From Allobosea sp. BK604 (lineage in GTDB: Bacteria > Pseudomonadota > Alphaproteobacteria > Rhizobiales > Beijerinckiaceae): DNA of 64,000 nucleotides. The stretch spans positions 434,001 through 498,000 of the forward strand of contig NZ_SLZF01000005.1 of assembly GCF_004341515.1 (NCBI RefSeq), read 5' to 3'. A program made the translations under genes and the position numbers. Below, piece after piece: positions 1 through 64,000 of the stretch. The notes below the pieces were generated by a model, which saw only the letters and a list, made by a program, of their open reading frames with translations, had not been told where the DNA came from and did no database searches. Each line of letters begins with the position of its first letter. The first letter of the stretch is position 1.

Positions 1-612
1 AAGCAAGACTCTCTGAAGGCCTTTGCGATCCGATCCTCGAGTGGCTTGATGATGTATTCGAGCGGGCACCACATCGGCACTATGTCTTTTGACATAATTC
101 AGAGTGGCCGAATTTCTGTCATGGACGCGCTTTTAGTCAGCTACCGAAATAGGCACTATGAATGCCAGTGCACAAAAATTCGGATATGCCGAAAAACTCG
201 TCACATACGTCAAAAAATGTCCATTTTCTACGCACTGTATCGAGTCTATCACGGCAATATTTCGTCTGAAACTTTTCGTAAACTTTAGAAAACTTTGCAC
301 TTATATCACTAATAACCCAGTCGAATATCGAATAAGCCAGATCATGCCACGCCTAAACTCCGAAAAGAGATACCTTCCCTATCTAAATCTCACTCGAATT
401 GACCTTCAACAGTTCCCGACTCAATTGCCCCAACGGAAATTCACCAATTATTAACCGATAGCCTGCGCGCATCGCCGCCATGATTAATCAATTCATACTA
501 GCACGCCTATATAGTGAAAAATCGAGCTTTCTAAATCGTAAAACCTCCCTATTCTCCGCCGCAGTGCAGCGTCACATGTAGACGAGTGCGTTCAGTGTAA
601 GAGGGCGGCGTT
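1..612. other. AT-rich non-coding region upstream of the cellulose operon
   Basis: No convincing gene is visible here; the short open frames have poor codon use and no Shine-Dalgarno sequence. The stretch is clearly more AT-rich than the rest of the window, which fits a regulatory region for the bcs operon or an older insertion. An imperfect inverted repeat lies at 90-121: TGACATAATTC on the left and GAATTTCTGTCA on the right, separated by about nine bases. It could bind a dimeric regulator. A ribosome site (AGAGGG) precedes bcsA at about 601-607. Confidence 0.5.
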
Positions 613-2925
613 ATGGGTAAATTTGCGATCCGCGGATTGTGGGTATTGATTGCAACAATATTCACCGTTTTCGTCACCCAACCCATCGGAATCAAATTAC
701 ACTTCATGCTGAGCCTGTCCGCATTGGCGGTCATGCTCGCAATTTCGACGTTACGACTGGCCGGAATCTGGCGACATATATTCCTCGCGCTCGCATCCAT
801 GTTGATCATCCGGTACATCTATTGGCGCGTTACGGAAACGATCCCGGATCCATCGCAACTTCTCGACTTCATTCCCGGCGTCATGCTGATCGCCGCGGAA
901 CTCTACTGCATCGGCATGCTGGGCCTCGGGCTCTTCGTCAACGCCCAGCCGGTCACGCGGCCTCAGGCGCCGCAGCTCAGCGACCAGGAGCTTCCGACGG
1001 TCGACGTCTTCGTGCCGTCCTATAATGAAGATCAGGATCTCGTCGCCGTCACGCTCGCGGCCGCCAAGGCGCTCGACTATCCCGGGGACAAGCTGACCGT
1101 CTATCTGCTCGACGATGGCGGCACGGACGAGAAGATCTATGCGGCCGACCCGGTGGCCGCAGCCAAGGCGGCCGCACGCCGCCGCTCCATGCAGACGCTC
1201 TGCGCGGAATTGGGCGTCCGCTACCTCACCCGCCAGCGCAACCTCCACGCCAAGGCTGGCAATCTGAATAACGGCCTCGCCAACTCGACCGGCGAGCTCG
1301 TGGTGGTCTTCGATGCGGACCATGTTCCGGCGCGGGAGTTCCTGCGCGAGACCATCGGCTTCTTCGGCCGCGAACCCAAGCTCTTCCTGGTCCAGACGCC
1401 GCATTTCTTCGTCAACCCCGATCCGCTCGAGCGGAACCTGTCGACCTTCGCGAAGATGCCGTCCGAGAACGAGATGTTCTACGGCGCGATCCAGAAGGGC
1501 CTCGACAGCTGGAACGCCGCGTTCTTCTGCGGCTCGGCCGCCGTCCTGCGCCGCACGGCGCTCGACGAGGTCGGTGGTTTCGCCGGCGTGACCATCACCG
1601 AGGATTGCGAGACCGCGCTCGAGCTGCATGCCCGCGGCTGGAAGAGCCTCTACGTGCAGAAGCCGCTGATCGCGGGCCTCCAGCCCGAGACCTTCGAAGC
1701 CTTCGTCGGCCAGCGCTCGCGCTGGGGCCAGGGCATGATGCAGATCTTCATGCTGAAGAATCCGCTGTTCAAGCGCGGGCTGAGCCTCGCCCAGAAGCTC
1801 TGCTACCTGTCGAGCAACCTGTTCTGGTGGTTCCCGTTCTCGCGGCTGATCTTCATGATCTCGCCGCTGTTCTTCATCCTGTTCAACCTGCAGATCTATG
1901 ACGCGTCGCCGCAGGACTTCGTCGCCTATACGCTGACCTATATCGCCGCGGTGCTGCTCACCCAGAACTACCTCTACGGCCGGCTGCGCTGGCCCTGGAT
2001 CTCCGAGCTCTACGAATACGTGCAGTCGGTCTATCTCGCCGGCGCGCTCGCCAGCGCATTCCTCAATCCGCGCGCGCCGAAATTCAACGTCACGCAAAAG
2101 GGGACTTCGCTCAGCGAAGACAACCTGTCCCGCCTGGCCCTGCCCTTCTACGTCATCTTCGGGGTACTGGTCGCGGCGACCATCTACACCGTTGCGCGCT
2201 ATGTCGCGGAGCCGGCCTCGCGGGATCTGCTGTTCGTCGTCGGCATCTGGAACATCTTCAACACGGTCCTCGCCGGGCTTGCGCTCGGTGTCGTCTCCGA
2301 GCGGCGCGAGCGCCGCAGCGTCCAGCGCCTCGCCACCAATCGCCGTGGTGAGCTGCTGGTCCAGGGCCAGCCTGTCCCGGTGCTGCTCATGGATGCCTCG
2401 ATCGGCGGCCTGAAGGTCAAGGTTGCGGATCTGGCCGGCCAGCCGCTCTCGCCGGGGCGCCACTCGGCCCTGATCCGCGTCCCCCGCAGCGATGGCGAGG
2501 GCGTGTTCGAAGCCCCGGTGACGATCTCCTCGGTCAGGACCGTCGAGGGCGCGCGCCTGCTCGGCCTGCGCTTCAGCGCGGTCGGCGGCGATCGCCACGG
2601 GCTCGTTGCGGATGTCGCCTATGGCGATCTCGCCGGGGTCCGGGCGATGCGGGCAGCGCGCCACCGGCAGCGCAACCTTGTCCTGGCGACGCTCGAGACC
2701 GCGATCTGGGGCATTCGGGAAACAGCGCGCGGCCTGTTCTTCGCGCTCTTCCGCCGCACGCCGACGCCGGCGGCCGTCGCCGATGTCGAGGCCCTGCCTC
2801 GCGTCCCGGCGCCCGTCAGTGCCGCCGAGCCAAGCGAAGACGCCGCGATCGCCAGCCCGCGCCACGAGCCCGGCCTACGTCTCGAGCCCAGGCTGCCGCA
2901 GGCCGGCGCGTTCAGCGCCGCCTGA
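613..2925 (+). CDS. bcsA: Cellulose synthase catalytic subunit BcsA
   Basis: Inner-membrane family 2 glycosyltransferase that polymerises UDP-glucose into beta-1,4-glucan and extrudes it through its own membrane channel. The 770 residues show the processive GT2 signature: DDG at 167-169, DAD at 234-236, TED at 329-331 and QRSRW starting at 366, plus the gating-loop motif FNVTQK at 491-496. A C-terminal PilZ domain carries the c-di-GMP-binding RxxxR (R568-R572) and DxSxxG (D594-G599). Hydrophobic segments flank the catalytic domain. The first gene of the operon; bcsB follows after 39 bases. Activity should depend on c-di-GMP, and a diguanylate cyclase gene closes the operon. Confidence 0.97.
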   Translation: MGKFAIRGLWVLIATIFTVFVTQPIGIKLHFMLSLSALAVMLAISTLRLAGIWRHIFLALASMLIIRYIYWRVTETIPDPSQLLDFIPGVMLIAAELYCIGMLGLGLFVNAQPVTRPQAPQLSDQELPTVDVFVPSYNEDQDLVAVTLAAAKALDYPGDKLTVYLLDDGGTDEKIYAADPVAAAKAAARRRSMQTLCAELGVRYLTRQRNLHAKAGNLNNGLANSTGELVVVFDADHVPAREFLRETIGFFGREPKLFLVQTPHFFVNPDPLERNLSTFAKMPSENEMFYGAIQKGLDSWNAAFFCGSAAVLRRTALDEVGGFAGVTITEDCETALELHARGWKSLYVQKPLIAGLQPETFEAFVGQRSRWGQGMMQIFMLKNPLFKRGLSLAQKLCYLSSNLFWWFPFSRLIFMISPLFFILFNLQIYDASPQDFVAYTLTYIAAVLLTQNYLYGRLRWPWISELYEYVQSVYLAGALASAFLNPRAPKFNVTQKGTSLSEDNLSRLALPFYVIFGVLVAATIYTVARYVAEPASRDLLFVVGIWNIFNTVLAGLALGVVSERRERRSVQRLATNRRGELLVQGQPVPVLLMDASIGGLKVKVADLAGQPLSPGRHSALIRVPRSDGEGVFEAPVTISSVRTVEGARLLGLRFSAVGGDRHGLVADVAYGDLAGVRAMRAARHRQRNLVLATLETAIWGIRETARGLFFALFRRTPTPAAVADVEALPRVPAPVSAAEPSEDAAIASPRHEPGLRLEPRLPQAGAFSAA

Positions 2926-2964
2926 GCCCTGCCTTCCCGCTCTCTGGAATCCACGGAGTCACAC

Positions 2965-5358
2965 ATGCGTACGATCAAACTGGCTCTGCTCGCCACAGTG
3001 GCGACGCTGAGCCTCGGAGCGGCTTGTCACGCCCAGAGCGATGCCAGCGCCAACCAGACCCGGACGCGGCTGTTCGCCGCCCCGCTCGGAAGCAAGCCCG
3101 CGGCCGACGCTCAGTTCCGCCCGCTCGCGGCCACCCCGGAAGTGCTGGTCCTGCGCGGCGAATATGCAAGCGACGAACGCGCCGTCTTCCTGTCCTCGGC
3201 CGAGGTCCTGCGGGCGACCGCCTTCCGCGTCGCCTTCTCGAACGCGGTCTCCAATCTGCCGGAGGGGTCACGCCTCGCCGTCCGGATCAACGATCAGACG
3301 ATCGGCGAGGTCCCGCTCGATGCGAGCTGGCAGAAGGGCAACGCGGTGATCGCGATCCCGCCCGGGGTCCTGGCCGCGGGTTTCAACTCGGTTCGCTTCG
3401 TCGCGACGCAACGCCACCGCGTCGACTGCAGCGTCGCCGCGACCTATGAACTCTGGACCGAGATCGCGACGGCCCAGAGCGGCTTCGTCGGGCTCAGCCC
3501 CGCGGCGCAGGTTCGCCGCCTGGCCGATCTGCCGGCGCTGGTCGGGACGGCGTCGGAAATGACTGAGATCCGGCTGCGGCTCGGCCCGGACTCCGACACC
3601 GCTGCGCTCGACCGCGCGATGCGCGCTGCGAATGCGCTGATCCTGAACAGCTTCATGCAGCGCCCGAAGATCGAGGCTGCCTCCGAGCCGGGCGAAGGCC
3701 CGGGTCTCGACCTCGTCATCGGCGGCGCCGCGCCGGCGAACAGCGTGCAGCTCGAACCCGATCTGGGGCTGTTCCTCGGCCATGATCCGTCTTCCCTGCG
3801 CAACAGCCTGACGATCCAGAACCTGCCGGGCATCCCGGTCGAGACGACCCTGGCGCGGCTCGAGGCCCGGGCCGCCGCGCGGATCCCGGTCGGCACCGCC
3901 GCCGGACGGCGCGCGCTCGCCAATACGATCGGCCGGCGCGCCGAGGGCGGCAGCACGCTGACCTTCGCCGATCTCGGACTGGACAGCCGCACGTTCGACG
4001 GGCGCTTCCTGCAGACCTCGGCGCGCTTCTCGCTGCCGCCGGACTTCTTCGCCGCGCCCTATGGCAACGCTTCGCTGACCCTCGACAGTTCGTTCATGGG
4101 CGAGGCCCGCGCCGGCAAACTGATCAATATCCGCGTCAACGACCAGATCGCGGCGGTCATCCCGATCAACCAGCGGGGCTCCGGCATCGCCGACCAGCGG
4201 CGCATCGACCTGCCGATCCAGATGTTCAAGCCGGGCTTCAACACGCTGACCTTCGAGGCGAATCTGGCCGGCAATACCAATGCCTGCGATGCCACGCTGC
4301 CGCGCAGCGACGCCTCGCGGCTCTTTGTCGGTGGCACCAGCAAGCTCAGCTTCGGGGCCCTGGCGCGGGTCGAGGTCTATCCCAACCTCTCGGCCACGCT
4401 CGGCCGCGGTTTCCCCTATAGCCGCGACGCGGCGCCGATCGCTGTCGCGGTCTCCGGCTCCGATGCGCGCTATCTCGACGGCGCCCTGACCTGGGTCGGA
4501 CGCATGACCTCGGCCAGCGGCACGCCGGTCTCTGCGAGTTTCCACTTCGGCCAGCTCGACGATGCCGAGACGGCCGGCCTGTTCTTCGGCCCGCCGTCGG
4601 AGGCGTCGCAGACCCTGGCGCGGACCGTGCAGCGCAATGGCGGCTCCGCGACTGCGAGCAATGCCGCCTCCCGACAGGCCGACCTGCGCCTCGCGGCCGC
4701 GCCCGGCGACCGGACCGTCCAGTCGGACGCCGCTCCCGCCCCGATGGGCGCGGGGCGCCGCCTCGAGAAGCAGCCGGCTGAGACGGCTGTACCGGTCGCC
4801 GCGGACAGCAGCGCGCTCGACAGCGTGCTGTCGAAATTCGGCATCGCCCAGCGCCTCGTCCATGGCGATCTCGGGGCCGTCACCTCCTGGCTCCAGGATT
4901 TCGGCCTCCTCGACAAGATCGATGCGCTCGACGGGAGCAAGGTCTCGGCCGCCTCGGCCGACGGGCTGCTGATCCTCCAGGATGTCGGCTCGCCGGCCGG
5001 CCTGTCGCTCTGGCGCTCGCTGTTCGACCGGGCGCATGGCCCGACGGTCAAGACGATGGTGCTGGCGGCCGATCCGGCACAGGTCGGCGACCTGATCGAC
5101 AAGGCGACCTCGACGCAGTTCTGGGGCCGAATCGCCGGCGAGGTCTCGGTCGTCAAGGCCGATGCCTGGGGACCGGTGAACGGCTTTTCGCGCCAACCGC
5201 TCTACCTCGCCTCCGAAGACGTCTCGCCGGCCAATATCCGGCTGTCGCTCGCCGGCTGGCTGTCCCTGAACCGGCACTACTATATCGGCGGCTTCGGCCT
5301 CCTGGCCGTGCTGCTGGCCCTGTCGACGGCAGCCGCCCTGAGGACGCGCCGGCCATGA
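2965..5358 (+). CDS. bcsB: Cellulose synthase periplasmic subunit BcsB
   Basis: Periplasmic, membrane-anchored partner of BcsA that guides the nascent glucan away from the membrane and is needed for BcsA activity. The 797-residue product has a signal peptide ending near CHAQS (about residue 25), a long mixed beta-rich periplasmic part with the family pattern around VDCSVAATYELWTE, and a C-terminal transmembrane helix (about residues 770-790) followed by a short basic tail. The start is supported by CGGAG six bases upstream. Its stop overlaps the bcsZ start (ATGA), indicating translational coupling. Confidence 0.95.
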   Translation: MRTIKLALLATVATLSLGAACHAQSDASANQTRTRLFAAPLGSKPAADAQFRPLAATPEVLVLRGEYASDERAVFLSSAEVLRATAFRVAFSNAVSNLPEGSRLAVRINDQTIGEVPLDASWQKGNAVIAIPPGVLAAGFNSVRFVATQRHRVDCSVAATYELWTEIATAQSGFVGLSPAAQVRRLADLPALVGTASEMTEIRLRLGPDSDTAALDRAMRAANALILNSFMQRPKIEAASEPGEGPGLDLVIGGAAPANSVQLEPDLGLFLGHDPSSLRNSLTIQNLPGIPVETTLARLEARAAARIPVGTAAGRRALANTIGRRAEGGSTLTFADLGLDSRTFDGRFLQTSARFSLPPDFFAAPYGNASLTLDSSFMGEARAGKLINIRVNDQIAAVIPINQRGSGIADQRRIDLPIQMFKPGFNTLTFEANLAGNTNACDATLPRSDASRLFVGGTSKLSFGALARVEVYPNLSATLGRGFPYSRDAAPIAVAVSGSDARYLDGALTWVGRMTSASGTPVSASFHFGQLDDAETAGLFFGPPSEASQTLARTVQRNGGSATASNAASRQADLRLAAAPGDRTVQSDAAPAPMGAGRRLEKQPAETAVPVAADSSALDSVLSKFGIAQRLVHGDLGAVTSWLQDFGLLDKIDALDGSKVSAASADGLLILQDVGSPAGLSLWRSLFDRAHGPTVKTMVLAADPAQVGDLIDKATSTQFWGRIAGEVSVVKADAWGPVNGFSRQPLYLASEDVSPANIRLSLAGWLSLNRHYYIGGFGLLAVLLALSTAAALRTRRP

Positions 5359-6482
5359 CTCCGCGTCGATCCATCGCACTCGCGCTGGCCGGCGGCATGG
5401 CCATGGCGAATGCTGCTGCCCTGGCCGCGCCGCAGGCGCCCCGCGAGGTCGTCGCGATGAGCGGAGCCGGCGCCACGTCGAAGCCTGCCGCCAGCCCGCG
5501 CGCCGCCGCCATGCTCGCGATGGCCTGGCCCGGCTACCGCCAGGCCTTCATCCAGCCGGAAGGCCGGGTGGTCGACACCGGCAATCACGGCATCTCCCAT
5601 TCCGAGGGCCAGGGCTATGCCATGGTGCTGGCCGTCGCGGCGCAGGACCGCGAGACCTTCGCCCGCCTCTGGGACTGGACCTCGCGCGAACTCTATATCC
5701 GCCCCGACGGCCTCGCCGCCTGGCGCTGGGATCCGGCGCAGACACCGCGCGTCACCGACCGCAACAATGCGAGCGACGGCGATCTGCTGATTGCCTGGGC
5801 GCTGGGCGAGGCCGGCCTGCGCTGGGACGTGCCGGAATACACGCAGGCCATGCACAAGATCACCGCGGCGCTGTTCAGCACCGTCGTGATCGAGAGCCGC
5901 GTCGGCCCTGTCCTGCTGCCCGGCGTCGAGGGCTTCGACGCCAAGAGCCAGCCGGACGGCCCGGTCGTCAACCTGTCCTACTGGATCTTCCCGGCGATCG
6001 ATCGCCTGGAGGTGCTGTCGCCGGCACAGGACTGGGCCGGGCTGAGGCGCTCGGGCCTGAGCCTGCTGCGCACGAGCCGCTTCGGCCCGTTGCGGATTCC
6101 GCCCGAATGGCTCGCGATCGGCGCCAGGCAGAGCCAGCCCGCCGCCAAGTTCGAACGGCGCTTCAGCTACAACGCCGTGCGCATTCCGCTCTATCTGGCC
6201 TGGTCGTCACGCGCGCCGGCCGATCAACTGCGGCCGTTCGTGACCATGTGGAACGCGGCGCAGGATATCGGGCCTTTCATCATCGACATCGATGACGGCA
6301 AGGCGAGCGGAAGTTTCGACGCGCCCGGTTACCGCATGATCTTCGCCCTGGCGCAGTGCATCTCCTCGGCAAAGCCCGTTCCCTACGCTTTGGCGACCGG
6401 AAAGAACGATCTCTACTACCCCGCAACACTGTCATTGCTGAGCATGCTCGCCATCAGCGAAAGGAGGCCGCTATGTCTTTGA
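5355..6482 (+). CDS. bcsZ: Periplasmic endo-1,4-beta-glucanase BcsZ (GH8)
   Basis: Cellulase of glycoside hydrolase family 8 that trims cellulose during export. It is 375 residues with an N-terminal signal-like segment rich in Ala. The catalytic acid motif SEGQGY is present (E84). At the place where many bacterial BcsZ enzymes have the base aspartate in a YDAxR motif, this protein reads SYNAVR (N273). This may mean a different GH8 subfamily, in which another acid acts as base, or reduced activity. Starts inside bcsB (4-base overlap) and overlaps the next gene by 10 bases. Confidence 0.93.
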   Translation: MTPRRSIALALAGGMAMANAAALAAPQAPREVVAMSGAGATSKPAASPRAAAMLAMAWPGYRQAFIQPEGRVVDTGNHGISHSEGQGYAMVLAVAAQDRETFARLWDWTSRELYIRPDGLAAWRWDPAQTPRVTDRNNASDGDLLIAWALGEAGLRWDVPEYTQAMHKITAALFSTVVIESRVGPVLLPGVEGFDAKSQPDGPVVNLSYWIFPAIDRLEVLSPAQDWAGLRRSGLSLLRTSRFGPLRIPPEWLAIGARQSQPAAKFERRFSYNAVRIPLYLAWSSRAPADQLRPFVTMWNAAQDIGPFIIDIDDGKASGSFDAPGYRMIFALAQCISSAKPVPYALATGKNDLYYPATLSLLSMLAISERRPLCL

Positions 6483-8290
6483 AATCGACTCTCATGTTGA
6501 CGGCCGTTGCCTTCGGCTATTTCGGCCTCGCCTCGGCCCAGAACGCGCCGATGAAGCTCGACCTGCCCCAGCAGCAAGAGCCCTCCTCCGCATCGGCGAG
6601 ACCCGCCCTGGCCCCGCGCGAGACGACGCCGGCTGCCCCGCCGCGCAAGGAAGCCGGCCTGAAGCTGCAGCGTCCCGCGGCCGAAGCGCCGGCCGAGGCG
6701 ATGGCGCCGGCGGGCAAGGCCGTCGACGAGAGCGCGCTGCGCTTCTACGCCTCGCAGGGCGACACGGCCCGCGTCGCGGCCGAGATCCGGCGGCTGAAGA
6801 CCCTGCACGCCTCCTGGCAGCCACCGGAGGACCTGTTCACGGGGAGCACGGTCGCCATCGACGAGCAGCCGCTCTGGGCGCTCTTCGCCGCCGGCCGCTA
6901 CGAGGACCTGCGCGAGCAGGTCGCGACGCTGCAGCTCGAGCATCCCGGCTACGTCCCGTCGGCCGACCTCTCCGGCAAGGTGCTGATCGCCGAGCAGCGC
7001 CAGCTGATCGTCGCCGCGTCCAACGCCCGTGACTGGGAGCAGGTCATCGCGCTCGCGACCGAGAACCAGGACCTGCTGGTCTGCCGCGAGATCGACGTGC
7101 TCTGGCGCGTCGCCGAGGCCTTCGCCTCCTCGGATGATGCCGACCGCGCGATCGAGGCCTACCGTTACATCCTGACCAATTGCGACAATCCCAAGGAGCG
7201 GCTCGCGACCGTGCAGAAGGCTTCGGTCGCCTTGCCGGTCAAGTCGGTCGGGGAGCTGATCGCCATGGGCAAGCGCCGCGTCGGCGGCGGCAGCGAGTTC
7301 GATGCGGTCAGGCTCGATCTCATCCGCCGCAGCATCGGCGAGGTCGCCAGCGGCAAGAGCGACGATCTGCCGGGTGACCGCGACGTCAAGCTCATCGAGG
7401 CCTCGGCGCGACGCGGCAACGCCGACGATGCCGGCCTCCTCGGCTGGTACGCCTATCAGCGCAAGGAGTTCGGCGCGGCACGCGATTGGTTCGCGCTGGC
7501 CTCGAAGGCGTCCAAGGATCCCAAGCATCTCGAGGGCATGATCCTCGCGACGCGCAACCTCGGCGAGATCGCCGAAGCGGAGAAGCTGGCCTATGACGGC
7601 CGCAATGCCGGCTCGCCGATCCGCAAGGCCTATATCGAGATCGTCGCCAGCGAGATAACCGGCCCCCGGGCGACCAAGCTCTTGCCGGACCGCCAGGCGC
7701 GCATCGAGGAGGTCACATCGGCGGAGCAATCCGCGCTCGGGGCGCAGGCTCTCGGCTGGTCCCTCTACAACAACGCCCAGTTCGCCCCGGCTCGTGCCTG
7801 GTTCGAGCGCTCGGTCGCCTGGGCTCCGAGCGAGGAGGCGGTGACAGGCCTGGCCGTTGCGGCGCAGCACCTCGGCGAGCGCAAGCTCGCGGCCGAGACG
7901 ATCGCCAAATACCGCGAGCAATATCCGATGGTCGCCGCGCTGGCGAAGCTGCAGGACCACGCTCCGTCATCGCCGGGCGCCGGCCGCAAGATCGCCGGCC
8001 GCAGCAAGGGCGGCGGCCAGGCCGGCTACATCAAGCAGACGATCGCGCTCTACGAGGCCGGCAAATACCGCGAGGCGGCGGCCATCCTCGACAAGCATGA
8101 GGGCAGGATGCCGGTCGGCATGAACGAGCTGCGCGGCTGGGCTCACCTCAACGCGCAGGACTATCGCGAGGCCAGCCGGATCTTCTCCGAGATCCAGAAG
8201 AAGACCCCGACCAAGACCGCCTCGCACGGCCAGTTCCTGAGCGAGATCGGCACCAGGGGCAATCCGCACCGCTGGTGGGACGCCAACTGA
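6473..8290 (+). CDS. Periplasmic TPR-like protein of the cellulose operon (BcsC-like, no barrel)
   Basis: A 605-residue exported protein: signal peptide over residues 1-22, an Ala/Pro-rich stretch, then helical repeats of TPR or Sel1 type, best seen around the GWYAYQRKEFGAARDWFALA segment and again near the C-terminus. Position in the operon matches BcsC, but enteric BcsC is about 1,150 residues and ends in an outer-membrane barrel that is absent here. It probably organises the periplasmic export path. I chose the ATG at 6473 because AAAGGAGG lies just before it; a longer open frame upstream would only extend into bcsZ. Confidence 0.75.
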   Translation: MSLKSTLMLTAVAFGYFGLASAQNAPMKLDLPQQQEPSSASARPALAPRETTPAAPPRKEAGLKLQRPAAEAPAEAMAPAGKAVDESALRFYASQGDTARVAAEIRRLKTLHASWQPPEDLFTGSTVAIDEQPLWALFAAGRYEDLREQVATLQLEHPGYVPSADLSGKVLIAEQRQLIVAASNARDWEQVIALATENQDLLVCREIDVLWRVAEAFASSDDADRAIEAYRYILTNCDNPKERLATVQKASVALPVKSVGELIAMGKRRVGGGSEFDAVRLDLIRRSIGEVASGKSDDLPGDRDVKLIEASARRGNADDAGLLGWYAYQRKEFGAARDWFALASKASKDPKHLEGMILATRNLGEIAEAEKLAYDGRNAGSPIRKAYIEIVASEITGPRATKLLPDRQARIEEVTSAEQSALGAQALGWSLYNNAQFAPARAWFERSVAWAPSEEAVTGLAVAAQHLGERKLAAETIAKYREQYPMVAALAKLQDHAPSSPGAGRKIAGRSKGGGQAGYIKQTIALYEAGKYREAAAILDKHEGRMPVGMNELRGWAHLNAQDYREASRIFSEIQKKTPTKTASHGQFLSEIGTRGNPHRWWDAN

Positions 8291-8301
8291 CCGCCGCGCG
8301 A

Positions 8302-8418
8302 GACTTACTGCGACCCAAGACTTGCCGCGGCAGGGACTTGCCGCGGCCAGGACCTGCCACGGCCAGACCTGCCGCGACCCGAGACCTGCCGCGGCCCAAG
8401 ACCTATCGACAGCCCGAG
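8302..8418 (+). repeat. Seven degenerate 15-18 bp tandem repeats
   Basis: Units resembling ACCTGCCGCGGCCCAAG follow one another from 8302 to 8418, between the TPR gene and the diguanylate cyclase gene. The last, most diverged unit runs into the ribosome-binding region of the cyclase. No reading frame across them looks coding. They may be a slippage-prone spacer or affect read-through into the cyclase gene. Confidence 0.7.
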
Positions 8419-8426
8419 AGCTCCTC

Positions 8427-9077
8427 ATGTCCACGCCCTGGAAACTGACGCTTTCCCAAAAGAAGCGGATCAAGAACCTCGCCTCTGCCGCGCGGCCCCG
8501 GCCAGCGCTGCAGCAACTCCAGGCTCGGCGCGTCGAGAAGCTGGAAAAATCGCTGAAGCAGGCGGAGGCTGCGCTGCAGCGCATGCGCGCTCTCGCCTAT
8601 CTCGACGATCTCTGCCAGATCCACAACCGGCGGGCCTTCAACGAGGAGCTGAACAAAGTGACCGATCTGGCGTGGCGCTATGGCCATGTCGCGAGCGTGG
8701 TCATCTTCGACGTCAATCGCTTCAAGGAGGTCAATGACAGCTATGGCCACGCAATCGGCGACCTGGCGCTGATCGCGGTGGCCCAGGCGATCAGGTCCAG
8801 CGTCCGCGCTTCGGATTTCTCCGCACGGATCGGCGGCGACGAATTCGCGATCATTCTCCATCACATCGACGAAGCCGACGCCCAGGCGAAGGCGGACGAG
8901 ATCTGTTCGCTGATCGCAAGCACGCAGATCGACACCGGCGCCGGCATCATCGGCGTGACCGCCTCGGCGGGCCTCTCGAGAATCCGGCGAGCTGGCGCCG
9001 ACCAGGCGTTCGCGGCGGCCGACAACGCGATGCTCCGGCAAAAGCGCGCGTCCAGGACGATCTATTGCTTCTCCTGA
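8427..9077 (+). CDS. Diguanylate cyclase (GGDEF domain)
   Basis: Makes c-di-GMP from two GTP. The 216-residue protein has a short basic, coiled-coil-like N-terminus (about 1-55) with no recognisable sensor or membrane segment, then a GGDEF domain with the intact active-site motif RIGGDEF. The inhibitory site RxxD (RASD) sits the canonical five residues before GGDEF, so product inhibition is expected. As the last gene after bcsA-bcsB-bcsZ it likely feeds the PilZ domain of BcsA locally. The ATG at 8427 was chosen over an in-frame extension through the tandem repeats. Confidence 0.92.
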   Translation: MSTPWKLTLSQKKRIKNLASAARPRPALQQLQARRVEKLEKSLKQAEAALQRMRALAYLDDLCQIHNRRAFNEELNKVTDLAWRYGHVASVVIFDVNRFKEVNDSYGHAIGDLALIAVAQAIRSSVRASDFSARIGGDEFAIILHHIDEADAQAKADEICSLIASTQIDTGAGIIGVTASAGLSRIRRAGADQAFAAADNAMLRQKRASRTIYCFS

Positions 9078-9107
9078 TTTGTGGAGCGTCCCGAGATCCG
9101 GGCGTGC

Positions 9108-9338
9108 CTAGGGTCTGTTGCGTCGACCTGCCCAGCGCCATCCCAGCCACCCGCCGATGCAGCCGAAGATCAAGCCGCCAATCGGTCCGAGCTGGAAAAC
9201 GGCGCCCATAGCGAAGGCACCTTCAAATTGGGAGACGCCCGTGAGTTCGCCGATCGTCAGAGCTGCCGCGGCGGTGAGCACCCAGCCCAGCACCAGTCCC
9301 AGCAAGGCGGCAAGAAAGCAGATCAGAACCTTCATCAT
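9108..9338 (-). CDS. Small membrane protein, unknown function
   Basis: A 76-residue protein with two strongly hydrophobic segments: about residues 3-28, and a Gly-rich one over 45-68 with a GxxxG-like pattern. The tail is basic (WRWAGRRNRP), so the C-terminus is probably cytoplasmic. No family recognised. A GTG three codons upstream is an alternative start. It stands alone, convergent with the diguanylate cyclase. Confidence 0.55.
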   Translation of the reverse strand: MMKVLICFLAALLGLVLGWVLTAAAALTIGELTGVSQFEGAFAMGAVFQLGPIGGLIFGCIGGWLGWRWAGRRNRP

Positions 9339-9510
9339 CCGGCCCACTACCTGTCAGGATTCAGTCCGCAACAGTCATGCAGCACGGGCGACCCGGCGGG
9401 AAGTTCCGGCGAGTCGGCGCCGTTCCCGGGCCGGTCCTTCGACCGCGGCAACGTCCCCCGCCAGCAGGCCAGGCTCAAGGCCTCCTACGCGTTCCGACTG
9501 CCTCGGCCTG

Positions 9511-9753
9511 TCATTGTGCGAGGGCCTTGCGAGCGTCGTTCACGGCATCGATGCACTCATCATATTCGCCTTCCTGATCCTCGCGGCGTGCCACCCGCAA
9601 GGCCGCTTCCAGTTTTCTCAAGGTGGCCTGCGGCGGCTTCTTGGCGATCTCCGCCTGGATCATCGTGATGCCGCTCTTGCAGTCGGAGCGGTCATCGGCG
9701 TGAGCGGGGACCGTCCAGATGATGAAAGCGGCCAACAGCAGCAGAATCCGCAT
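9511..9753 (-). CDS. Small exported protein with a C-terminal ECIDAV motif
   Basis: An 80-residue product with a signal peptide (cleavage near AHADD) and a helical mature part ending in a DExxEYDECIDAVNDARKAL pattern. The same ending (ECMDAVDQAKRLL) recurs in the protein at 54326-54655, so both belong to one small family of unknown role. The ATG at 9753 is chosen because GGAGG lies seven bases upstream. That site overlaps the stop of the preceding cupredoxin-like gene, so the two genes are coupled. Confidence 0.7.
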   Translation of the reverse strand: MRILLLLAAFIIWTVPAHADDRSDCKSGITMIQAEIAKKPPQATLRKLEAALRVARREDQEGEYDECIDAVNDARKALAQ

Positions 9754-9764
9754 GTTTGCCTCCG

Positions 9765-10187
9765 TCATTTCACGATGAACCTGCCGGTCATGCCTTTGCT
9801 TTCGAGGCCCTGGATGAACCAGGGGTACTCGCCTGGGCGGATCGCAACAAACTCGACATGGATCGTGCCCTGATCATCAAATTCGAGATGATGAGGGGCG
9901 CCGAGCATGTGAATTTCGAGATGGTTGATGACGATCTGATTGATCCAGATATGGCGGAAGAGTTCCGGTGCGAAGAACTTGTATTCCTTGGAGCCTTTCG
10001 CCGTTATCGACAGGCGATAGGACTTGCCGGATTCGAGTTCGATCTCTTTCCGGGACACGGCGAAGTCGTCACCATCGTCATTGCCGAGCACGAGCTCGGG
10101 CAGGTCTGTTCGGCCCCTGACGAGGTCCATAGCCGCTGCCTGGCTTAAACCGGACAGGGCTGCCAGCAAGATCAAAAGGAGACGCAT
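9765..10187 (-). CDS. Exported cupredoxin-like protein lacking copper ligands
   Basis: A 140-residue periplasmic protein: signal peptide (about 1-19), then a beta-sandwich-like domain whose last strands (GEYPWFIQG...GMTGRFIVK) resemble the copper-binding end of plastocyanin-type domains. In true cupredoxins this stretch holds Cys, His and Met ligands. Here the Cys and His positions are filled by hydrophobic or other residues and only a Met remains, so copper binding is doubtful. Heads a two-gene unit with the small exported protein downstream. Confidence 0.6.
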   Translation of the reverse strand: MRLLLILLAALSGLSQAAAMDLVRGRTDLPELVLGNDDGDDFAVSRKEIELESGKSYRLSITAKGSKEYKFFAPELFRHIWINQIVINHLEIHMLGAPHHLEFDDQGTIHVEFVAIRPGEYPWFIQGLESKGMTGRFIVK

Positions 10188-10270
10188 CTTACCCTCCTGG
10201 TTGCCAACTATGTCCTTCTATTGCCGACGTCCTGTCCGCGGCGACGGCCCTCTCCGGGCGCTCCCGCCGC

Positions 10271-10585
10271 CTATTGCTGGGACAAGATCCACTTGACCAA
10301 AGTCTCGGCATCCTCCGACGAAACGCTCGCTTGAGGAGGCATCGGTGTCGGCCCCCAGTTGCCGCCGCTGCCTTTCACGACCTTTTCGCTGAGGGTTTTG
10401 AGCGCCGTTTCATCCTTGGCGTAGCGCTCGGCGACAGCCTTGAAGGCCGGCCCGATCATCTTCCGCTCGATATGGTGACAGGCGACGCAGTTCTTGCTTC
10501 TGGCCAGTTCCGGGCTCGCTGAAGCGGCCGTCGATGCCAGGGGCAAGGCGAAGAGCATTGTCGCGACGTGTCGAAAACGGAGCAT
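10271..10585 (-). CDS. Class I c-type cytochrome
   Basis: A 104-residue exported monohaem cytochrome: signal peptide over residues 1-23, haem-binding CVACH at 33-37, and the distal methionine in a GPTPMPPQ loop (M82). Size and order of motifs match small cytochromes of the c551/c552 type. It lies 149 bases downstream of the PQQ-type sugar dehydrogenase on the same strand, so it is the likely electron acceptor of that enzyme (inference from context). Two in-frame ATGs six codons upstream are alternatives. Confidence 0.88.
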   Translation of the reverse strand: MLRFRHVATMLFALPLASTAASASPELARSKNCVACHHIERKMIGPAFKAVAERYAKDETALKTLSEKVVKGSGGNWGPTPMPPQASVSSEDAETLVKWILSQQ

Positions 10586-10734
10586 GGGCAGGATTCCCAT
10601 CATGCGCGCGACCCCAGCCCGAACGGCATTGCGCGGTAGTGGCGGGCGCGGTCGGGCACAGCCCGGAAGGAGGCGGCAGCCGCGTCGCCGCTGCGGCGGC
10701 GCGGCTGCCATCGAGCTCAGTTCGGCTTGCGGGC

Positions 10735-12012
10735 TCAGTTCGGCTTGAGCTGGTAGACGTCGCCCTGGTCGGTGGCGACGTAGAGGTTGCCGTCCGGCGC
10801 CTGCACGGCGGAGCGGAAGCGTCCGGCCGGCATCGGCAGCGAGACCGTGCTGCGTTTGGCGGATGAGCCGTCGGGCGCGATGTCGAGCACGTCGAGGCGG
10901 TTGCCCACCGGCGTTCCGTGGATGCCGATCCCCATGAAGGTCACGAGCATCCGGCCGTTCCAGTCCTTCCATTGCGGGCCGTTCAGGAACGCGCATGACG
11001 ACATGCCCTGCGACAGCGTCTCGTTGTTCCAGGCCGGCTTCATCGCGTTCGGATAGGTCTTGGTGTCGGTCATCGGCATGAAGGCCGCCCGTTCCTTCGG
11101 GTCGACCGCGCCCATCTGGTTGGGTGAGTAGCCGCAATACTGGCCGGGGCAGTCGCCGCGGCCGGCGATATTCGGGCGCGGATCCCAGCCGGCATTGCCA
11201 CCGGCCGTGAGCGCCGTCACTTCGTCGCTATGCCAGGGGCCATTCTCCGCCGTGTAGGGCTGGTTGGAGCCGGGGCGGAAGCAGATGCCCTGCGGGTTGC
11301 GATGTCCGTAGGTGAAGACCCGGGCGTCGAAGCCCTGGGGCGGGTTGTTGCCCGGCGCGGCCTTGCCGTCCCGGTCGATGCGGAGCACCTTTCCGCCCAT
11401 CCGGGTCGGGCTTTGCGGCACCTCGCCGTTATGGGTGTCGCCCGACGTCACGTAAAGGAAGCCATCGGCCGGGCCGAAGCGGAGGCGTCCGCCATTATGC
11501 GCACCGGGATCGCCGAAGGGGTGGTCGCTGGGCGCCGGCTTGTAGGCGATGTCGGTGACGATGTCCTGGCGGTTCGAGACCTTGGTCAGATCGGGACTGA
11601 CCGTCAGCCGCAGCACCCGGTTGGTCCCCGGCGCCGTCGTGCTCGATGCCGAGTACACATAGATCTGGCGGTTGGTGGCGAAGTCGGGATCGACCGCCAC
11701 GCCGTTCATGCCGGCCTGACCGCTACAGAACAGGTCGGCTGCGGTCTCGGCATAGCCCTTGGAATCCTTCATGCCGAGCAGGGCATTGACGGTGCCGGAT
11801 GGCAGCCGGACCGACAACCCCTTGCATTTCTCGGTGAAGAACATCGTGCCGTCGGGCAGGAACGCCATGTCCCAGGTCAGGTCACGCCCGGACATCACGG
11901 CCGTCGCGGCAAGTCCGGGAGTTCCACTTGGGCTTTGGGCCGTCGCTGGTCCGGGCAGGAAGAACGAGGTCAGCAAGGCATAGGGCAACACGAAGTGAAT
12001 ACGTCGAGTCAT
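10735..12012 (-). CDS. PQQ-dependent aldose sugar dehydrogenase (YliI/sGDH family)
   Basis: Periplasmic quinoprotein of the soluble glucose dehydrogenase fold that oxidises aldoses to lactones. The product is 425 residues with a signal peptide ending near ATAQS. Family landmarks are the AHNGGRLRFGPADGFLYV segment, YGHRNPQGI, ENGPWHSDE and the C-terminal PDGNLYVATDQGDVYQL blade. The start at 12012 is supported by GGAGGAG upstream. Electrons probably go to the cytochrome c encoded next. No PQQ biosynthesis genes are in the window. Confidence 0.88.
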   Translation of the reverse strand: MTRRIHFVLPYALLTSFFLPGPATAQSPSGTPGLAATAVMSGRDLTWDMAFLPDGTMFFTEKCKGLSVRLPSGTVNALLGMKDSKGYAETAADLFCSGQAGMNGVAVDPDFATNRQIYVYSASSTTAPGTNRVLRLTVSPDLTKVSNRQDIVTDIAYKPAPSDHPFGDPGAHNGGRLRFGPADGFLYVTSGDTHNGEVPQSPTRMGGKVLRIDRDGKAAPGNNPPQGFDARVFTYGHRNPQGICFRPGSNQPYTAENGPWHSDEVTALTAGGNAGWDPRPNIAGRGDCPGQYCGYSPNQMGAVDPKERAAFMPMTDTKTYPNAMKPAWNNETLSQGMSSCAFLNGPQWKDWNGRMLVTFMGIGIHGTPVGNRLDVLDIAPDGSSAKRSTVSLPMPAGRFRSAVQAPDGNLYVATDQGDVYQLKPN

Positions 12013-12047
12013 CGATGTCTCCTCCGAGTTAGTTGGCCTCTCCCCAG

Positions 12048-12071
12048 AAAAAGCTCCGCCTTCGGCGGAGC
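12048..12071 (-). terminator. Intrinsic terminator (minus strand)
   Basis: A perfect 8-bp stem, GCTCCGCC / GGCGGAGC with a three-base loop, is followed on the minus strand by five T residues. It would end transcripts arriving from the small ORF or the MFS gene before the sugar dehydrogenase gene. Confidence 0.75.
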
Positions 12072-12182
12072 ATGGGCCGAAGCATTGTTCGGCGGAACAG
12101 ATTGTTAGGCGACGACCCCCACAAGCGCAATATTGTTTCCAAGAGCGGCATGAGGCGGGGCTGGCCCGTAGGGCCAGCGCCG

Positions 12183-12335
12183 TCACCTGCATCGCTCGTG
12201 GTCGCCAAGCTGAGCCAGGAGCGGGACCGTATCGAGCTCATGCGGCACGAAGGCGCAATGGCCCCGGCCGATTTCCAGCGCCGCCTCAAGCAGGTAGTCG
12301 CAAAATCGCCGAATGTATACGCGCAGCGGAGCCAT
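12183..12335 (-). CDS. Possible 50-residue protein
   Basis: A short frame starting with MAPLRVYIRRFCDYLLEAAL, predicted to be largely helical. Supporting it are a strong purine-rich ribosome site (AAGGGGGAAG) just before the ATG and the terminator at 12048-12071 on the same strand. No family recognised. The plus-strand frame over the same bases has no comparable support. Confidence 0.4.
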   Translation of the reverse strand: MAPLRVYIRRFCDYLLEAALEIGRGHCAFVPHELDTVPLLAQLGDHERCR

Positions 12336-12524
12336 GCTTCCCCCTTCGCACCGTATTGACGCCAACCTGCGAGCGACCGGACTCCCGTGCAGTCGATGTT
12401 AGCCGACAAATATGCAGGTTTGCGAGCGCAAGTCGACCAGCCGGCCCGAGGCGCAGATCACAGGGTGCAAGCACCGCTACACCAGGCAAAGAGGTCGCTC
12501 ACCGCTCCCTGGGGCCGGCCGCGC

Positions 12525-14033
12525 TCACTTGCCGGCGCGATAGCCGCTGACCTGGCGCCCGTCCTCATCCCGCAGCAGCAGGAATCCTGGAATGGCCAGG
12601 ATCGGCAGAACGGACAGGGTCAGAAAGGCGTGGTGGAAATCGGCCGGTGTCAGCGGCCCGCCGTCCGGATTGAGCAGCGTCAGAAGCACGGCGCTGAGCG
12701 AGACACCGAGGCTGACGCTGAGCTGCTGCAGGATGCCGCCGAGGCTCGTGGCGCGGCTCAGCTTGCTGTCATGCAGGTCCGCATAGGCAAGCGTGTTCGA
12801 GCCCATGAACTGGGTCGCGCGCGCCAGTCCGAAGACGAAGATGTAGAGCAGGATCGCCCAGGCCGGCGTGCTCGGGCTGACGAGCGCGAAACCCGCCATC
12901 AGGACGGAGGACGCGACGGCACTGCCCACGAGCAGCCTGGCGAAACCGAAACGCCGGAGCAGGTACGACATCGTCCAACGCGAGAGCACCGCGCCGATGC
13001 TGACGACAAAGGTCAGCGAGCCCGAGGCAATGGCGCTCATGCCAAAGCCCAATTGCAACATCAGCGGCAGCAGGAAAGGCACGCCGTTGATGGCGATGCG
13101 GCACAGCCCGCCGGGCAGCGTGCCGACCATGAAGGAGCGCTCGCGGAACAGGGTGAGATCGACCACCGGAGCCGGGGCCGCGCGGGCATAGCGCGCGAAC
13201 GCAAGCAAGAGCAGCGCGCCGACGACCAGCAGCGCGAGCGTCACCGGGGCCGGGACCACGGGATGGCTGACATTCTCCAGCGCGAATTGCAGCATCACCA
13301 CGCCGCTGGCGACCATCAGGAAGCCGCGAAAGTCGAACCTGCTGCGGGTCTCGCTGGGGACGTCCTTGAGGTAACGCAGCGCCAGAACGATGCCTGCGAG
13401 CCCGAAGGGGATGTTGGCATAGAAGATCCAGCGCCATGACAGGTAGCTGGTGAGGAAGCCGCCGAGCAGCGGACCGATGACGGGTCCGATGACCGCGGGC
13501 AGCGTCATGTAGAGCATCGCCGTCACCAGCTCGCGGCGCGGGAAGCTGCGCAGCAGGATCAGCCGACCGACCGGGGTCATCATCGCCCCGCCAAGGCCCT
13601 GGAGGATGCGCATCGCCACCAGCATGCCATAGCTCTCGGCGAGGCCGCACAGCGCCGATGCGATGCTGAAGATGGCAAGGGCCGCGACGAAGACGCGCCG
13701 CGCGCCGAAGCGGTCGGCAAACCAGCCGCTGACCGGAATGAAGGCGGCGACGGTCAGCACATAGGCGGTCACCGCGGTGTTCAGGCGGACCGGGGAGGTG
13801 TCGAGGCTGCGCGCCATGTCGGGGATGGCGGTGACGATGATCGTCGAATCCAGCTGTTCCATGAGGAACGCCATGGCGACGAGCACCGGGATGAGGACGC
13901 GCAGCCGCGGATCGCGCTGCGTCACGAAGCTCGGTTCGTCCTGCGGTTCCCGGGGAGAGGCTGCGGAAGGCTGCCCTTGTTCGACGTCAGACACCCGCAA
14001 ACCCATCGCCTCCATCTTCAGCGGGCGGAACAC
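12525..14033 (-). CDS. MFS exporter, DHA2 (EmrB/QacA) family
   Basis: Proton-driven drug/metabolite exporter of the inner membrane. About 500 residues with some 14 hydrophobic segments; motif A (GWFADRFGARR) after the second helix and the antiporter motif C (VIGPVIGPLLGG) in the fifth. The 45-residue N-terminal extension is polar. Starts at GTG 14033; an ATG at 14015 is equally possible. It lies next to the LysR gene, on the same strand and divergent from the F420 block, so it may export the substrate or product of that pathway (inference). Confidence 0.88.
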   Translation of the reverse strand: MFRPLKMEAMGLRVSDVEQGQPSAASPREPQDEPSFVTQRDPRLRVLIPVLVAMAFLMEQLDSTIIVTAIPDMARSLDTSPVRLNTAVTAYVLTVAAFIPVSGWFADRFGARRVFVAALAIFSIASALCGLAESYGMLVAMRILQGLGGAMMTPVGRLILLRSFPRRELVTAMLYMTLPAVIGPVIGPLLGGFLTSYLSWRWIFYANIPFGLAGIVLALRYLKDVPSETRSRFDFRGFLMVASGVVMLQFALENVSHPVVPAPVTLALLVVGALLLLAFARYARAAPAPVVDLTLFRERSFMVGTLPGGLCRIAINGVPFLLPLMLQLGFGMSAIASGSLTFVVSIGAVLSRWTMSYLLRRFGFARLLVGSAVASSVLMAGFALVSPSTPAWAILLYIFVFGLARATQFMGSNTLAYADLHDSKLSRATSLGGILQQLSVSLGVSLSAVLLTLLNPDGGPLTPADFHHAFLTLSVLPILAIPGFLLLRDEDGRQVSGYRAGK

Positions 14034-14134
14034 TCATCCGCCCCAGCCATCTGCCATCCGCCACCCCGGCCGACGCACAATCGCGACGAGCCGGGCGCCG
14101 ATCCTGCGCGGACAGAAGGCCCGTTTCCGCAGTG

Positions 14135-15040
14135 TTACGCGAACTGAGCGCGGATCCAGTCCGCAAAGAGCAGATTGGCCGCGTTCTGACGCTCCCGCTG
14201 CGCGACGAGAAAGAAACCCTTCTGTGACGGAACGGTGGCATCGACGGCCTTGACCAGCTGACCCTGGGCGATCAGGTCGTCCGTGAGCAAGGACCAGCCG
14301 AGCGCTATGCCCTGCCCCTCGCAGGCGGCCTGCATGACCAGGTGATGGCTGTTGAAGCGAATGCCGGGCTGCAGGCTGCCCGCGCCGATGTCGAGCGCGG
14401 CGAACCATTGCTGCCAGCCGAACCGGCCATGGCGGGCATCCTCGTTCGACAGGAGCACGTCCTGCAGGAGCTCTTCCGGCCGCACCAGGTTCGGCCGGCT
14501 GCGCTTATACGCCGGGCTGCACACCGGAAACACATCGCTTCGCCGGAGCAGCGTCGCGTCGAAGCCCGACCAGGTGCCATCGCCATAGGCGAGCCCGATC
14601 TCGACCTGATCGGCGATCTTCTCGAAGCCGTCATCGGTCGCGACAATGTCGACGGCGATATCGGGGAAGCTGCTGCGAAACTGCGGCAGCCGGCGCAAGA
14701 GCCAGAACGTGCCGATCGAAAAGGTGACGCCGACGCTGATCGTCGCCGGCCGGCTGGCGGCGCGGATCTCGCCCGCGGTATCGGCGATCTGGTCGAAGGC
14801 GCTGACGACCGAGCGCAGCAGGCGGCGGGCCTCCGGCGTCAGCGCCAGGCCGCGGTGATGACGCTCGAAAAGGTTGACGCCGAGTTCGACTTCGAGGGCA
14901 CGGACCTGCTGGCTGACCGCGGCCTGCGTCACGCCCAGTTCGGCTGCCGATTTGGTGAAGCTGAGATGCCGCGCTGCGGATTCGAACATGCGCAGGCGCG
15001 ACATGCGCGGCAGCCTGCCCACATAACTGTCGGAATTCAT
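14135..15040 (-). CDS. LysR-family transcriptional regulator (GcvA-like)
   Basis: A 301-residue regulator with an N-terminal winged helix (about residues 12-72, with FTKSAAELGVTQAAVSQQVR as the recognition region) and a periplasmic-binding-protein-like effector domain. Transcribed divergently from the EthD/fgd/cofE/cofD genes across a 153-base gap and in line with the MFS exporter. By the usual LysR arrangement it should control one or both sides in response to a small molecule. Confidence 0.9.
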   Translation of the reverse strand: MNSDSYVGRLPRMSRLRMFESAARHLSFTKSAAELGVTQAAVSQQVRALEVELGVNLFERHHRGLALTPEARRLLRSVVSAFDQIADTAGEIRAASRPATISVGVTFSIGTFWLLRRLPQFRSSFPDIAVDIVATDDGFEKIADQVEIGLAYGDGTWSGFDATLLRRSDVFPVCSPAYKRSRPNLVRPEELLQDVLLSNEDARHGRFGWQQWFAALDIGAGSLQPGIRFNSHHLVMQAACEGQGIALGWSLLTDDLIAQGQLVKAVDATVPSQKGFFLVAQRERQNAANLLFADWIRAQFA

Positions 15041-15178
15041 ATCATGTCCCCAAAGGATGCGCGGGCGCTCCCCGGACCGAGCAATAACCGTTCCAGGGAC
15101 GGGCGGACCAAGCTGCGATTTGGCAAATGGCCCTTGGAAATCTTTCGTTGAAACACCGCTCCCCTCAATTATGATTCA

Positions 15179-15202
15179 GTTCCGGAGAAATTCTTGCGGA
15201 AC
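15179..15202. promoter_or_regulatory. Inverted repeat between lysR and the EthD gene
   Basis: GTTCCG and CGGAAC form a perfect inverted repeat separated by 12 bases, ending at the start of the EthD gene. It could be a LysR operator, though its position over the translation start is unusual, and the left half also carries the GGAGA that would serve the TTG start. Confidence 0.35.
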
Positions 15203-15937
15203 CGAAATAAAATGATCGTCCTGAGCGCGTATTACGCAGGCACCGTCAAGCCTGAAGATCAATCGGTATTTGATGATTACGTCCGCCATGTTCACCTCCC
15301 CTTGGTTTCCGGTTGGCCCGGACTCCGTAAATTGAGACTACTCAAGAACGATGGCCAGCCTTATCTTGGTGAGGCCCCGCAATATTATCAGTCTTTCGAA
15401 CTGACCTATGACAGCGCCGAGGCGCTCGCTCTCTCCCTGCAGTCAGAGCAGCGTAACGAAACGAAGAGTCGTTCCATAGAGGATCGTCCTAAATTTCGTG
15501 GGCTTTTCAATGGAGAGGTCCGGCACGTCGTCTATGACCAGACCGCATATACGCCGCCGCTTCCGGCCGGGCCGTCGCCGGCGCTGCTGCGCTGCGCCTA
15601 TTACAAGGGCACGGTCGCGCCCGAGAACCGCGACCGCTTCGACAGCTATATCCATGACGTCCATTTGCCCGATGTCGCGAACTGGCCGCATCTGCGGCAT
15701 CTGCGCCGCCTGAAGAACGATGGCAGCCCGTTCCTCGAAGAGAAGCCGCAATATTACCAGGCCTTCGAGCTCGCCTTCGACACGCAGGCCGAGATGGACG
15801 CGTGCATGGCCTCCGAGGAGCGCAAGGAAACCCGCCGCATCTCGGCGCAGGACCGCGACAGCTTCAAGGGCCTGTTCCTGGGCGATGTCCATCACGTGAA
15901 CTACGCCTGCCACGACATTCCCGTCGCCGGCGCCTAA
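15194..15937 (+). CDS. Tandem EthD-domain protein
   Basis: Two consecutive EthD-like (dimeric alpha-beta barrel) domains of about 115 residues each. Both copies carry the same landmarks: YYxGTVxPE, HLPxVxxWPxLRxLRxLKNDG and PQYYQxFEL. EthD proteins accompany ring-cleaving, cytochrome P450 and other catabolic systems; no reaction is firmly known for this type. The first half is clearly less GC-rich than the second. Start uncertain: TTG 15194 has GGAGA before it, ATG 15212 fits the domain edge better. First gene of the fgd-cofE-cofD transcript. Confidence 0.75.
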
Positions 15938-15966
15938 TCCGCAGTTTCGGGCAGGAGATCAGAAGC

Positions 15967-16968
15967 GTGCTCAAACTCGGATACAAGGCGTCCGCGGAGC
16001 AGTTCGGCCCGCGCGAGCTGGTGGATTTCACGGTCGAGGCCGATCGGCTCGGCTTCGATTCCGCCTTCATCAGCGACCATTTCCAGCCCTGGCGCCACAC
16101 GGGCGGGCACGCGCCCTCGGCGCTCGCCTGGATGGGCGCGGCGGGTGCGGCGACGCAGCGCATCCTGCTCGGCACCAGCGTGCTGACGCCGACCTTCCGC
16201 TATCATCCCTCGATCGTCGCGCAGATCTTCGCGACCCTCGGCGTGCTGTTCCCGGGCCGTATCGCGCTCGGCATCGGCACCGGCGAGGGGCTGAACGAAA
16301 CGCCGGCGATCGGCGTCGAATGGCCCGAGGTCAGGGAACGCTTCGCCCGCCTGCGCGAGGCGGTGACGCTGATGCGCAAGCTCTGGACCGAGGAGCGCGT
16401 CTCGTTCACGGGCGAGTTCTACAAGACCGAGAACGCGACGCTCTATGACCGCCCGGCCGAGCCGGTGCCGATCTATGTCGCCGGCGCCGGCCCGATGATC
16501 GCCAAATATGCGGGTCGAGCGGCCGATGGCTTCATCTGCACCAGCGGCAAGCCGCGCGAGCTCTATCTCGAGACGCTGCTGCCGAATGTCGAGGCGGGCC
16601 TGGCGGCGCGCACCAAGCCGGCGACCGGCTTCGACCGGATGATCGAGATGAAGGTCTCGTTCGATCCCGACAGGGAGCGCGCGCTGGCAGATACGCGCTT
16701 CTGGTCGGCGCTCGCCCTGTCGGCCGAGGAGAAGATGACGGTCGAGGACCCGCTCGAGATGGAGCGCCTCGCCGATGCCCTGCCGATCGAGCGCGTGGCC
16801 AAGCGCTGGATCGTCTCGACCGATCCGGACGAGCATGTCGAGATGATCAAGCCCTATCTCGCCATGGGCTTCAACCACCTCGTCTTCCACGCGCCGGGCT
16901 CCGACCAGATCCGCTTCCTGCGGCTCTATGCCGAGCAGGTCATGCCCCGCCTGCGGGCTTTGGCATAG
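15967..16968 (+). CDS. fgd: F420-dependent glucose-6-phosphate dehydrogenase
   Basis: LLM-fold enzyme that oxidises glucose 6-phosphate to 6-phosphogluconolactone while reducing F420. The 333-residue protein is strikingly like mycobacterial FGD1 along its whole length ([35 protein letters not shown]). Aligned from memory with FGD1: H38 and W42 (H40, W44), E107 (E109), and the phosphate-binding K195, K256, R280 (K198, K259, R283) are kept, but the residue matching H260 is Met257. GTG start at 15967 with GGAG nine bases upstream. Provides F420H2 for the LLM oxidoreductase nearby. Confidence 0.93.
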
Positions 16969-17024
16969 GGTCGGCTCGTGCGGGAGCGCCCGTTTTCCGC
17001 ATTGCCTCGCGCGAAGGACGTCCG

Positions 17025-17783
17025 ATGAGACAGACGACGCTGACAGCCCTTCCGGATTTCCCGCTCGTCGCAGCCGGAACCGATCTGGCGGAGCTGCTGG
17101 CGGGCGAACTGGTGCGGCACGGGCTCATCCCTGAGGATGGCGACATCCTCGTCCTCGCCCAGAAGATCGTGTCCAAGGCCGAGGGGCGCTTCGTCGATCT
17201 CGCCGAGGTGACGCCGTCGCCGGGGGCCGTCAAAGTCGCCGGCGAGGCCGGCAAGGACCCACGGCTGGTCGAGGCGATCCTCAGCGAATCCCGCCGTGTC
17301 GTGCGGGTGCGAAAGGACCTGATCATCGTCGAGCACAGGCTCGGCTTCGTCATGGCCAATGCCGGCGTCGACCAGTCGAATGTCGGAACCCGGCCCGACA
17401 TCGCCCTGCTCCTGCCCGAGGATCCCGATGCGAGCGCGGATGCCTTGCGCCAGGCGCTCGGCAATCGCTTCGGCGTCCAACTCGGCGTGATCATCAACGA
17501 CAGTTTCGGGCGGGCCTGGCGCAAAGGCGTCTGCGGTGTCGCGATCGGCGCGGCCGGCCTACCCTGCCTCATCGACAAGCGCGGCGATGTCGACCTGTTC
17601 GGGCGCGAGCTGAAGGTCACCGTGATCGGCTTTGCCGACGAGGTCGCCGCCGCCGCATCGCTCGTCATGGGCCAGGCGGATGAGGGCTGCCCGGTCGTGC
17701 TGGTGCGCGGCCTGTCCTGGCAGCCGCAGGAGGGACGCGCGACCGACCTGGTGCGCGCGGCGGCGGAGGATCTTTTCCGATGA
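17025..17783 (+). CDS. cofE: F420-0:gamma-glutamyl ligase CofE
   Basis: GTP-dependent ligase that adds the glutamate tail to F420-0. The 252-residue product covers only the CofE domain: VLAQKIVSKAEGR near the N-terminus, NAGVDQSNV and NDSFGRAWR in the middle. It lacks the C-terminal nitroreductase-like domain that actinobacterial FbiB uses to reduce dehydro-F420-0. AAGGA precedes the ATG. Overlaps cofD by four bases (ATGA). Confidence 0.95.
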   Translation: MRQTTLTALPDFPLVAAGTDLAELLAGELVRHGLIPEDGDILVLAQKIVSKAEGRFVDLAEVTPSPGAVKVAGEAGKDPRLVEAILSESRRVVRVRKDLIIVEHRLGFVMANAGVDQSNVGTRPDIALLLPEDPDASADALRQALGNRFGVQLGVIINDSFGRAWRKGVCGVAIGAAGLPCLIDKRGDVDLFGRELKVTVIGFADEVAAAASLVMGQADEGCPVVLVRGLSWQPQEGRATDLVRAAAEDLFR

Positions 17784-18757
17784 CGGGCAAGGTGGTGGCG
17801 CTGTCCGGCGGCGTCGGCGGCGCCAAGCTGGCGCTGGGCCTGGCGCGGCTGGTCGCGCCGGAGGATCTCCTGATCGTCGCCAATACCGGCGATGATTTCG
17901 AGCATCTCGGCCTCAGCATCTCGCCCGATATCGACACGCTGACCTATGTCCTGTCCGGCCTCGACGACACCGGACGTGGCTGGGGCCGCCGGGACGAGAG
18001 CTGGAACTTCATGGCCAGCCTGAAGGAGGTCGGCGGCGAGACCTGGTTCCTGCTCGGCGACCGCGACCTCGCGCTGCATGTCGAGCGCACGCGGCGGCTG
18101 CGGCAGGGCGAGAGCCTCGCGGCCGTCACCGATGCGATCACGCGCCAGCTCGGCATCGGCCCGGCCGTGATCCCGATGAGCGACGATCCCGTGCGGACCA
18201 AGCTCAGGACCGACCAGGGCTGGCTCGACTTCCAGCATTATTTCGTGCGCCTGCACTGCGAGCCCAGGGTCGAGGAGATCGTGTTCGAGGGCGCGGCCGA
18301 TGCGGCCCCTCACCCCGCGCTGATGGAAGCGCTCGCCGAGCCGAACCTGCGGGCGATCGTGATCTGCCCGTCGAACCCGCTCATCAGCATCGAGCCCATT
18401 CTCGCCGTTCCCGGCATCCGCGCCGCCATCGCGCGAGCCGCCGCACCGGTCGTCGCGGTCTCGCCGATCGTCGCCGGCCAGGCACTGAAGGGGCCGACGG
18501 CCAAGATGCTGGCCGAGCTCGGCACGAAGCCGAGCGCCGAAGCGGTCTTCCAGCGCTATGCCGATCTTCTCGACGCCTATCTCGTCGAGGATGGCGAGGA
18601 ACTGTCGTCAGCGGAGAGCCGCGCGCGGGCGCTGCCGGCCGCCACCATCATGCGGAGCCTCGACGACCGCGTCGCGCTGGCGCGCCGGGTGCTCGATGCG
18701 GCCGATTCCGGCACGGCCCGGGATTTCGCGAGCCTACGCCGCGCCCGCCCGGCGTAG
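17780..18757 (+). CDS. cofD: 2-phospho-L-lactate (or analogue) transferase CofD
   Basis: Transfers the phospholactyl, phosphoenolpyruvyl or equivalent moiety from its GDP-activated form to Fo, giving F420-0 or dehydro-F420-0. The 325 residues show the family motifs GGVGGAKLA (residues 10-18), NTGDDFEH, the CPSNPLISIEPIL segment and GPTAKMLAELG. Coupled to cofE. The next gene on the right is convergent with it after 38 bases. Confidence 0.95.
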   Translation: MTGKVVALSGGVGGAKLALGLARLVAPEDLLIVANTGDDFEHLGLSISPDIDTLTYVLSGLDDTGRGWGRRDESWNFMASLKEVGGETWFLLGDRDLALHVERTRRLRQGESLAAVTDAITRQLGIGPAVIPMSDDPVRTKLRTDQGWLDFQHYFVRLHCEPRVEEIVFEGAADAAPHPALMEALAEPNLRAIVICPSNPLISIEPILAVPGIRAAIARAAAPVVAVSPIVAGQALKGPTAKMLAELGTKPSAEAVFQRYADLLDAYLVEDGEELSSAESRARALPAATIMRSLDDRVALARRVLDAADSGTARDFASLRRARPA

Positions 18758-18795
18758 GCGGCCTCGCCTTCGCCCGCACTCACCCTCTCCCGGAC

Positions 18796-19686
18796 TCAAC
18801 CCCTGGACCTCGCCATCGGATCGAGGATCTGCCGCAGGCCTTCGCCGAGCATGATGAAGCCGAGCACGGCGAGGAAGATCGCGGTCGCCGGCGCCAGCGC
18901 GAAGCTCGGCTGCAGCTCGAGATACTGGAAGCCGACCTGCACCATCGAGCCCCAGGTCGATTGCGGTGGCTGGGCGCCGAGGCCGATGAAGCTCAGGCTC
19001 GACTCGGTGATGACGGAGAAGCCGATCGCCAGCGAGGCCTGCACGATCACCGGGTTGATCGCGTTGGGCAGGATATGCCGGAACAGGATCACCCGGACCG
19101 GCGCGCCCATCGAATAGGCGGCCATGACGTAGTCGTTGTGCTTCAGCGACAGGACCTGGCCGCGCACCAGGCGCGCGAAGGCCGGGGCCGAGACGAGCGC
19201 GATCGCGATCGTGGTGTTGACCAGGCCGGTGCCGAGCACAGCCGCGATCGTCAGCGCCAGGACGAGCGGCGGCAGCGCAATGATGCTGTCGAGGATCCGC
19301 ATGAAGACCTCGTCGAGGATGCCGCCGGCATAGCCGGCGACGAGCCCGAGCGGCACGCCGACCAGCGCCGCCAGCACGACCGAGGCGACGCCGACGGAGA
19401 GCGAGAGCTGGGCGCCCGCGACGAGGCGGCTCAGGATGTCGCGCCCGAGCTCGTCCGTGCCGAACGGATGCCTGAAGCTCGGGCCTGACAGCACGGAGGT
19501 GTAGTCCATGTCGTTGGGACCGTGCGGCAGCAGCATCGGCGCCACCAGCGCGATCAGGACCTGCGTGACGACGAGGATCGTCCCCACCGCCGCCAGCGGG
19601 TTGCGGAACAGCACGCGCAGGCCATGCCGGACACGATCGAAACGCATCCTGCGGTCCTCGGCGCGCATATCGCTCACCTCTTCCAT
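18796..19686 (-). CDS. ABC transporter permease, DppC type
   Basis: Inner-membrane permease of a dipeptide/oligopeptide/nickel-type importer. About 296 residues with an N-terminal cytoplasmic stretch, a DppC-like first loop (HPFGTDELGRDILSR), and a permease domain of five helices with the ATPase-contact EAA-type loop. Its start codon directly follows the stop of the DppB-type gene. Last gene of the five-gene minus-strand unit with substrate-binding protein, tautomerase and LLM oxidoreductase. Confidence 0.9.
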   Translation of the reverse strand: MEEVSDMRAEDRRMRFDRVRHGLRVLFRNPLAAVGTILVVTQVLIALVAPMLLPHGPNDMDYTSVLSGPSFRHPFGTDELGRDILSRLVAGAQLSLSVGVASVVLAALVGVPLGLVAGYAGGILDEVFMRILDSIIALPPLVLALTIAAVLGTGLVNTTIAIALVSAPAFARLVRGQVLSLKHNDYVMAAYSMGAPVRVILFRHILPNAINPVIVQASLAIGFSVITESSLSFIGLGAQPPQSTWGSMVQVGFQYLELQPSFALAPATAIFLAVLGFIMLGEGLRQILDPMARSRG

Positions 19687-20637
19687 CTAGCCCTGCCTGG
19701 TTCTGGGATCGAGCAGGCCGTAGGCGAGGTCGACGAGCAGGTTCGCGAAGACCACGGCCATGGTGATGAACAGGACGACCGCCTGGACGACCGCATAGTC
19801 GCGGCTGAGGATGGCGTTGACGAGCAGGCGGCCCATGCCAGGAATGGCGAAGACGGTCTCGGTGACGACCGCGCCGCTGAACATCGTGCCGAGCTGCAGG
19901 CCGAGGATGGTCGCGATCGGCAGCATCGCGTTGCGGAAGGCGTGCTTGACGACGACGCCGCGCTCGCTCAGCCCCTTGGCCCGGGCGGTGCGGATATAGG
20001 GATAGTTCAGGACCTCGGCGAAGCTCGACCTGGACTGGCGCGTCAGCACCGCGGTCAGGGCGAAGGTCAGCGTCAGGGCCGGCAGGATGGTGGTACGCAG
20101 GCTCTCGAGCGGATCGGTGAAGGGCGAGACATAGCCCGAGGCCGGCAACAGGCCCCAGCGCAGGGCGACGAGATAGATCAGCAGGCCGCCGGCGAGGAAA
20201 TAGGGCATCGCCGCGCCAATCATCGAGAAGACCGTGCCGACCCAGTCGGTCCAGGAATTCAGCCGGACGGCCGAGTAGGCGCCGAGCGGCACCGAGATCA
20301 GCACCGCCAGGACCCAGGCCATCAGCCCGATCTGCAGCGTCGGCAGGATGCGCGGCAGCACGACGTCGAGGACCGGCTGGCGATTATAGACCGAATAGCC
20401 GAAATCGCCGGACAGGGCCCGCTCGACCCAGGCGACATACTGGACATAGAGCGGGCGATCGAGCCCGTATTGCTGGCGCAGCTGCGCGATGACCTCGGGC
20501 GAGGTGTCGCTCTGCGCCTCGCCGGCGATCATCATGATCGGGTCGCCGGGCAGGAGCCGCATCAGCAGGAAGATGATCACCGAGGTCATGATGATGACCG
20601 GGATCGCCGCCAGGACGCGCTTCAGGATGAACAGCAC
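19687..20637 (-). CDS. ABC transporter permease, DppB type
   Basis: Partner permease of the DppC-type protein: 316 residues, N-terminal signal-anchor helix, the family loop LPGDPIMMIAG, and six membrane segments with the EAA motif near VLNYPYIRTARAKGLSE. Lies 64 bases after the LLM oxidoreductase gene. The ATPase subunits (DppD/DppF type) that this permease pair needs are not in the window. Confidence 0.92.
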   Translation of the reverse strand: MLFILKRVLAAIPVIIMTSVIIFLLMRLLPGDPIMMIAGEAQSDTSPEVIAQLRQQYGLDRPLYVQYVAWVERALSGDFGYSVYNRQPVLDVVLPRILPTLQIGLMAWVLAVLISVPLGAYSAVRLNSWTDWVGTVFSMIGAAMPYFLAGGLLIYLVALRWGLLPASGYVSPFTDPLESLRTTILPALTLTFALTAVLTRQSRSSFAEVLNYPYIRTARAKGLSERGVVVKHAFRNAMLPIATILGLQLGTMFSGAVVTETVFAIPGMGRLLVNAILSRDYAVVQAVVLFITMAVVFANLLVDLAYGLLDPRTRQG

Positions 20638-20701
20638 CGTTCGGCCTCCCTGTCACGGAGCCGGACAGGGCGGGCCCACATCACGTCTCCATGGCACATG
20701 A

Positions 20702-21769
20702 TCACGTCGCCTCGCCAGCCTCCGCGGAGACGAGGGAGAGCGCGCGCGGGACGACCTCGTTGGCGAAGGCCGCGATGACGTCGCCGATCTTCTGTCCCGG
20801 CGCCGCATGCGGCCTCAGCGTGATCTGGGTGACGCGCGGCGTCAGCGCACGCGCCAGCTGCTCGGCGACGCGCTCGGGGCTGCCGACCAGCACCATGGCC
20901 TCGACCGCCTCGCGCGGCAGCAGCGCGGCGGCCTTCGCCGCGGCTTCCGGGCTGCGCTCCTGGGCCAGGGCCGCGAATTCGTCGGGCAGGGTCACGTTCA
21001 GCTCGGCGAGATAGTCCCAATGCGGATATTGGGAGAGGATGCGGCTCGCCACGCGCTTGCGCATCACCGTGAAGGCGGCAGCGTCATCGTCGTTGATGCA
21101 GGCCTCGACACGCAGCCCGACATCGACGGTGGCGGCATCGCGCCCGGCCTTGGCGATGCCCTCGTCGAGCTTGCCGGTATAGAAATCGAAGGCGCTCGGC
21201 TGAAGCACGTTGGCGATCAGCACGCCATCGGCGATCTGGCCGGCCAGGCGCGTCATCTGCGCGCCATGGGTCGCGAAATAGACGGGGATCTTGCTTCTGA
21301 CGGGCTGGAAGGAGAGCTTCCCGCCATCGACCGCGAAGACCTTGCCCTGCGTCGTGACCTTCTCGCCGGCGATCAGGGCGTTGATCATCTCGACGGCCTC
21401 GCGCATCGCAGCGATCGGCAGCGTCTTCTCGATGCCGAGCTCCTTGAAGCCGGCGCCGCCAATGCCGATGCCGAGCACCGCCCGACCGCCGCTGAGCTCG
21501 TCGAGCGTCGCGATGGCGGCGGCGGTGATCGCCGGATGACGCGAATAGGGATCGGTGACGCCGGTCCCGATCCTGATCGTCTTCGTGCCAAGCGCCACGG
21601 CGGCGAGCGCGATATAGCACTCGCGCGCGAAGCGCACGTCGGTATACCAGAAATACTGGTAGCCGAGCCCCTCGCTCTGTTGCGCCAGGCTGACGAGTTC
21701 GGCGACGTCATAGTCAGAGAACAGCAGCAGGCCGAGCGACGGGGACATGGGTTTACCCGAGACGTCCAC
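20702..21769 (-). CDS. LLM-class oxidoreductase, probably F420-dependent
   Basis: TIM-barrel enzyme of the luciferase-like superfamily, closest in pattern to the Mer (methylene-tetrahydromethanopterin reductase)-like group (RIGTGVTDPYSRHPAI, GRAVLGIGIGGAG). 355 residues from GTG 21769, which has AAGGA upstream overlapping the tautomerase stop; ATG 21748 is an alternative. Because F420 synthesis and regeneration genes flank it on both sides, F420H2 is a more likely cofactor than FMNH2. The substrate is unknown; co-transcription with an importer suggests it works on the imported compound. Confidence 0.85.
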   Translation of the reverse strand: MDVSGKPMSPSLGLLLFSDYDVAELVSLAQQSEGLGYQYFWYTDVRFARECYIALAAVALGTKTIRIGTGVTDPYSRHPAITAAAIATLDELSGGRAVLGIGIGGAGFKELGIEKTLPIAAMREAVEMINALIAGEKVTTQGKVFAVDGGKLSFQPVRSKIPVYFATHGAQMTRLAGQIADGVLIANVLQPSAFDFYTGKLDEGIAKAGRDAATVDVGLRVEACINDDDAAAFTVMRKRVASRILSQYPHWDYLAELNVTLPDEFAALAQERSPEAAAKAAALLPREAVEAMVLVGSPERVAEQLARALTPRVTQITLRPHAAPGQKIGDVIAAFANEVVPRALSLVSAEAGEAT

Positions 21770-21772
21770 CGC

Positions 21773-21979
21773 TTATTCCTTCTGTTCCGCAGGCGGATTC
21801 GAATATTCGGGCGCGCCGCCGATGATGAAATCCTCGCGCGCCACATTGTCGAAGATCACGTTGACCGCATGCCGCTTCGAGCCGGCGATGCGGACGAGCG
21901 CGTCGGTGATCGCCTCGGCGATCTCCCGCTTCTTCTCGGGGGAGCGGCCTTCATGAAAGAAAACGCGAACGACAGGCAT
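21773..21979 (-). CDS. 4-oxalocrotonate tautomerase family protein
   Basis: A 68-residue protein beginning Met-Pro, so Pro1 would be the catalytic base after Met removal. The rest (EGRSPEKKREIAEAITDAL, then NVIFDNVAREDF) fits the tautomerase fold that works as an oligomer. Sits three bases before the LLM oxidoreductase gene and 40 after the binding-protein gene, so a keto-enol or isomerisation step in the same pathway is likely. Confidence 0.85.
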   Translation of the reverse strand: MPVVRVFFHEGRSPEKKREIAEAITDALVRIAGSKRHAVNVIFDNVAREDFIIGGAPEYSNPPAEQKE

Positions 21980-22019
21980 GGCTTTTTCCTGGGGTTGATG
22001 GACGTCTTTGCTTGGGTGG

Positions 22020-23561
22020 TCAGCCGAGATGGATCGTCTCGAAGGCCGTGATGCCGCTGGGGGTGTGGACGAAGCCCTTCACGCTCGGGTGCAGGCCCTT
22101 GAAGTCGGAGCTGTAATGCCAGGGCACGTAGACCGCGTCCTCGTTCATCAGCTCGGAGATCTTGCGGAAGATCGCCTTGCGCTCGGCTTCCGACTGCGCC
22201 TCGCGCTGCGCGCCGATGAGCTTGTCCATCTCGGGATTGGCGTAGCCGTGGAACTTGGCGTAGGAGCCGCCCGATTGCAGCAGGATCGCGAGATACTGGT
22301 CGGGATCGGGCCGGTAGCCCCACCAGCCCTGCAGGTCCATCGGCATCTGGCCGGATTGCAGCAAGGTCCGGTAGCCGGCTGAATCGACCTGCTCGATCTC
22401 GACCTTGACGCCGATCTCGGCGGCATTGGCCTGGAAGATCTGGGCGGCGCGCTGCTTCACAGGGTCGGGCTGGAGCGGGCCCTTGATCACGATCGGGGTC
22501 GAGATGCCGGATTCGCCGATCAGGCGCTTCGCCTTCTCGACATCGCGCTTGAACGGCTTGTAGTCGGCATCGAAGAACGGCGAGCCGGGCAGGATGCCGT
22601 CGAAGCCGATCGAGCCCGTGCCGAAATAGGCGATCTTGTGCAGCGCCTCGCGGTCGATGCCCCATTGGAAGGCCTGGCGGAACGCCTTGGACCGGCCGGG
22701 ATGCTCGTCGCGCAGGTTGAAGCCGAAATATTCCCAGCGGAAGCCGGGCTGCTCGGAGACGACGAGGTTCTGCGTCTGCCTGAGGCGCGAAATATCCTGC
22801 AGCGGCAGGGCCTCCGCCATCTGCACGCCGCCCGAGCGCAGCTCCGCCAGGCGCGTGCTGTCGGTCGGGATCGGACGCAGGATGACCCTGTCGAGATAGG
22901 GCTGGCCGGACTGCCAGTAATCCGGGTTCTTCTCCAGGACGGTGCGCGTGTCCTTCTGGTATTCGACCAGCTTGAACGGGCCGGTGCCGACCGGGCGGAG
23001 CCCGTAATCCTTGCCCGATTTCTCCATCGCTGTCGGCGAGCCGATCGCGCCCGCGACATCGGTCAGCGGAAAGGCGAAGGCGGCGAAGGGATATTTCAGG
23101 ACGAAGCGGAGCGTCGTCGCATCGACGACCTCGAGCCGGTCCAGGGCCCTGAGCTCACCCTCGCGGATCGAGCCCGTCTTGGGGTCGCGGATGCGGTCGA
23201 TATTGTATTTGACCGCAGCCGCGTCGAAGACCGTGCCGTCATGGAACTTGATGCCGGAGCGCAGCTTGACCGTGAGGACCTTGCCGCCATCCGAGAATTC
23301 CCAGGACTCGGCCAGGCGCGGCGCGAGGCGGCCCTTGTCGTCGACGGTGAAAAGCGTGTCGTGGATGGCCTGCGAGGCGGTGCGGCCCTGGACGTTGCCG
23401 GTCAGGTGCGGATCGAAGGTGATCGGATCGGCGAAGATCGCGACCGTCAGCGTACCGCCACGCTTGATCGTTGCGGGAGCCTGGGCCCGCAGCGGCGAAG
23501 CGACCAGCCCGATGACCGGGCCCGCAGCCATGAAGCGAAGCAAGTTGCGCCTGTCCATCAT
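22020..23561 (-). CDS. ABC transporter substrate-binding protein (DppA/OppA type)
   Basis: Periplasmic family 5 solute-binding protein, 513 residues. The N-terminus MMDRRNLLRFMAAG is a twin-arginine-type signal. The mature part has the usual start (GGTLTVAIFADPITFDPH) and the LAESWEFSDGGKVLTVKLR segment. Family members bind peptides, opines, nickel or sugars, so the ligand is open. First gene of the unit; transcription starts in the 262-base divergent gap shared with cofC. An ATG is chosen at 23561 over a GTG at 23573 because GAGGGG fits it better. Confidence 0.9.
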   Translation of the reverse strand: MMDRRNLLRFMAAGPVIGLVASPLRAQAPATIKRGGTLTVAIFADPITFDPHLTGNVQGRTASQAIHDTLFTVDDKGRLAPRLAESWEFSDGGKVLTVKLRSGIKFHDGTVFDAAAVKYNIDRIRDPKTGSIREGELRALDRLEVVDATTLRFVLKYPFAAFAFPLTDVAGAIGSPTAMEKSGKDYGLRPVGTGPFKLVEYQKDTRTVLEKNPDYWQSGQPYLDRVILRPIPTDSTRLAELRSGGVQMAEALPLQDISRLRQTQNLVVSEQPGFRWEYFGFNLRDEHPGRSKAFRQAFQWGIDREALHKIAYFGTGSIGFDGILPGSPFFDADYKPFKRDVEKAKRLIGESGISTPIVIKGPLQPDPVKQRAAQIFQANAAEIGVKVEIEQVDSAGYRTLLQSGQMPMDLQGWWGYRPDPDQYLAILLQSGGSYAKFHGYANPEMDKLIGAQREAQSEAERKAIFRKISELMNEDAVYVPWHYSSDFKGLHPSVKGFVHTPSGITAFETIHLG

Positions 23562-23823
23562 GTCGCCGAACACCCCTCGTCGTCTCGTTGAATGAGATCA
23601 ATTCAGGTCAGGTTATCGGCGCTCGAAAGGTGGTCAACGAAAGAGTTTGTCCCGGAACTTGCCCTAGTTTCGCTTCTATGGCGTGCCCTGCGGCAAAAGC
23701 TGGACTTGGGCAAATTCACCTGAAAAGTCTTGGGTTGCGCGCCTTCGCGCGGCGAATACCTTCCGACGGCGAGAGCCGGCCTGCGCACCCCCCTTGCGCC
23801 CGCCCTCTCGCTGGAGCCGGACC

Positions 23824-24564
23824 ATGACTTTGACGCGCGACATCTGGGCGGTATTGCCGATCAAGGACCTGACGCAGGCCAAGCAGCGGCTGTCCTCCGC
23901 CCTGTCGCCCACCCTGCGGCGCGGCCTCGCCGCGGCAATGGCGGAGGACGTCCTCGCGGCCCTTGCCGCAACGCCCGAACTCGCCGGCATCCTCGTCATG
24001 ACGGACGACCCGCAGGCCATCGTCCTCGCACAGACATACGGCTGTGCGATCTCGACGGAAAATGCGCGCTCCGGCCACACCGCCGTCGTCGCGGCGGCCG
24101 CCCGCAAGCTGCTGCAGGAAGGACGCGGCGGCATGCTGGTCGTGCCGGGCGACATCCCGCGGGTGACCCCGGCGGAGTTCTCCGCCCTGATCGCGGCCCA
24201 TGCCGGAAGCAGCGGCTTCAGCATCTCGCCCGCCCGCGACGAATGCGGCTCGAACGCCATCATCTGCTCGCCGCCGACGCTGATGCCGCTGACCTACGGC
24301 AATGACAGCTATTGGCCCCATCTCGCGACGGCGCGGGCACGGGGCCTCGAACCGGTCATCTGCCCGCAGCCCGGCATCGGCCTCGATATCGACCATCCCG
24401 AGGACCTGGCGCTCTTCCTGGAGAGCCCGTCGCCGACGCGGGCATGGGCCTTCCTCGAGGCGCAGGGCCTGACCGACGGCGCCCCGCCGATGCCGACCGC
24501 AGGCCCTATCCTGCCGGCGGCCGAAGCGATGCCGGCTGCGCAGGCCCAGGGCGCCAAGCTGTGA
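23824..24564 (+). CDS. cofC: CofC, guanylyltransferase of F420 synthesis
   Basis: MobA-like nucleotidyltransferase that activates 2-phospholactate, phosphoenolpyruvate or 3-phosphoglycerate with GTP for CofD. 246 residues: N-terminal VLPIKDLTQAKQRLSSAL, the metal-binding VVPGDIP, and a GIGLDIDHPEDL end. The C-terminal 40 residues are Ala/Pro-rich and variable. GGAG precedes the ATG. Its stop overlaps the cofGH start by one base (TGATG). Which three-carbon acid it uses cannot be told by eye. Confidence 0.92.
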   Translation: MTLTRDIWAVLPIKDLTQAKQRLSSALSPTLRRGLAAAMAEDVLAALAATPELAGILVMTDDPQAIVLAQTYGCAISTENARSGHTAVVAAAARKLLQEGRGGMLVVPGDIPRVTPAEFSALIAAHAGSSGFSISPARDECGSNAIICSPPTLMPLTYGNDSYWPHLATARARGLEPVICPQPGIGLDIDHPEDLALFLESPSPTRAWAFLEAQGLTDGAPPMPTAGPILPAAEAMPAAQAQGAKL

Positions 24565-26993
24565 TGCAGCGCCAGGGCCAGGCTCGCGCCGCAGAAGTCG
24601 GTCAGGATACGCTGATCGGCCCGGTCGACGATGCGGCGGCTCTCCGGCTGGAGACGATGCCGCTCTCAGCGCTGATCGCCGCCGCCGCCCGCCTTCGCGA
24701 CCATGGCCATGGCGATCTCGTCAGCTATTCGCGCAAGGTCTTCATCCCGCTGACACAGCTCTGCCGGGACGTCTGCCATTACTGCACCTTCGCCCACCCT
24801 CCCCGGCGCGGGCAGCGTTCGTTCATGACGCCGGAGGAGGTTCTCGCGGTCGCCCGCGACGGAGCGCGATTCGGCTGCAAGGAGGCGCTCTTCACGCTCG
24901 GCGACAAGCCGGAGCTGCGTTACCGCGCCGCGCGCGAGGAGCTCGCCGCCCTCGGGCATGAGACGACGCTGTCCTATCTCCTGGCGATGGCCCGGCTCGT
25001 GCGTGAGGCGACCGGGCTGCTGCCGCATATCAATGCCGGCCTGATGAGCCGGGCCGAGATCGAGCAGTTCAAGACGGTGAGCGTCTCGCAGGGCATCATG
25101 CTGGAGACGATCTCCGACCGGCTGTCGCAGCGCGGCGGCCCGCATTTCGGCTCTCCGGACAAGATCCCCGCGCGCCGGCTCGCCATGATCGAGGCGGCCG
25201 GGCAGGCACAGGTGCCGTTCACCACCGGCCTGCTGATCGGCATCGGCGAGACGCGGGCGGAGCGGATCGAGGCGCTGCTGGCGATCCGCGCCCTGCACGA
25301 GCGCTACGGGCATATCCAGGAGATCATCATCCAGAACTTCCGGGCCAAGCCCGGCACGCGCATGGCGCAGGCGCCCGAGCCGTCGCTCGACGAGCAGCTC
25401 TGGACCGTCGCGGTGGCGCGCCTGATCTTCGGCGCGACGATGAATATCCAGTCGCCGCCGAATCTCAGGCCCGAGGCGCTCGCCGCCATCATCGGCGCCG
25501 GCGCCAACGACTGGGGCGGCGTCTCCCCGGTGACGCCGGACCATGTCAATCCCGAGGCGCCCTGGCCGGAGATCGAGCGCCTCGCCGCGCAGACCGAGGC
25601 GGCCGGGAAGCTCCTGGTCGAGCGACTCGCGATCTATCCCTCGCATCTTCTTGATGGCAGCCGCTGGCTGGCGCAGCCGATGCTGAAGGCCGCGCTTGTT
25701 CATGCCGATGCCGAGGGTTTCGCCCGCGCCGATGCCTGGGTGGCGGGTGCCGGGATCGACCCGCCGCGGCTCGCAGCCCCGGCCGTCCAGCGCCCCGCCT
25801 CGCGGGAACTGGCGGCCATCCTCCGGAAGGGCGCGCGCGGCGAGGAACTGGCCGAGGCGGAGATCGTCAGCCTGTTCGCGGCGCGCGGGCCCGCCTTCGA
25901 CGCCGTCTGCCGGGCGGCGGACGAGATCCGGGTCGAGGCTTGCGGCGACGCCGTCTCCTATGTCGTGACGCGCAACATCAACTACACCAATATCTGCTAC
26001 TTCAAATGCAAGTTCTGCGCGTTCTCGAAGGGCAAGCTGAGCGAGAACCTGCGCGGGCGGCCCTATGATCTCGAATTGTCCGAGATCGGCCGCAGGGCGG
26101 CCGAGGCCTGGGAGCGCGGCGGCACCGAGGTCTGCCTGCAGGGCGGCATCCATCCCGATTATACCGGCCGGACCTATCTCGAGATCTGCCGGACGATCAG
26201 GGCCGTCGCACCCGATATCCATATCCATGCCTTCTCGCCGCTGGAGATCTGGCAGGGCGCGGCGACGCTCAAGCTCTCGGTCCGGGAGTTCCTGCTGGCG
26301 CTCAAGGAGGCCGGATTGTCCTCCCTGCCCGGCACCGCGGCCGAGATCCTCGACGACGAGGTCCGCGCCGTGATCTGCCCGGACAAGATCAGGACCGAGC
26401 AATGGCTGTCCGTGGTCGAGACTGCCCATGAGGTCGGCTTGCGCAGCACGGCGACGATCATGTTCGGCCATGTCGACCGCTACGAGCACTGGGCCCGCCA
26501 TCTCCTGCGGATCAGGCGGCTGCAGGCCCGCACCGGCGGCTTCACCGAATTCGTCCCCCTGCCCTTCGTGCCGATGGAGACGCCGATCTTCCTGCGCGCC
26601 GCCTCGCGCAAGGGACCGACCTATCGCGAGGCGGTGCTGATGCATGCCGTCAGCCGGATCACGCTCAACCCACTCATCGACAACATCCAGGTCTCCTGGG
26701 TGAAGATGGGCGCGGACGGCATGCGCGACTGCCTGCGCGCCGGGGTCAACGATCTCGGCGGCACGCTGATGGAGGAGACGATCACGCGCTCGGCCGGCGC
26801 CCTTCACGGACAGGAAATGGCACCCTCCAGGTTCCTGGCACTGATCGCCGAGAGCGGCCGGCAGCCCCGCCCCCGCACGACGCTCTACGGCGATGCCGCC
26901 CCGACCCGCGTCGCGGCCGCGCTCGCCGCCAGGCCGCTGCTGCCTTCGCATAGCGCGGCGCCCCGGAAGCGCGAGCTTTCGGCGACCGCGTGA
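24564..26993 (+). CDS. cofGH: Fused FO synthase CofG-CofH (FbiC type)
   Basis: Radical-SAM bifunctional enzyme that builds the deazaflavin Fo from tyrosine and 5-amino-6-ribitylaminouracil. 809 residues; the CofG half has the cluster motif CRDVCHYC (about residue 73), the CofH half CYFKCKFC (about residue 480). Fused forms are known from actinobacteria and some proteobacteria; archaea use two proteins. Coupled to cofC upstream and to the lactonase downstream (GTGA overlap). Confidence 0.95.
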   Translation: MQRQGQARAAEVGQDTLIGPVDDAAALRLETMPLSALIAAAARLRDHGHGDLVSYSRKVFIPLTQLCRDVCHYCTFAHPPRRGQRSFMTPEEVLAVARDGARFGCKEALFTLGDKPELRYRAAREELAALGHETTLSYLLAMARLVREATGLLPHINAGLMSRAEIEQFKTVSVSQGIMLETISDRLSQRGGPHFGSPDKIPARRLAMIEAAGQAQVPFTTGLLIGIGETRAERIEALLAIRALHERYGHIQEIIIQNFRAKPGTRMAQAPEPSLDEQLWTVAVARLIFGATMNIQSPPNLRPEALAAIIGAGANDWGGVSPVTPDHVNPEAPWPEIERLAAQTEAAGKLLVERLAIYPSHLLDGSRWLAQPMLKAALVHADAEGFARADAWVAGAGIDPPRLAAPAVQRPASRELAAILRKGARGEELAEAEIVSLFAARGPAFDAVCRAADEIRVEACGDAVSYVVTRNINYTNICYFKCKFCAFSKGKLSENLRGRPYDLELSEIGRRAAEAWERGGTEVCLQGGIHPDYTGRTYLEICRTIRAVAPDIHIHAFSPLEIWQGAATLKLSVREFLLALKEAGLSSLPGTAAEILDDEVRAVICPDKIRTEQWLSVVETAHEVGLRSTATIMFGHVDRYEHWARHLLRIRRLQARTGGFTEFVPLPFVPMETPIFLRAASRKGPTYREAVLMHAVSRITLNPLIDNIQVSWVKMGADGMRDCLRAGVNDLGGTLMEETITRSAGALHGQEMAPSRFLALIAESGRQPRPRTTLYGDAAPTRVAAALAARPLLPSHSAAPRKRELSATA

Positions 26994-27745
26994 CGACTGC
27001 TCCGAATCCGGGAGACCCGCCCTTGGCCGAGACCATCGTCCATTCCGATCCTGATGCCGTGGCGGCGGCCATGGCCGGGATCATCGCCGGCCTGTCGCAG
27101 GATGCAGGGCGCGAACGCATCGCCATAGCCCTCTCCGGCGGCTCGACGCCACAGCGGCTCTACCGGCTCCTGGCCTCCGACGCCTATCGCGACAGCGTGC
27201 GCTGGCAGCGGCTGCATCTGTTCTGGGGCGACGAGCGCGTGGTGCCGCATGACCACCCCGACAGCAATACGCGGATGGTGAGCGAGGCGCTGCTGCAGCA
27301 TGTCGCGATCCCGCCGGAGAACGTCCATCTCGTGCCGACGCAGGCCGGCGATTGCGAGCGCGTGGCCAGCCTCTACGACGAGGAGATCCGGCGCTTCTAC
27401 GGCGGCTCCGGGCCTGAACCGGGCCGGCCGCTCTTCGACCTCGTCCTGCTCGGCCTGGGCGGTGACGGGCATACGGCCTCGCTGTTCCCGGCGAGCCCCG
27501 CCCTGGCGGATCGGGCGCATTGGGTCGCGCCCGTCCCGGAGGCCGGCATGAAGCCCTTCGTGCCGCGGGTTACGCTCACCTTCGGCGCAATCGCCTCGAG
27601 CCGCGAGATCGCGTTCCTGGTGACCGGCGAGGACAAGCGAGACCGGCTTGGTGACATCAGGGCAGGCCGCGATTTGCCGGCGGGCCAGGTCAGATCGGAC
27701 GGCCGGATCACCTGGCACATCGATACGGCCGCCGCGGGGAGCTGA
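26990..27745 (+). CDS. pgl: 6-phosphogluconolactonase (DevB/Pgl)
   Basis: Hydrolyses 6-phosphogluconolactone, the product of fgd at 15967. The 251 residues carry the SGGSTPxxLY phosphate loop, FWGDERVVPxxHPDSN and LGLGGDGHTASLFP. Begins at a GTG overlapping the cofGH stop by four bases, so it is translated with the F420 synthesis genes. No glucose-6-phosphate dehydrogenase of the NADP type is nearby, which ties this copy to the F420 enzyme. Confidence 0.94.
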   Translation: MTTAPNPGDPPLAETIVHSDPDAVAAAMAGIIAGLSQDAGRERIAIALSGGSTPQRLYRLLASDAYRDSVRWQRLHLFWGDERVVPHDHPDSNTRMVSEALLQHVAIPPENVHLVPTQAGDCERVASLYDEEIRRFYGGSGPEPGRPLFDLVLLGLGGDGHTASLFPASPALADRAHWVAPVPEAGMKPFVPRVTLTFGAIASSREIAFLVTGEDKRDRLGDIRAGRDLPAGQVRSDGRITWHIDTAAAGS

Positions 27746-27869
27746 GGGCTCGCCGGGCTGCTGCCGAACCGATCTGATCGCGAGGCGGTCAGATCGGACA
27801 GGCGTTCTCTATCAATCGTTTAGAGCCGGTTTCGACCAGATTGATTCAACCTGATCGGATCCGGCTCGA

Positions 27870-27916
27870 GCGCATCGGCCCGAAGTGGATTGCGGTTTTC
27901 GGAAAAGCCGATGCGC
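27870..27916. repeat. Intergenic palindromic repeat, family B copy 1
   Basis: Arms GCGCATCGGCCCGAA and the matching GGAAAAGCCGATGCGC flank a short centre (GTGGATTGCGGTTTTC). A second copy lies at 28441-28489. The type is common between genes in Rhizobiales-like genomes. On plus-strand transcripts it could form a stem after the pgl gene. Confidence 0.8.
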
Positions 27917-27923
27917 GCGCTTC

Positions 27924-28016
27924 TCACCCCCACAGGGGCACGGTCACCGCGAACCCCACCACGATGACGACGGCCATCCGTAGCCAGATGGCCTGCATGC
28001 CGCGACCAACCGTCAT
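27924..28016 (-). CDS. Small single-span membrane protein (30 aa)
   Basis: A short frame reading MTVGRGMQAIWLRMAVVIVV at its start, one hydrophobic helix and a stop right after. GGAG with a G-rich run lies just upstream of the ATG. The size and single helix are typical of small membrane proteins, but nothing else supports it. Confidence 0.45.
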   Translation of the reverse strand: MTVGRGMQAIWLRMAVVIVVGFAVTVPLWG

Positions 28017-28118
28017 GGCCCCCCACTCCGCACAAACCGAGAAAAAGGCGTAGTCATCCTGCCGGTTATTGCCTGCCAGTTCTGATCTGGCCTGGCCGCT
28101 TTTCTTGCCGGCCCGATC

Positions 28119-28331
28119 CTATCCCGGCGCCTTGCGCGGGAATTGGATCACGTTCGAAGCAGTTGCGCGCACCTGCGTCCCGGCCAGGTCGACCAGCACG
28201 GTTTCGATAGCCTTGCGGATGCGAGCGTCCTGCGCGGTCTTCCCGGTTGCGCAGAAGAAGGCGCTTAGTAGATGGACGGCGCACTCATCGTAATTCGAAA
28301 TGGAACGTCCCTGACTGCTCTTCAACGACAT
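28119..28331 (-). CDS. Small hypothetical protein ending VIQFPRKAPG
   Basis: A 70-residue product, largely helical (AQDARIRKAIETVLVDLAG), with a C-terminal VIQFP tail of a kind seen in small alphaproteobacterial proteins. I start it at ATG 28331; an upstream in-frame extension would run into non-coding repeat sequence. Function unknown. Confidence 0.5.
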   Translation of the reverse strand: MSLKSSQGRSISNYDECAVHLLSAFFCATGKTAQDARIRKAIETVLVDLAGTQVRATASNVIQFPRKAPG

Positions 28332-28697
28332 GTTGGCCCCACGCGATACATGATGTTTCAGATTGGATCGGCACAGGCGCATTGAAAGCGGATGGCGCAA
28401 GGTTCGGGCCGTGGGGACGGGACGGAACCACGACGGCCTGGCGCATCGGCCCGAAAAGTGGATAGCGGTTTTCGGAAAACCCGATGCGAAAGCAAGAAGC
28501 TGGATCAGCGGACGGGATACGTCCGGTCCGATGATCCAGATGCATCACAGCCGGCCTTGAAACATGCCGGTGACGGCCTCGCGACGGAGCGCGCCCGCCT
28601 GGCGCATGGACGCGCTCGGACAACCGACCGGGGCGACGGCCGATGGCTGGTTGGATGATCACGGCTGTCGCAGAGAAGCGACGTTCCGACGGCCGGA
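28332..28697. other. Gap without a credible gene
   Basis: Frames here are open on both strands only because of base composition. The stretch contains repeat family B copy 2 and nothing else I can support. Confidence 0.5.
28441..28489. repeat. Intergenic palindromic repeat, family B copy 2
   Basis: Same layout as 27870-27916: GCGCATCGGCCCGAAAAG on the left and GGAAAACCCGATGC on the right around a short centre. Two bases longer than copy 1 in the left arm. Confidence 0.8.
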
Positions 28698-29048
28698 TTA
28701 CTGCTTCGGCCCCACGGTTCCGACGGTCCTCAGCCGGGCCGACCTCACCCAGCCGCTGACGTCGCCGCCGGTCCTGGGGTTGAGGTACATCACCGATGAC
28801 CAGCCGTCCTGCGTCTGCGCATAGGCGATGAGCCGATCATTGGGGATGACGAAGACGCCCTTCACGGCACATTGGCCGTTCGGCGCCGAATAGAATTGCA
28901 GCCGGCCGGCGCCGGTCACGACCTGGGCGAGCGGCGGCGAGAAGGCCGGAGCCGCCTGCGCCCCTGCTTGCGGTTCCACGCAGGCCGCCTGCGCTGCGTG
29001 AGAGACTACGGCGCTCGCCAGCAGCGCCCCCAGCCAGATCGTCCTCAT
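28698..29048 (-). CDS. Exported SH3-like domain protein
   Basis: A 116-residue protein with a signal peptide (about residues 1-21, cleavage before ACVEPQ) and a bacterial SH3-like domain (AYAQTQDGWSSVMYL...SGWVRSARL). Such domains often bind cell-wall or surface ligands. The ATG at 29048 has GAAGGGGGG upstream. Two Cys in the mature part could pair. Monocistronic. Confidence 0.7.
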   Translation of the reverse strand: MRTIWLGALLASAVVSHAAQAACVEPQAGAQAAPAFSPPLAQVVTGAGRLQFYSAPNGQCAVKGVFVIPNDRLIAYAQTQDGWSSVMYLNPRTGGDVSGWVRSARLRTVGTVGPKQ

Positions 29049-29516
29049 CAGCCCCCCTTCGCGCCAGCTGCCCGTTTCCAGGGAGACGCTCCTGCGCCAG
29101 CGCGCATGCTCTTCCCGATCGATCCGGACCAAGTCGCCACCTGTCACGGGATCTGCCGGAAGCCAACAGCCATCATGGCGGCAATGCAACCAAAGGAGGT
29201 ACCCCGAAATATAATCTGCTAAACGACCAACTTTATCGACACTATCGTCGGCGCCACCGGCCAGTCGAACAGCAAGAATATCGGATCGGTTGAGGCTATC
29301 CGGGACGTTACACCGGTTTTGATGCGCTTATAAGGTGGCTTAAAAGCAGCTTACGGCCTCCGCCTACTTCGCCTCGAACATGTCTGGCCTCGCTCGAAGG
29401 CCTGCCTCCTTCGCATTGCCGTCGCGATCCTGGCCGCTGCCGTAGCGGCATGCATCGCGGCGCGTCCGATGTTCGAGCCGGCCACGCATAATGCTCCAGC
29501 TCCTGGGAGGGGTGTG
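29049..29516. other. Gap without a visible gene
   Basis: 468 bases between the divergent SH3-like and the next exported protein. It probably holds the two promoters. I see no RNA gene, repeat or conserved motif in it. Confidence 0.4.
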
Positions 29517-30083
29517 ATGGGATTGGGATCAGCCGCAATCGCGCTGATGAGAGCGTCGCTTGTACTGGGCATTCTGCTATCCACGGCCGTCACGTCCGGC
29601 GCGATCGATACGGCCTATCTCGGAACCTGGTCCCGCAGCGCGGATAAATGTGAATTCGACGACGTCTTTCGCATTACGCGGCAGGGGATGTCGGGGCATG
29701 AATTCGCCTGCAAGACGACGCGATCCAGCCGGAGCGAGAATGGCTGGAGCCTCCGTCTCGCATGCAGCGAAGAGGGCAACACATACACGCTCGATGTGCG
29801 ATGGCATCTGCTCGAAAACGGGCGTCTGCGGGAAACGCGCAAAGGCAAGAGTACTGAATACGCGCGTTGCTCGGGCAGCGCCACGCCGCGCTCGCAGCCC
29901 GCTCTGATGGACACCCCATTTGGACGGGTGACGCAGCAGGAATTCGCCCGCAAATGCGTGGGCTGTTTCAACGAAGCCCAGGGCATGGGTCGAAGCGTCG
30001 GCGGATATTGCCCGGTGGGTTGCGTCGACGTGTTCTCGACGATGGTGTGCGACAACCAAGGGCGTTGCCGCGTGGGGCCGTGA
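29517..30083 (+). CDS. Exported Cys-rich hypothetical protein
   Basis: 188 residues with a signal peptide (cleavage near TSGAI), an N-terminal part (AYLGTWSRSADKCEF) of the compact kind that compares a sample against a beta-barrel-like fold, and a C-terminal Cys-rich region with five Cys in about 40 residues (CVGCF, CPVGC, CRVGP). The cysteines suggest disulfides or a metal site. GGGAGG precedes the ATG. Not recognised as a named family. Confidence 0.65.
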   Translation: MGLGSAAIALMRASLVLGILLSTAVTSGAIDTAYLGTWSRSADKCEFDDVFRITRQGMSGHEFACKTTRSSRSENGWSLRLACSEEGNTYTLDVRWHLLENGRLRETRKGKSTEYARCSGSATPRSQPALMDTPFGRVTQQEFARKCVGCFNEAQGMGRSVGGYCPVGCVDVFSTMVCDNQGRCRVGP

Positions 30084-30180
30084 CGCAGAACGAGATGCCT
30101 CAACGGGGGAGCTTGGGCGCATCGTCGGCCCATCGGCTCGTAAGCGGCAGCCGCAGAGCGGCCCGCTTCGAGAGCCTCAC

Positions 30181-30711
30181 TCAGCCTCCTCGCGCCAGAG
30201 CCGCCGCGCGGGCCAGCGTGATCTGTCCGGCCAGGGGATCGGCATGGCGGTGCGCCAGCCGCCACTCGCTGCCATGGCGACGATAGACCAGGGTGACGCG
30301 GAGCGGCCAATCCTGCGCCGGCAGGCCACCGACCTCGCCATGCCCATGCTCGATGACGGCGAGGACGACCATGTCCGCCGAGCCATAGGCCTGAACCAGT
30401 TCCTGTCTCAGCCTGCCGTTCCTGAAGAACCGGCCGATGCTCGCCCAGGTCTCCTCGGTGATATCAGGTCCGCGCGACGGCTTGCCGCCAAAGGGCGACA
30501 TCAAGGTGAAATCCTCGGTGAGCGTGATCAGGGCGCGATAGGCGTCGACCTCGCCGCGCAGGAGCGCGGCATTGGCCTCCTCCGATCGCCGTGTGAGCTC
30601 CGCCAGCGCCAGCTCGACAGCAGCGCCCTCCTCCGCTCGGGACGAGCCGGTCGTCACAAGAAGGCCGGCGGCGCCGGCCGAGCAGACAAGTCCACGACGG
30701 GTGCTTTGCAT
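30181..30711 (-). CDS. Exported SnoaL/DUF4440-type protein
   Basis: 176 residues: a twin-arginine-like signal (TRRGLVCSAGAAGLL), then a ketosteroid-isomerase-like fold (nuclear transport factor 2 superfamily) with the usual order of helix, EDFTLMSPFGGK and VTLVYRRHGSEWRLAHRHADP. Often a small binding pocket or hydrolase; substrate unknown. Divergent from the LysR gene at 30799, the likely regulator. Confidence 0.75.
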   Translation of the reverse strand: MQSTRRGLVCSAGAAGLLVTTGSSRAEEGAAVELALAELTRRSEEANAALLRGEVDAYRALITLTEDFTLMSPFGGKPSRGPDITEETWASIGRFFRNGRLRQELVQAYGSADMVVLAVIEHGHGEVGGLPAQDWPLRVTLVYRRHGSEWRLAHRHADPLAGQITLARAAALARGG

Positions 30712-30767
30712 GGGATGCTCCTGCTTTCGGTTTCAGATCGGTGAAGCCGAGGATGCGCAGCTTGAGC

Positions 30768-30806
30768 ATGCTGAAGCCAATGATATGATTTCAGCGATAT
30801 GCTGAA
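30768..30806. promoter_or_regulatory. Candidate LysR operator in the divergent gap
   Basis: GCTGAA (30770-30775) and TTCAGC (30790-30795) form an inverted repeat, and ATGCTGAA occurs at 30768 and again at 30798 over the lysR start, 30 bases apart, about three helical turns. The layout fits autoregulation by a LysR protein. Confidence 0.4.
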
Positions 30807-31761
30807 CCAGATTGACCTCTCTCGGATCGATCTCAACCTCCTCGTGCTGTTCGAGGCGGTGTTCGAGCAGCGCCATGTCGGCCGAACGGCCGAACGGCTC
30901 AACCTCTCCCCCTCCGCCGTAAGCCACGGGCTCGGCCGGCTGCGCCGCCTGTTCAACGACCCGCTGTTCATGCGGACGCCGAAGGGCGTCGTCCCCACCG
31001 ACCGGGCAGTCGAGCTCTCGGCATCGATCGCGGATGCGTTGGCGCGGGTGCGCGATATCGTCTCGACGGCGGCGCCGTTCGATCCGGCAAGCTCGACCCG
31101 GCGCTTCACCATCGGCGCGCCGGACGGCGTCTCAGCGGTCTTCCTGCCGCCCTTGCTGGAGCGCCTGCGCGCATCCGCGCCCGGCATCGATATCAGCCTG
31201 CGCCAGCTCCTGCCCGCGCAGGGCGAGACCGCCCCGGACCGGGCCTGGCGAGAGGCCTTCGCCGAACTGGAGGCGCGCTCCCTGGATGTCGCCATCATGC
31301 CCAGCGACGAGATTCCGGCCCGCTTCCATCGGCAGCTCCTCTACGAGGAGGATTTCGTCATCGCGATGCGCTCCGGACATCCATTCGCGGCGGCCCCCAC
31401 GCTGGACGGATATTGCCAGGCGCAGCACCTCGTGGTCTCGCTCGCCGGCGATCCGCACGGCTTCGTCGACGAGGCCCTGCTCAGGCTGGGGCGCTCCCGC
31501 CGGGTCGCGCTGACCGTCCCAAACTTCATGTTCGCCATTGCCGCCCTTGCCGAGAGCGACCTGATCTCGGCGATCCCACGGCGGTTCGCCGCCCTGCTTG
31601 GGCCGCGCTTCGGTGTCGTGTCCCTGGACCCGCCGCTGCCGCTACCCGGCTTCCGGCTCAATGCCGTGACGCCCCAAGCCGCCATGGCGGATGCCGGCCT
31701 GGCCTGGCTGCTGGATTGCCTGGACACGAAGGCGATGCGGCAGGCGGAGACCGGCGCATAG
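30799..31761 (+). CDS. LysR-family transcriptional regulator
   Basis: A 320-residue regulator with a typical N-terminal helix-turn-helix (VGRTAERLNLSPSAVSHGLGRLRRLF, about residues 24-49) and an effector domain of the NodD/SyrM-like subgroup (DPLFMRTPKGVVPT, SxAFDPASSTRRFTIG). Divergent from the SnoaL-type gene with 87 bases between. Autoregulation plus control of that gene is the simplest reading. Confidence 0.9.
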   Translation: MLNQIDLSRIDLNLLVLFEAVFEQRHVGRTAERLNLSPSAVSHGLGRLRRLFNDPLFMRTPKGVVPTDRAVELSASIADALARVRDIVSTAAPFDPASSTRRFTIGAPDGVSAVFLPPLLERLRASAPGIDISLRQLLPAQGETAPDRAWREAFAELEARSLDVAIMPSDEIPARFHRQLLYEEDFVIAMRSGHPFAAAPTLDGYCQAQHLVVSLAGDPHGFVDEALLRLGRSRRVALTVPNFMFAIAALAESDLISAIPRRFAALLGPRFGVVSLDPPLPLPGFRLNAVTPQAAMADAGLAWLLDCLDTKAMRQAETGA

Positions 31762-31897
31762 GAGGAAGAGCAAAATTCTGCTCCTGCCCTCGCGACACCT
31801 CCCCTCTTGCCCGGAAGCCTGCAAGCGCCGGGCTGCCGAGGATGTGGACGCAGGCTCCAGGCCATGCAACTCTGAGCTGCGGCTTGGGGAATCGACT

Positions 31898-32155
31898 ATG
31901 CGTAACGTTGTAATGCTCGGCGGTGCCGTGCTGATCCTGCTTGGCTCATGGGGGACTGGATCGGCGCAGAGCGGGGGCATCCTGCCGGAATGTCGCAGCA
32001 TGAGGGATCAGCGCTCCTGCTCATGCGCGCTCGCAAACGGCGGACGGATGATCGACGATCCGGCTCGTCCCGGCCGCAGGGCCTGGAGGTCGGCCAAACT
32101 CGGCACGGCCGCGCATATGGCTTTCATGAACTGCAGCAATGGCTCGGGGCGGTAG
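31898..32155 (+). CDS. Small exported protein
   Basis: 85 residues with a signal peptide ending near GSAQS and a mature part with four Cys (PECRSMRDQRSCSCAL and a final Cys), so two disulfides are possible. No family recognised. The start is the ATG after an upstream open frame that belongs to the lysR tail region. Confidence 0.55.
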   Translation: MRNVVMLGGAVLILLGSWGTGSAQSGGILPECRSMRDQRSCSCALANGGRMIDDPARPGRRAWRSAKLGTAAHMAFMNCSNGSGR

Positions 32156-32272
32156 CTGGATCATCCGCGAGCGTGCCCAGCCTGAAGGCGATCCGGCCGC
32201 ATCGTCGCCGCTCAGCCAGGCGGGGCGGTCGGAGGCGTTTCAACCCGCCTCGGTTTTCAAATGCCGGCTTGG

Positions 32273-32363
32273 ATCATTTCCGCGCTTCTGCGAAAATTCT
32301 CTATCTGTCTGATTTGACGCATTTTCTTCACGCGAACCGGTGTCCACTTCGTCAAAAATTCTG
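32273..32363. repeat. Palindromic repeat, family A copy 1 (degraded)
   Basis: Shares the core ATTTTCTTCACGCGAACCGG and flanking stems with the copies at 40898 and 48052, but its outer arms have decayed. Confidence 0.75.
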
Positions 32364-32379
32364 TGGGGGTGCTGGCAGA

Positions 32380-32772
32380 TCAGCCCTCCGCTCGAACACA
32401 ATGGAAGCGCTGTTGAATGAGGGCCACGACCTCGTCGTCGTTTGTCTCGATTTCGAAGTATGAACTGTCAATCGCGCGCACGATCGTCCACGGCGTTGTC
32501 GCCGAACCCTTGAACGCCCTGAACTCCCCCCAGATAACTTGATGGATGTCTTCAGCCAGGGAACTCAGAATTTTGCCGGATACTCGCTCACCGGAAGCAA
32601 CCAGCGCGCGAATTGGGCGGGTGTCTTTGCCCGTGGCCCAAAAATCCTCATCCGCATGATCGACTTCCCAATCTGCGTTCTCGGCATAAGGCCGCAAGAC
32701 CGCGAGGATATCTCGCAGGTCGAACGCTAAGCAGCCGGTTGGGTCGGTATCGTGAATCGTGAGTGTCGGCAT
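32380..32772 (-). CDS. Hypothetical cytoplasmic protein (130 aa)
   Basis: Acidic soluble protein with a plausible mixed fold (FDLRDILAVLRPYAENADWEVD; SYFEIETNDDEVVALIQQRF). No signal, membrane segment or familiar motif. GC and codon use are lower than for neighbours, which hints at separate origin. Confidence 0.6.
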   Translation of the reverse strand: MPTLTIHDTDPTGCLAFDLRDILAVLRPYAENADWEVDHADEDFWATGKDTRPIRALVASGERVSGKILSSLAEDIHQVIWGEFRAFKGSATTPWTIVRAIDSSYFEIETNDDEVVALIQQRFHCVRAEG

Positions 32773-32978
32773 CGGGACAGGCTGGCATGGACCGTTACAG
32801 CTTGAAAGCGGCCCTTGCCTCTATAGCCGCTGCGTGCGCGAAACCTGGACCGCCTGAGATGAGCGTGCAGCGGAGGTTCGGCTTCGCGATCAGCGGCCAA
32901 CGCATCTGCGCCCCTTCGAATTGACGCAATGTTGCGACGAGGATTGAGCCGGCATCATCCCGCAGGTTAAGTCCGACC

Positions 32979-33869
32979 ATGACATTGTCCTCGCCTGTCC
33001 CTCAGGTTCTGTTCTCGAGCGCCGACAGGGGCTGGAATGGGCTCGAGGCTGCGCTCGTGCATGTTCCGCGCGGCCTGTCGCGCGCGCCGGGCGGAGAGCT
33101 CCACAGGCTGGGCATCCATTTCGGCCCGCCCGCGAACGCGGATTGTACCGTTGGCGGCAGGCGGATGCGGCGCTTGCAGAAGCAGGGCGACATCGATTTC
33201 GTTCCGGCGGGAACGGAGGGCTCCTGGGAGGACGACGCGGATTGCCGGATTCTGCGCCTGAGCCTTGGCCAGTCGCTCATGGACCAGGTTGCCGAGGAGC
33301 TTGGGCGGGACGCGGCTAGGCTCGAACTCATCCCGCGCCTGCAGCTGCGCGATGCCCGGATCGAAGCGATCGGCTGGGCCATCAAGGCGGATCTCGAGGC
33401 GGAGACGCCATCCGACCCGCTCTACATCGAGCTTCTGGCGAATGCCCTTGCGGTCCGGCTGATCGAGACCGCCACTGCCGGCAGCCCGTCCCCGAAACGC
33501 GCCGATGCGCCAGGATTGTCCACGCGCCAGTTGCGCGTGCTGACCGAATTCATCGAGACGAACCTTGAGCGGAAGCTTCATCTCGCCGATCTGGCGGCGG
33601 TCACGGGCGTCGGCGTGACCCGTCTCAAGACGCTGTTTCGCAACAGCACGGGCACGCCCGTGCATCAATATGTGATCCGTCGCCGCGCCGAATATGCACG
33701 TGCGCTGATCGCGACGACGACGACACCGGCCAGCGAGATCGCCCTTGCCGCCGGCTTTGCCAATCAAAGCCACATGGCCTCGACGATGCGGCGCATCCTC
33801 GGCCTGACGCCAGGCGAGATCACGCGTCCGCCCCGCGAAATCCGGCCGAACTTGCAAAGGCCCGCCTGA
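32979..33869 (+). CDS. AraC-family transcriptional regulator
   Basis: 296 residues: an N-terminal domain of about 180 residues, then two helix-turn-helix motifs (LHLADLAAVTGVGVTRLKTLF and SEIALAAGFANQSHMASTMR) with the AraC ending RRILGLTPGE. Upstream of the NmrA-type gene by 64 bases on the same strand and probably its regulator. No strong ribosome site. Confidence 0.9.
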   Translation: MTLSSPVPQVLFSSADRGWNGLEAALVHVPRGLSRAPGGELHRLGIHFGPPANADCTVGGRRMRRLQKQGDIDFVPAGTEGSWEDDADCRILRLSLGQSLMDQVAEELGRDAARLELIPRLQLRDARIEAIGWAIKADLEAETPSDPLYIELLANALAVRLIETATAGSPSPKRADAPGLSTRQLRVLTEFIETNLERKLHLADLAAVTGVGVTRLKTLFRNSTGTPVHQYVIRRRAEYARALIATTTTPASEIALAAGFANQSHMASTMRRILGLTPGEITRPPREIRPNLQRPA

Positions 33870-33933
33870 ATCTGTGCGATGCGCCCAGCCCGCTTCCCTA
33901 GGTCTTGCGCATCGCAACCAGGGAATCTCGAAC

Positions 33934-34812
33934 ATGTTTGCAATCGTCGGAGCCGCCGGAAAGGTCGGCTATGCAACCTCATTGGCGCTGCGCCAGGCTG
34001 GCGCGCCGGTCAGGGCAGTGCTGCGCGATCCGGCAAAGGCGGCGCGGCTGAGGGAGATCGGCTGCGAGATCGCTCTGGCCGACCTCCGGGATTCAGCGGC
34101 GCTGGCCGGATCGCTCGCTGGCGCGGATGCCGTGCAGATCATCCTGCCGGCATCGCTGGAGACGACTGACACGGCGGCAGAGATGCGGCAGGCGATCGAA
34201 AGCCTGGCCGGGGCGCTGGAGCAGACCCGCCCGAAGCGCGTGCTGGCCATTTCCGATTACGGCGCGCATGTCACCAAGGATATCGGGATGCCCAGCATGT
34301 TCCGCCGCTTCGAGGAGCGGCTCGGCCAGCTGGATGCCCACGTGCTGATCCTGCGATCGGCGGAGCATATGGAAGGATGGGCGCGCGCCATCCCCGTCGC
34401 CATCGCCTCCGGTATCCTGCCAAGCTTTCACGCACCGCTCGACCGGGAATTTCCGATGATTTCGGCTGCGGATCTCGGCCCGATCGCCGCCGGCCTGCTG
34501 TCGCGGCCCGCCGATCGCAAGGGTGTGGAGGTCATCCACGCCGAAGGACCGCGTCGCTATAGCGCCAATGATGTGGCGGCGGCGCTGGGCGGGCTCCTGG
34601 GCCGAACCGTGCAGGCACGGGCCGTCCCGCCAGCGCAATGGCAGGAGACATTCGAGCGGATCGGGAATGCGGGACTCGCCGATCTCCTGGTCAAGCTCTA
34701 CCACGCCCATGGCAAGGGTGGCCTGATCGATATCGAGCCCAATGCTGGCGAGCCACGCCATGGCACCACCGCACTGATCGATGCGCTTCGGCCTCTTGTT
34801 CCGCCCCGGTGA
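33934..34812 (+). CDS. NmrA-like NAD(P)-binding oxidoreductase
   Basis: 292 residues with an N-terminal Rossmann fold (IVGAAGKVGYATSLAL, glycine-rich loop at residues 6-12) and the atypical short-chain reductase layout (LRSAEHMEGW, ISAADLGPIAA) of NmrA/NAD(P)H quinone-type proteins. These act as redox sensors or small reductases. AGGGAA precedes the ATG. Confidence 0.85.
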   Translation: MFAIVGAAGKVGYATSLALRQAGAPVRAVLRDPAKAARLREIGCEIALADLRDSAALAGSLAGADAVQIILPASLETTDTAAEMRQAIESLAGALEQTRPKRVLAISDYGAHVTKDIGMPSMFRRFEERLGQLDAHVLILRSAEHMEGWARAIPVAIASGILPSFHAPLDREFPMISAADLGPIAAGLLSRPADRKGVEVIHAEGPRRYSANDVAAALGGLLGRTVQARAVPPAQWQETFERIGNAGLADLLVKLYHAHGKGGLIDIEPNAGEPRHGTTALIDALRPLVPPR

Positions 34813-34854
34813 GGCCGCGCCCCACGCGATCGGACCGAGCTCCATCGGCTCCAG

Positions 34855-35478
34855 TCACGTCAGGGGCCAGATCTCGAGCCAGCCGCGGTAGATCATGTCC
34901 ATGGCGACGTAGAGGATGACGGCGAGGCCCAAATAGGCGATCCAGCGGTGTCTTTGCAGGAGGCGGGCGATGAAGCTTGCGGCGATCCCCATCAGGGCGA
35001 TCGACAGGCCGAGGCCGAAGATCAGGACGACGGGATGGTCCCGGGCGGCGCCCGCCACGGCCAGGACGTTGTCGAGCGACATCGACACGTCGGCGACGAC
35101 GATCTGCCAGGCTGCCTGGCGAAAGGTCTTGCGCGGGCGGCCATCGCCGTCTTCCGCTTCCGTATCGACGTCGGAGTGGTCCGAGGCATGGCCGCTCCGC
35201 AGCTCCCGCCACATCTTCCAGCACACCCAGAGCAGGAGAATGCCGCCAGCCAGCAGAAGGCCGACGATCTCCAGGATCTGGGTCGTGAGGCCGGCGAAGG
35301 CGATGCGAAGGATCGTGGCCGCGATGACCCCGACCAGGATGGCCTTGTTGCGCTGCTCCTTGGGCAGCCCCGCCGCCGCCAGTCCGATCACGACGGCATT
35401 GTCGCCGGCCAGCGCCAGGTCGATCATGATGACCTGGAAGAAGGCCGACAGGGCTCCGGCCGATAGAAGCTCGCTCAT
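34855..35478 (-). CDS. TerC/YkoY family membrane protein
   Basis: 207 residues, about seven membrane segments, with two internal repeats each carrying the acidic membrane motif of the family: MIDLALAGDNAVV (D20, D26, N27) and VADVSMSLDNVLAV. Members export Mn2+ or support metal homeostasis, and a probable yybP-ykoY manganese riboswitch lies in its leader. GGGAG precedes the ATG at 35478. Convergent with the NmrA gene. Confidence 0.9.
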   Translation of the reverse strand: MSELLSAGALSAFFQVIMIDLALAGDNAVVIGLAAAGLPKEQRNKAILVGVIAATILRIAFAGLTTQILEIVGLLLAGGILLLWVCWKMWRELRSGHASDHSDVDTEAEDGDGRPRKTFRQAAWQIVVADVSMSLDNVLAVAGAARDHPVVLIFGLGLSIALMGIAASFIARLLQRHRWIAYLGLAVILYVAMDMIYRGWLEIWPLT

Positions 35479-35606
35479 TGCCGCTCCCACGCTGATCGCA
35501 CCATCCGTCCCGGCGCACGGCGGAAAGCCCGCCCGGCACAGGTGCAGCGCTCGAAGACACGTCGTCGCCGGAGATTGCCTGTGTCGGCGGCCCGCGTCCA
35601 CTTCCG

Positions 35607-35689
35607 GCGCGCTCCAATCTCGCTGGCTGGCACGTTTCAGTGCGTCGCCACAGCCGGCCGGATAGAGGCGGCTGCCCCAAGGGTCGCGC
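35607..35689 (-). ncRNA. Probable yybP-ykoY (manganese) riboswitch
   Basis: In the leader of the TerC gene, read on the minus strand, outer arms GCGCGACC and GGAGCGCGC enclose TTGGGGCAGCCGCC, a hairpin closed by CGCC/GGCG, a second hairpin GCAC-N6-GTGC and the AGCGAGA segment. The order and the two loops resemble yybP-ykoY, whose loops read GGGGAGUAG and GCAAGAC, with small differences. The family commonly sits before TerC-type genes. A GC-rich hairpin downstream could be the expression platform. Confidence 0.5.
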
Positions 35690-35825
35690 ATTCTGTTTCC
35701 AGATCGCGCTTGCAAGGGCGCTTTAAGCGCGGCCTGTAACGGTCCGTTATGCTTTACGACCGGTTCGCGGTTGGATGGCCGGCCCGCGGCGGCTATGCCT
35801 GCAGCCATACCCGCATGGATTGAAC

Positions 35826-36104
35826 ATGATGGCCGCAGCCGCTCCCCTCCCGACCGTTGAGACCTACCTGCATATCCATGCGGAAAGCCCCGCGCTCGCA
35901 CGGATGGACCGCGCCATCGAGCAGCTCGGGGCTCAGGCCAGGTTGGTTGCGGCGATGCGCGGGCGGGCTCGGGCGTCGCAGATGGCTCCATCCACTGGAG
36001 CCCTTCGCTCGGTCCTGGCCATCCGGCAGATCGTCGCCTCGGTTCTTGGCGCGCAGGCCATGACCCCGCTTGCCGTCGCGGGCGAGAGCGCCGTCCCACA
36101 TTGA
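35826..36104 (+). CDS. Hypothetical protein (92 aa)
   Basis: A moderately helical product (AESPALARMDRAIEQLGAQAR) with no signal and no ribosome site of note. The opposite strand is also open. The plus frame is preferred because a plus-strand terminator follows at 36240, but that terminator probably belongs to the small RNA. Confidence 0.35.
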   Translation: MMAAAAPLPTVETYLHIHAESPALARMDRAIEQLGAQARLVAAMRGRARASQMAPSTGALRSVLAIRQIVASVLGAQAMTPLAVAGESAVPH

Positions 36105-36124
36105 TGTCCTGCTGACATCGTTAT

Positions 36125-36180
36125 CGTGCCGGCATCGATTTCTTGCCGGCATCGTTTTCTTGCCGGCATAATTTTCTTGG
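36125..36180 (+). repeat. Three tandem ~17 bp repeats
   Basis: TTCTTGCCGGCATCGTTT-like units occur three times in a row, just before the EcfG-type promoter. The last copy ends at the -35 element. Confidence 0.7.
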
Positions 36181-36203
36181 AACCAACGTGAGCCGCGGAC
36201 GTT
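36179..36203 (+). promoter_or_regulatory. EcfG-type (general stress) promoter, exact consensus
   Basis: GGAAC (36179-36183), 16 bases, CGTT (36200-36203), identical to the alphaproteobacterial EcfG/SigT consensus. No ORF follows; a terminator does, so it probably drives a small RNA. Confidence 0.75.
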
Positions 36204-36209
36204 TCCCTG

Positions 36210-36272
36210 CAGCTCTTGCGTTTAAGCCACGGTCCCTCAGCCCCCGTCAGCGCCTGCTGGCGGGGGCCTTTT
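36210..36272 (+). ncRNA. Predicted stress-induced small RNA (~60 nt)
   Basis: Start assumed 6-8 bases after the EcfG -10 element. The transcript would be about 30 bases of single-stranded, pyrimidine-rich sequence (TTCCCTGCAGCTCTTGCG...GGTCCCTCAG) followed by the terminator stem. Its ends are inferred; no ORF with a ribosome site is inside. C-rich single-stranded stretches can pair with Shine-Dalgarno sequences. Confidence 0.5.
36240..36272 (+). terminator. Strong intrinsic terminator (plus strand)
   Basis: GCCCCCGTCAGC pairs with GCTGGCGGGGGC (12 bp, one G-T mismatch) around a GCCT loop and is followed by CTTTTGGTTTT. Confidence 0.85.
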
Positions 36273-36540
36273 GGTTTTCGCTGCGCAGTTGCTGGAGGCG
36301 CGCGATCTCCGCGACCAGCTGCGCCACGGCAGCATCACCACGATGGTGCTTGATGCCCCTCGCCTCATCGCCCTCGCCGCCGGTCACGCCGTAGAGCATC
36401 GCCTTGCGCTTCTCCGCGGACATGTCGAGCAGGTAGGCGATCTCGCATTCGTGCTGCCATTCCCACGACCAGGTCGAGACGTCGCGATTGGCGAGCAGGC
36501 TGAAAGCCATCGGTTCATTGGCGAGGTCGCGGGTCGTCAT
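36247..36540 (-). CDS. Small hypothetical protein (97 aa)
   Basis: Contains WSWEWQHECEIAYLL and YGVTGGEGDEARGIKHHRG, then a coiled-coil-like end (AVAQLVAEIARLQQLRSEN). This layout recalls a family of short DUF proteins of Rhizobiales. Its last codons lie on the back of the terminator. Function unknown. Confidence 0.5.
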   Translation of the reverse strand: MTTRDLANEPMAFSLLANRDVSTWSWEWQHECEIAYLLDMSAEKRKAMLYGVTGGEGDEARGIKHHRGDAAVAQLVAEIARLQQLRSENQKAPASRR

Positions 36541-36559
36541 GGCTCCGGCTCGTCATGGC

Positions 36560-36766
36560 TCAGTGCGAGGAGTGATGCTTCGCCTGTTCCAGATTCGCGC
36601 GGGCGAGGAAAGCCTCGAGCCTGGCGAGGGCGTGACCCGAGAGATAAAGCTCGATCGGCTTGCCGTCGGCCCCGCGCCCGGCAATGACGGCGCCTTCCAG
36701 CGGGTCGGCGCTCAAGGCCATCTCCGAGAAGTCGACGATCTCCAGCCTTGTCGGGCTCTCCTTCAT
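36560..36766 (-). CDS. Small protein, paralogue of 41738-41947
   Basis: 68 residues: EIVDFSEMALSADPLEGAVI, then LYLSGHALARLEAFLARANL, ending EQAKHHSSH. It matches the protein at 41738 in the motif LEAFLARAN(L/V)EQAKH. AAGGAGG seven bases upstream fixes the start. Second gene after 36781-37068, 14 bases apart. Confidence 0.7.
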   Translation of the reverse strand: MKESPTRLEIVDFSEMALSADPLEGAVIAGRGADGKPIELYLSGHALARLEAFLARANLEQAKHHSSH

Positions 36767-36780
36767 GCGGCGCCTCCTTG

Positions 36781-37068
36781 TCAGACGGTCGGGCAGCGCG
36801 TGATCAACCCGCCGGTGGCGACGATCTCGAACCAGCAATCGTCGACGAATTTGACCTCGCTGCCGTCTTCCAGCGTGTACATCACGCCGGCCATGCCGGG
36901 TATGGTCCGCCAGACGATGACGATGTGGGGATTGCCCTCCTCGTCTTCGCAGGCCTCGCGGTAGAGCTCCGTCGGCTCCAGCGGCAGCTGGTACTGATCC
37001 GGATGGTGCCGCCGCAGGCGCTGCACGACGAGCGCATCGTTCTTCGAGAGCTTTGGCCTGACCACCAT
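36781..37068 (-). CDS. Small hypothetical protein (95 aa)
   Basis: Soluble product with beta-strand-like segments (HIVIVWRTIPG, EVKFVDDCWFEIVATGG) in a compact, acidic sequence. No family recognised. First gene of a two-gene unit read from the exact EcfG-type promoter at 37102-37126. Confidence 0.65.
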   Translation of the reverse strand: MVVRPKLSKNDALVVQRLRRHHPDQYQLPLEPTELYREACEDEEGNPHIVIVWRTIPGMAGVMYTLEDGSEVKFVDDCWFEIVATGGLITRCPTV

Positions 37069-37101
37069 GGCGACACCTACGCAACGCGACCGCTGCCACT
37101 C

Positions 37102-37126
37102 AACGGCGGCGAGACCTTCCGGTTCC
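37102..37126 (-). promoter_or_regulatory. EcfG-type promoter, exact consensus
   Basis: On the minus strand GGAAC (37126-37122), 16 bases, CGTT (37105-37102). The -10 ends 33 bases before the ATG at 37068. Confidence 0.8.
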
Positions 37127-37244
37127 GCCGCCAGAGCCGGGACCGATCAGGTCGCATCGACCTGATCGGCGAATCCGCCACTCAACGATCCGTATAGACT
37201 GCGTGATCCGATCTGATCGCCGCGTGCTCTAAGGCTTGGCGAGA

Positions 37245-37478
37245 TTATGGCTTGGCGAGATCCCCGGGCTTTGCCTTGTTGAGGATGTTCGCACCATCGT
37301 CGGCGAGCATCAACTCTACTGCGCGGGCGATGTCGGTCGGCAGCGGCTCCGGTTGGCGAAGGTTCCATTCGACATAGTCGCGCGTATGGCGCGCCTGATC
37401 GGCCAGCAGGGAGACCCAGTCGCGGCCCTGGAACCTGCTCGCCATCTCGATCGCGACTTCCAGACCTGTCCGGGCCAT
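37245..37478 (-). CDS. Small hypothetical protein (77 aa)
   Basis: Starts MARTGLEVAIEMASRFQGRD and is largely helical (SLLADQARHTRDYVEWNLRQ). GGGAG lies upstream, and an exact EcfG-type promoter lies at 37511-37535, 32 bases before the ATG, which supports this start over a longer frame. Confidence 0.6.
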   Translation of the reverse strand: MARTGLEVAIEMASRFQGRDWVSLLADQARHTRDYVEWNLRQPEPLPTDIARAVELMLADDGANILNKAKPGDLAKP

Positions 37479-37799
37479 GGTGGCTGAACTCCCAATGGTG
37501 TCGAAGGGCCAACGTCCCATTGCGAGAGCTGTTCCGGCTCAAGGGTTTATCCAAAATGCCCAGGGAGCGGGACGGAACGATTCCGCGCCAGCGTCGTTGC
37601 TCGTGTCGCTTTGCGCAGCGCGCTGATCGCGCCGAAGGTCAAGCCCGCCGGCCAATCCCAGGCCAAGATCCGAATGCGAGCGCCGGAAACGACCGGGATG
37701 GGTGGAGCGGGGTCATTCGCCGGCAGGGCTTGTGAGCTTGACCGTTAAACCCCCCGCCGCTCAATAATGCGCCGCCAAGTGCGAAAAACAGGGTCCGGG
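37479..37799. other. Non-coding gap with one promoter
   Basis: Holds the minus-strand EcfG-type promoter at 37511-37535. I see no other feature. Confidence 0.4.
37511..37535 (-). promoter_or_regulatory. EcfG-type promoter, exact consensus
   Basis: Minus strand GGAAC (37535-37531), 16 bases, CGTT (37514-37511), 32 bases before the ATG at 37478. Confidence 0.8.
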
Positions 37800-38441
37800 A
37801 TGCTGCGCCTCCACTACTATCCGGGCTTCATCAGCCTCGCCACTCATATCGTCATCGAAGAAATCGGCGCCGAATACGAACTATCCTTCGTAAATCTGCA
37901 TAAGGGCCCGAGTAAAAATCCGTCATACCTCGCCCTTCACCCTGACGGCCTGGTCCCTACGCTAGAGGACGGACGTCTGGTGATTTTCGAGAGCACTGCA
38001 ATCATTCTGCATTTGCTCGAGATGAATCCGAGCGTGCCGCTGATGCCAGAACAGGGGAGCGCCCTGCGGCCACAGTTCTATAAGTGGCTTATGTGGCTCT
38101 CTACGGCGTTGCACGCCAATTTGTCGTTGTATCTTCACCCAGGCAAAGTCGCGGAGACGGCCGAGGCACAGGCAGAGATCAAGGCGGCCGCCGAACGCCG
38201 GATCGACGTTCAATTCGATCGCGTCGAAGCTGAGTTGGCGCGACATGGCGGCCCATGGCTGCTGGGCGATAGCTATAGCGCAGTCGATGCTTACCTCTTC
38301 ACATTGGCGCGGTGGTCCCGTGGCATGGACCGACCTGCCGCGAGTCGACCGCTGCTGAGCGCCTACCTGCAGCGCATGATCGAGCGACCGGCCGTGCAGC
38401 GCGCGCATGCGCAAGAGCATATTCCGAAGCCCTGGGTTTGA
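37800..38441 (+). CDS. Glutathione S-transferase family protein
   Basis: 213 residues with an N-terminal thioredoxin-like domain (LHYYPGFISLATHIVIEE; GLVPTLEDGRLVIFESTAI with the glutathione-binding ES pair) and an all-helical C-terminal domain (LLGDSYSAVDAYLFT). In beta-class enzymes a Cys follows the PG; here the position holds Ile, so catalysis would use another residue. ATG 37800 is preferred over 37767. Confidence 0.88.
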   Translation: MLRLHYYPGFISLATHIVIEEIGAEYELSFVNLHKGPSKNPSYLALHPDGLVPTLEDGRLVIFESTAIILHLLEMNPSVPLMPEQGSALRPQFYKWLMWLSTALHANLSLYLHPGKVAETAEAQAEIKAAAERRIDVQFDRVEAELARHGGPWLLGDSYSAVDAYLFTLARWSRGMDRPAASRPLLSAYLQRMIERPAVQRAHAQEHIPKPWV

Positions 38442-38553
38442 AGCCGACGAGGGGCGGGAGCCGACTGGCGGCTTTCATCCTGCGTCAAGTTCAGCTTCAG
38501 CATAGAGCGAAGCCCTCAGGGCGGCCGTTAATGAATATGAGCTCAGGCGTGAT

Positions 38554-38578
38554 GGAACGCCGGGCGTCCGAGACAGTT
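38554..38578 (+). promoter_or_regulatory. EcfG-like promoter (AGTT at -10)
   Basis: GGAAC (38554-38558), 16 bases, AGTT (38575-38578), with 32 bases to the ATG of the 37-residue protein. Confidence 0.55.
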
Positions 38579-38610
38579 GAGCGCTTAGCAAGCTCTCGTC
38601 CGAAGGCCGC

Positions 38611-38724
38611 ATGATGGACCAGCCCGACGATCGCCGCAGGCGCTCCATCGACCGGTTGCTCTGGCTCGTGATCGGAGTCGTGGTCCTCACCGGCACGCTC
38701 TACCAGGTGACGCGGATCTGGTGA
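38611..38724 (+). CDS. Small single-span membrane protein (37 aa)
   Basis: Basic N-terminus (MMDQPDDRRRRSIDR) then one helix (LLWLVIGVVVLTGTLY) and a short end. GAAGG precedes the ATG, and an EcfG-like promoter lies 32 bases upstream. It is too short for routine gene calling. Probably a stress-induced membrane peptide. Confidence 0.6.
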   Translation: MMDQPDDRRRRSIDRLLWLVIGVVVLTGTLYQVTRIW

Positions 38725-38754
38725 CATCGCGCTGCACACCATCCCCGCAGCTAT

Positions 38755-38961
38755 CTACCCCCTCCTTGGAAGGTTGTCGTTCGCAGCGCTGCCGGCCGCC
38801 TTCTTCAGTGCATCATAGAGCGCGACGGCGTCGGCCAGGGCGATCAGCTCGCCCTTCTCCTCTGCGCTGACGATCGCGCCTGAAAGCTCCGCGATGCGCC
38901 TCAGCGCGATCAAGCGGTCGGTGTCGTCGCTGATAATCGGAAGGTCACGATCCATCAGCAC
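38755..38961 (-). CDS. Small hypothetical protein (ends AANDNLPRRG)
   Basis: 68 residues of helical sequence (RLIALRRIAELSGAIVSAEEKGELIALADAV with breaks) and an AANDN tail seen in many Rhizobiales proteins. GTG 38961 is chosen because GGAGA lies six bases upstream; ATG 38955 is an alternative. Downstream partner of 38975-39202. Confidence 0.6.
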   Translation of the reverse strand: MLMDRDLPIISDDTDRLIALRRIAELSGAIVSAEEKGELIALADAVALYDALKKAAGSAANDNLPRRG

Positions 38962-38974
38962 GGCAGCTCTCCGT

Positions 38975-39202
38975 TCACTCCTCGCCGACCCCGGCAGCCG
39001 TGACATTGCTGGTTTCGTGCGGATTGTCCGAAACGCCCCGCAGCACCTTCATGCTGTCGGTATAGGCATCGATCGCCGCGACGATCTCGGAGAGCTCGCG
39101 CTCTTTCGTGTCATCGCCCTCGCGGTCGAGCAAGTCGTCGGCGCGTGCCAGCGCGGCGGCGAGTTCGGTATCATTGCGGATCGTCAGGGGTGTGTGAGCC
39201 AT
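38975..39202 (-). CDS. HigA-type antitoxin N-terminal-like protein without HTH
   Basis: 75 residues. The stretch ITIRNDTELAAALARADDLLD followed by KERELSEIVAAIDAYTD resembles the region before the helix-turn-helix in COG5499 HigA-type antitoxins (the repeat there is ...YEAALAEIExL...LxxLIEAYE...). No helix-turn-helix follows and no RelE/HigB toxin is next to it. Its ATG lies only eight bases after an exact EcfG -10 element, so its message may be leaderless. Confidence 0.55.
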   Translation of the reverse strand: MAHTPLTIRNDTELAAALARADDLLDREGDDTKERELSEIVAAIDAYTDSMKVLRGVSDNPHETSNVTAAGVGEE

Positions 39203-39210
39203 GGCCTCTA

Positions 39211-39235
39211 AACGGCTGATCGCCTCACTCGTTCC
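39211..39235 (-). promoter_or_regulatory. EcfG-type promoter, exact consensus
   Basis: Minus strand GGAAC (39235-39231), 16 bases, CGTT (39214-39211). Only eight bases (TAGAGGCC) separate it from the ATG at 39202. Confidence 0.75.
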
Positions 39236-39392
39236 ACCGCGGCATCACGGCGCTGCAGACAGGGCTGTGGGCAACTCGACAGGAAGCATGGACTCGGCGG
39301 CCGAGGCGTCGGAGCATAGGCGCGACGCCGATGGGCGGAAACGCGTCATTCCAAGCCGAAGGTGCCGTCGCAATCGCCTTCGGAACTGGCCA

Positions 39393-39431
39393 GGCCCCGT
39401 CAGCTCCAGAGCTGTCGGGGCCCTTTTTTTT
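39393..39431 (+). terminator. Strong intrinsic terminator (plus strand)
   Basis: GGCCCCGTCAGCTC pairs with GAGCTGTCGGGGCC (one mismatch) over a two-base loop, then CTTTTTTTT. No plus-strand gene precedes it. A further hairpin, CCGAAGG...CCTTCGG, lies just upstream. An untranslated RNA may end here. Confidence 0.85.
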
Positions 39432-39478
39432 GCGGTGCGCGACGATTCCGCTACCCCGTAATTCCGGCGCCGGTCGAG

Positions 39479-39503
39479 GGAACCAATTCGACCCACGCGC
39501 GTT
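39479..39503 (+). promoter_or_regulatory. EcfG-type promoter, exact consensus
   Basis: GGAAC (39479-39483), 16 bases, CGTT (39500-39503), 47 bases before the ATG at 39551. Confidence 0.8.
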
Positions 39504-39550
39504 ATAGCCCTGGCCCGCGCCGGGCTGCCGACACGTCAAAGGCAGCATCC

Positions 39551-39808
39551 ATGTTCAGCAACAAAGGTGAACTTGTCACTCGGGCGGGCATTCCCGTCCC
39601 CGTGACCATTGATATGGTCAGCCTCGATGGCCCCGGACGAACCGGTCATCTCCGCTGCGATACGTCCCGACTTGAAACGATCGACTTCCTCTACCCGATC
39701 CGGGTGACGTGCGAGGACGGGACGCTGCTCGACATCGCGGTGACCAGCTATAGCGACAAGCACATGTCCTTCATTGGCCGCGTGTCGCTCGAGGTTTCGC
39801 TGGTCTGA
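39551..39808 (+). CDS. Small beta-rich hypothetical protein (85 aa)
   Basis: Reads like a compact beta fold (TIDMVSLDGPGRTGHLRCDT, DFLYPIRVTCEDGTLLDIAV, FIGRVSLEVSLV). AAAGG precedes the ATG. Driven by the exact EcfG-type promoter upstream. Its last 38 bases overlap the tail of the convergent gene 39771-40025. Confidence 0.65.
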   Translation: MFSNKGELVTRAGIPVPVTIDMVSLDGPGRTGHLRCDTSRLETIDFLYPIRVTCEDGTLLDIAVTSYSDKHMSFIGRVSLEVSLV

Positions 39809-40025
39809 CCAGGCGAAGCCGTTTCGTCCCATAGGCCTCGACCAATCCCGCCGCGGTGAGTGCCTGCCAGGTCGACTTGCGGGCCGACGAAACGCTCCCT
39901 CCGGCGAGCACTTGTCCGAACCTGGTCCAGACCGCATCGCCCCCGTTTGCCTGCAGCCAGTCATAGGCCGACTGCTGGGAGGGGCTCAGGCTCTGTCCGG
40001 TCTTGAAGGCAGATTTCATGGTCAT
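39771..40025 (-). CDS. Small winged-helix-like protein (84 aa)
   Basis: LSPSQQSAYDWLQANGGDAVW, then RKSTWQALTAAGLVEAYGTKR, ending basic; the helix pattern and the aromatic/basic end recall a winged helix. I start it at ATG 40025 (MTMKSAF), because an EcfG-like promoter ends eight bases upstream, the same spacing as at 39202; ATG 40019 is an alternative. Convergent overlap with 39551-39808. Confidence 0.55.
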   Translation of the reverse strand: MTMKSAFKTGQSLSPSQQSAYDWLQANGGDAVWTRFGQVLAGGSVSSARKSTWQALTAAGLVEAYGTKRLRLVRPAKPRATRGQ

Positions 40026-40033
40026 GCCGCAAT

Positions 40034-40058
40034 AACTGGGCACAAAGCCCCACGTTCC
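40034..40058 (-). promoter_or_regulatory. EcfG-like promoter (AGTT at -10)
   Basis: Minus strand GGAAC (40058-40054), 16 bases, AGTT (40037-40034), eight bases from the ATG at 40025. Confidence 0.5.
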
Positions 40059-40366
40059 CGCAGAAAAACGTCGCAGGGCATTGGCGCGGGAGGGCGGCAC
40101 CGGCGCAGTTGCTGAAATGCGTAGCGGAGCGCCGTTCGTACATGGAAAGATGAGGCCCCGCAGAGCGCTGCGCTTGACCACCCGATCATCGCTTCGACCA
40201 ATGTCGGCCGGAACGATCCGTTATCCCACAGCGTTCCCAAGCTTGTCCCGGATCCGGCGCTGAGGCGGCGGCGCGGGCGGCGGCCCGCTCCTTGCACCAG
40301 TCGGGGCGGGGCGGCTCTCGCGACCCGCACCTTGCCTCGTCGCTTCGAATTGGAACGCATCCGAGC

Positions 40367-40834
40367 ATGAAGAAGCCGCATTCCGAAAAGGCCCGCCTAC
40401 AGGTCGCAGCGCTGCCTCTGCGCCACGGCGCCGACGGATCGGTCGAGGTCCTGCTCGTCACGACGCGGACGACGAAGCGCTGGACGGTTCCCAAGGGTTG
40501 GCCGATCAAGGGGCTGAAAGCACATGAGGCCGCAGCCCGCGAGGCTGCGGAAGAGGCTGGCGTGATCGGCAAGATCTGCAAGCGGCCGCTCGCCGAGTAC
40601 CTCTACTGGAAGCAATGCGCGGACGGGCCCATCCTGTGCCGGGTGAAGCTCTTCAAGCTCCGTGTCGATCGCCGGCTGGACACCTGGCCGGAGAAGGCCG
40701 AGCGCCGGCAGCAATGGTTCAAGTTCAGCGACGCGGCGGATCTGGTCGGCGAGCCGGGTCTCGGCGCCATCATGCGCTCGCTGAAGGTGGAATTTGCGCG
40801 TGCGCCAGCTCCGGAGCCGCTGGCGGCGGAGTGA
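40367..40834 (+). CDS. Nudix hydrolase
   Basis: 155 residues with the Nudix region PKGWPIKGLKAHEAAAREAAEEAG; the catalytic REAAEEAG is intact, but the upstream Glu of the box (Gx5E) is Leu, as in some diphosphoinositol/dinucleotide polyphosphate hydrolases. Cleaves a nucleoside-diphosphate-linked compound, perhaps Ap(n)A. ATG 40367 follows the non-coding part. Confidence 0.88.
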   Translation: MKKPHSEKARLQVAALPLRHGADGSVEVLLVTTRTTKRWTVPKGWPIKGLKAHEAAAREAAEEAGVIGKICKRPLAEYLYWKQCADGPILCRVKLFKLRVDRRLDTWPEKAERRQQWFKFSDAADLVGEPGLGAIMRSLKVEFARAPAPEPLAAE

Positions 40835-40897
40835 GTGGCCGGAGCGAGCCCCATCCCCATTTGCAGCCTGCTGACCAGTCCTGTCGCCGCCAGAATT

Positions 40898-41003
40898 CTA
40901 GAGCATTTCCGCGTTTCTTCGAATCGCGAAAATTCTCTATCTATTTGTTTTGACGCATTTTCTTCACGCGAACCGGTATCCACTTCGCTCGAAAATGCTC
41001 TAG
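40898..41003. repeat. Palindromic repeat, family A copy 2
   Basis: 106 bp with terminal inverted repeats (CTAGAGCATTTCCG and the complement of CGAAAATGCTCTAG, one mismatch) and the shared core ATTTTCTTCACGCGAACCGG. The right terminal CTAG provides the stop codon of the SRAP gene on the minus strand. The form resembles a small non-autonomous element. Confidence 0.85.
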
Positions 41004-41722
41004 ATGAGCGAGCCCTGAACCGGCGGCTCCGGCGCTACGGGCTCTTCTGCCGGGGCCGGCGCGCATGTCGCCGGATCATCGTCGCCGACCCCTGCCCTGT
41101 TCATCCGCTTGTGGACGATCCATTCGCGCATCTCCGGCGGCGGCTGCATCAGCAGATCCTTGCCGCCATGGCCCTGCAGCCAGTGATCGAAATCGGCGGG
41201 GTGGAGCATCGCCGGCATGCGGTCATGGAGCTGGGACATCCATGTATTCGCCTCGCGGGTGATGATGCTGCAGCTGACGATCTCCTCACCGGTCTCGGGG
41301 TTGCGCCAGCGTTCCCAGATGCCGGCGAAGGCCATGAGCGTGCCGTTCGCATGGCTGATGAAATGCGGGATGCGGTCCTCTTTCGGCCCGGTCCACTCGT
41401 AGAAGCCGCTGGCCGGAATGATGCAGCGGTTTTTGACGAAAGCCCGGTTGAACAGCTTGTTGGTATCGATCGTCTCCAGGCGCGCATTGATATGGGGCAC
41501 GACGCCCTTCAGCGGGCCCTTGTGCCAGGGCGGCACCAGGCCCCAGCGGGCCTTCTTCAGCGCGCGGCCCTGGCCGCTCCAGACGATGACGTCGACCTCG
41601 TTGGTCGGGCTGAGATTGTAATGGGCCTGCAGATTGGGCGCGGGCGCCGCCGGCACCGTCAGCGGCTGGCTGAACGCATAGACGTCCTCCCACGTATAGG
41701 CCTGGCTGAAACGTCCGCACAT
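41000..41722 (-). CDS. SRAP family protein (HMCES/YedK): abasic-site DNA protection
   Basis: 240 residues. Catalytic Cys2 directly after Met, HINARLET (N75 type), ASGFYEW (E105 type) and QLHDRMP (H160 type) are all present. YedK-type proteins form a covalent link to abasic sites in single-stranded DNA. Fifteen bases downstream of the 69-residue protein in one unit. The stop codon comes from the adjacent repeat. Confidence 0.93.
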   Translation of the reverse strand: MCGRFSQAYTWEDVYAFSQPLTVPAAPAPNLQAHYNLSPTNEVDVIVWSGQGRALKKARWGLVPPWHKGPLKGVVPHINARLETIDTNKLFNRAFVKNRCIIPASGFYEWTGPKEDRIPHFISHANGTLMAFAGIWERWRNPETGEEIVSCSIITREANTWMSQLHDRMPAMLHPADFDHWLQGHGGKDLLMQPPPEMREWIVHKRMNRAGVGDDDPATCAPAPAEEPVAPEPPVQGSLI

Positions 41723-41737
41723 CGGCGCTTCCTCACC

Positions 41738-41947
41738 TCACTGCATCGGCACGTGCTTGGCCTGCTCGACATTGGCACGGGCGAGAAAGGCTTCCAACTT
41801 CGCGAGAGCATGCGGCGACAGGTGGATGTCGACGAGTTGCTCGCCGACGATCTCCACGGTGATGACGGCCCCTTCCGAGGGGTCGGCACTCACCATCATC
41901 TGCTTGACGTCGATCACCTCGAGATCGAGATTCGAAACCTTCGCCAT
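41738..41947 (-). CDS. Small protein, paralogue of 36560-36766
   Basis: 69 residues: DVKQMMVSADPSEGAVITVEI followed by IHLSPHALAKLEAFLARANVEQAKH. Same length and layout as 36560-36766. Precedes the SRAP gene by 15 bases. Upstream at 41992 lies an EcfG-like promoter motif. Function unknown. Confidence 0.7.
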   Translation of the reverse strand: MAKVSNLDLEVIDVKQMMVSADPSEGAVITVEIVGEQLVDIHLSPHALAKLEAFLARANVEQAKHVPMQ

Positions 41948-41991
41948 TGTCGAACCCTGTTATTGCGTGCGCCTCCGGGTGCGCGAGTATC

Positions 41992-42016
41992 AACGCGCGA
42001 ACCCGCCTCGTGTGCC
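41992..42016 (-). promoter_or_regulatory. EcfG-like promoter motif (GGCAC at -35)
   Basis: Minus strand GGCAC (42016-42012), 16 bases, CGTT (41995-41992), 44 bases before the ATG at 41947. The bases between (CACACGAGGCGGGTTCGCG) are nearly identical to those before 52146. Confidence 0.45.
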
Positions 42017-42089
42017 CCGCGCTCGGCTGGAAAGCGCGTGGCGTCAGCGACACAGGAAGAGCTCGGCCGCAGCGAAGCTCCGCCGGTCA

Positions 42090-42317
42090 TCAGCGATTTC
42101 GTTGCCAGCGATCAAAGATCTGCGATCTCAATTCGTCGTCATCGCTGATGACGCCGACGAGCGCGGCCGCGATATAGGCCAGTTCGTTCCGTTCGCGCTC
42201 GACCCGCTCCTCGGGAACGCTCCCGGGACTGGTCGCCTTGATCTTGTTCCAGACGGCCTCGATGGCCGCTTGCGCTCGCGCGAGGTCGTTTGGATCACTC
42301 AGCGATGAAAAGGGCAT
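42090..42317 (-). CDS. Small hypothetical protein (75 aa)
   Basis: PFSSLSDPNDLARAQAAIEAVW...EERVERERNELAYIAAALVGV, largely helical, acidic, cytoplasmic. GGAGGAAGGAG lies just before the ATG at 42317. Downstream is the gap to the paralogue gene. Confidence 0.65.
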   Translation of the reverse strand: MPFSSLSDPNDLARAQAAIEAVWNKIKATSPGSVPEERVERERNELAYIAAALVGVISDDDELRSQIFDRWQRNR

Positions 42318-42600
42318 TGTCTCCTTCCTCCAGCCCAAGGTTGCGACGAAAAATCTAGGCGCCGATTCCGCGCGCGCAAGCCTCCGGCCGCGCCAACGCG
42401 ATCGGAGAAAGACGGGTGTGGCGAAGAGGAAACAGTCCTGCCGCGGGGTGTCTCGTGATCAGTTCGCGGATACGCTTCCTGCGCTCTGCGCGTGCTCCCG
42501 GTCGCTCGCCTGGACGGGGTGGAGAGCAAGATTCGAAAGAGCATGATTCCGCAAGAAGCCAAGCAACTCTCCACATAAACTCGATCAGGTCACCGCATCA

Positions 42601-42780
42601 CGCTGAGATCCGGCAGCGGACCTCCGCCTGCAATCTACAGTGATGTCTCAGCACCGGACGGCGTCATCCCGGACGCAGCGCAGCGGAGTTCCGGGATCCA
42701 TCGTCGAGCGCGACGCCCTTCGACGGATCCCGGAGCGGCGCCGCTGAAGCGGCTTGCCCGGGATGACGGAGAAAAGCCTG
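42601..42780. repeat. Repeat family C copy 1 (palindromic, ~180 bp)
   Basis: Nearly identical to 47145-47323. Contains the pair GGCGTCATCCCGGACG / CCGGGATGACG typical of rhizobial palindromic elements, plus about 50 bases of shared flank (ATCCGGCAGCGG...CAGCACCGGACGG). Confidence 0.85.
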
Positions 42781-42790
42781 CGGCCTTGTC

Positions 42791-42886
42791 GGCAAGAGCG
42801 CGACACTCGGTCTGTCCTATACGGGACAGCTCGCCGGGGATGCCCAGGATCATGCTTTCAAGGCCAACCTCGCGTCGAAATTCTGA
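42791..42886 (+). pseudogene. Remnant of an autotransporter C-terminus
   Basis: Translates to the last 31 residues of an autotransporter barrel (ATLGLSYTGQLAGDAQDHAF..., ending in ...SKF before TGA), matching the end of 43109-47131 almost residue for residue. No start or upstream gene remains. The fragment follows repeat C copy 1 directly. Confidence 0.85.
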
Positions 42887-43108
42887 CGTGACAACAGCCT
42901 CTTGAGGCGGGCTCCTGCGACAATGATTCAAACGGAATGACGCCAGAGCTTTGGCCGAGGGACCCGGCCTGAAGGCGGCTCCCTCGGCCAAGTCCACAAT
43001 CCAAGCTCGTTCCGTAACGACCCGTTGCCCTTGTCGTGCCATAGAGCTTGCGAGGCGGGGCGAATCACCTAAGCGCTCCGCTCTGGATATGCCTACCGGA
43101 GACGGACG

Positions 43109-46100
43109 ATGCAGGCGGGCGCGGGCGAGCGTTCTACGGACTATGTGAAATTCACCAGAGAAGGCAGGAGAAGGGGCAGGCTGCTCGCTGACGTCAGCGC
43201 CGCCGCACTCGCCTGCTGGCTGCCCTCGGCGGTCTCGGCAGCGACCTATTTCGTCAGCGATGACGCCGGGTTGCGCAGCGCCATCACCACGGCGAATGGC
43301 GACGGCGATCCCAGCTCGACGATCGTGTTGACCCAGAGCTTCACCGTGGGCACGACGAGCCTGCCCGTAACGGTCAAGCCCATCACGATCGACACCCAGG
43401 GTTTCGTGCTGTCTCCTCAGACGGCCGCCACCGCGATCGCTCTGATCGGCAATACGACCCTGTATACATTGATGGGTTCGTATCGAGGCCTTGATGGTGC
43501 GACCGGGGGAACGGCCGTCGGGATCCGGCAAGGCGCTTCCGTCACCAATATGGGTCTTCTCCAGGGCGGCAATGGCTCAGCAGGCGCTGGGGGATTGGGT
43601 GTCGACCTTGGCGGCCCGGGAAACGTCCCCACGCTGACGAACCATGGCGTCATTCGTGGCGGGACAGGCACGACAACAGGCCATTCAGCCATCCTTGTGC
43701 GCCAGACCGGCAGCCTGATCACCAATACCGGGACGATCGAGGCAGGACCTGGAGTCGCCGCCATCAGAGGCAACAACGCGAGCACGAGCCTCGATATCGT
43801 CAATAGCGGAACGATCCGGGGCGGCGGCGCGGGCGCCAATGCGATCGAACTCGCGGCGGGAGCCACGACCGGCGCAATCCATCTGGAGCTCCAGGCCGGC
43901 TCGCAGATCTTCGGCAATGTGGTCGGAAACGCGAGCTTGGCCGCAGGCGACAGTTTCCGCCTTGGCGGCACCGCCGATGCCAGCTTCGACGCTTCGAGCA
44001 TCGGCGCGACCGCGCAATACCGGAATTTCGACAATTTCCAGAAGGTCGGCAGCAGCACCTGGACGCTGACCGGCATCAACAACACGGCACTGCCCTGGAC
44101 CGTCACTGCGGGCACCTTGCTGGTCAACGGCTCCATCAATGCCGCGGTCACGATCGATGCAGGGGCGACGCTGGGCGGTTCGGGGAGCATCACCGGCGTC
44201 GTCGTGGCACCTGTCGGCGGCACCCTGGCGCCGGGAGGAGCCGGATCGGCTCCCGGCTCGTTGACGATCAACGGCAATCTGCTGATGGACACGGCGGCCG
44301 TCCTGAATTTCGATCTCGGCCAGGCCGGCGTGGCCGGCGGGGCGCTCAACGACCTCCTCACCGTCAGCGGCGGCATCACGCTCAACGGGACCACCCTGAA
44401 CGTGACGACGACCGCCGGCGGCAGCTTCGCGCCGGGTGTCTACCGGCTGATCGATTATGGCGGCGCGTTCATCGGCAGCATCACCACGGGCTCGCTGCCC
44501 TCGCCGGATTTCTTCCTGCAGACGGCCGTTCCCGGGCAGATCAACCTCATCAACACGGCCGGCATGGTGCTGCGCTTCTGGGACGGCCCGGATGCGCCGA
44601 ACAACGGCGTCATCGGCGGCGGCAACGGCGTCTGGGAGAGCATCGGCAGTCCGGTCTGGACCAACCAGGCCGGCGCCCCGAACGGCTCCTTCGCGACCGG
44701 CGCCTTCGCGGTGTTCCAGGGCGCCGCCGGCACGGTCACGGTCGACACCAGCTCCGGCCCGGTCATTGCCGGGGGCATGCAGTTCCTCACCAATGGTTAC
44801 ATCATCCAGGGCGGCGAGATCACGCTGACCGGCGCGCAGGCCTTCATCCGCGTCGGCGACGGCGCGGGCGGTGGCGGCGTGACCGCGACGATCGCCTCCA
44901 ACCTGACCGGCAGCGCGCAGCTGGTGAAGTCGGACCTGGGCAACCTCATCCTGACCGGCCAGAACAGCTATACCAGCGGCACCGTGATCTCCGAGGGCCG
45001 CCTGGTCCTCGGCAATGGCGGCACGAGCGGCTCCATCCAGGGCGATGTCGCGGTCAATGGCGCCGGCTTGCTCAGCTTCAACCGCTCGGATGCCGTGAGT
45101 TTCGGCGGCGCGATCTCGGGCACCGGCCGGGTTGCGCAGGAGGGCTCCGGCACGCTGACGCTGACCGGCGCCAATACCTATAGCGGCGGCACCACGATCT
45201 CGGCCGGAACGCTGATCGGCTCGGCGACCAGCTTCGGCAGCGCCGGGATCTTCAACAACGCCGCCCTGATCATCGACCAGCCTGTTGACGCCACCTTCGC
45301 CAACCAGATCGTCGGCACCGGCTCCTTCACCAAGCGCGGCGCGGGCACTCTCAACCTCACCGGCAGCAGCAGCGGGCTCGGCGGCGCGACCACGGTCGCG
45401 GCCGGCAAGCTCTCGGTCAACGGCTCGCTGGCGGGTTCGGCGGTGACCGTGCTCGCCGGCGCTTCGCTCGGCGGCAACGGCACGGTCGGCGCCACGACGA
45501 TCCAGTCCGGCGCGACGATCGCGCCCGGCAACTCGATCGGCACCCTGACCGTCAACGGCAACCTGACGCTGGCGCCGGGCTCGACCTACGAGGCCGAGAT
45601 CGCCGGCAATGGCACGTCCGACCGCATCGCTGTCACCGGCATCGCCACGGTCACCGGCAGCCAGGTCGGCGTCAGCGCGCTCGATCCGCAGACCAGCTAT
45701 ATCAACGGCCAGCGCTATACGATCCTGACCGCGACCGGCGGTGTCGCCGGCAGCGCGCCTGGCGCCGTCTCGCGCTCGGCCTTCCTCGATCTCAGCGTCG
45801 ACCAGCGGCCGAACCAGGTCGACCTCGTCATCGCGGTCAAGGGCACGCCGCCCGTGACGCCTCCGGTCACGCCTCCGACCGATCCGGGCACGCCAACCGA
45901 CCCGGTTACTCCGCCGGTCACCCCACCAGCGACGCCGCCGGTGACGCCCCCTGCCCCGCCGCCGGCCGTGTTCCAGACGGTGGCCCAGACGCCGAACCAA
46001 TACGCGACTGCCCTGGGGCTCAACAGCCTGCCGCAGGTCGGCGGAACGCTGGCGCTCTATAATAGCCTGCTGGTGCTTGACGCGCCTTCGGCCCGCGCCG

Positions 46101-47131
46101 CCTTCGACGCGCTCTCGGGCGATGCGCATGCCTCGGCCAAGACCGCGCTGGTCGAGGAAAGCTGGCTGCTGCGCAACGCCGTGAACGACCGGTTGCGCTC
46201 GGCCTTCGGTGGCGTCGGCGCCGCGCCGATGGCGACGATGAGCTACGGCTTCACTGCCGACCTTGCGCCTGCCGTGAAAGGTCCGATGCCGAGGCTGGCG
46301 CCGACTGAGCGCTTCGCCGTCTGGGGCCAGGGCTATGGTTCATGGGGCAGGACCGATACCGATCGCAATGCCGCCAAGCTGACGCGCTCGACCGGCGGCT
46401 TCCTGCTCGGGGCCGATGTCGCTGCCTTCGACACGATGCGCTTCGGCGTCATTGCCGGCTACAGCCGCAGCGAGTTCGACGTGAAGGGCAGACTGTCGTC
46501 CGGCGAGAGCGACAACTACCATCTCGGCCTCTATGGCGGCGGGCAGTGGGGCGCGCTCAGCCTGCGCACCGGTGCAAGCTACACCTGGCATGAGATCGAG
46601 ACCTCGCGCATCGTCGCCTTCCCGGGCTTCGGCAACAGCCTGCGGGCTGATTACAATGCCGGCACGGCCCAGGTCTTCGGCGAGCTCGGCTATCGCTTCG
46701 ATGTCGGACAGGTCGCGCTCGAGCCCTTCGCCGGCCTCGCTTACGTCAACCTCCACACCGACGGCTTCAACGAGATCGGCGGCGCCGCGGCACTCAACGG
46801 CCGCAGCGACGATACCAGCCTCGGCTATTCGACGCTCGGCCTGCGCGCCTCGACCGCGTTCGCGCTCTCGGGCATGGACCTGACCCTGCGCGGTGGCCTC
46901 GCCTGGCGCCACGCCTTCGGCGATGTCGATCCGACTGCGACGCTGGCCTTCGCCGGCTCCAGCGCCTTCACCGTCGCCGGCCTGCCGATCGCCCGGGATG
47001 CCGCGCTCGTCGAAGCCGGGCTCGACCTTGCGATCAGCAAGAGTGCGACGCTCGGGGTGTCCTATACCGGACAGCTCGCCCAGGATGCGCAGGACCACGC
47101 CTTCAAGGCGAACCTCGCGGTAAGATTCTAA
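43109..47131 (+). CDS. Autotransporter (type V secretion) with PATR passenger
   Basis: 1,340 residues. A signal peptide of about 45 residues (ACWLPSAVSA), a beta-helical passenger with autotransporter-associated strand repeats (LTGQNSYTSGTVISEGRL at about 612, LTGANTYSGGTTISAGTL at about 683), a Pro/Thr linker (about 914-955, PPVTPPVT repeats), then a C-terminal 12-strand barrel from about 1065 to the final Phe (LAVRF). Likely a surface adhesin or biofilm factor. GGAG precedes the ATG. Copy number: the fragment at 42791 shows a second gene once existed. Confidence 0.93.
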   Translation: MQAGAGERSTDYVKFTREGRRRGRLLADVSAAALACWLPSAVSAATYFVSDDAGLRSAITTANGDGDPSSTIVLTQSFTVGTTSLPVTVKPITIDTQGFVLSPQTAATAIALIGNTTLYTLMGSYRGLDGATGGTAVGIRQGASVTNMGLLQGGNGSAGAGGLGVDLGGPGNVPTLTNHGVIRGGTGTTTGHSAILVRQTGSLITNTGTIEAGPGVAAIRGNNASTSLDIVNSGTIRGGGAGANAIELAAGATTGAIHLELQAGSQIFGNVVGNASLAAGDSFRLGGTADASFDASSIGATAQYRNFDNFQKVGSSTWTLTGINNTALPWTVTAGTLLVNGSINAAVTIDAGATLGGSGSITGVVVAPVGGTLAPGGAGSAPGSLTINGNLLMDTAAVLNFDLGQAGVAGGALNDLLTVSGGITLNGTTLNVTTTAGGSFAPGVYRLIDYGGAFIGSITTGSLPSPDFFLQTAVPGQINLINTAGMVLRFWDGPDAPNNGVIGGGNGVWESIGSPVWTNQAGAPNGSFATGAFAVFQGAAGTVTVDTSSGPVIAGGMQFLTNGYIIQGGEITLTGAQAFIRVGDGAGGGGVTATIASNLTGSAQLVKSDLGNLILTGQNSYTSGTVISEGRLVLGNGGTSGSIQGDVAVNGAGLLSFNRSDAVSFGGAISGTGRVAQEGSGTLTLTGANTYSGGTTISAGTLIGSATSFGSAGIFNNAALIIDQPVDATFANQIVGTGSFTKRGAGTLNLTGSSSGLGGATTVAAGKLSVNGSLAGSAVTVLAGASLGGNGTVGATTIQSGATIAPGNSIGTLTVNGNLTLAPGSTYEAEIAGNGTSDRIAVTGIATVTGSQVGVSALDPQTSYINGQRYTILTATGGVAGSAPGAVSRSAFLDLSVDQRPNQVDLVIAVKGTPPVTPPVTPPTDPGTPTDPVTPPVTPPATPPVTPPAPPPAVFQTVAQTPNQYATALGLNSLPQVGGTLALYNSLLVLDAPSARAAFDALSGDAHASAKTALVEESWLLRNAVNDRLRSAFGGVGAAPMATMSYGFTADLAPAVKGPMPRLAPTERFAVWGQGYGSWGRTDTDRNAAKLTRSTGGFLLGADVAAFDTMRFGVIAGYSRSEFDVKGRLSSGESDNYHLGLYGGGQWGALSLRTGASYTWHEIETSRIVAFPGFGNSLRADYNAGTAQVFGELGYRFDVGQVALEPFAGLAYVNLHTDGFNEIGGAAALNGRSDDTSLGYSTLGLRASTAFALSGMDLTLRGGLAWRHAFGDVDPTATLAFAGSSAFTVAGLPIARDAALVEAGLDLAISKSATLGVSYTGQLAQDAQDHAFKANLAVRF

Positions 47132-47144
47132 GCCGCAAGCAAGA

Positions 47145-47323
47145 CGCGGAGATCCGGCAGCGGATCTCCGCCTGCAATCTACAGTGATGTCTCAGCACCG
47201 GACGGCGTCATCCCGGACGGAGCGCAGCGGAGCTCCGGGATCCATCGTAAAGCGCAACGCCCTTCGATGGATCCCGGAGCAGCGCCGCTAAAACGGCTTG
47301 TCCGGGATGACGGGGAAATGCCT
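47145..47323. repeat. Repeat family C copy 2
   Basis: Follows the autotransporter stop by 13 bases; about 93% like 42601-42780 by eye. Contains the same palindromic arms. Could also act as a bidirectional transcription stop. Confidence 0.85.
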
Positions 47324-47429
47324 GGGGCTTGCACGGCTCGGAGCGCTGTCTGGCAAGTAAATGCCTATGATCAGCATTGCGTTGAAAGCGGTCATTGCTG
47401 TCGAGGCACCATTTCAGGATGATCAGAAG

Positions 47430-47675
47430 ATGCCAAACCGTCCCCACAACGCCGATCACGCGGTTATTCACCTGGATGGGGATCAAGCGGTCCTCTTGTT
47501 CGAGTATTTGTGGGAAAGCCTTTCCGGCGACGGGCGGCCTGTTGAGCAAACAGCGGAGGTTGCGGTTCTCAATCATGTGCTGTGCCAGCTGGAAGAGCAG
47601 TTGGTTGCCCCCTTCCGCGATGACTATGCGGATCTTCTGAGCTCCGCTCGTGCCCGCTTGAAGCCGGCGGGCTGA
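47430..47675 (+). CDS. Small hypothetical protein (81 aa)
   Basis: Soluble, acidic, with a helical centre (HLDGDQAVLLFEYLWESL, then VLNHVLCQLEEQLVAPFRDDY). AGGAT precedes the ATG; an upstream in-frame GTG-like extension would run into repeat C. Codon use is less GC-biased than the core genes. Confidence 0.6.
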   Translation: MPNRPHNADHAVIHLDGDQAVLLFEYLWESLSGDGRPVEQTAEVAVLNHVLCQLEEQLVAPFRDDYADLLSSARARLKPAG

Positions 47676-47731
47676 AACGCGTTCCCGTCCACGAGAGGTT
47701 GTTGGCGCACATGTGTTGCGAAGGCCAGCCA

Positions 47732-48055
47732 ATGAGTAGCGAAGCCCGTATCGACATGGCGAGGTTGCGCGACATCGGTTGGAGGGAGTGGGACCCAATC
47801 GGCCTTCTGACCTACAAGGATGTCTGGGGGACCGAGGGCTATGTCGACGAGTATGACAGGTATTTGCTCGCGGTCGCTCGCCATCTGCGTCGAGGGGGCA
47901 CTGTTCAGGATGCCGCCACATATCTGCTGACAGTCGAACGCAACTATATGGGACTGAGCCCTCACCCGCAGCAAGACGCTCGCGCCGTAACCGTGGCGCA
48001 ATCGATCAAGAACTACGTTGCCGGACTGGATGACGAGCGCGAAGCTTCCGCCTAG
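47732..48055 (+). CDS. Hypothetical protein (107 aa), stop inside a repeat
   Basis: DIGWREWDPIGLLTYKDVWG...DEYDRYLLAVARHLRRGG looks like a compact helical domain, unlike anything I recognise. Moderate GC. The stop codon TAG is the first part of repeat family A copy 3, so the original C-terminus may have been altered by the insertion. Confidence 0.6.
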   Translation: MSSEARIDMARLRDIGWREWDPIGLLTYKDVWGTEGYVDEYDRYLLAVARHLRRGGTVQDAATYLLTVERNYMGLSPHPQQDARAVTVAQSIKNYVAGLDDEREASA

Positions 48056-48156
48056 AGCATTTCCGCGTTTCCCCGGATCGCGAAAATGCTCTATCTATTT
48101 GTTTTGACGCATTTTCTTCACGCGAACCGGTATCCACTTCGCTCGAAAATGCTCTA
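48052..48156. repeat. Palindromic repeat, family A copy 3
   Basis: 105 bp, CTAGAGCATTTCCG...AAAATGCTCTA, near-identical in its core to copy 2 at 40898. Lies on the stop codon of the preceding gene. Confidence 0.85.
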
Positions 48157-48205
48157 AATCTCCGAGATGGGTCGATAGCGCGCTCTCGCAGGCGATGCCA
48201 GGCCG

Positions 48206-48601
48206 CTACCGCTTGATGTCCCGGTTGAATGCGAGGGATTTGGCTTTCCACCGCGCGAGGCGCTCTGCCAACTTCCATAGAAAGTAAGTAGCCGTGAGAA
48301 GCCATCCCATGTAAGCAAATATCCCGATTACCACGGCATCATTCTTGATCTGGGTGGCCGATTTGGCATCTCCCTGAAAGCCCGAATAGCTGTGTATTTC
48401 CCAGGCCGCATATGAAATCATGATAATCATGATTAAGTTATAGATTTTATTTCGAACGAATATTCCCGTGAACAACGCGAGCGCCATCAACCCAATCCCG
48501 CCTAGATTTTTGAAACTCCATGCTTCGCCAGAGCCGAGGAACACCAGCACGGACAAAGAAAGAGCCAGGCTAAGAGCGTAGCACACCGATCCGAATATCA
48601 T
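48206..48601 (-). CDS. Four-helix membrane protein, low GC
   Basis: 131 residues with four hydrophobic segments (CYALSLALSLSVLVFLG, LMALALFTGIFV, NLIMIIMISYAAWEI, VVIGIFAYMGWLLTATYF) and a basic end. The DNA is distinctly more AT-rich than its surroundings, a sign of separate origin. No family recognised. Confidence 0.65.
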   Translation of the reverse strand: MIFGSVCYALSLALSLSVLVFLGSGEAWSFKNLGGIGLMALALFTGIFVRNKIYNLIMIIMISYAAWEIHSYSGFQGDAKSATQIKNDAVVIGIFAYMGWLLTATYFLWKLAERLARWKAKSLAFNRDIKR

Positions 48602-48844
48602 GGCTTCTGATCCTGAGCAGACGATCCGTGTCTTCTGAGTCTAAACGGCCGAACTCAAGCTATGGGGTGGATCTGAACGTTCGCACTGATTGCAACGAGG
48701 TCGCAGCCGTAGCTTGGCTCTACCGTCACGAGTGCCGCTTGTCCGTTCGCGATGCTAAGTTCCGGATCCCGTAGCCGCTGGCTATACCGTGATGAGGTGG
48801 GGCACGGCGACCGATGCCGCCGGCGCCACGCCGCGCAGATTGTC

Positions 48845-49471
48845 CTACCGCTCTTGCAGCGCCAATCGCACGCCGAGGGCGCAATAGATCCCTCCGACGG
48901 CCTTGCCCTGCCACTTCAAAACGGCTGGATGACGGCGGATGAAGTTACCCAATCCGCCGGCGCTCACGGCAAACACGACCGTGCTGAAGAAGCCGATAAA
49001 GGCGAACAGCACACCTAGAATGATCAACTGAAGTGAGACCGGCCCGTTCTCCGGGTGCACGAACTGGGGCAGGAAGGCGAGGAAGAACAGGGCCGTCTTG
49101 GGGTTGAGCACTTCAGCCAAAATGGCTTGCCGAAATGCCTCACGCGCAGAAATCTGGCTTTGGCCTCTGCCGAAAGCCGCTGGCGTCTTGTCGAGAATGG
49201 CCTTGATCCCGAGATACACGAGATAGGCAGCACCAAGATATTTGACGACGCTGAACAAAAGCGCCGATGTCGCAATGATCGCCGAAATGCCAATGGCAGC
49301 GAAGGTGGTGTGAATGATGTCACCCGCCGTGATGCCTGCTCCGGTCGCGATACCGACTCGTGTGCCCGAGGTGGTTGCTCGGGCCACGGTGAGCAGGGTG
49401 GCCGGTCCGGGGACAAACACAAATCCCAGCACAATGAGACAGTAAGTCAGCAAGGTGGTCTGGTCGATCAT
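48845..49471 (-). CDS. LysE/RhtB family amino-acid exporter
   Basis: 208 residues, about six membrane segments, with the family signature VFVPGPATLLTVARATTSGTR and the loop LNPKTALFFLAFLPQF. Exports amino acids or their analogues. AGGGGG precedes the ATG at 49471; a GTG six bases upstream is less likely. Confidence 0.92.
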   Translation of the reverse strand: MIDQTTLLTYCLIVLGFVFVPGPATLLTVARATTSGTRVGIATGAGITAGDIIHTTFAAIGISAIIATSALLFSVVKYLGAAYLVYLGIKAILDKTPAAFGRGQSQISAREAFRQAILAEVLNPKTALFFLAFLPQFVHPENGPVSLQLIILGVLFAFIGFFSTVVFAVSAGGLGNFIRRHPAVLKWQGKAVGGIYCALGVRLALQER

Positions 49472-49830
49472 CGGCACCCCCTGAGGAGATCACGACCAAG
49501 CCATCGTTTCTTGCCGAATGGCAAGCGTCCGTTAGAGGTCGATTTGGTCGAAGAGCCCGGCTGGCGTGAATTCGGGGACGTCACCGCCGCTCAGCGGGGG
49601 AAGAACGTTCTTTTCAGCGGGGGAAGAACGTTCTCTGCGCGTCAAGAAAACACCCGTGGCGGCCAGCAATGCCGGCCGCAGACAGACGGAATTTCCACGC
49701 CACGCTTGACCGGGCTCGCCCCCGTATTGCCGCGGGGCTTTCAATGCAGTCGGTCGAAAGCAGTTGCCTCGCGTCAGAGCTTGAGGCTCTTCCGGAAGGT
49801 TCTGGTCTCGTCATCCGGTCGCTGCAGCGC
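49472..49830. other. Non-coding gap with a tandem motif
   Basis: Carries the direct repeat described at 49591-49635 and otherwise nothing I can name. Confidence 0.4.
49591..49635. repeat. Tandem 22-bp direct repeat with GAACGTTC palindromes
   Basis: Two copies of AGCGGGGGAAGAACGTTCT, 23 bases apart. Each holds the perfect palindrome AGAACGTTCT. It lies 120-165 bases upstream of the LysE-type gene and could be a tandem operator. Confidence 0.7.
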
Positions 49831-50187
49831 CTAGTCGCAGAGTGCCTGCAGCCGGGCTCTGTAATCCGGCCTCTCTGCCCACATATCGTCTTCGGCTCTC
49901 ACCAGGCTCACCAAGACGTCACCCGGATACAGGCCGCCGTCGAAGAGAGGGTCCGCTTCGAGCTTGGGCCACACGAGATCGAGCACATAAGGGTACCCCT
50001 GATACTGACTGACGAGGAGCCGGATGTCCCAGTCCGAAAGCTGATCGAGGGGCTTCTTGTATGCCTCGTAGATCGTTCTGATCATACCGGTGGGAGCATC
50101 CTTGGGGTCGCCTACGCGGTGGCCGGTCAGCTGCTCCAGGGTCAACGACAGGTTCGCGCGCTCATATGCCATTCGCTTGGGCGCCAT
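49831..50187 (-). CDS. CdiI-like contact-dependent inhibition immunity protein
   Basis: 118 residues. The layout SLTLEQLTG, then KKPLDQLSDWDIRLLVSQYQG, PLFDGGLYPGDVLVSLVR and a tryptophan-aromatic end (WAERPDYRARLQAL) matches the short immunity family found next to CDI toxins (pattern SLEQLTG...PLxxLtxxDlRlLixQxxG...PGDlL). No CdiA/CdiB toxin is in the window. Follows the four-helix membrane gene by three bases. Confidence 0.6.
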   Translation of the reverse strand: MAPKRMAYERANLSLTLEQLTGHRVGDPKDAPTGMIRTIYEAYKKPLDQLSDWDIRLLVSQYQGYPYVLDLVWPKLEADPLFDGGLYPGDVLVSLVRAEDDMWAERPDYRARLQALCD

Positions 50188-50190
50188 CGC

Positions 50191-50694
50191 CTATCTGTCC
50201 GATCTCGCAAGGTCGGCCCAGCCTAGAAGCGCCAGGCAATTGATGAAGAGGGCGGCCCAGAAATTCGGGCAGGTCTGCGTCTCGATCACGCTCAGCAGGC
50301 TCCGGGGCGTCACCTGAGGGCTGCTCGCATAGGCCGCGATGACGAGCGCGTTTGCCGTCAGCGCGATCGTCGCGATGGTTAGCAGCAAACCATAACGCCG
50401 AAGTGACGCTGCAAGCTGGACGAGACCGGGACCGGGCTGGTGAGCCTTGGCGTCGGCTGGGCTTGCCCCGGGGACGGTTCCCTCGCCCCAATTCTGCGAC
50501 AAGCCGACCACCGCGAAGGTCAGCACAACATATCCGGCGCCAGCAAGAACGGCTTCGATCTCAGGTAAAAGCAAGTCCATCCACGAGGACAGAGCGAGCA
50601 AGGCCGGGCCGAGCAGCAGCGCTGCGCCGAGCATCTGAAGATTTCCCTGCCGCCCAGCCCAAAATTGGAGCATCTCACATGCCTTGATGGCCAT
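50191..50694 (-). CDS. Membrane protein, partner of the CdiI-like gene
   Basis: 167 residues, four hydrophobic segments (MLGAALLLGPALLALSSW, IEAVLAGAGYVVLTFAVVGL, LLLTIATIALTANALVIAAY, FWAALFINCLALLGWADLA). No family recognised. Start at ATG 50694. Its stop lies three bases before the immunity-like gene, so both are expressed together. Confidence 0.6.
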   Translation of the reverse strand: MAIKACEMLQFWAGRQGNLQMLGAALLLGPALLALSSWMDLLLPEIEAVLAGAGYVVLTFAVVGLSQNWGEGTVPGASPADAKAHQPGPGLVQLAASLRRYGLLLTIATIALTANALVIAAYASSPQVTPRSLLSVIETQTCPNFWAALFINCLALLGWADLARSDR

Positions 50695-50914
50695 CGCATA
50701 TCCAGGCAAAGCCTAGGCCCGACACATGGGATAGTCCACGTACCTTTGGAGTAGGTCCGGGTGATCCCAGCCTTTTGGCGGCCCCGCCCCTCCTGCATCC
50801 CGGTCCATGCGCCAAAGCTGAATTTGGGCCGGGAGCCAATGACTTATCGAGGCGGGCTCTCATTATGAATCAGATGGGCCTTGGCGGCATCCTTGGGAAC
50901 GAAGCGCACCAGAC

Positions 50915-51193
50915 CTAACTGACGTCAGAGCTGCGCCAGCGGCCGTTGCTGAAAACGAAGACGATTTGATGGGTGCCATCGACCGCTTCCGACAATCTGC
51001 CCTCGCATGACGGAAACCCGCTCGTTGGCACCGGTTGCGTTTCCAGGCGGTCATAGGCCTCGATCGCGCAGCGCAGAGCGGCGCGCTCGCAGGCCGCCTC
51101 CCGGTGCGTCCGGCCGGCCAGGACGGCCAGGCGCTCGGCCGCCGCCTGGCGTTCGCCCGCGCTGGCGATCCTGAACGCCCTGGCGGCGCTCAC
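50915..51193 (-). CDS. Small hypothetical protein (92 aa)
   Basis: Third of three overlapping genes. Helical, Ala-rich N-terminus (ASAGERQAAAERLAVLAGRT) then a beta-like end (HQIVFVFSNGRWRSSDVS). Overlaps its upstream neighbour by four bases (ATGA). Function unknown. Confidence 0.55.
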   Translation of the reverse strand: MSAARAFRIASAGERQAAAERLAVLAGRTHREAACERAALRCAIEAYDRLETQPVPTSGFPSCEGRLSEAVDGTHQIVFVFSNGRWRSSDVS

Positions 51194-51459
51194 GGCCAGT
51201 CCCGCGGCGTCATGCCCGGCGGCGAGGAATGGCCCACGACAACGCGGTCCGGCTGCCCGATCGCCCGGTAGGTGTCGCCGCGCGCCGTGTGCAGCAGCAG
51301 CATGAGCGCGTTGCTATAGCCCATCAGCGCCACGTGGATCGGTGCTCCTATCGGCACCTTCGCATCCCAGGCGCCGATCTTGCCGCGGACCTCCTCGATA
51401 TCCTTGACCATCTGCGCCGCAGAATATGGCGTGAAGACCCGTTCCGTGCGTCTTGCCAT
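51190..51459 (-). CDS. Small hypothetical protein (89 aa)
   Basis: Starts MARRTERVFTPYSAAQMVKD; a soluble mixed fold (HVALMGYSNALMLLLHTA). Starts at the ATG that overlaps the stop of the gene upstream; ends on the ATG of the gene downstream. Function unknown. Confidence 0.6.
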   Translation of the reverse strand: MARRTERVFTPYSAAQMVKDIEEVRGKIGAWDAKVPIGAPIHVALMGYSNALMLLLHTARGDTYRAIGQPDRVVVGHSSPPGMTPRDWP

Positions 51460-51653
51460 CAGACCACCCTCTTCCATGTCGTGAATCCGCGCAGATAGCC
51501 GTTGCTGACCTGGCGCTGCGCATCGGCGGCCAGGGCGGCGAGATCGTGCAGCAGCATGCGGATGGCCTCGCGCGCGTCGCCATTGGCCTCGGCCAGGACG
51601 GCGTCGACCTCGTCCTCGCTGATGGTGGTGACGGTCTGCTCGGCCTCGCCCAT
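51459..51653 (-). CDS. Small hypothetical protein (64 aa), first of a coupled trio
   Basis: Helical and acidic (TISEDEVDAVLAEANGDAREA, then HDLAALAADAQRQVS). GGAGAG precedes the ATG. Stop and next start overlap as ATGA, so the three genes 51653-50915 are translated as one chain. Confidence 0.6.
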   Translation of the reverse strand: MGEAEQTVTTISEDEVDAVLAEANGDAREAIRMLLHDLAALAADAQRQVSNGYLRGFTTWKRVV

Positions 51654-52145
51654 CGACTGCTCTCTCCTTCAGAACAAAAAGAGAACATTACCGAGGCAGG
51701 AGTCAACATACCCAGGGTCGTGCGGGACCTGGCTGCGGGCGCGCCCACCGGCGCGTGTGCGAGCGCTCCCCGCCATGCCAGCCGCGTCCATGCGATCCCT
51801 GCCATTCACGGAAAGCGGAATCTCCTTGAGCAAACTGTTGTTCCATCTCTGTTTTCTCGCGGGGGTTGCGGCATCCTCGCGGGAACGATCGAACTGGCCA
51901 AAAGCCGGTCACGGGCAAGGCAGCGGGCAAGCGAGACGCGGGGCCGTGCCCTGCGGAGCGTTCAAGGCCGGTTCATCCTCGGCCTCAATGATGTCCGTGA
52001 CATCCGCTCCGTTAGCCGGGCCACGGTCGAGCTGTCGACCCGAGCCGGCAGGCAAATGGAGCCGGAACACACAAGGCGGGTTCGAGCGTTGATCAGCTCG
52101 AATCCCCGGTCGGAGCCGCGAGAGCGAGCGAAGGGAGATCGTTCG
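51654..52145. other. Non-coding gap with an EcfG-like motif
   Basis: Around 490 bases with no credible gene; the motif at 52064-52090 before the DUF982 gene is the one feature I can name. Confidence 0.4.
52064..52090 (+). promoter_or_regulatory. EcfG-like promoter motif with conserved hairpin
   Basis: GGAAC (52064-52068), 18 bases, CGTT (52087-52090), two bases longer than consensus. The stretch AGGCGGGTTCGAGCGTTGAT is nearly identical to that at 41992. It can fold as GGGTTCGAGC-loop-GCTCGAATCCC; the other copy has compensating changes in its stem. Confidence 0.4.
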
Positions 52146-52412
52146 ATGAAGACGCCAGGCGCAGGTGCCAAGGCAGGCATTCGGTTTCATCCGCCCGTCA
52201 AGGTCGTGACAGACCGCCCGGGCCGTTTCGCGACGGTCAGCTCGGTCGAGCTTGCCTCAGAGATCCTGCTCAGCTGGGGTGTTCGCAGCCATGCCTGGCA
52301 GAGAGCCGTGGATCGCTGCGAGGCGGCATCGGAAGGGCGCGCCTCTGCCATCGAGGCTCGCGAGGCCTTCAGCAGGGCGGCCGCCGAGGCGGGCATGTTG
52401 ATGAGGAGTTGA
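52146..52412 (+). CDS. DUF982 family protein
   Basis: 88 residues with the layout typical of this Rhizobiales family: FHPPVKVVTDRPGRFATVSS, then ASEILLSWGVRSHAWQRAVDR and an Ala-rich helical end with EAFSRAAAEAG. Function unknown; members are numerous in rhizobia. GGGAG precedes the ATG. Confidence 0.8.
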   Translation: MKTPGAGAKAGIRFHPPVKVVTDRPGRFATVSSVELASEILLSWGVRSHAWQRAVDRCEAASEGRASAIEAREAFSRAAAEAGMLMRS

Positions 52413-52610
52413 GCAGGAGCGCTTCAGGTCGTTCCGCGAGCGGTCGCCGAGGGGAGGAGCGCATCACCGATCATGAGCTGGTCGCCGAGGCCTGAAGATC
52501 GGCCTCGGCGGAGCGGATTAGAGTACGGGCGGAAACGCCGGCCGCGGCTCTCGACGCTGCCGCCGACGTGAGCCGGCGGGGCTTTGCGATCGTGCCTTAC
52601 CTTTTCGGAT

Positions 52611-53480
52611 CTACCGGGTCGAACCGGCCCGCAGGTTCTCGTCGCGATGCTCGCCACCCAGACCGGCGGCCCAAACAGAGGCTGCTGCACCGACGAGAAG
52701 CGCCGCCGCGGTGAGAAACGCTGACAACACCGCAATCTTACGAGCCTTTTCCGCAGCGGCCTTGGCCGTCTCCTTGGCCTGGTTGAGACGGCTGTAGGCT
52801 TCGTCGATGCGCTTTTGAGCATCCTCCGCGGAGATATTTGATCGTGCAGAGAGACGCGAAGCGAGATAATCCCGATCGCCCTGCTCGATGCGGCCGTTCG
52901 AGAGAGCATTGACGAATATCCGCGAAGCCTCGTCGCGCTCTTCTGCGGTCGGGGGCTGCTGACCGTTGGATCGCATCACGCTATCGAGCGCTGTGGCGAG
53001 AGGGTCGATATTCTGCGAGATCAGCGACGCAGCGCCCGAACCCACGGAGGCGGCGCCGCTCGCCGCGGTTCGTGCCGTGCCGATCACGGACGACGTGGCG
53101 ATAAGTCCGAGGAGCAGCGCACCAGTCGCCCAGACCAATAGCCCGTGCGTGCCGTCCCTGACCTTCCGCTCCTCGAGGTTCGCATCGCCCGCCGGCTGTC
53201 GCATACGGCCGGCGATGTAGCCGCCGGCGGCGCAGCTCGAAACCGTTATCCAGAGCGCCCACAATGCGCCGGCGACGGCAAAGGCGGTCGCGCTGGAGCT
53301 GCGCGCGAAATCTGCCGATACCATCGAGAGGCCAATCGCTGCGCCAAAGATGGTCATGATGGTGGAAATCGCCGCGGCGACAACCGCACCGCCCAGAACG
53401 GGCGCCCACTGCACGTAGGATTGCGCCGACTTGTCGACCGTCACTGGTGCGACGACGAGATCTGTTCGAGACATGGACAT
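52611..53480 (-). CDS. Membrane protein with helical extension
   Basis: 289 residues: a glycine-rich N-terminal membrane hairpin (GGAVVAAAISTIMTIFGAAIGL and GALWALWITVSSCAAGGYIAG), another segment (LLVWATGALLLGLIATS), a soluble helical region (about 150-245) with coiled-coil potential (DRDYLASRLSARSN; KRIDEAYSRLNQAKETAKAA), and a final helix. Of the alphaproteobacterial stress-associated membrane type. GGAGG precedes the ATG and overlaps the end of the 24-residue gene. Confidence 0.75.
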   Translation of the reverse strand: MSMSRTDLVVAPVTVDKSAQSYVQWAPVLGGAVVAAAISTIMTIFGAAIGLSMVSADFARSSSATAFAVAGALWALWITVSSCAAGGYIAGRMRQPAGDANLEERKVRDGTHGLLVWATGALLLGLIATSSVIGTARTAASGAASVGSGAASLISQNIDPLATALDSVMRSNGQQPPTAEERDEASRIFVNALSNGRIEQGDRDYLASRLSARSNISAEDAQKRIDEAYSRLNQAKETAKAAAEKARKIAVLSAFLTAAALLVGAAASVWAAGLGGEHRDENLRAGSTR

Positions 53481-53490
53481 CGTGATCCTC

Positions 53491-53565
53491 CTACCGCAGG
53501 CCGAGGAATGAAAGAATGGCCATGACGACGACGACCAGCCCGACGAGATAAATGATGCTGTCCAT
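53491..53565 (-). CDS. Small single-span membrane protein (24 aa)
   Basis: MDSIIYLVGLVVVVMAILSF and four more residues: one membrane helix with almost nothing else. GGAGGG lies upstream of the ATG. Peptides of this kind are common in Rhizobiales just upstream of the larger membrane protein gene, as here (10 bases). Expected to be co-transcribed from the EcfG-like promoter at 53604. Confidence 0.7.
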   Translation of the reverse strand: MDSIIYLVGLVVVVMAILSFLGLR

Positions 53566-53603
53566 TACCCGTTGCCCTCCGGCGCAGTGAGTTCCGCCGG
53601 AGC

Positions 53604-53628
53604 AACAGGCACAGTCCAAATTAGTTCC
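53604..53628 (-). promoter_or_regulatory. EcfG-like promoter (TGTT at -10)
   Basis: Minus strand GGAAC (53628-53624), 16 bases, TGTT (53607-53604), 38 bases before the ATG at 53565. Confidence 0.5.
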
Positions 53629-53795
53629 GGAGCGACCGGCTGGAGGGAACCGAGCGGCCTAGCTGGACTGAGAACGCGAAAAGCCCGGCAGCCGTTCGCT
53701 GCCGAGCCCTCCGATCGATCCCCGCCGCTCCGACGGCGCAAACTCAATCTTTGCAACCGAAATGCTCACGGCGCCGCCACCGGCTGCCGGGCAGT

Positions 53796-54005
53796 TCACC
53801 CGCGCCTGCGGCTTTGCACCGAACTCACCTCCGGCAAGTGCCTCGCACAGAAGCGCTCAGCCTGCTCGCGAAACAGCGTCCAATTCAAATCTGTCAGTGA
53901 TGCCGGCGCTTGCTGCGGCTTTGCTCCGTCGATCCCCGCGTCAGGATCCAGCTTCGCGGCTCGGCACATCGCTCGGGCGATGTTCCTGATCCGATCCTCA
54001 TCCAT
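53796..54005 (-). CDS. Small hypothetical protein (69 aa)
   Basis: DEDRIRNIARAMCRAAKLDPD then a helical, amphipathic end (NWTLFREQAERFCARHL). The ATG at 54005 has GGAGGG upstream. Follows the 26-residue peptide gene by 26 bases. Confidence 0.6.
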   Translation of the reverse strand: MDEDRIRNIARAMCRAAKLDPDAGIDGAKPQQAPASLTDLNWTLFREQAERFCARHLPEVSSVQSRRRG

Positions 54006-54031
54006 GCCAGCCCTCCAATAAGGTGCGAGCA

Positions 54032-54112
54032 TCAGAACCTTTGGGGAGGTCCGAGGAGCTCCGTCAATGCCACGGCACAGCCGATCACAATAGCAATCTC
54101 GACAATCCCCAT
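54032..54112 (-). CDS. Small membrane peptide (26 aa)
   Basis: MGIVEIAIVIGCAVALTELL and a short end, one membrane helix. AGGAGG precedes the ATG by five bases. An EcfG-like promoter lies 33 bases further upstream at 54146. Confidence 0.6.
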   Translation of the reverse strand: MGIVEIAIVIGCAVALTELLGPPQRF

Positions 54113-54145
54113 CGGAACCTCCTGCCGGTTCCCAGCCGAACCCTC

Positions 54146-54170
54146 AACGAGCGGCGCCGCATCTTGTTTC
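54146..54170 (-). promoter_or_regulatory. EcfG-like promoter (GAAAC at -35)
   Basis: Minus strand GAAAC (54170-54166), 16 bases, CGTT (54149-54146), 33 bases before the ATG at 54112. Confidence 0.5.
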
Positions 54171-54325
54171 CGGGGGCGTTTTGCCATGGCTAGCAAAATC
54201 TTAGCACGATTGCAGAGCGAGGCGACCGTGGCCAACTCTTGACGCGCGCCCACCTGGTTTTAATCGGCGCGACCTTGGGCTTCATGGCCGAGATCCGACG
54301 CGTGTCGGTCGCCAGTTTCCGACGC

Positions 54326-54655
54326 CTACGAACCCAAGAGGCGCTTTGCCTGATCGACCGCGTCCATGCACTCGGCCTCTTTGCCGTCCCGATCCAAGCC
54401 CCTGGCTCGATCAAGCGCCGCCGATGCTCCGGCCTTGTCAGCCTGACCCGTCGGTTGGCCGCTCTGACCCTGCTGGGCGGTTGTGGGGCGCCATTCGGTC
54501 TGCCGGCGGACATCCTCCGGCGATGCCGCCTTGCCTTGTATCTCTTGGCCGACAATCGCGGTCGGCGCATGCTGCGCTGCGCCGCTGCTCGATTGGGCGG
54601 AGCCCGCGGCCGACGCGCCGCTCGTCGGTCCTGAGCCGGCATCGCTCGAAGTCAT
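54326..54655 (-). CDS. Small protein with C-terminal ECMDAV motif
   Basis: About 110 residues: a Ser/Gln/Ala-rich, probably disordered N-terminal two-thirds, then a helical end DRDGKEAECMDAVDQAKRLL. The same ending occurs in the exported protein at 9511. An ATG at 54658 is equally possible. No strong ribosome site. Confidence 0.5.
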   Translation of the reverse strand: MTSSDAGSGPTSGASAAGSAQSSSGAAQHAPTAIVGQEIQGKAASPEDVRRQTEWRPTTAQQGQSGQPTGQADKAGASAALDRARGLDRDGKEAECMDAVDQAKRLLGS

Positions 54656-54718
54656 CATCTTCGTCAGATTCCCGATTTCAACCGTCCATATCTGCCTGAA
54701 GAATAGCCGAAGCGATGT

Positions 54719-55702
54719 TCAAGGAGCGTCTTCCAGCCACTTGGCGATCATCTCGTACTGGACTTTCGCTTGTTGGTATTCCCGATAGAAATTCAGTAGA
54801 TCCCGCATGGGATTGGAAAGCCGCTCTAATCCCGAAATGAAAGCCACCACCGTTCCCAGGGTGGTCTGCCCATGGATAACCATCCAACCGCCAACAACGA
54901 GAACCATTAAGGGCCCAAGGGCGTTGACTACATTCAGCAGCGTCTTGAGACCATATTTCAGAAAGTAGAACCTAAGACGATTGTGAAATATCGCAATAAT
55001 TGTTGGAAATGGGCCGCCAGTCCTTTCCGGACTGTCAACTGTCTGACCGACCGCTTCATCCCCGAGCTTGCGAACGAGCCCTACTTGCCGTTCCACCAAC
55101 GTATTAAGCTGCTCTTGCATGAACAGCGCGAGAATGATCTGAGGAATGAGAAACAGCATACCGATAAGGGCAATGATCGGCTGAATGTAAAGCATGTAGG
55201 CCAAAATCACGATCAGGAATGTCAGATTTACAACGAATTCCGATATGCTTACTCCCACGAAGCCGCCGACGCCGTCTATTTCCCTGCCGATCACATTGAC
55301 GACCTGCCCGCTCGTAACATCTTCCGAAGACCTATCGGCCGCAACGGTCGCCAACTGGTCGCGCGACAACTTTATCGCGCTCTCGCCAACCCACCCCTGG
55401 TAGATAAGCAGGACGTATTTGAGTGTAGCCTGGATCAAGATGACCGCGAGATAGACTACGCCCAGAAGAACCAGCGTCTTGACGTCCCTGTCGGCTATCG
55501 CGACGTCCACGATCCGCCGCTGGAGATCGATTGGCACAAAGTTGAGCAAGGCCACGGCCACTGCGATCAGCCCCACGTAGAACTGATGCGCCCCGCTGGC
55601 ACGCCAGACAAAGTGGGTCAGTTGGTCGCCCGACCTGATGGCTGTGGCCGGCGCCTCGGTTGGTGTGATCCGTCGAAGAAGGTTAGCGAAGATGTTGCGC
55701 AC
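54719..55702 (-). CDS. ABC exporter membrane domain without ATPase
   Basis: 327 residues with five to six hydrophobic segments of the type 1 exporter fold (FVPIDLQRRIVDVAIADRD, LGVVYLAVILIQATLKYV, GQVVNVIGREIDGVGGFVGV, SEFVVNLTFLIVILAYML). The chain stops at a helical coupling region (YEMIAKWLEDAP) where an ATP-binding domain would begin. The DNA is AT-richer than its neighbours. GTG 55702 is chosen because TTGAGG precedes it, overlapping the end of the gene upstream. Confidence 0.7.
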   Translation of the reverse strand: MRNIFANLLRRITPTEAPATAIRSGDQLTHFVWRASGAHQFYVGLIAVAVALLNFVPIDLQRRIVDVAIADRDVKTLVLLGVVYLAVILIQATLKYVLLIYQGWVGESAIKLSRDQLATVAADRSSEDVTSGQVVNVIGREIDGVGGFVGVSISEFVVNLTFLIVILAYMLYIQPIIALIGMLFLIPQIILALFMQEQLNTLVERQVGLVRKLGDEAVGQTVDSPERTGGPFPTIIAIFHNRLRFYFLKYGLKTLLNVVNALGPLMVLVVGGWMVIHGQTTLGTVVAFISGLERLSNPMRDLLNFYREYQQAKVQYEMIAKWLEDAP

Positions 55703-55712
55703 TAGGAAAACC

Positions 55713-56021
55713 TCAAGCTCGCGTCGGAGCTGTTCGGCGCCATAGTTCCTTGGCTTCCCAAACCTCGAACTTGAAGACGAGGTCGATAAGCGCCCGCTCT
55801 TCCGCACTTTCCTCGAGGCACCCGGCAAGAGCCTCGATAAGCTTCAATGCCTTTCCGGCATCCGCTTCGTTTACAATCATCGCCGGGTGCGGACGTTTCT
55901 TCGCGCGTCTGACTGCCATTCTGACCTTCCGGTAGGGCGATTTGGGGGAACGCTGCGGGTTAGCCAAAATATCAAGAGCCGCCGAAGTCGTTGACCCGGT
56001 ACTGGCCGCACTTCCATTCAT
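55713..56021 (-). CDS. Small hypothetical protein (102 aa)
   Basis: Basic N-terminal region (PYRKVRMAVRRAKKRP) followed by helical sequence (NEADAGKALKLIEALAGCL, then FKFEVWEAKELWRR). Overlaps its upstream partner by four bases. Second gene of an EcfG-promoted trio. Confidence 0.6.
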   Translation of the reverse strand: MNGSAASTGSTTSAALDILANPQRSPKSPYRKVRMAVRRAKKRPHPAMIVNEADAGKALKLIEALAGCLEESAEERALIDLVFKFEVWEAKELWRRTAPTRA

Positions 56022-56296
56022 CGGGATCCCGCCAGCTCGCGGTGGGCTCTGCCGAAATCCTCGCTCACATCGGCGCTGTCGCTGTCGTGCGGCGGGGCGC
56101 CGAACGCGCAGATCAGGTCGGGCATCGCGGCGAGATAGGTCTTCGCATTTCGCAATGACCAGCGCGCCATGGGATCGGTCGCGAACGCGAGGGCGATGGC
56201 CGCGGAAACGGCGCTCTCCTCGTCGCGGGACGCACGGTCATGGACGTCATGGATGTTCCGGAAGATTGCATGTGCTTTCCATGAGATCAGCGGCAC
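56018..56296 (-). CDS. Small hypothetical protein (92 aa)
   Basis: Contains SWKAHAIFRNIHDVHDRASRD, DPMARWSLRNAKTYLAAMPD and HDSDSADVSEDFGRAHREL; helical and acidic. First gene of the trio. The exact EcfG-type promoter at 56329-56353 is 32 bases upstream. No ribosome site stands out. Confidence 0.6.
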   Translation of the reverse strand: MPLISWKAHAIFRNIHDVHDRASRDEESAVSAAIALAFATDPMARWSLRNAKTYLAAMPDLICAFGAPPHDSDSADVSEDFGRAHRELAGSR

Positions 56297-56328
56297 CTGC
56301 TTGAAGGCAGAACGCGTCCCTCCCCGGC

Positions 56329-56353
56329 AACGGATGAAAGAGGCTGGCGTTCC
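56329..56353 (-). promoter_or_regulatory. EcfG-type promoter, exact consensus
   Basis: Minus strand GGAAC (56353-56349), 16 bases, CGTT (56332-56329), 32 bases before the ATG at 56296. Confidence 0.8.
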
Positions 56354-56398
56354 CTCGGATGCCGCGTGGACGTCCCGGCCAACATGCTGACACCGTTG

Positions 56399-57523
56399 CT
56401 ATCGCATCAGGCCCGCCGCTCGCAGCGCATCCTCGATCACCTTCCCAACACCTGAGACAGGCCCCAGCACCGGCTGGGACGCCGCGGCACGCTTGCCTCC
56501 GATCCGTTCAGAGCCGGCCTGGAACGTCGTCTGTTCCGCCTGGCGAGGCAGTGAGAGCTCCGATCCCGTCTCGGTCAATTGCCAGAACCGAGCGATATGG
56601 CGTGTCGAAGAGATCCTGGCGTCGAGCATGTAAGCGCCGGGGGCGCCGATATCGTCCGCTCCATTCAGCGGAGTGCCGTGCCCCATACCCGCAATGCTGA
56701 ATGCTTCGATCTTTGCAGCGCCGGCCCCGTCGCGCCAAATCCATTGGGTATGCAGGTCGATGGCACGCTGCTCGGGCCGCATGTCCTGCAGCCCGTGCAG
56801 GCCGCGCCATTGTGCGACGATGGCCTCCATATTGCTGTGAGCGACCGTCTGGTCGGCGCTGCCATGCCATAGCGAGAGCGTCGGCCAAGGGCCTCGGTGG
56901 GGGGAAGCGCCGCGCACCCGCGCCTCAAGCTGCCGCCCCGCTGGGAGCCCATGCCCACGCATCCGATCAAATGCTTCGGGGATCGACGTCGCACAGCCAT
57001 AGGGAAGGCCCGCAATGATCGCGCCGCCGGCGAAGAGTTCGGGATAGGTGGCGAGCATCACCGAGGTCATGGCGCCTCCCGCCGAGAGCCCGGTGATGAA
57101 GACCCGCCGCGGGTCGAGCCTGTGGAGGTCGATCATCCGGCGGACCATCTGTGCGATCGAAAGCGCCTCGCCGGAGTCTCGTCGGATGTCTTCAGGCACG
57201 AACCAGTTGAAACAGAGGTTCGGATTGTTGGCCCGCTGCTGCTCGGGATACAGCAGCGCGAAGCCATGTCGGTCCGCGAGTTGAGACCAGCCCGCGCCAT
57301 GGTCATAGCCGCCGGCCGTCTGCGTACAGCCGTGGAGCACGACGACAAGCGGCGCGTGTTCCGGCAAGCGCTCGGGGATATAGCTGTAGGCGCGAAGCGC
57401 ACCCGGATTGCCGCCGAATTCGCCGAGCGGCGACAGTCGCGAAGGCCGAGCAGCCGCTCCGGACAATGGGAATTTGCCCTTGGCTGCCTTCAGGCGGGCG
57501 ATCGTGTCGGAGATATTGCGCAT
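56399..57523 (-). CDS. Extracellular PHB depolymerase-type esterase
   Basis: 374 residues of the alpha/beta-hydrolase depolymerase/feruloyl esterase class. The oxyanion motif LHGCTQTAG, the nucleophile box GLSAGGAMTS, the acid in LWHGSADQTV and the histidine in GMGHGTPL are all visible. No clear signal peptide. The C-terminal 60 residues are variable. Could cleave short-chain poly(hydroxyalkanoate) oligomers or another ester. The ATG at 57523 is preferred over 57547. Confidence 0.88.
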   Translation of the reverse strand: MRNISDTIARLKAAKGKFPLSGAAARPSRLSPLGEFGGNPGALRAYSYIPERLPEHAPLVVVLHGCTQTAGGYDHGAGWSQLADRHGFALLYPEQQRANNPNLCFNWFVPEDIRRDSGEALSIAQMVRRMIDLHRLDPRRVFITGLSAGGAMTSVMLATYPELFAGGAIIAGLPYGCATSIPEAFDRMRGHGLPAGRQLEARVRGASPHRGPWPTLSLWHGSADQTVAHSNMEAIVAQWRGLHGLQDMRPEQRAIDLHTQWIWRDGAGAAKIEAFSIAGMGHGTPLNGADDIGAPGAYMLDARISSTRHIARFWQLTETGSELSLPRQAEQTTFQAGSERIGGKRAAASQPVLGPVSGVGKVIEDALRAAGLMR

Positions 57524-57896
57524 CGCGGCTTTCCTCTTGCGGGTCATGCCGAGATGGCTGACGAGAGCTAAACTGCTGCGCGCTGATTATGTTGCAATGC
57601 ACAATGGAATGAGTCTACCGGGCTCGCTGCGGGCGACCGTGGCGGGCTTTGCGCCCGGAGTTTGTGCTCTGTGAAGCCAAGCGGCATCGCCCGTAGGGCC
57701 ACTTCAATCCGCCACATTGCGTTGCTACACAGGTTGGTGACGACGAGGGTCGGCTCCTGCTTCCGCTCCGTAAGAGCATCGAAGCCACAAGGCCCCATCC
57801 ATCAAAAGTCTGAGCGCCGTTGAAGGCAGCTATCGTCGCGGCATTCCGCCGGGCGAATTGAACCCGCGCACAAGACCGCGCGGCATATGGAACTCG
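57524..57896. other. Gap without a clear gene
   Basis: Frames on both strands are open, but none has a ribosome site or a recognisable product. The stretch probably carries promoters for the esterase and the small gene at 57897. Confidence 0.4.
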
Positions 57897-58052
57897 ATGC
57901 AAAACACCCAGAATTCGAAACGTAAGTCCCACCACCATTCCAACGCAGCCAAGCCTGCACCGGCACCAAAATCCGATCCCAACTGGAAGCCGCAACCTTG
58001 CGGCCTCACCCGCGAGGAACTGCGGAAGATCGTCGAGGAAATCTTGGGATGA
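57897..58052 (+). CDS. Small protein with C-terminal LTREELRKIVEEILG
   Basis: 51 residues, basic/His-rich start (KRKSHHHSNAAKPAPAP), then NWKPQPCGLTREELRKIVEE and a Gly end. This ending is the only structured-looking part. GGAAC lies before the ATG as a weak ribosome site. Precedes the DUF4167-like gene by 11 bases. Confidence 0.55.
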   Translation: MQNTQNSKRKSHHHSNAAKPAPAPKSDPNWKPQPCGLTREELRKIVEEILG

Positions 58053-58063
58053 GGAGGCCAGAT

Positions 58064-58288
58064 ATGAGCGCTTTCAACGTTCGCCCCGTAGCTTCTCACC
58101 ACTTCAACCGGCGGAGAGCGCGGGACCCGCGAGGTCAAACCTCTCCCTGTCGCGACCCACGTCAAAGCTATGAGCACTATCTCGCCTTGGCCAAGGACCG
58201 GACCTTGGCCGGTGATCAGATCGAGGCCGAGCGCTATTACCAATACGCCGAGCACTATCTTCGCTCGATGGGCAGCAGCGCTGCTTAG
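58064..58288 (+). CDS. DUF4167-like protein (short form)
   Basis: 74 residues. The pattern SYEHYLALAKDRTLAGDQIEAERYYQYAEHYLRSM matches the conserved domain of DUF4167 proteins of alphaproteobacteria, which are normally longer with a basic, disordered tail. Here only the conserved domain and a short Arg-rich start are present. GAGGAGG precedes the ATG. Function unknown. Confidence 0.75.
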   Translation: MSAFNVRPVASHHFNRRRARDPRGQTSPCRDPRQSYEHYLALAKDRTLAGDQIEAERYYQYAEHYLRSMGSSAA

Positions 58289-58351
58289 GCCGCTTGCCTG
58301 CGGCATCATGCAGCGCAAACATGTGGTGATGTTGCTCGCGAGGAGGCTGCG

Positions 58352-58561
58352 ATGGCGACCGGCACCGTTAAGTGGTTCAACTCAGCCAAGGGCTTTGGCT
58401 TTATCCAGCCCGATGATGGTGGGCAGGACGTTTTCGTCCATATCAGCGCCGTGGAGCGCGCTGGCATGCGCGAACTCAGAGATGGTCAGAAGATCTCCTA
58501 TGAGGTCGTGCCGGACAAACGCTCCGGCAAATCGTCGGCTGAAAACCTCAAAGCGGAATAG
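58352..58561 (+). CDS. Cold-shock protein (CspA family)
   Basis: 69 residues, a single cold-shock domain with both RNA-binding motifs ([19 protein letters not shown]). Binds single-stranded RNA or DNA and loosens secondary structure. GAGGAGG precedes the ATG. Separate from the preceding pair by 63 bases. Confidence 0.95.
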
Positions 58562-58744
58562 GCCTCGGCCACGGTTGGCTTGCCGCCACTGGGCGGGTGT
58601 CGTGGCCGCTGGCGGGCTAATCGGCTAGCTCAACCGTGCCGGCCTCAGCGTTCAGTGGATGGGACGTCCATGTCGACTTGAGGCCGCAGTGTTTCGATCG
58701 CGGCTTTCGAAGCGCGCCAGGCGCGCGCTGCCGGGAGCGGAGAT

Positions 58745-61147
58745 CTAGCTCGTGGGATCCGCCAGCATCGCCCGGATCTTGCGGGCCAGTTGCTCAAGGT
58801 CGAAGGGCTTGCTGATCATGTCCATGCCATCTGCCAGAAAAGCGCTCTTGTTGACCGCATTGGCCGCATAGCCGGTGATGAACAGCACCTTCAGATCGGG
58901 GATAAGATCGCGCGCGACCTCGGCCAATTGCCGCCCGTTCATCCCCGGCAGGCCGACATCCGAGATCATCAGATCGAAATGGATGTCCTGACGGAGCTTC
59001 GCGATGGCCATATCGGCGTTGACAGCCTCGACCGCGCTATAGCCCAGATCCTGCAGGACCTCGACGACGAGCAGCCGCACGGACGGATCGTCTTCGACAA
59101 CGAGGACGCTCTCGCCAGCGCCCTGCGGCACCTGGGAAGTCCCGCGAATGTCGACGTCACGCTCCTCCAGACTGCGCGGCAGATAGAGCGTGATGGCCGT
59201 GCCCTGGCCGAGCTTGCTTTTGATCTCGACCCCGCCTCCGGATTGCTGCGCGAAGCCGTAGACCATCGACAATCCCAGGCCGGTCCCCTGACCAATGGGC
59301 TTTGTCGTGAAGAACGGTTCGAAGACCTTCTCGAGCACGTCCGCCGGCATCCCGCTCCCTGTATCCCGCACGGTGATCGCGATGAAGTCATGCTTTCCCT
59401 GAACGGTCAGGCCGGGAACGTCGCCTCCCACGAGCGCGACATTGTGGGTTTCGATGCTGAGCTGCCCGCCATCGGGCATGGCGTCGCGAGCATTGATCGC
59501 AAGGTTGAGCAGCGCATTTTCGAGCTGGTTCGCATCGGTGACCGCTGCCCAGCAATCCGGCGATGGCTGAACAAGCAGCTGAACCTGTTCGCCGAGGCTA
59601 CGGTCGAGCAATTCCCGCATGTCCAGAATGAGCTGCCGGACATCGGTCGGCTTGCGGTCGAGCGGTTGCCGTCGCGAGAAGGCGAGCAATCTATGAGTGA
59701 GGCCCGCAGCCCGCTGCGCCGAAACCGTGGCCGCCTCCATGAACCGCTCCACGCCATCGAGCCTGCCTGATGCAAGCCTGCGCTTGATGATATCGAGCGC
59801 GCCCATGATGCCGGTGAGCATATTGTTGAAGTCATGGGCGATGCCGCCCGTCAGCTGGCCGACCGCCTCCATTTTCTGGCTCTGCCGCAGTTGCGCCTCA
59901 GCCTCGCGCAGAGCGGTCTCCTGCTCCTTCTCGACCGTGATATGCCGCCCATAGAGATAGACCGTCTCGCCCTCGCGCGATGCGGTCCAGGAGAGCCAGC
60001 GCGGCGACCCGTCCGCATGCTTCATCCGGCTCTCGAACGCAGCGCCGCCTTCGCGCAGCGCCTTGGCGTAGCCGGCTGCAACGAGATCGGCATCGTCCGG
60101 CCAGGCCAGCTCCGAAACAAGCTTGCCGACGAAGTCAGCAATCTCCACGCCGAAAATGGCTGCCCAGGCCGGATTGGCGTCGAGGATACGCCCCCGGGCA
60201 TCGGTCACTGCGAGCATGTCACGGGAATTCAGCCAGACCCGGTCGCGGTCGCGCGTTCGTTCCCTGACGCTTTCCGAAAGCCCTTCGTTGAGGCGCTTCA
60301 GCCTCTCCTCGTTCGATTTCGAGGCCGTGATGTCGTAGGCGACGCCGATATAGCGTAGGCCCGGCCCGGAGAGATCGCGCACATATTCGCCGCGGCGAGC
60401 AAGCCAGCGGTGTTCGCCTGTGTCCGCGCGGGTGACGCGGAACTCGATATTGGAATCGGGCTTCGGCTGGTCGGGCAGGATCGGCTCGATGATCGGACGA
60501 TCATCCGGGTGGACCAGCTGATTGACCGTGGCGACCGGCAGGATGCGGGTCGGATGCAGGCCGAGCAGCCGGCAGAACTGTTCCGAGACCGTCACCGTGC
60601 CAAAACCCTGCGCGTGCTCGAATGTCCCGATCGCGCCGGCGGACTGGGCGATGCGGAGCTGCTCCTGAACGCGTTTCTGCTCGGTGACGTCGACGAGGTC
60701 GCCAACGAATTTCAGGGGCTCGTCATCCGCGCCGAAGATCGCCCTGCCCTTGGCGTGGACCCAGCGCGTCGTCCCGTCGCCTTTGACCAGGCGATAGTCC
60801 TTCGAGAAGATCTCTGCCCCAGCCAAGATGCCGGCCACGGCCAGGCGGATGCGTTTCTGATCATCGGCGGCGATATTGGCGAAGAACCGGCTGGTCGGAA
60901 CGCCTCGCGCCAGCTCGACCGGATCCTGCGAGGTCAGCGTGGCGAAGCGTGCATCGCCGGTCAGCCGCTTGCCGGGAATGTCCCATTCCCAACCTCCGGT
61001 CGCACCGGCGGCATCGAGCGTGAGATGAAGGCGGTGCTCCGCATCGCGGATATCCGATCTGAGGCGTGCGAGCTCGGCGGCAAGCTGGTTGCGCAAGTCG
61101 TCCGCGCCGTCCTCGTCGATGCGATCAGGTCCTTCAGCGTGAGACAT
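58745..61147 (-). CDS. Hybrid histidine kinase (PAS-HisKA-HATPase-REC)
   Basis: 800 residues, soluble. Three PAS-like blocks occupy roughly 35-420 (second with GFGTVTVSEQFCRLLGLHPT, third with RDMLAVTDARGRILDANPAW). The H box is QLTGGIAHDFNNM (H438), followed by N, G1 and G2 boxes (NLAINARDAMP, DTGSGMP, GLGLSMVYG). A C-terminal receiver domain has its acceptor Asp at 730 (SDVGLPG). Last gene of the chemosensory operon; one-base overlap with cheC. Confidence 0.93.
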   Translation of the reverse strand: MSHAEGPDRIDEDGADDLRNQLAAELARLRSDIRDAEHRLHLTLDAAGATGGWEWDIPGKRLTGDARFATLTSQDPVELARGVPTSRFFANIAADDQKRIRLAVAGILAGAEIFSKDYRLVKGDGTTRWVHAKGRAIFGADDEPLKFVGDLVDVTEQKRVQEQLRIAQSAGAIGTFEHAQGFGTVTVSEQFCRLLGLHPTRILPVATVNQLVHPDDRPIIEPILPDQPKPDSNIEFRVTRADTGEHRWLARRGEYVRDLSGPGLRYIGVAYDITASKSNEERLKRLNEGLSESVRERTRDRDRVWLNSRDMLAVTDARGRILDANPAWAAIFGVEIADFVGKLVSELAWPDDADLVAAGYAKALREGGAAFESRMKHADGSPRWLSWTASREGETVYLYGRHITVEKEQETALREAEAQLRQSQKMEAVGQLTGGIAHDFNNMLTGIMGALDIIKRRLASGRLDGVERFMEAATVSAQRAAGLTHRLLAFSRRQPLDRKPTDVRQLILDMRELLDRSLGEQVQLLVQPSPDCWAAVTDANQLENALLNLAINARDAMPDGGQLSIETHNVALVGGDVPGLTVQGKHDFIAITVRDTGSGMPADVLEKVFEPFFTTKPIGQGTGLGLSMVYGFAQQSGGGVEIKSKLGQGTAITLYLPRSLEERDVDIRGTSQVPQGAGESVLVVEDDPSVRLLVVEVLQDLGYSAVEAVNADMAIAKLRQDIHFDLMISDVGLPGMNGRQLAEVARDLIPDLKVLFITGYAANAVNKSAFLADGMDMISKPFDLEQLARKIRAMLADPTS

Positions 61148-61785
61148 CAGCCGGCATCTTCCGTCACTCGGTCAATGAAATCGGCGATCAGGATCTTGAG
61201 AGCTGCCATCGAGGGCAGATCCATCAGCATGGCGATGTAGCCGCGGATATTGCGATCCTGGACTGAGAAATTGATGTAGAGAAACAGGACGAGTGCACCC
61301 TCATCAGTATCTTCCGCATGGGCGAAGAGCTGCTCCCCGCTCCCGCGAATGATTTCCGGGAGAGACATCTTGAGCGACTGCTTGAGCATGTTGGCCATTG
61401 TGCCCAGGCAGTTGTTGAGGATGACATTGCCTGTCTCGGCGAGCGCCTCGCTTTCGAGTTCCAGAACATGCTCGGCGCTGGCTTCATCGCCCATCACGGC
61501 GCGCGCCAGTTCGAGGCTTTTGGTTTCAGGGAAGATCAGGAGGGCGCGTCCGGAAAATGCGCCTTCGAAATCCTGCTTCACCGCGACGAGATCTTCGCTC
61601 TCGCGCTGCCCGATCAGGGACGCCGCCGCGGCCTGCGTAACGATCTCGACCGAGGGCACAGATAATAGGACCTGACGGCCAACCATCTTGCGCAGGCTCG
61701 ATGCAGCCCGGCTAACGCCGATATTGACGACCTCGGTCAGCGCATCGCGCTCAAGCTCGTCCAAGCTGATATTTACGCTCGTCAT
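61147..61785 (-). CDS. cheC: CheC-family phosphatase
   Basis: 212 residues with two phosphatase centres of the CheC type: DALTEVVNIG and ESEALAETGNVILN (E and N in the Dx3Ex2N pattern). CheC removes phosphate from CheY. Overlaps the response regulator upstream and the kinase downstream. No CheD gene is seen in the window. Confidence 0.85.
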   Translation of the reverse strand: MTSVNISLDELERDALTEVVNIGVSRAASSLRKMVGRQVLLSVPSVEIVTQAAAASLIGQRESEDLVAVKQDFEGAFSGRALLIFPETKSLELARAVMGDEASAEHVLELESEALAETGNVILNNCLGTMANMLKQSLKMSLPEIIRGSGEQLFAHAEDTDEGALVLFLYINFSVQDRNIRGYIAMLMDLPSMAALKILIADFIDRVTEDAG

Positions 61786-62165
61786 CCCCGCGCCTGCTTC
61801 AGGCGCAAAGCCGCCCCCTCGATAAACCCTGCCATGCCATCTTCGGTGACCGGCTTGTTCACAAATGTCGCGTTGACGGCCCGTGCGCGTGAAATGACCT
61901 CATCCTGAATGTTGGCGGTGATGATCGCGATCGGCATGTTGGGGTGCGATTTGCGCAGGTCGGCTGCCAGATCGAGCCCGTCGCGACCGGGCATGTTGAA
62001 ATCGAGCACCGCAACATCGATCTGCTGCTCGGCGACCAGTTGGAGCGCCTCTTCTGCGTTGCTCGCCTCGACTTTGACCCAATCGGGTTTGAGGGCCGCT
62101 ATGGTTTTTCCGGCGACGATACGTGCGAGCTTACTATCGTCGACAACCATTATTGTAACCGCCAT
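61782..62165 (-). CDS. Response regulator, CheY-like
   Basis: 127 residues, a lone receiver domain: acidic pair D9-D10, acceptor D55 (VAVLDFNMPG), T83 and K104. It is the likely phospho-target of CheA and the substrate of the CheC protein. Its stop overlaps the cheC start (ATGA). Confidence 0.9.
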   Translation of the reverse strand: MAVTIMVVDDSKLARIVAGKTIAALKPDWVKVEASNAEEALQLVAEQQIDVAVLDFNMPGRDGLDLAADLRKSHPNMPIAIITANIQDEVISRARAVNATFVNKPVTEDGMAGFIEGAALRLKQARG

Positions 62166-62244
62166 TTGAAGATTCCACCTTGCAATCTTTGGGACGAAGA
62201 ATTGTTCCGTATCGCGGAGCGAACTCCGAATTCCGATCAAGTCT

Positions 62245-62493
62245 TCATGGTGGCTCATCCTTATGCGCGATCAATGGCAGGATATGGTCAGCCGAAAACC
62301 GATCCGGCGCTTCGCCGATGACGGTGGGGCGCATGGCGACGAGCACCTGCCAAAGCGCCGTATGAATGCGCTCGGCGGCCAGAACGACCCGGCTCTGCGG
62401 AGATGCGGACAGAGCCGAGAGCAGCGCTTCCGCCTCGTCGACGCAGCAGCGGCCCGTCAGCCTGATCTCGCGTTCCTCGACTGTGACCGTCAT
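62245..62493 (-). CDS. STAS-domain protein
   Basis: 82 residues of the anti-sigma-antagonist/MlaB-like STAS fold (MTVTVEEREIRLTGRCCVDE; SRVVLAAERIHTALWQVLVA). The phospho-Ser of classical antagonists is not obvious. Between cheA and the CheY-like gene; overlaps cheA by four bases and is followed by a 79-base gap. Confidence 0.75.
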   Translation of the reverse strand: MTVTVEEREIRLTGRCCVDEAEALLSALSASPQSRVVLAAERIHTALWQVLVAMRPTVIGEAPDRFSADHILPLIAHKDEPP

Positions 62494-64000
62494 GCCAGCA
62501 AGGCCTCCAGATCGAGCACCATGACGATCCGGCCATCACCGAGCACGGTGGTCCCAAGGATACCTTTCACCGCCTTCAACAGGCCCGCTGGCGGACGGAG
62601 CAATGTCTCGAAGCGTTCACCGATGCTGTCGACCACGAGGCCAAGCGCGGAGGCTCCGATTTCGAGGACGAGCAGCAGCTCTTCCGAGCGCGTCTGGACG
62701 GTGCTTCCGACAATATCGCCCAATCGCAGGATGGGAATCGTTCGGTCGCGCAACACGCAGACTTCGCTCGATCGGACCTGCGTTATAGCGCTCGCGGGGA
62801 TTCTGACCGTCTCGGTGATTGAATCCATCGGCACACCGTACTGCTCTCCCGCAACAGTCACCAGGATCACGCGGCTCATGGCAAAGCTGGTGGGCAGAGA
62901 GAGACCGATCGTCGTGCCTGTTCCGACCGCGCTGACGATTGTGACCTTACCGCCCAGGCGGCGAACCGAGGCGCGCACCGCATCCATGCCGACGCCGCGA
63001 CCGGAGAGATTCGACACGGTCTCAGAGGTCGAAAAGCCGGGCGTAAACAGGAGTTCGAGGCTCTCGCTTTCGCCGAGCGTTGCTGCCGTCTCGGCCGAGA
63101 TCAACCCGCGCGCCAGCGCCGCGGCGCGAATATGCCCGGGCTCGATCCCGCGCCCGTCATCGCGGAGCTCGAGCTCGATGCGGTGGCCGACCTGCCGGGC
63201 GTCGACCGAGATCGTTCCTTTCGCAGGCTTGCCTGCGATCTGCCGCTGTTCCTCGGTCTCGATACCGTGGTCGACCGCGTTGCGGATGATGTGAAGCATG
63301 GGCTCGTAGAGACCATCGACGATCGTCTTGTCCGCCTCGATCTCGCCTCCGGTGACGTCGAGCTGCAACGGCTTGCCGGTCTGCCCGGAAATCTCCCTGA
63401 CGAGGCGCGACAGGCGCCGGAGCGTGTCGCCCAGCGGCACCATCCGCACATCGGTCGCGGCCCGCTGAAGCTGGTTGACCAGGCGTCCGAGATCCTGCTG
63501 CGCAGCAGCGACATTGCGGGACAGGGCGAGGCCGCCCTCGAGCGCCTGCGCCTGTGCAACGAGAGCGGACATGCCGTTCTTGGCGGTCAGGAGCTCCCCG
63601 ACGAGCGCGACGATGTCGTCGATGCGCGCGAGATCGACGCGGATCGTCCGCATCACCGTCTCTCCGCTCTCGGCCGGGAGTTCCTTCGGATCGGGCGAGG
63701 CATCCTGCGCAATCGCGATCTGATCGGGGATGAGCCGAAAGACCGCCTCGATCTCCGCGCGCTTCGCCGTCGATATCGCCTCGAAGATCAGATTGCTGCG
63801 AAACGGATCGAATTCGGTCGGATCAGGCCAATCCTCCCGCGTCGAGACCCGCGTAAAGACCAGGTCCGGTACAGCGGCCATGAGCGAGACCGGATCATCG
63901 CCATTGAAGAAGCATTCCGGCGCCGGTGAATAGCGAAGCGCGACCGCCTTGCCGCGTTGCAGCGCCGGATGGGCTTCGAACAATCCTGCGGCCCAATGCG
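62490..64000 (-). CDS. cheA: Chemotaxis histidine kinase CheA (partial, runs off window)
   Basis: The C-terminal 500 or so residues: dimerisation helices, the ATP-binding boxes (HIIRNAVDHGIE, DDGRGIEP, GFSTSETVSNLSGRGVGMD) and the C-terminal CheW-like domain. The phosphotransfer (Hpt) part lies beyond the edge; the frame stays open to 64000. Probably a dedicated chemosensory system, not necessarily flagellar. Receptor and CheW genes would be expected further right. Confidence 0.93.
   Translation of the reverse strand, partial: HWAAGLFEAHPALQRGKAVALRYSPAPECFFNGDDPVSLMAAVPDLVFTRVSTREDWPDPTEFDPFRSNLIFEAISTAKRAEIEAVFRLIPDQIAIAQDASPDPKELPAESGETVMRTIRVDLARIDDIVALVGELLTAKNGMSALVAQAQALEGGLALSRNVAAAQQDLGRLVNQLQRAATDVRMVPLGDTLRRLSRLVREISGQTGKPLQLDVTGGEIEADKTIVDGLYEPMLHIIRNAVDHGIETEEQRQIAGKPAKGTISVDARQVGHRIELELRDDGRGIEPGHIRAAALARGLISAETAATLGESESLELLFTPGFSTSETVSNLSGRGVGMDAVRASVRRLGGKVTIVSAVGTGTTIGLSLPTSFAMSRVILVTVAGEQYGVPMDSITETVRIPASAITQVRSSEVCVLRDRTIPILRLGDIVGSTVQTRSEELLLVLEIGASALGLVVDSIGERFETLLRPPAGLLKAVKGILGTTVLGDGRIVMVLDLEALLA

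Follow-up and report, generated by a model that had tools for sequence, protein, structure and literature searches.

In the established pathway of the general stress response (GSR), stress releases sigma-EcfG from NepR. The alphaproteobacterial GSR has one well-studied small RNA (sRNA), GsrN, and others have been mapped by transcriptomics in rhizobia. Features of GsrN include processing to a 5' isoform and katG as a target. GsrN of Caulobacter is 106 nt long and has a C-rich 5' loop with six tandem C (PMC5869019). As far as the relatives of GsrN are treated in that report, most are found near the GSR locus, C. crescentus itself being an exception, and EcfG-driven relatives have been predicted in other Alphaproteobacteria (PMC5869019). 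In Sinorhizobium meliloti, motifs for sigma-E2 (RpoE2) were predicted upstream of 23 sRNAs, with array support in eight regions (PMC3616915); thus, EcfG-driven sRNAs are already known as a kind. For Bosea, we found no description of such RNAs in the open-licence literature at the level of the titles and abstract openings listed.

In this study, we analysed a stretch of 64,000 nt, designated here as the window, for which an initial annotation had proposed an EcfG-dependent small RNA. The proposal stands as a prediction: the unit, which consists of a promoter, a short non-coding stretch and a terminator, recurs amid unrelated flanks, and its layout is enriched in the genus. Judged from the sequence, the unit is very probably a genuine gene for a non-coding RNA under EcfG control, and Bosea has several families of such genes. 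We regard the candidate as well supported; its kind is known, its family new.

Organization of the predicted RNA gene

The sigma-EcfG promoter that had been reported for the locus was confirmed as an exact match to GGAAC-N16-CGTT on the plus strand at 36179-36203, with the -35 element GGAAC at 36179-36183, a 16-base spacer and the -10 element CGTT at 36200-36203. The strong terminator said to follow shortly after the -10 element was also found: after a gap of 36 bases comes a stem of 12 pairs (36240-36267), 10 of which are G-C, with a 4-nt loop and the tail CTTTTGGTTT; stem and tail (CTTTTGGTTTT) together make up an intrinsic terminator at 36240-36278 (+). Terminator-like sites numbered three in the 2.5-kb stretch around the unit vs 1.2 in shuffles, and the terminator by itself is therefore unremarkable.

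Transcription would presumably start at 36209-36211, as expected from the usual spacing to the -10 element. Together with the terminator position, this start gives a predicted non-coding RNA of about 57-64 nt at 36209-36272 (+). It begins with a block of 12 bases, GCAGCTCTTGCG (36209-36220, +), which is identical in a second copy of the unit and which we propose as the pairing region. The conserved TTA at 36222-36224 and CCACG at 36227-36231 (+) lie downstream, so that the RNA would read GCAGCUCUUGCG..UUA..CCACG. The 5' part of the predicted RNA was unpaired in the centroid fold. It is pyrimidine-rich, as had been claimed, only mildly (19 of the 31 unpaired bases by our own count). Folding of the predicted RNA gave a z of -1.8 (11/200 window shuffles), and shuffles fold nearly equally well. 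No match to Rfam 15 was obtained in the window at gathering score, suhB/MmgR included, and the best sub-threshold scores were well under the cut-off (e.g., 13.9 vs 45 bits for Atu_C7).

The claim that no ORF lies between promoter and terminator held in part. Inspection by eye of the predicted transcript revealed no ORF that begins inside it with a start codon and a ribosome site. An 83-aa open frame (36143-36394, +), whose TTG start precedes the predicted transcript, does cross the unit, and the terminator extends into the final codons of an opposite-strand ORF (36247-36540). Just upstream of the EcfG promoter is a sigma-70-like site (9/12; 36143-36172), given which another sigma factor could contribute to transcription. 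This site is created by a 17-bp tandem repeat (CATCGTTTTCTTGCCGG, 3.8 copies; 36116-36179, +) that ends at the -35 box. The repeat was not found elsewhere in the genome when up to three mismatches were allowed, and inspection did not reveal it at the second copy.

A second copy in the same genome

BLAST with positions 36100-36300 against 61 genomes matched five of them. The window's own genome contains a second copy on another contig, at C2:337185-337279 (76% identity over query positions 78-173), and the other four genomes match over 31 to 42 bases. A wider comparison of the two copies aligned the unit alone (99 bp, 75.8%, E 1.9e-10), apart from one further weak match elsewhere in the stretch (42 bp, E 6e-4); without gaps, the flanks agree at 23/100 and 32/100 bases.

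Identity is unevenly distributed along the unit. In the promoter, the -35 (5/5) and -10 (4/4) elements are fully retained and the spacer is identical at 10 of 16 bases; from the -10 element to the likely start, three of six bases agree. The unpaired 5' part is identical at 22 of 31 bases, among them all of the first 12 (GCAGCUCUUGCG), and the stem at 19 of 24, all 12 pairs being kept despite five substitutions. Four stem pairs differ between the copies, namely G-C to G.U, C-G to U.G, U.G to U-A and C-G to G-C, the last of which is by our reading the one altered on both sides. The comparison also removes the basis for using CCCTG and CCCTC as seeds in a target search, as suggested previously: the second copy has TTCCGC and GTCCTT at those places, and CCCTG (36205-36209) is situated at or before the likely start at 36209-36211.

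These two copies, designated as family A, both look intact; as judged by the searches described here, the family is known in one genome only, and its conservation rests on this one pair, in which the promoter spacer, too, is fairly similar. A possible third copy at C1:369128 looks decayed and has no recognisable promoter. We also searched 66 other Bosea genomes with a covariance model built from the two copies, under the stricter filters that apply to sets of more than 40 genomes, and obtained no comparable match; the best score was 45 bits vs 114 and 117 bits for the copies from which the model had been built. Promoter and 5' block of family A had a single match in the named genome collection, which may omit the window's own genome; the match, in an Actinomycetes MAG, was without a terminator and was taken as chance. 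The plasmid and phage collections contained no match to the unit.

Frequency of the layout in the genome, the genus and the order

Matches to GGAAC-N16..18-CGTT are crowded in the window: 10 were found on both strands, whereas 100 shuffles averaged 0.87 and always stayed below 10. The genome has 160 EcfG sites in all, and 8 of the 104 exact sites examined had a strong terminator within 90 nt downstream, two of these eight units (C9, C15) coming from loci that had been fetched for holding a unit. The mirrored upstream side gave no such case, and 0.0 were expected from dinucleotide shuffles of the downstream side. In the genus, an EcfG site followed after 36-66 nt by GGGGCNTTT occurred at 27 places in 16 of 67 genomes, against one place for the reversed pattern and two, one homologous stretch, when the gap was shifted by 100. 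Six of the 27 places were set aside by eye as likely artefacts, leaving 21: five (G035, G007 C1, G077, G086 and G013) belong to one homologous hairpin with the promoter boxes within the stem arms, and the sixth (G067) is coding in appearance.

A sample of the order yielded 31 places in 25 of 397 genomes, seven of them in Bosea. Outside Bosea, the 24 places vs 15 for the reversed control in this sample amount to no clear enrichment, and none of the 16 genomes from the family's other genera had the layout. We noticed similar places with an EcfG site and a hairpin outside Bosea in two sets, each within one genus (G336 and G209; G171, G295 and G374), which are perhaps further EcfG-driven small RNAs.

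Other families of EcfG units in Bosea

The eight units that the scan found in this genome comprise two of family A (including that of the window), five of family B, characterized by GAGCGGGAUGCCAGUCCC..UCAUGAGACU and variants, and one near the GSR genes. Family C, with the core GGUCCCUUGCAUCACCAUGAACU, has two units, both missed by the scan because of the terminator tail in one and a 14-base spacer in the other. Family D (..CUCC..GACCAAGCCAACUC) occurs in other Bosea genomes, and nine copies were aligned. Within families B and D, the promoter spacer varies more than the RNA body does. Units of families B and C are located directly behind another hairpin, mostly terminator-like, and resemble tandem small-RNA arrays. 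Taken together, the sequences point to a larger Bosea set of EcfG-driven short units that have the promoter/terminator design in common and differ in their 5' ends.

On plasmid NZ_CP017947.1 of Bosea sp. Tri-49, an EcfG promoter, a family D RNA and a terminator are followed 94 bases on by a second EcfG promoter, a PepSY-domain gene, a hypothetical gene and another EcfG unit. The PepSY-domain and hypothetical genes, with their own EcfG promoter, are hence flanked by two EcfG RNA units (L127 9900-11200), and the Bosea sp. Tri-49 chromosome carries a similar pair of units. Other observations concern the window's own genome. A suhB/MmgR RNA (RF00519) is encoded at C2:27633-27712 (L115 13634-13713, -), and a family C EcfG unit follows about 170 bases downstream of it. 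Two loci similar to each other (L073 and L074; C1:919356 and C12:256328) have CTCACCGAAGGTACCCCA..CCTTCGGA and then a terminator of the GGCCCC(G/A)TCAGC type, with no EcfG site seen, and may perhaps represent another repeated small RNA.

Neighbourhood of the window unit

Seven other exact EcfG sites (N16/17) are present within 5 kb of the window unit, which accordingly belongs to a stress island; this island also contains a glutathione S-transferase gene, a DUF7696 gene and several small ORFs. The second copy lacks further exact EcfG sites within 5 kb, and this setting is therefore not common to both copies. An exact EcfG promoter on the minus strand at 37102-37126 is located upstream of the ORFs 37068-36781, 36766-36560 and 36540-36247, which we infer to form an operon. 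The last of these (36247-36540, -; 97 aa) encodes a DUF7696 protein (PF24751, E 4.3e-19, residues 21-86). It is convergent with the unit, and its 3' end overlaps the terminator; we consider it a neighbour outside the RNA gene.

The association with DUF7696 extends beyond the window. By our own count, 10 of the 21 retained genus units, the window's included, are within 6 kb of a DUF7696 gene, compared with about 0.1 expected by our own arithmetic; DUF7696 matches numbered 56 in 31 of 67 genomes. Units and DUF7696 genes may both be just markers of stress islands. No fixed synteny with DUF7696 was found among 30 loci of about 3 kb. A scan of the DUF7696 loci flagged exact units in the window and in G015 and a loose one in G070, and missed a unit in G062 (C5:3921-3998) that is 0.9 kb from DUF7696 and has a terminator under the threshold. 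A search of viral contigs yielded no relative of DUF7696.

Proposed function and alternative explanations

We propose that the unit is a stand-alone gene for an RNA of about 60 nt, transcribed by sigma-EcfG in the general stress response, ended by its own terminator and acting by pairing in trans; we assign this reading a probability of roughly 0.7. RNA polymerase with sigma-EcfG would transcribe the unit under stress and stop at the intrinsic terminator. The unpaired conserved 5' end (GCAGCUCUUGCG, UUA..CCACG) would most likely pair with target mRNAs in trans, and RybB is an example of an sRNA that pairs through its 5' end. Hfq would probably be bound at the U-rich 3' end of the RNA; both nepR and hfq genes are present in the genome. 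The sequence itself shows the anatomy of the unit, its conservation and the enrichment of the layout; from these we infer transcription, sigma-EcfG dependence, the start site, trans pairing, the use of Hfq and targets. Complements of the 12-nt block were found at 107 places with at most one mismatch, vs 341 for the reversed pattern, showing no enrichment, and 30 loci inspected among 100 candidate target places contained no convincing start-codon site.

The terminator might instead mainly end the mRNA of an upstream ORF (35775-36104, +), the EcfG site being incidental or weak. Both have the same orientation, and 136 bases separate the end of the ORF from the stem, with no strong terminator listed in between. 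A terminator belonging to a longer coding transcript, which the initial annotation had named as a refuting case, may thus apply in the form of read-through from this ORF; it leaves unexplained the second copy, which retains promoter, 5' block and terminator as a set without the upstream sequence. Moreover, the ORF matches no Pfam family and is perhaps not a gene, and the enrichment of the layout speaks against an incidental EcfG site. We regard this explanation as improbable.

Equally improbable in our view is a cis-antisense RNA directed at the 3' end of the DUF7696 transcript, which is convergent and here predicted to be EcfG-driven as well. Such a role would account for the overlap of the RNA with the last codons of the DUF7696 ORF and would agree with the frequent proximity of units to DUF7696 genes in the genus. 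It does not suit the second copy, which has no adjoining DUF7696 gene, the genome's DUF7696 matches being on C5 and C15 only. Among the 30 DUF7696 loci, the overlap occurs in the window only, as seen with a scan threshold that missed at least one known unit, and the conserved part of the RNA is outside the overlap.

Somewhat less probable still, the promoter could serve as a sink for sigma factor or polymerase, or the unit could insulate the stress island, with an RNA that has no target. The crowding of EcfG sites in this region and the outcome of the target search are compatible with this explanation, but an RNA without a target would hardly be expected to have its first 12 transcribed bases identical between the copies, against 10 of 16 in the spacer, or, as in families B and D, a body more constant than the spacer. 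The transcript is very unlikely to encode a very small protein: TTG at 36216 opens a frame without a stop up to the terminator, and the second copy reads TTG CGA TTA into the stem, but the frame has no ATG or GTG start and no ribosome-binding site by eye, its codons beyond the first three are not conserved, and it would cross the terminator stem.

Returning to the trans-pairing RNA gene as the preferred reading, we consider the set of Bosea units more interesting than the single RNA of the window. A tentative interpretation, to which we give less than even odds, is that Bosea has a rapidly diversifying set of short RNAs under EcfG control, numbering about ten units in this genome, in which a constant chassis of promoter and terminator is copied and then receives different 5' pairing sequences. 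If this is true, the post-transcriptional arm of the GSR would be specific to each Bosea species, in addition to a single GsrN-like RNA that is more conserved and located at the GSR locus. With several copy families that have a clear promoter and terminator, the genus would provide a testbed for how a stress regulon gains RNA regulators and would also allow a test of which part of the RNA selects targets.

Comparison with known stress-regulated sRNAs

GsrN and the window unit are alike in having an EcfG-type promoter, a short non-coding RNA, its own terminator and a likely pairing region at the 5' side. They differ in length (106 nt for GsrN vs 57-64 nt predicted), a disparity too large for the window RNA to pass as GsrN on size. 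GsrN exposes a C-rich 5' loop; the window RNA lacks such a loop, and the longest C run in its unpaired 31 bases is three, outside any stable loop. The usual place of GsrN is near ecfG/nepR/phyR, as far as described, whereas the window RNA is on C5 and nepR on C2. The analogy with GsrN is therefore valid for control only, and the initial annotation had rightly restricted it to control and not sequence.

A different EcfG unit lies at C2:612248, 3.4 kb away from nepR (C2:608844). This unit (C2:612164-612248; L123 13165-13249, -) contains the motif GCGCUCCC..GCGC. BLAST against 67 genomes gave matches in 19, most over the terminator only; apart from the own copy, five genomes match over the greater part of its length. 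Each of these five relatives shows GGAAC..GTT at the corresponding position, with GGTT replacing CGTT in one of them. When four relatives were aligned with the own copy, GCGCUCCC and GCGC were invariant; the two read as a short hairpin whose loop is C-rich, but this hairpin did not appear in the minimum-energy fold predicted for the own copy. A 292-aa ORF starts about 80 bases beyond the end of the unit, which may therefore serve as a leader. On these sequence features, we consider it a better candidate for a Bosea GsrN than the window RNA, though a candidate only.

The rhizobial sRNA family suhB/MmgR (RF00519) is present in this genome, and the window RNA is unlike it. By description, the sigma-E2 sRNAs of S. 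meliloti resemble the proposed RNA in being trans-encoded and in having promoters for a general-stress sigma factor, none being described in the account considered here as a repeated promoter-terminator unit (PMC3616915). The sigma-E-dependent MicA and RybB of E. coli differ from the window RNA in sigma factor group, sequence and targets, as far as they are described, but are alike in principle, in that an ECF sigma factor extends its response to the post-transcriptional level via short RNAs (PMC8103513).
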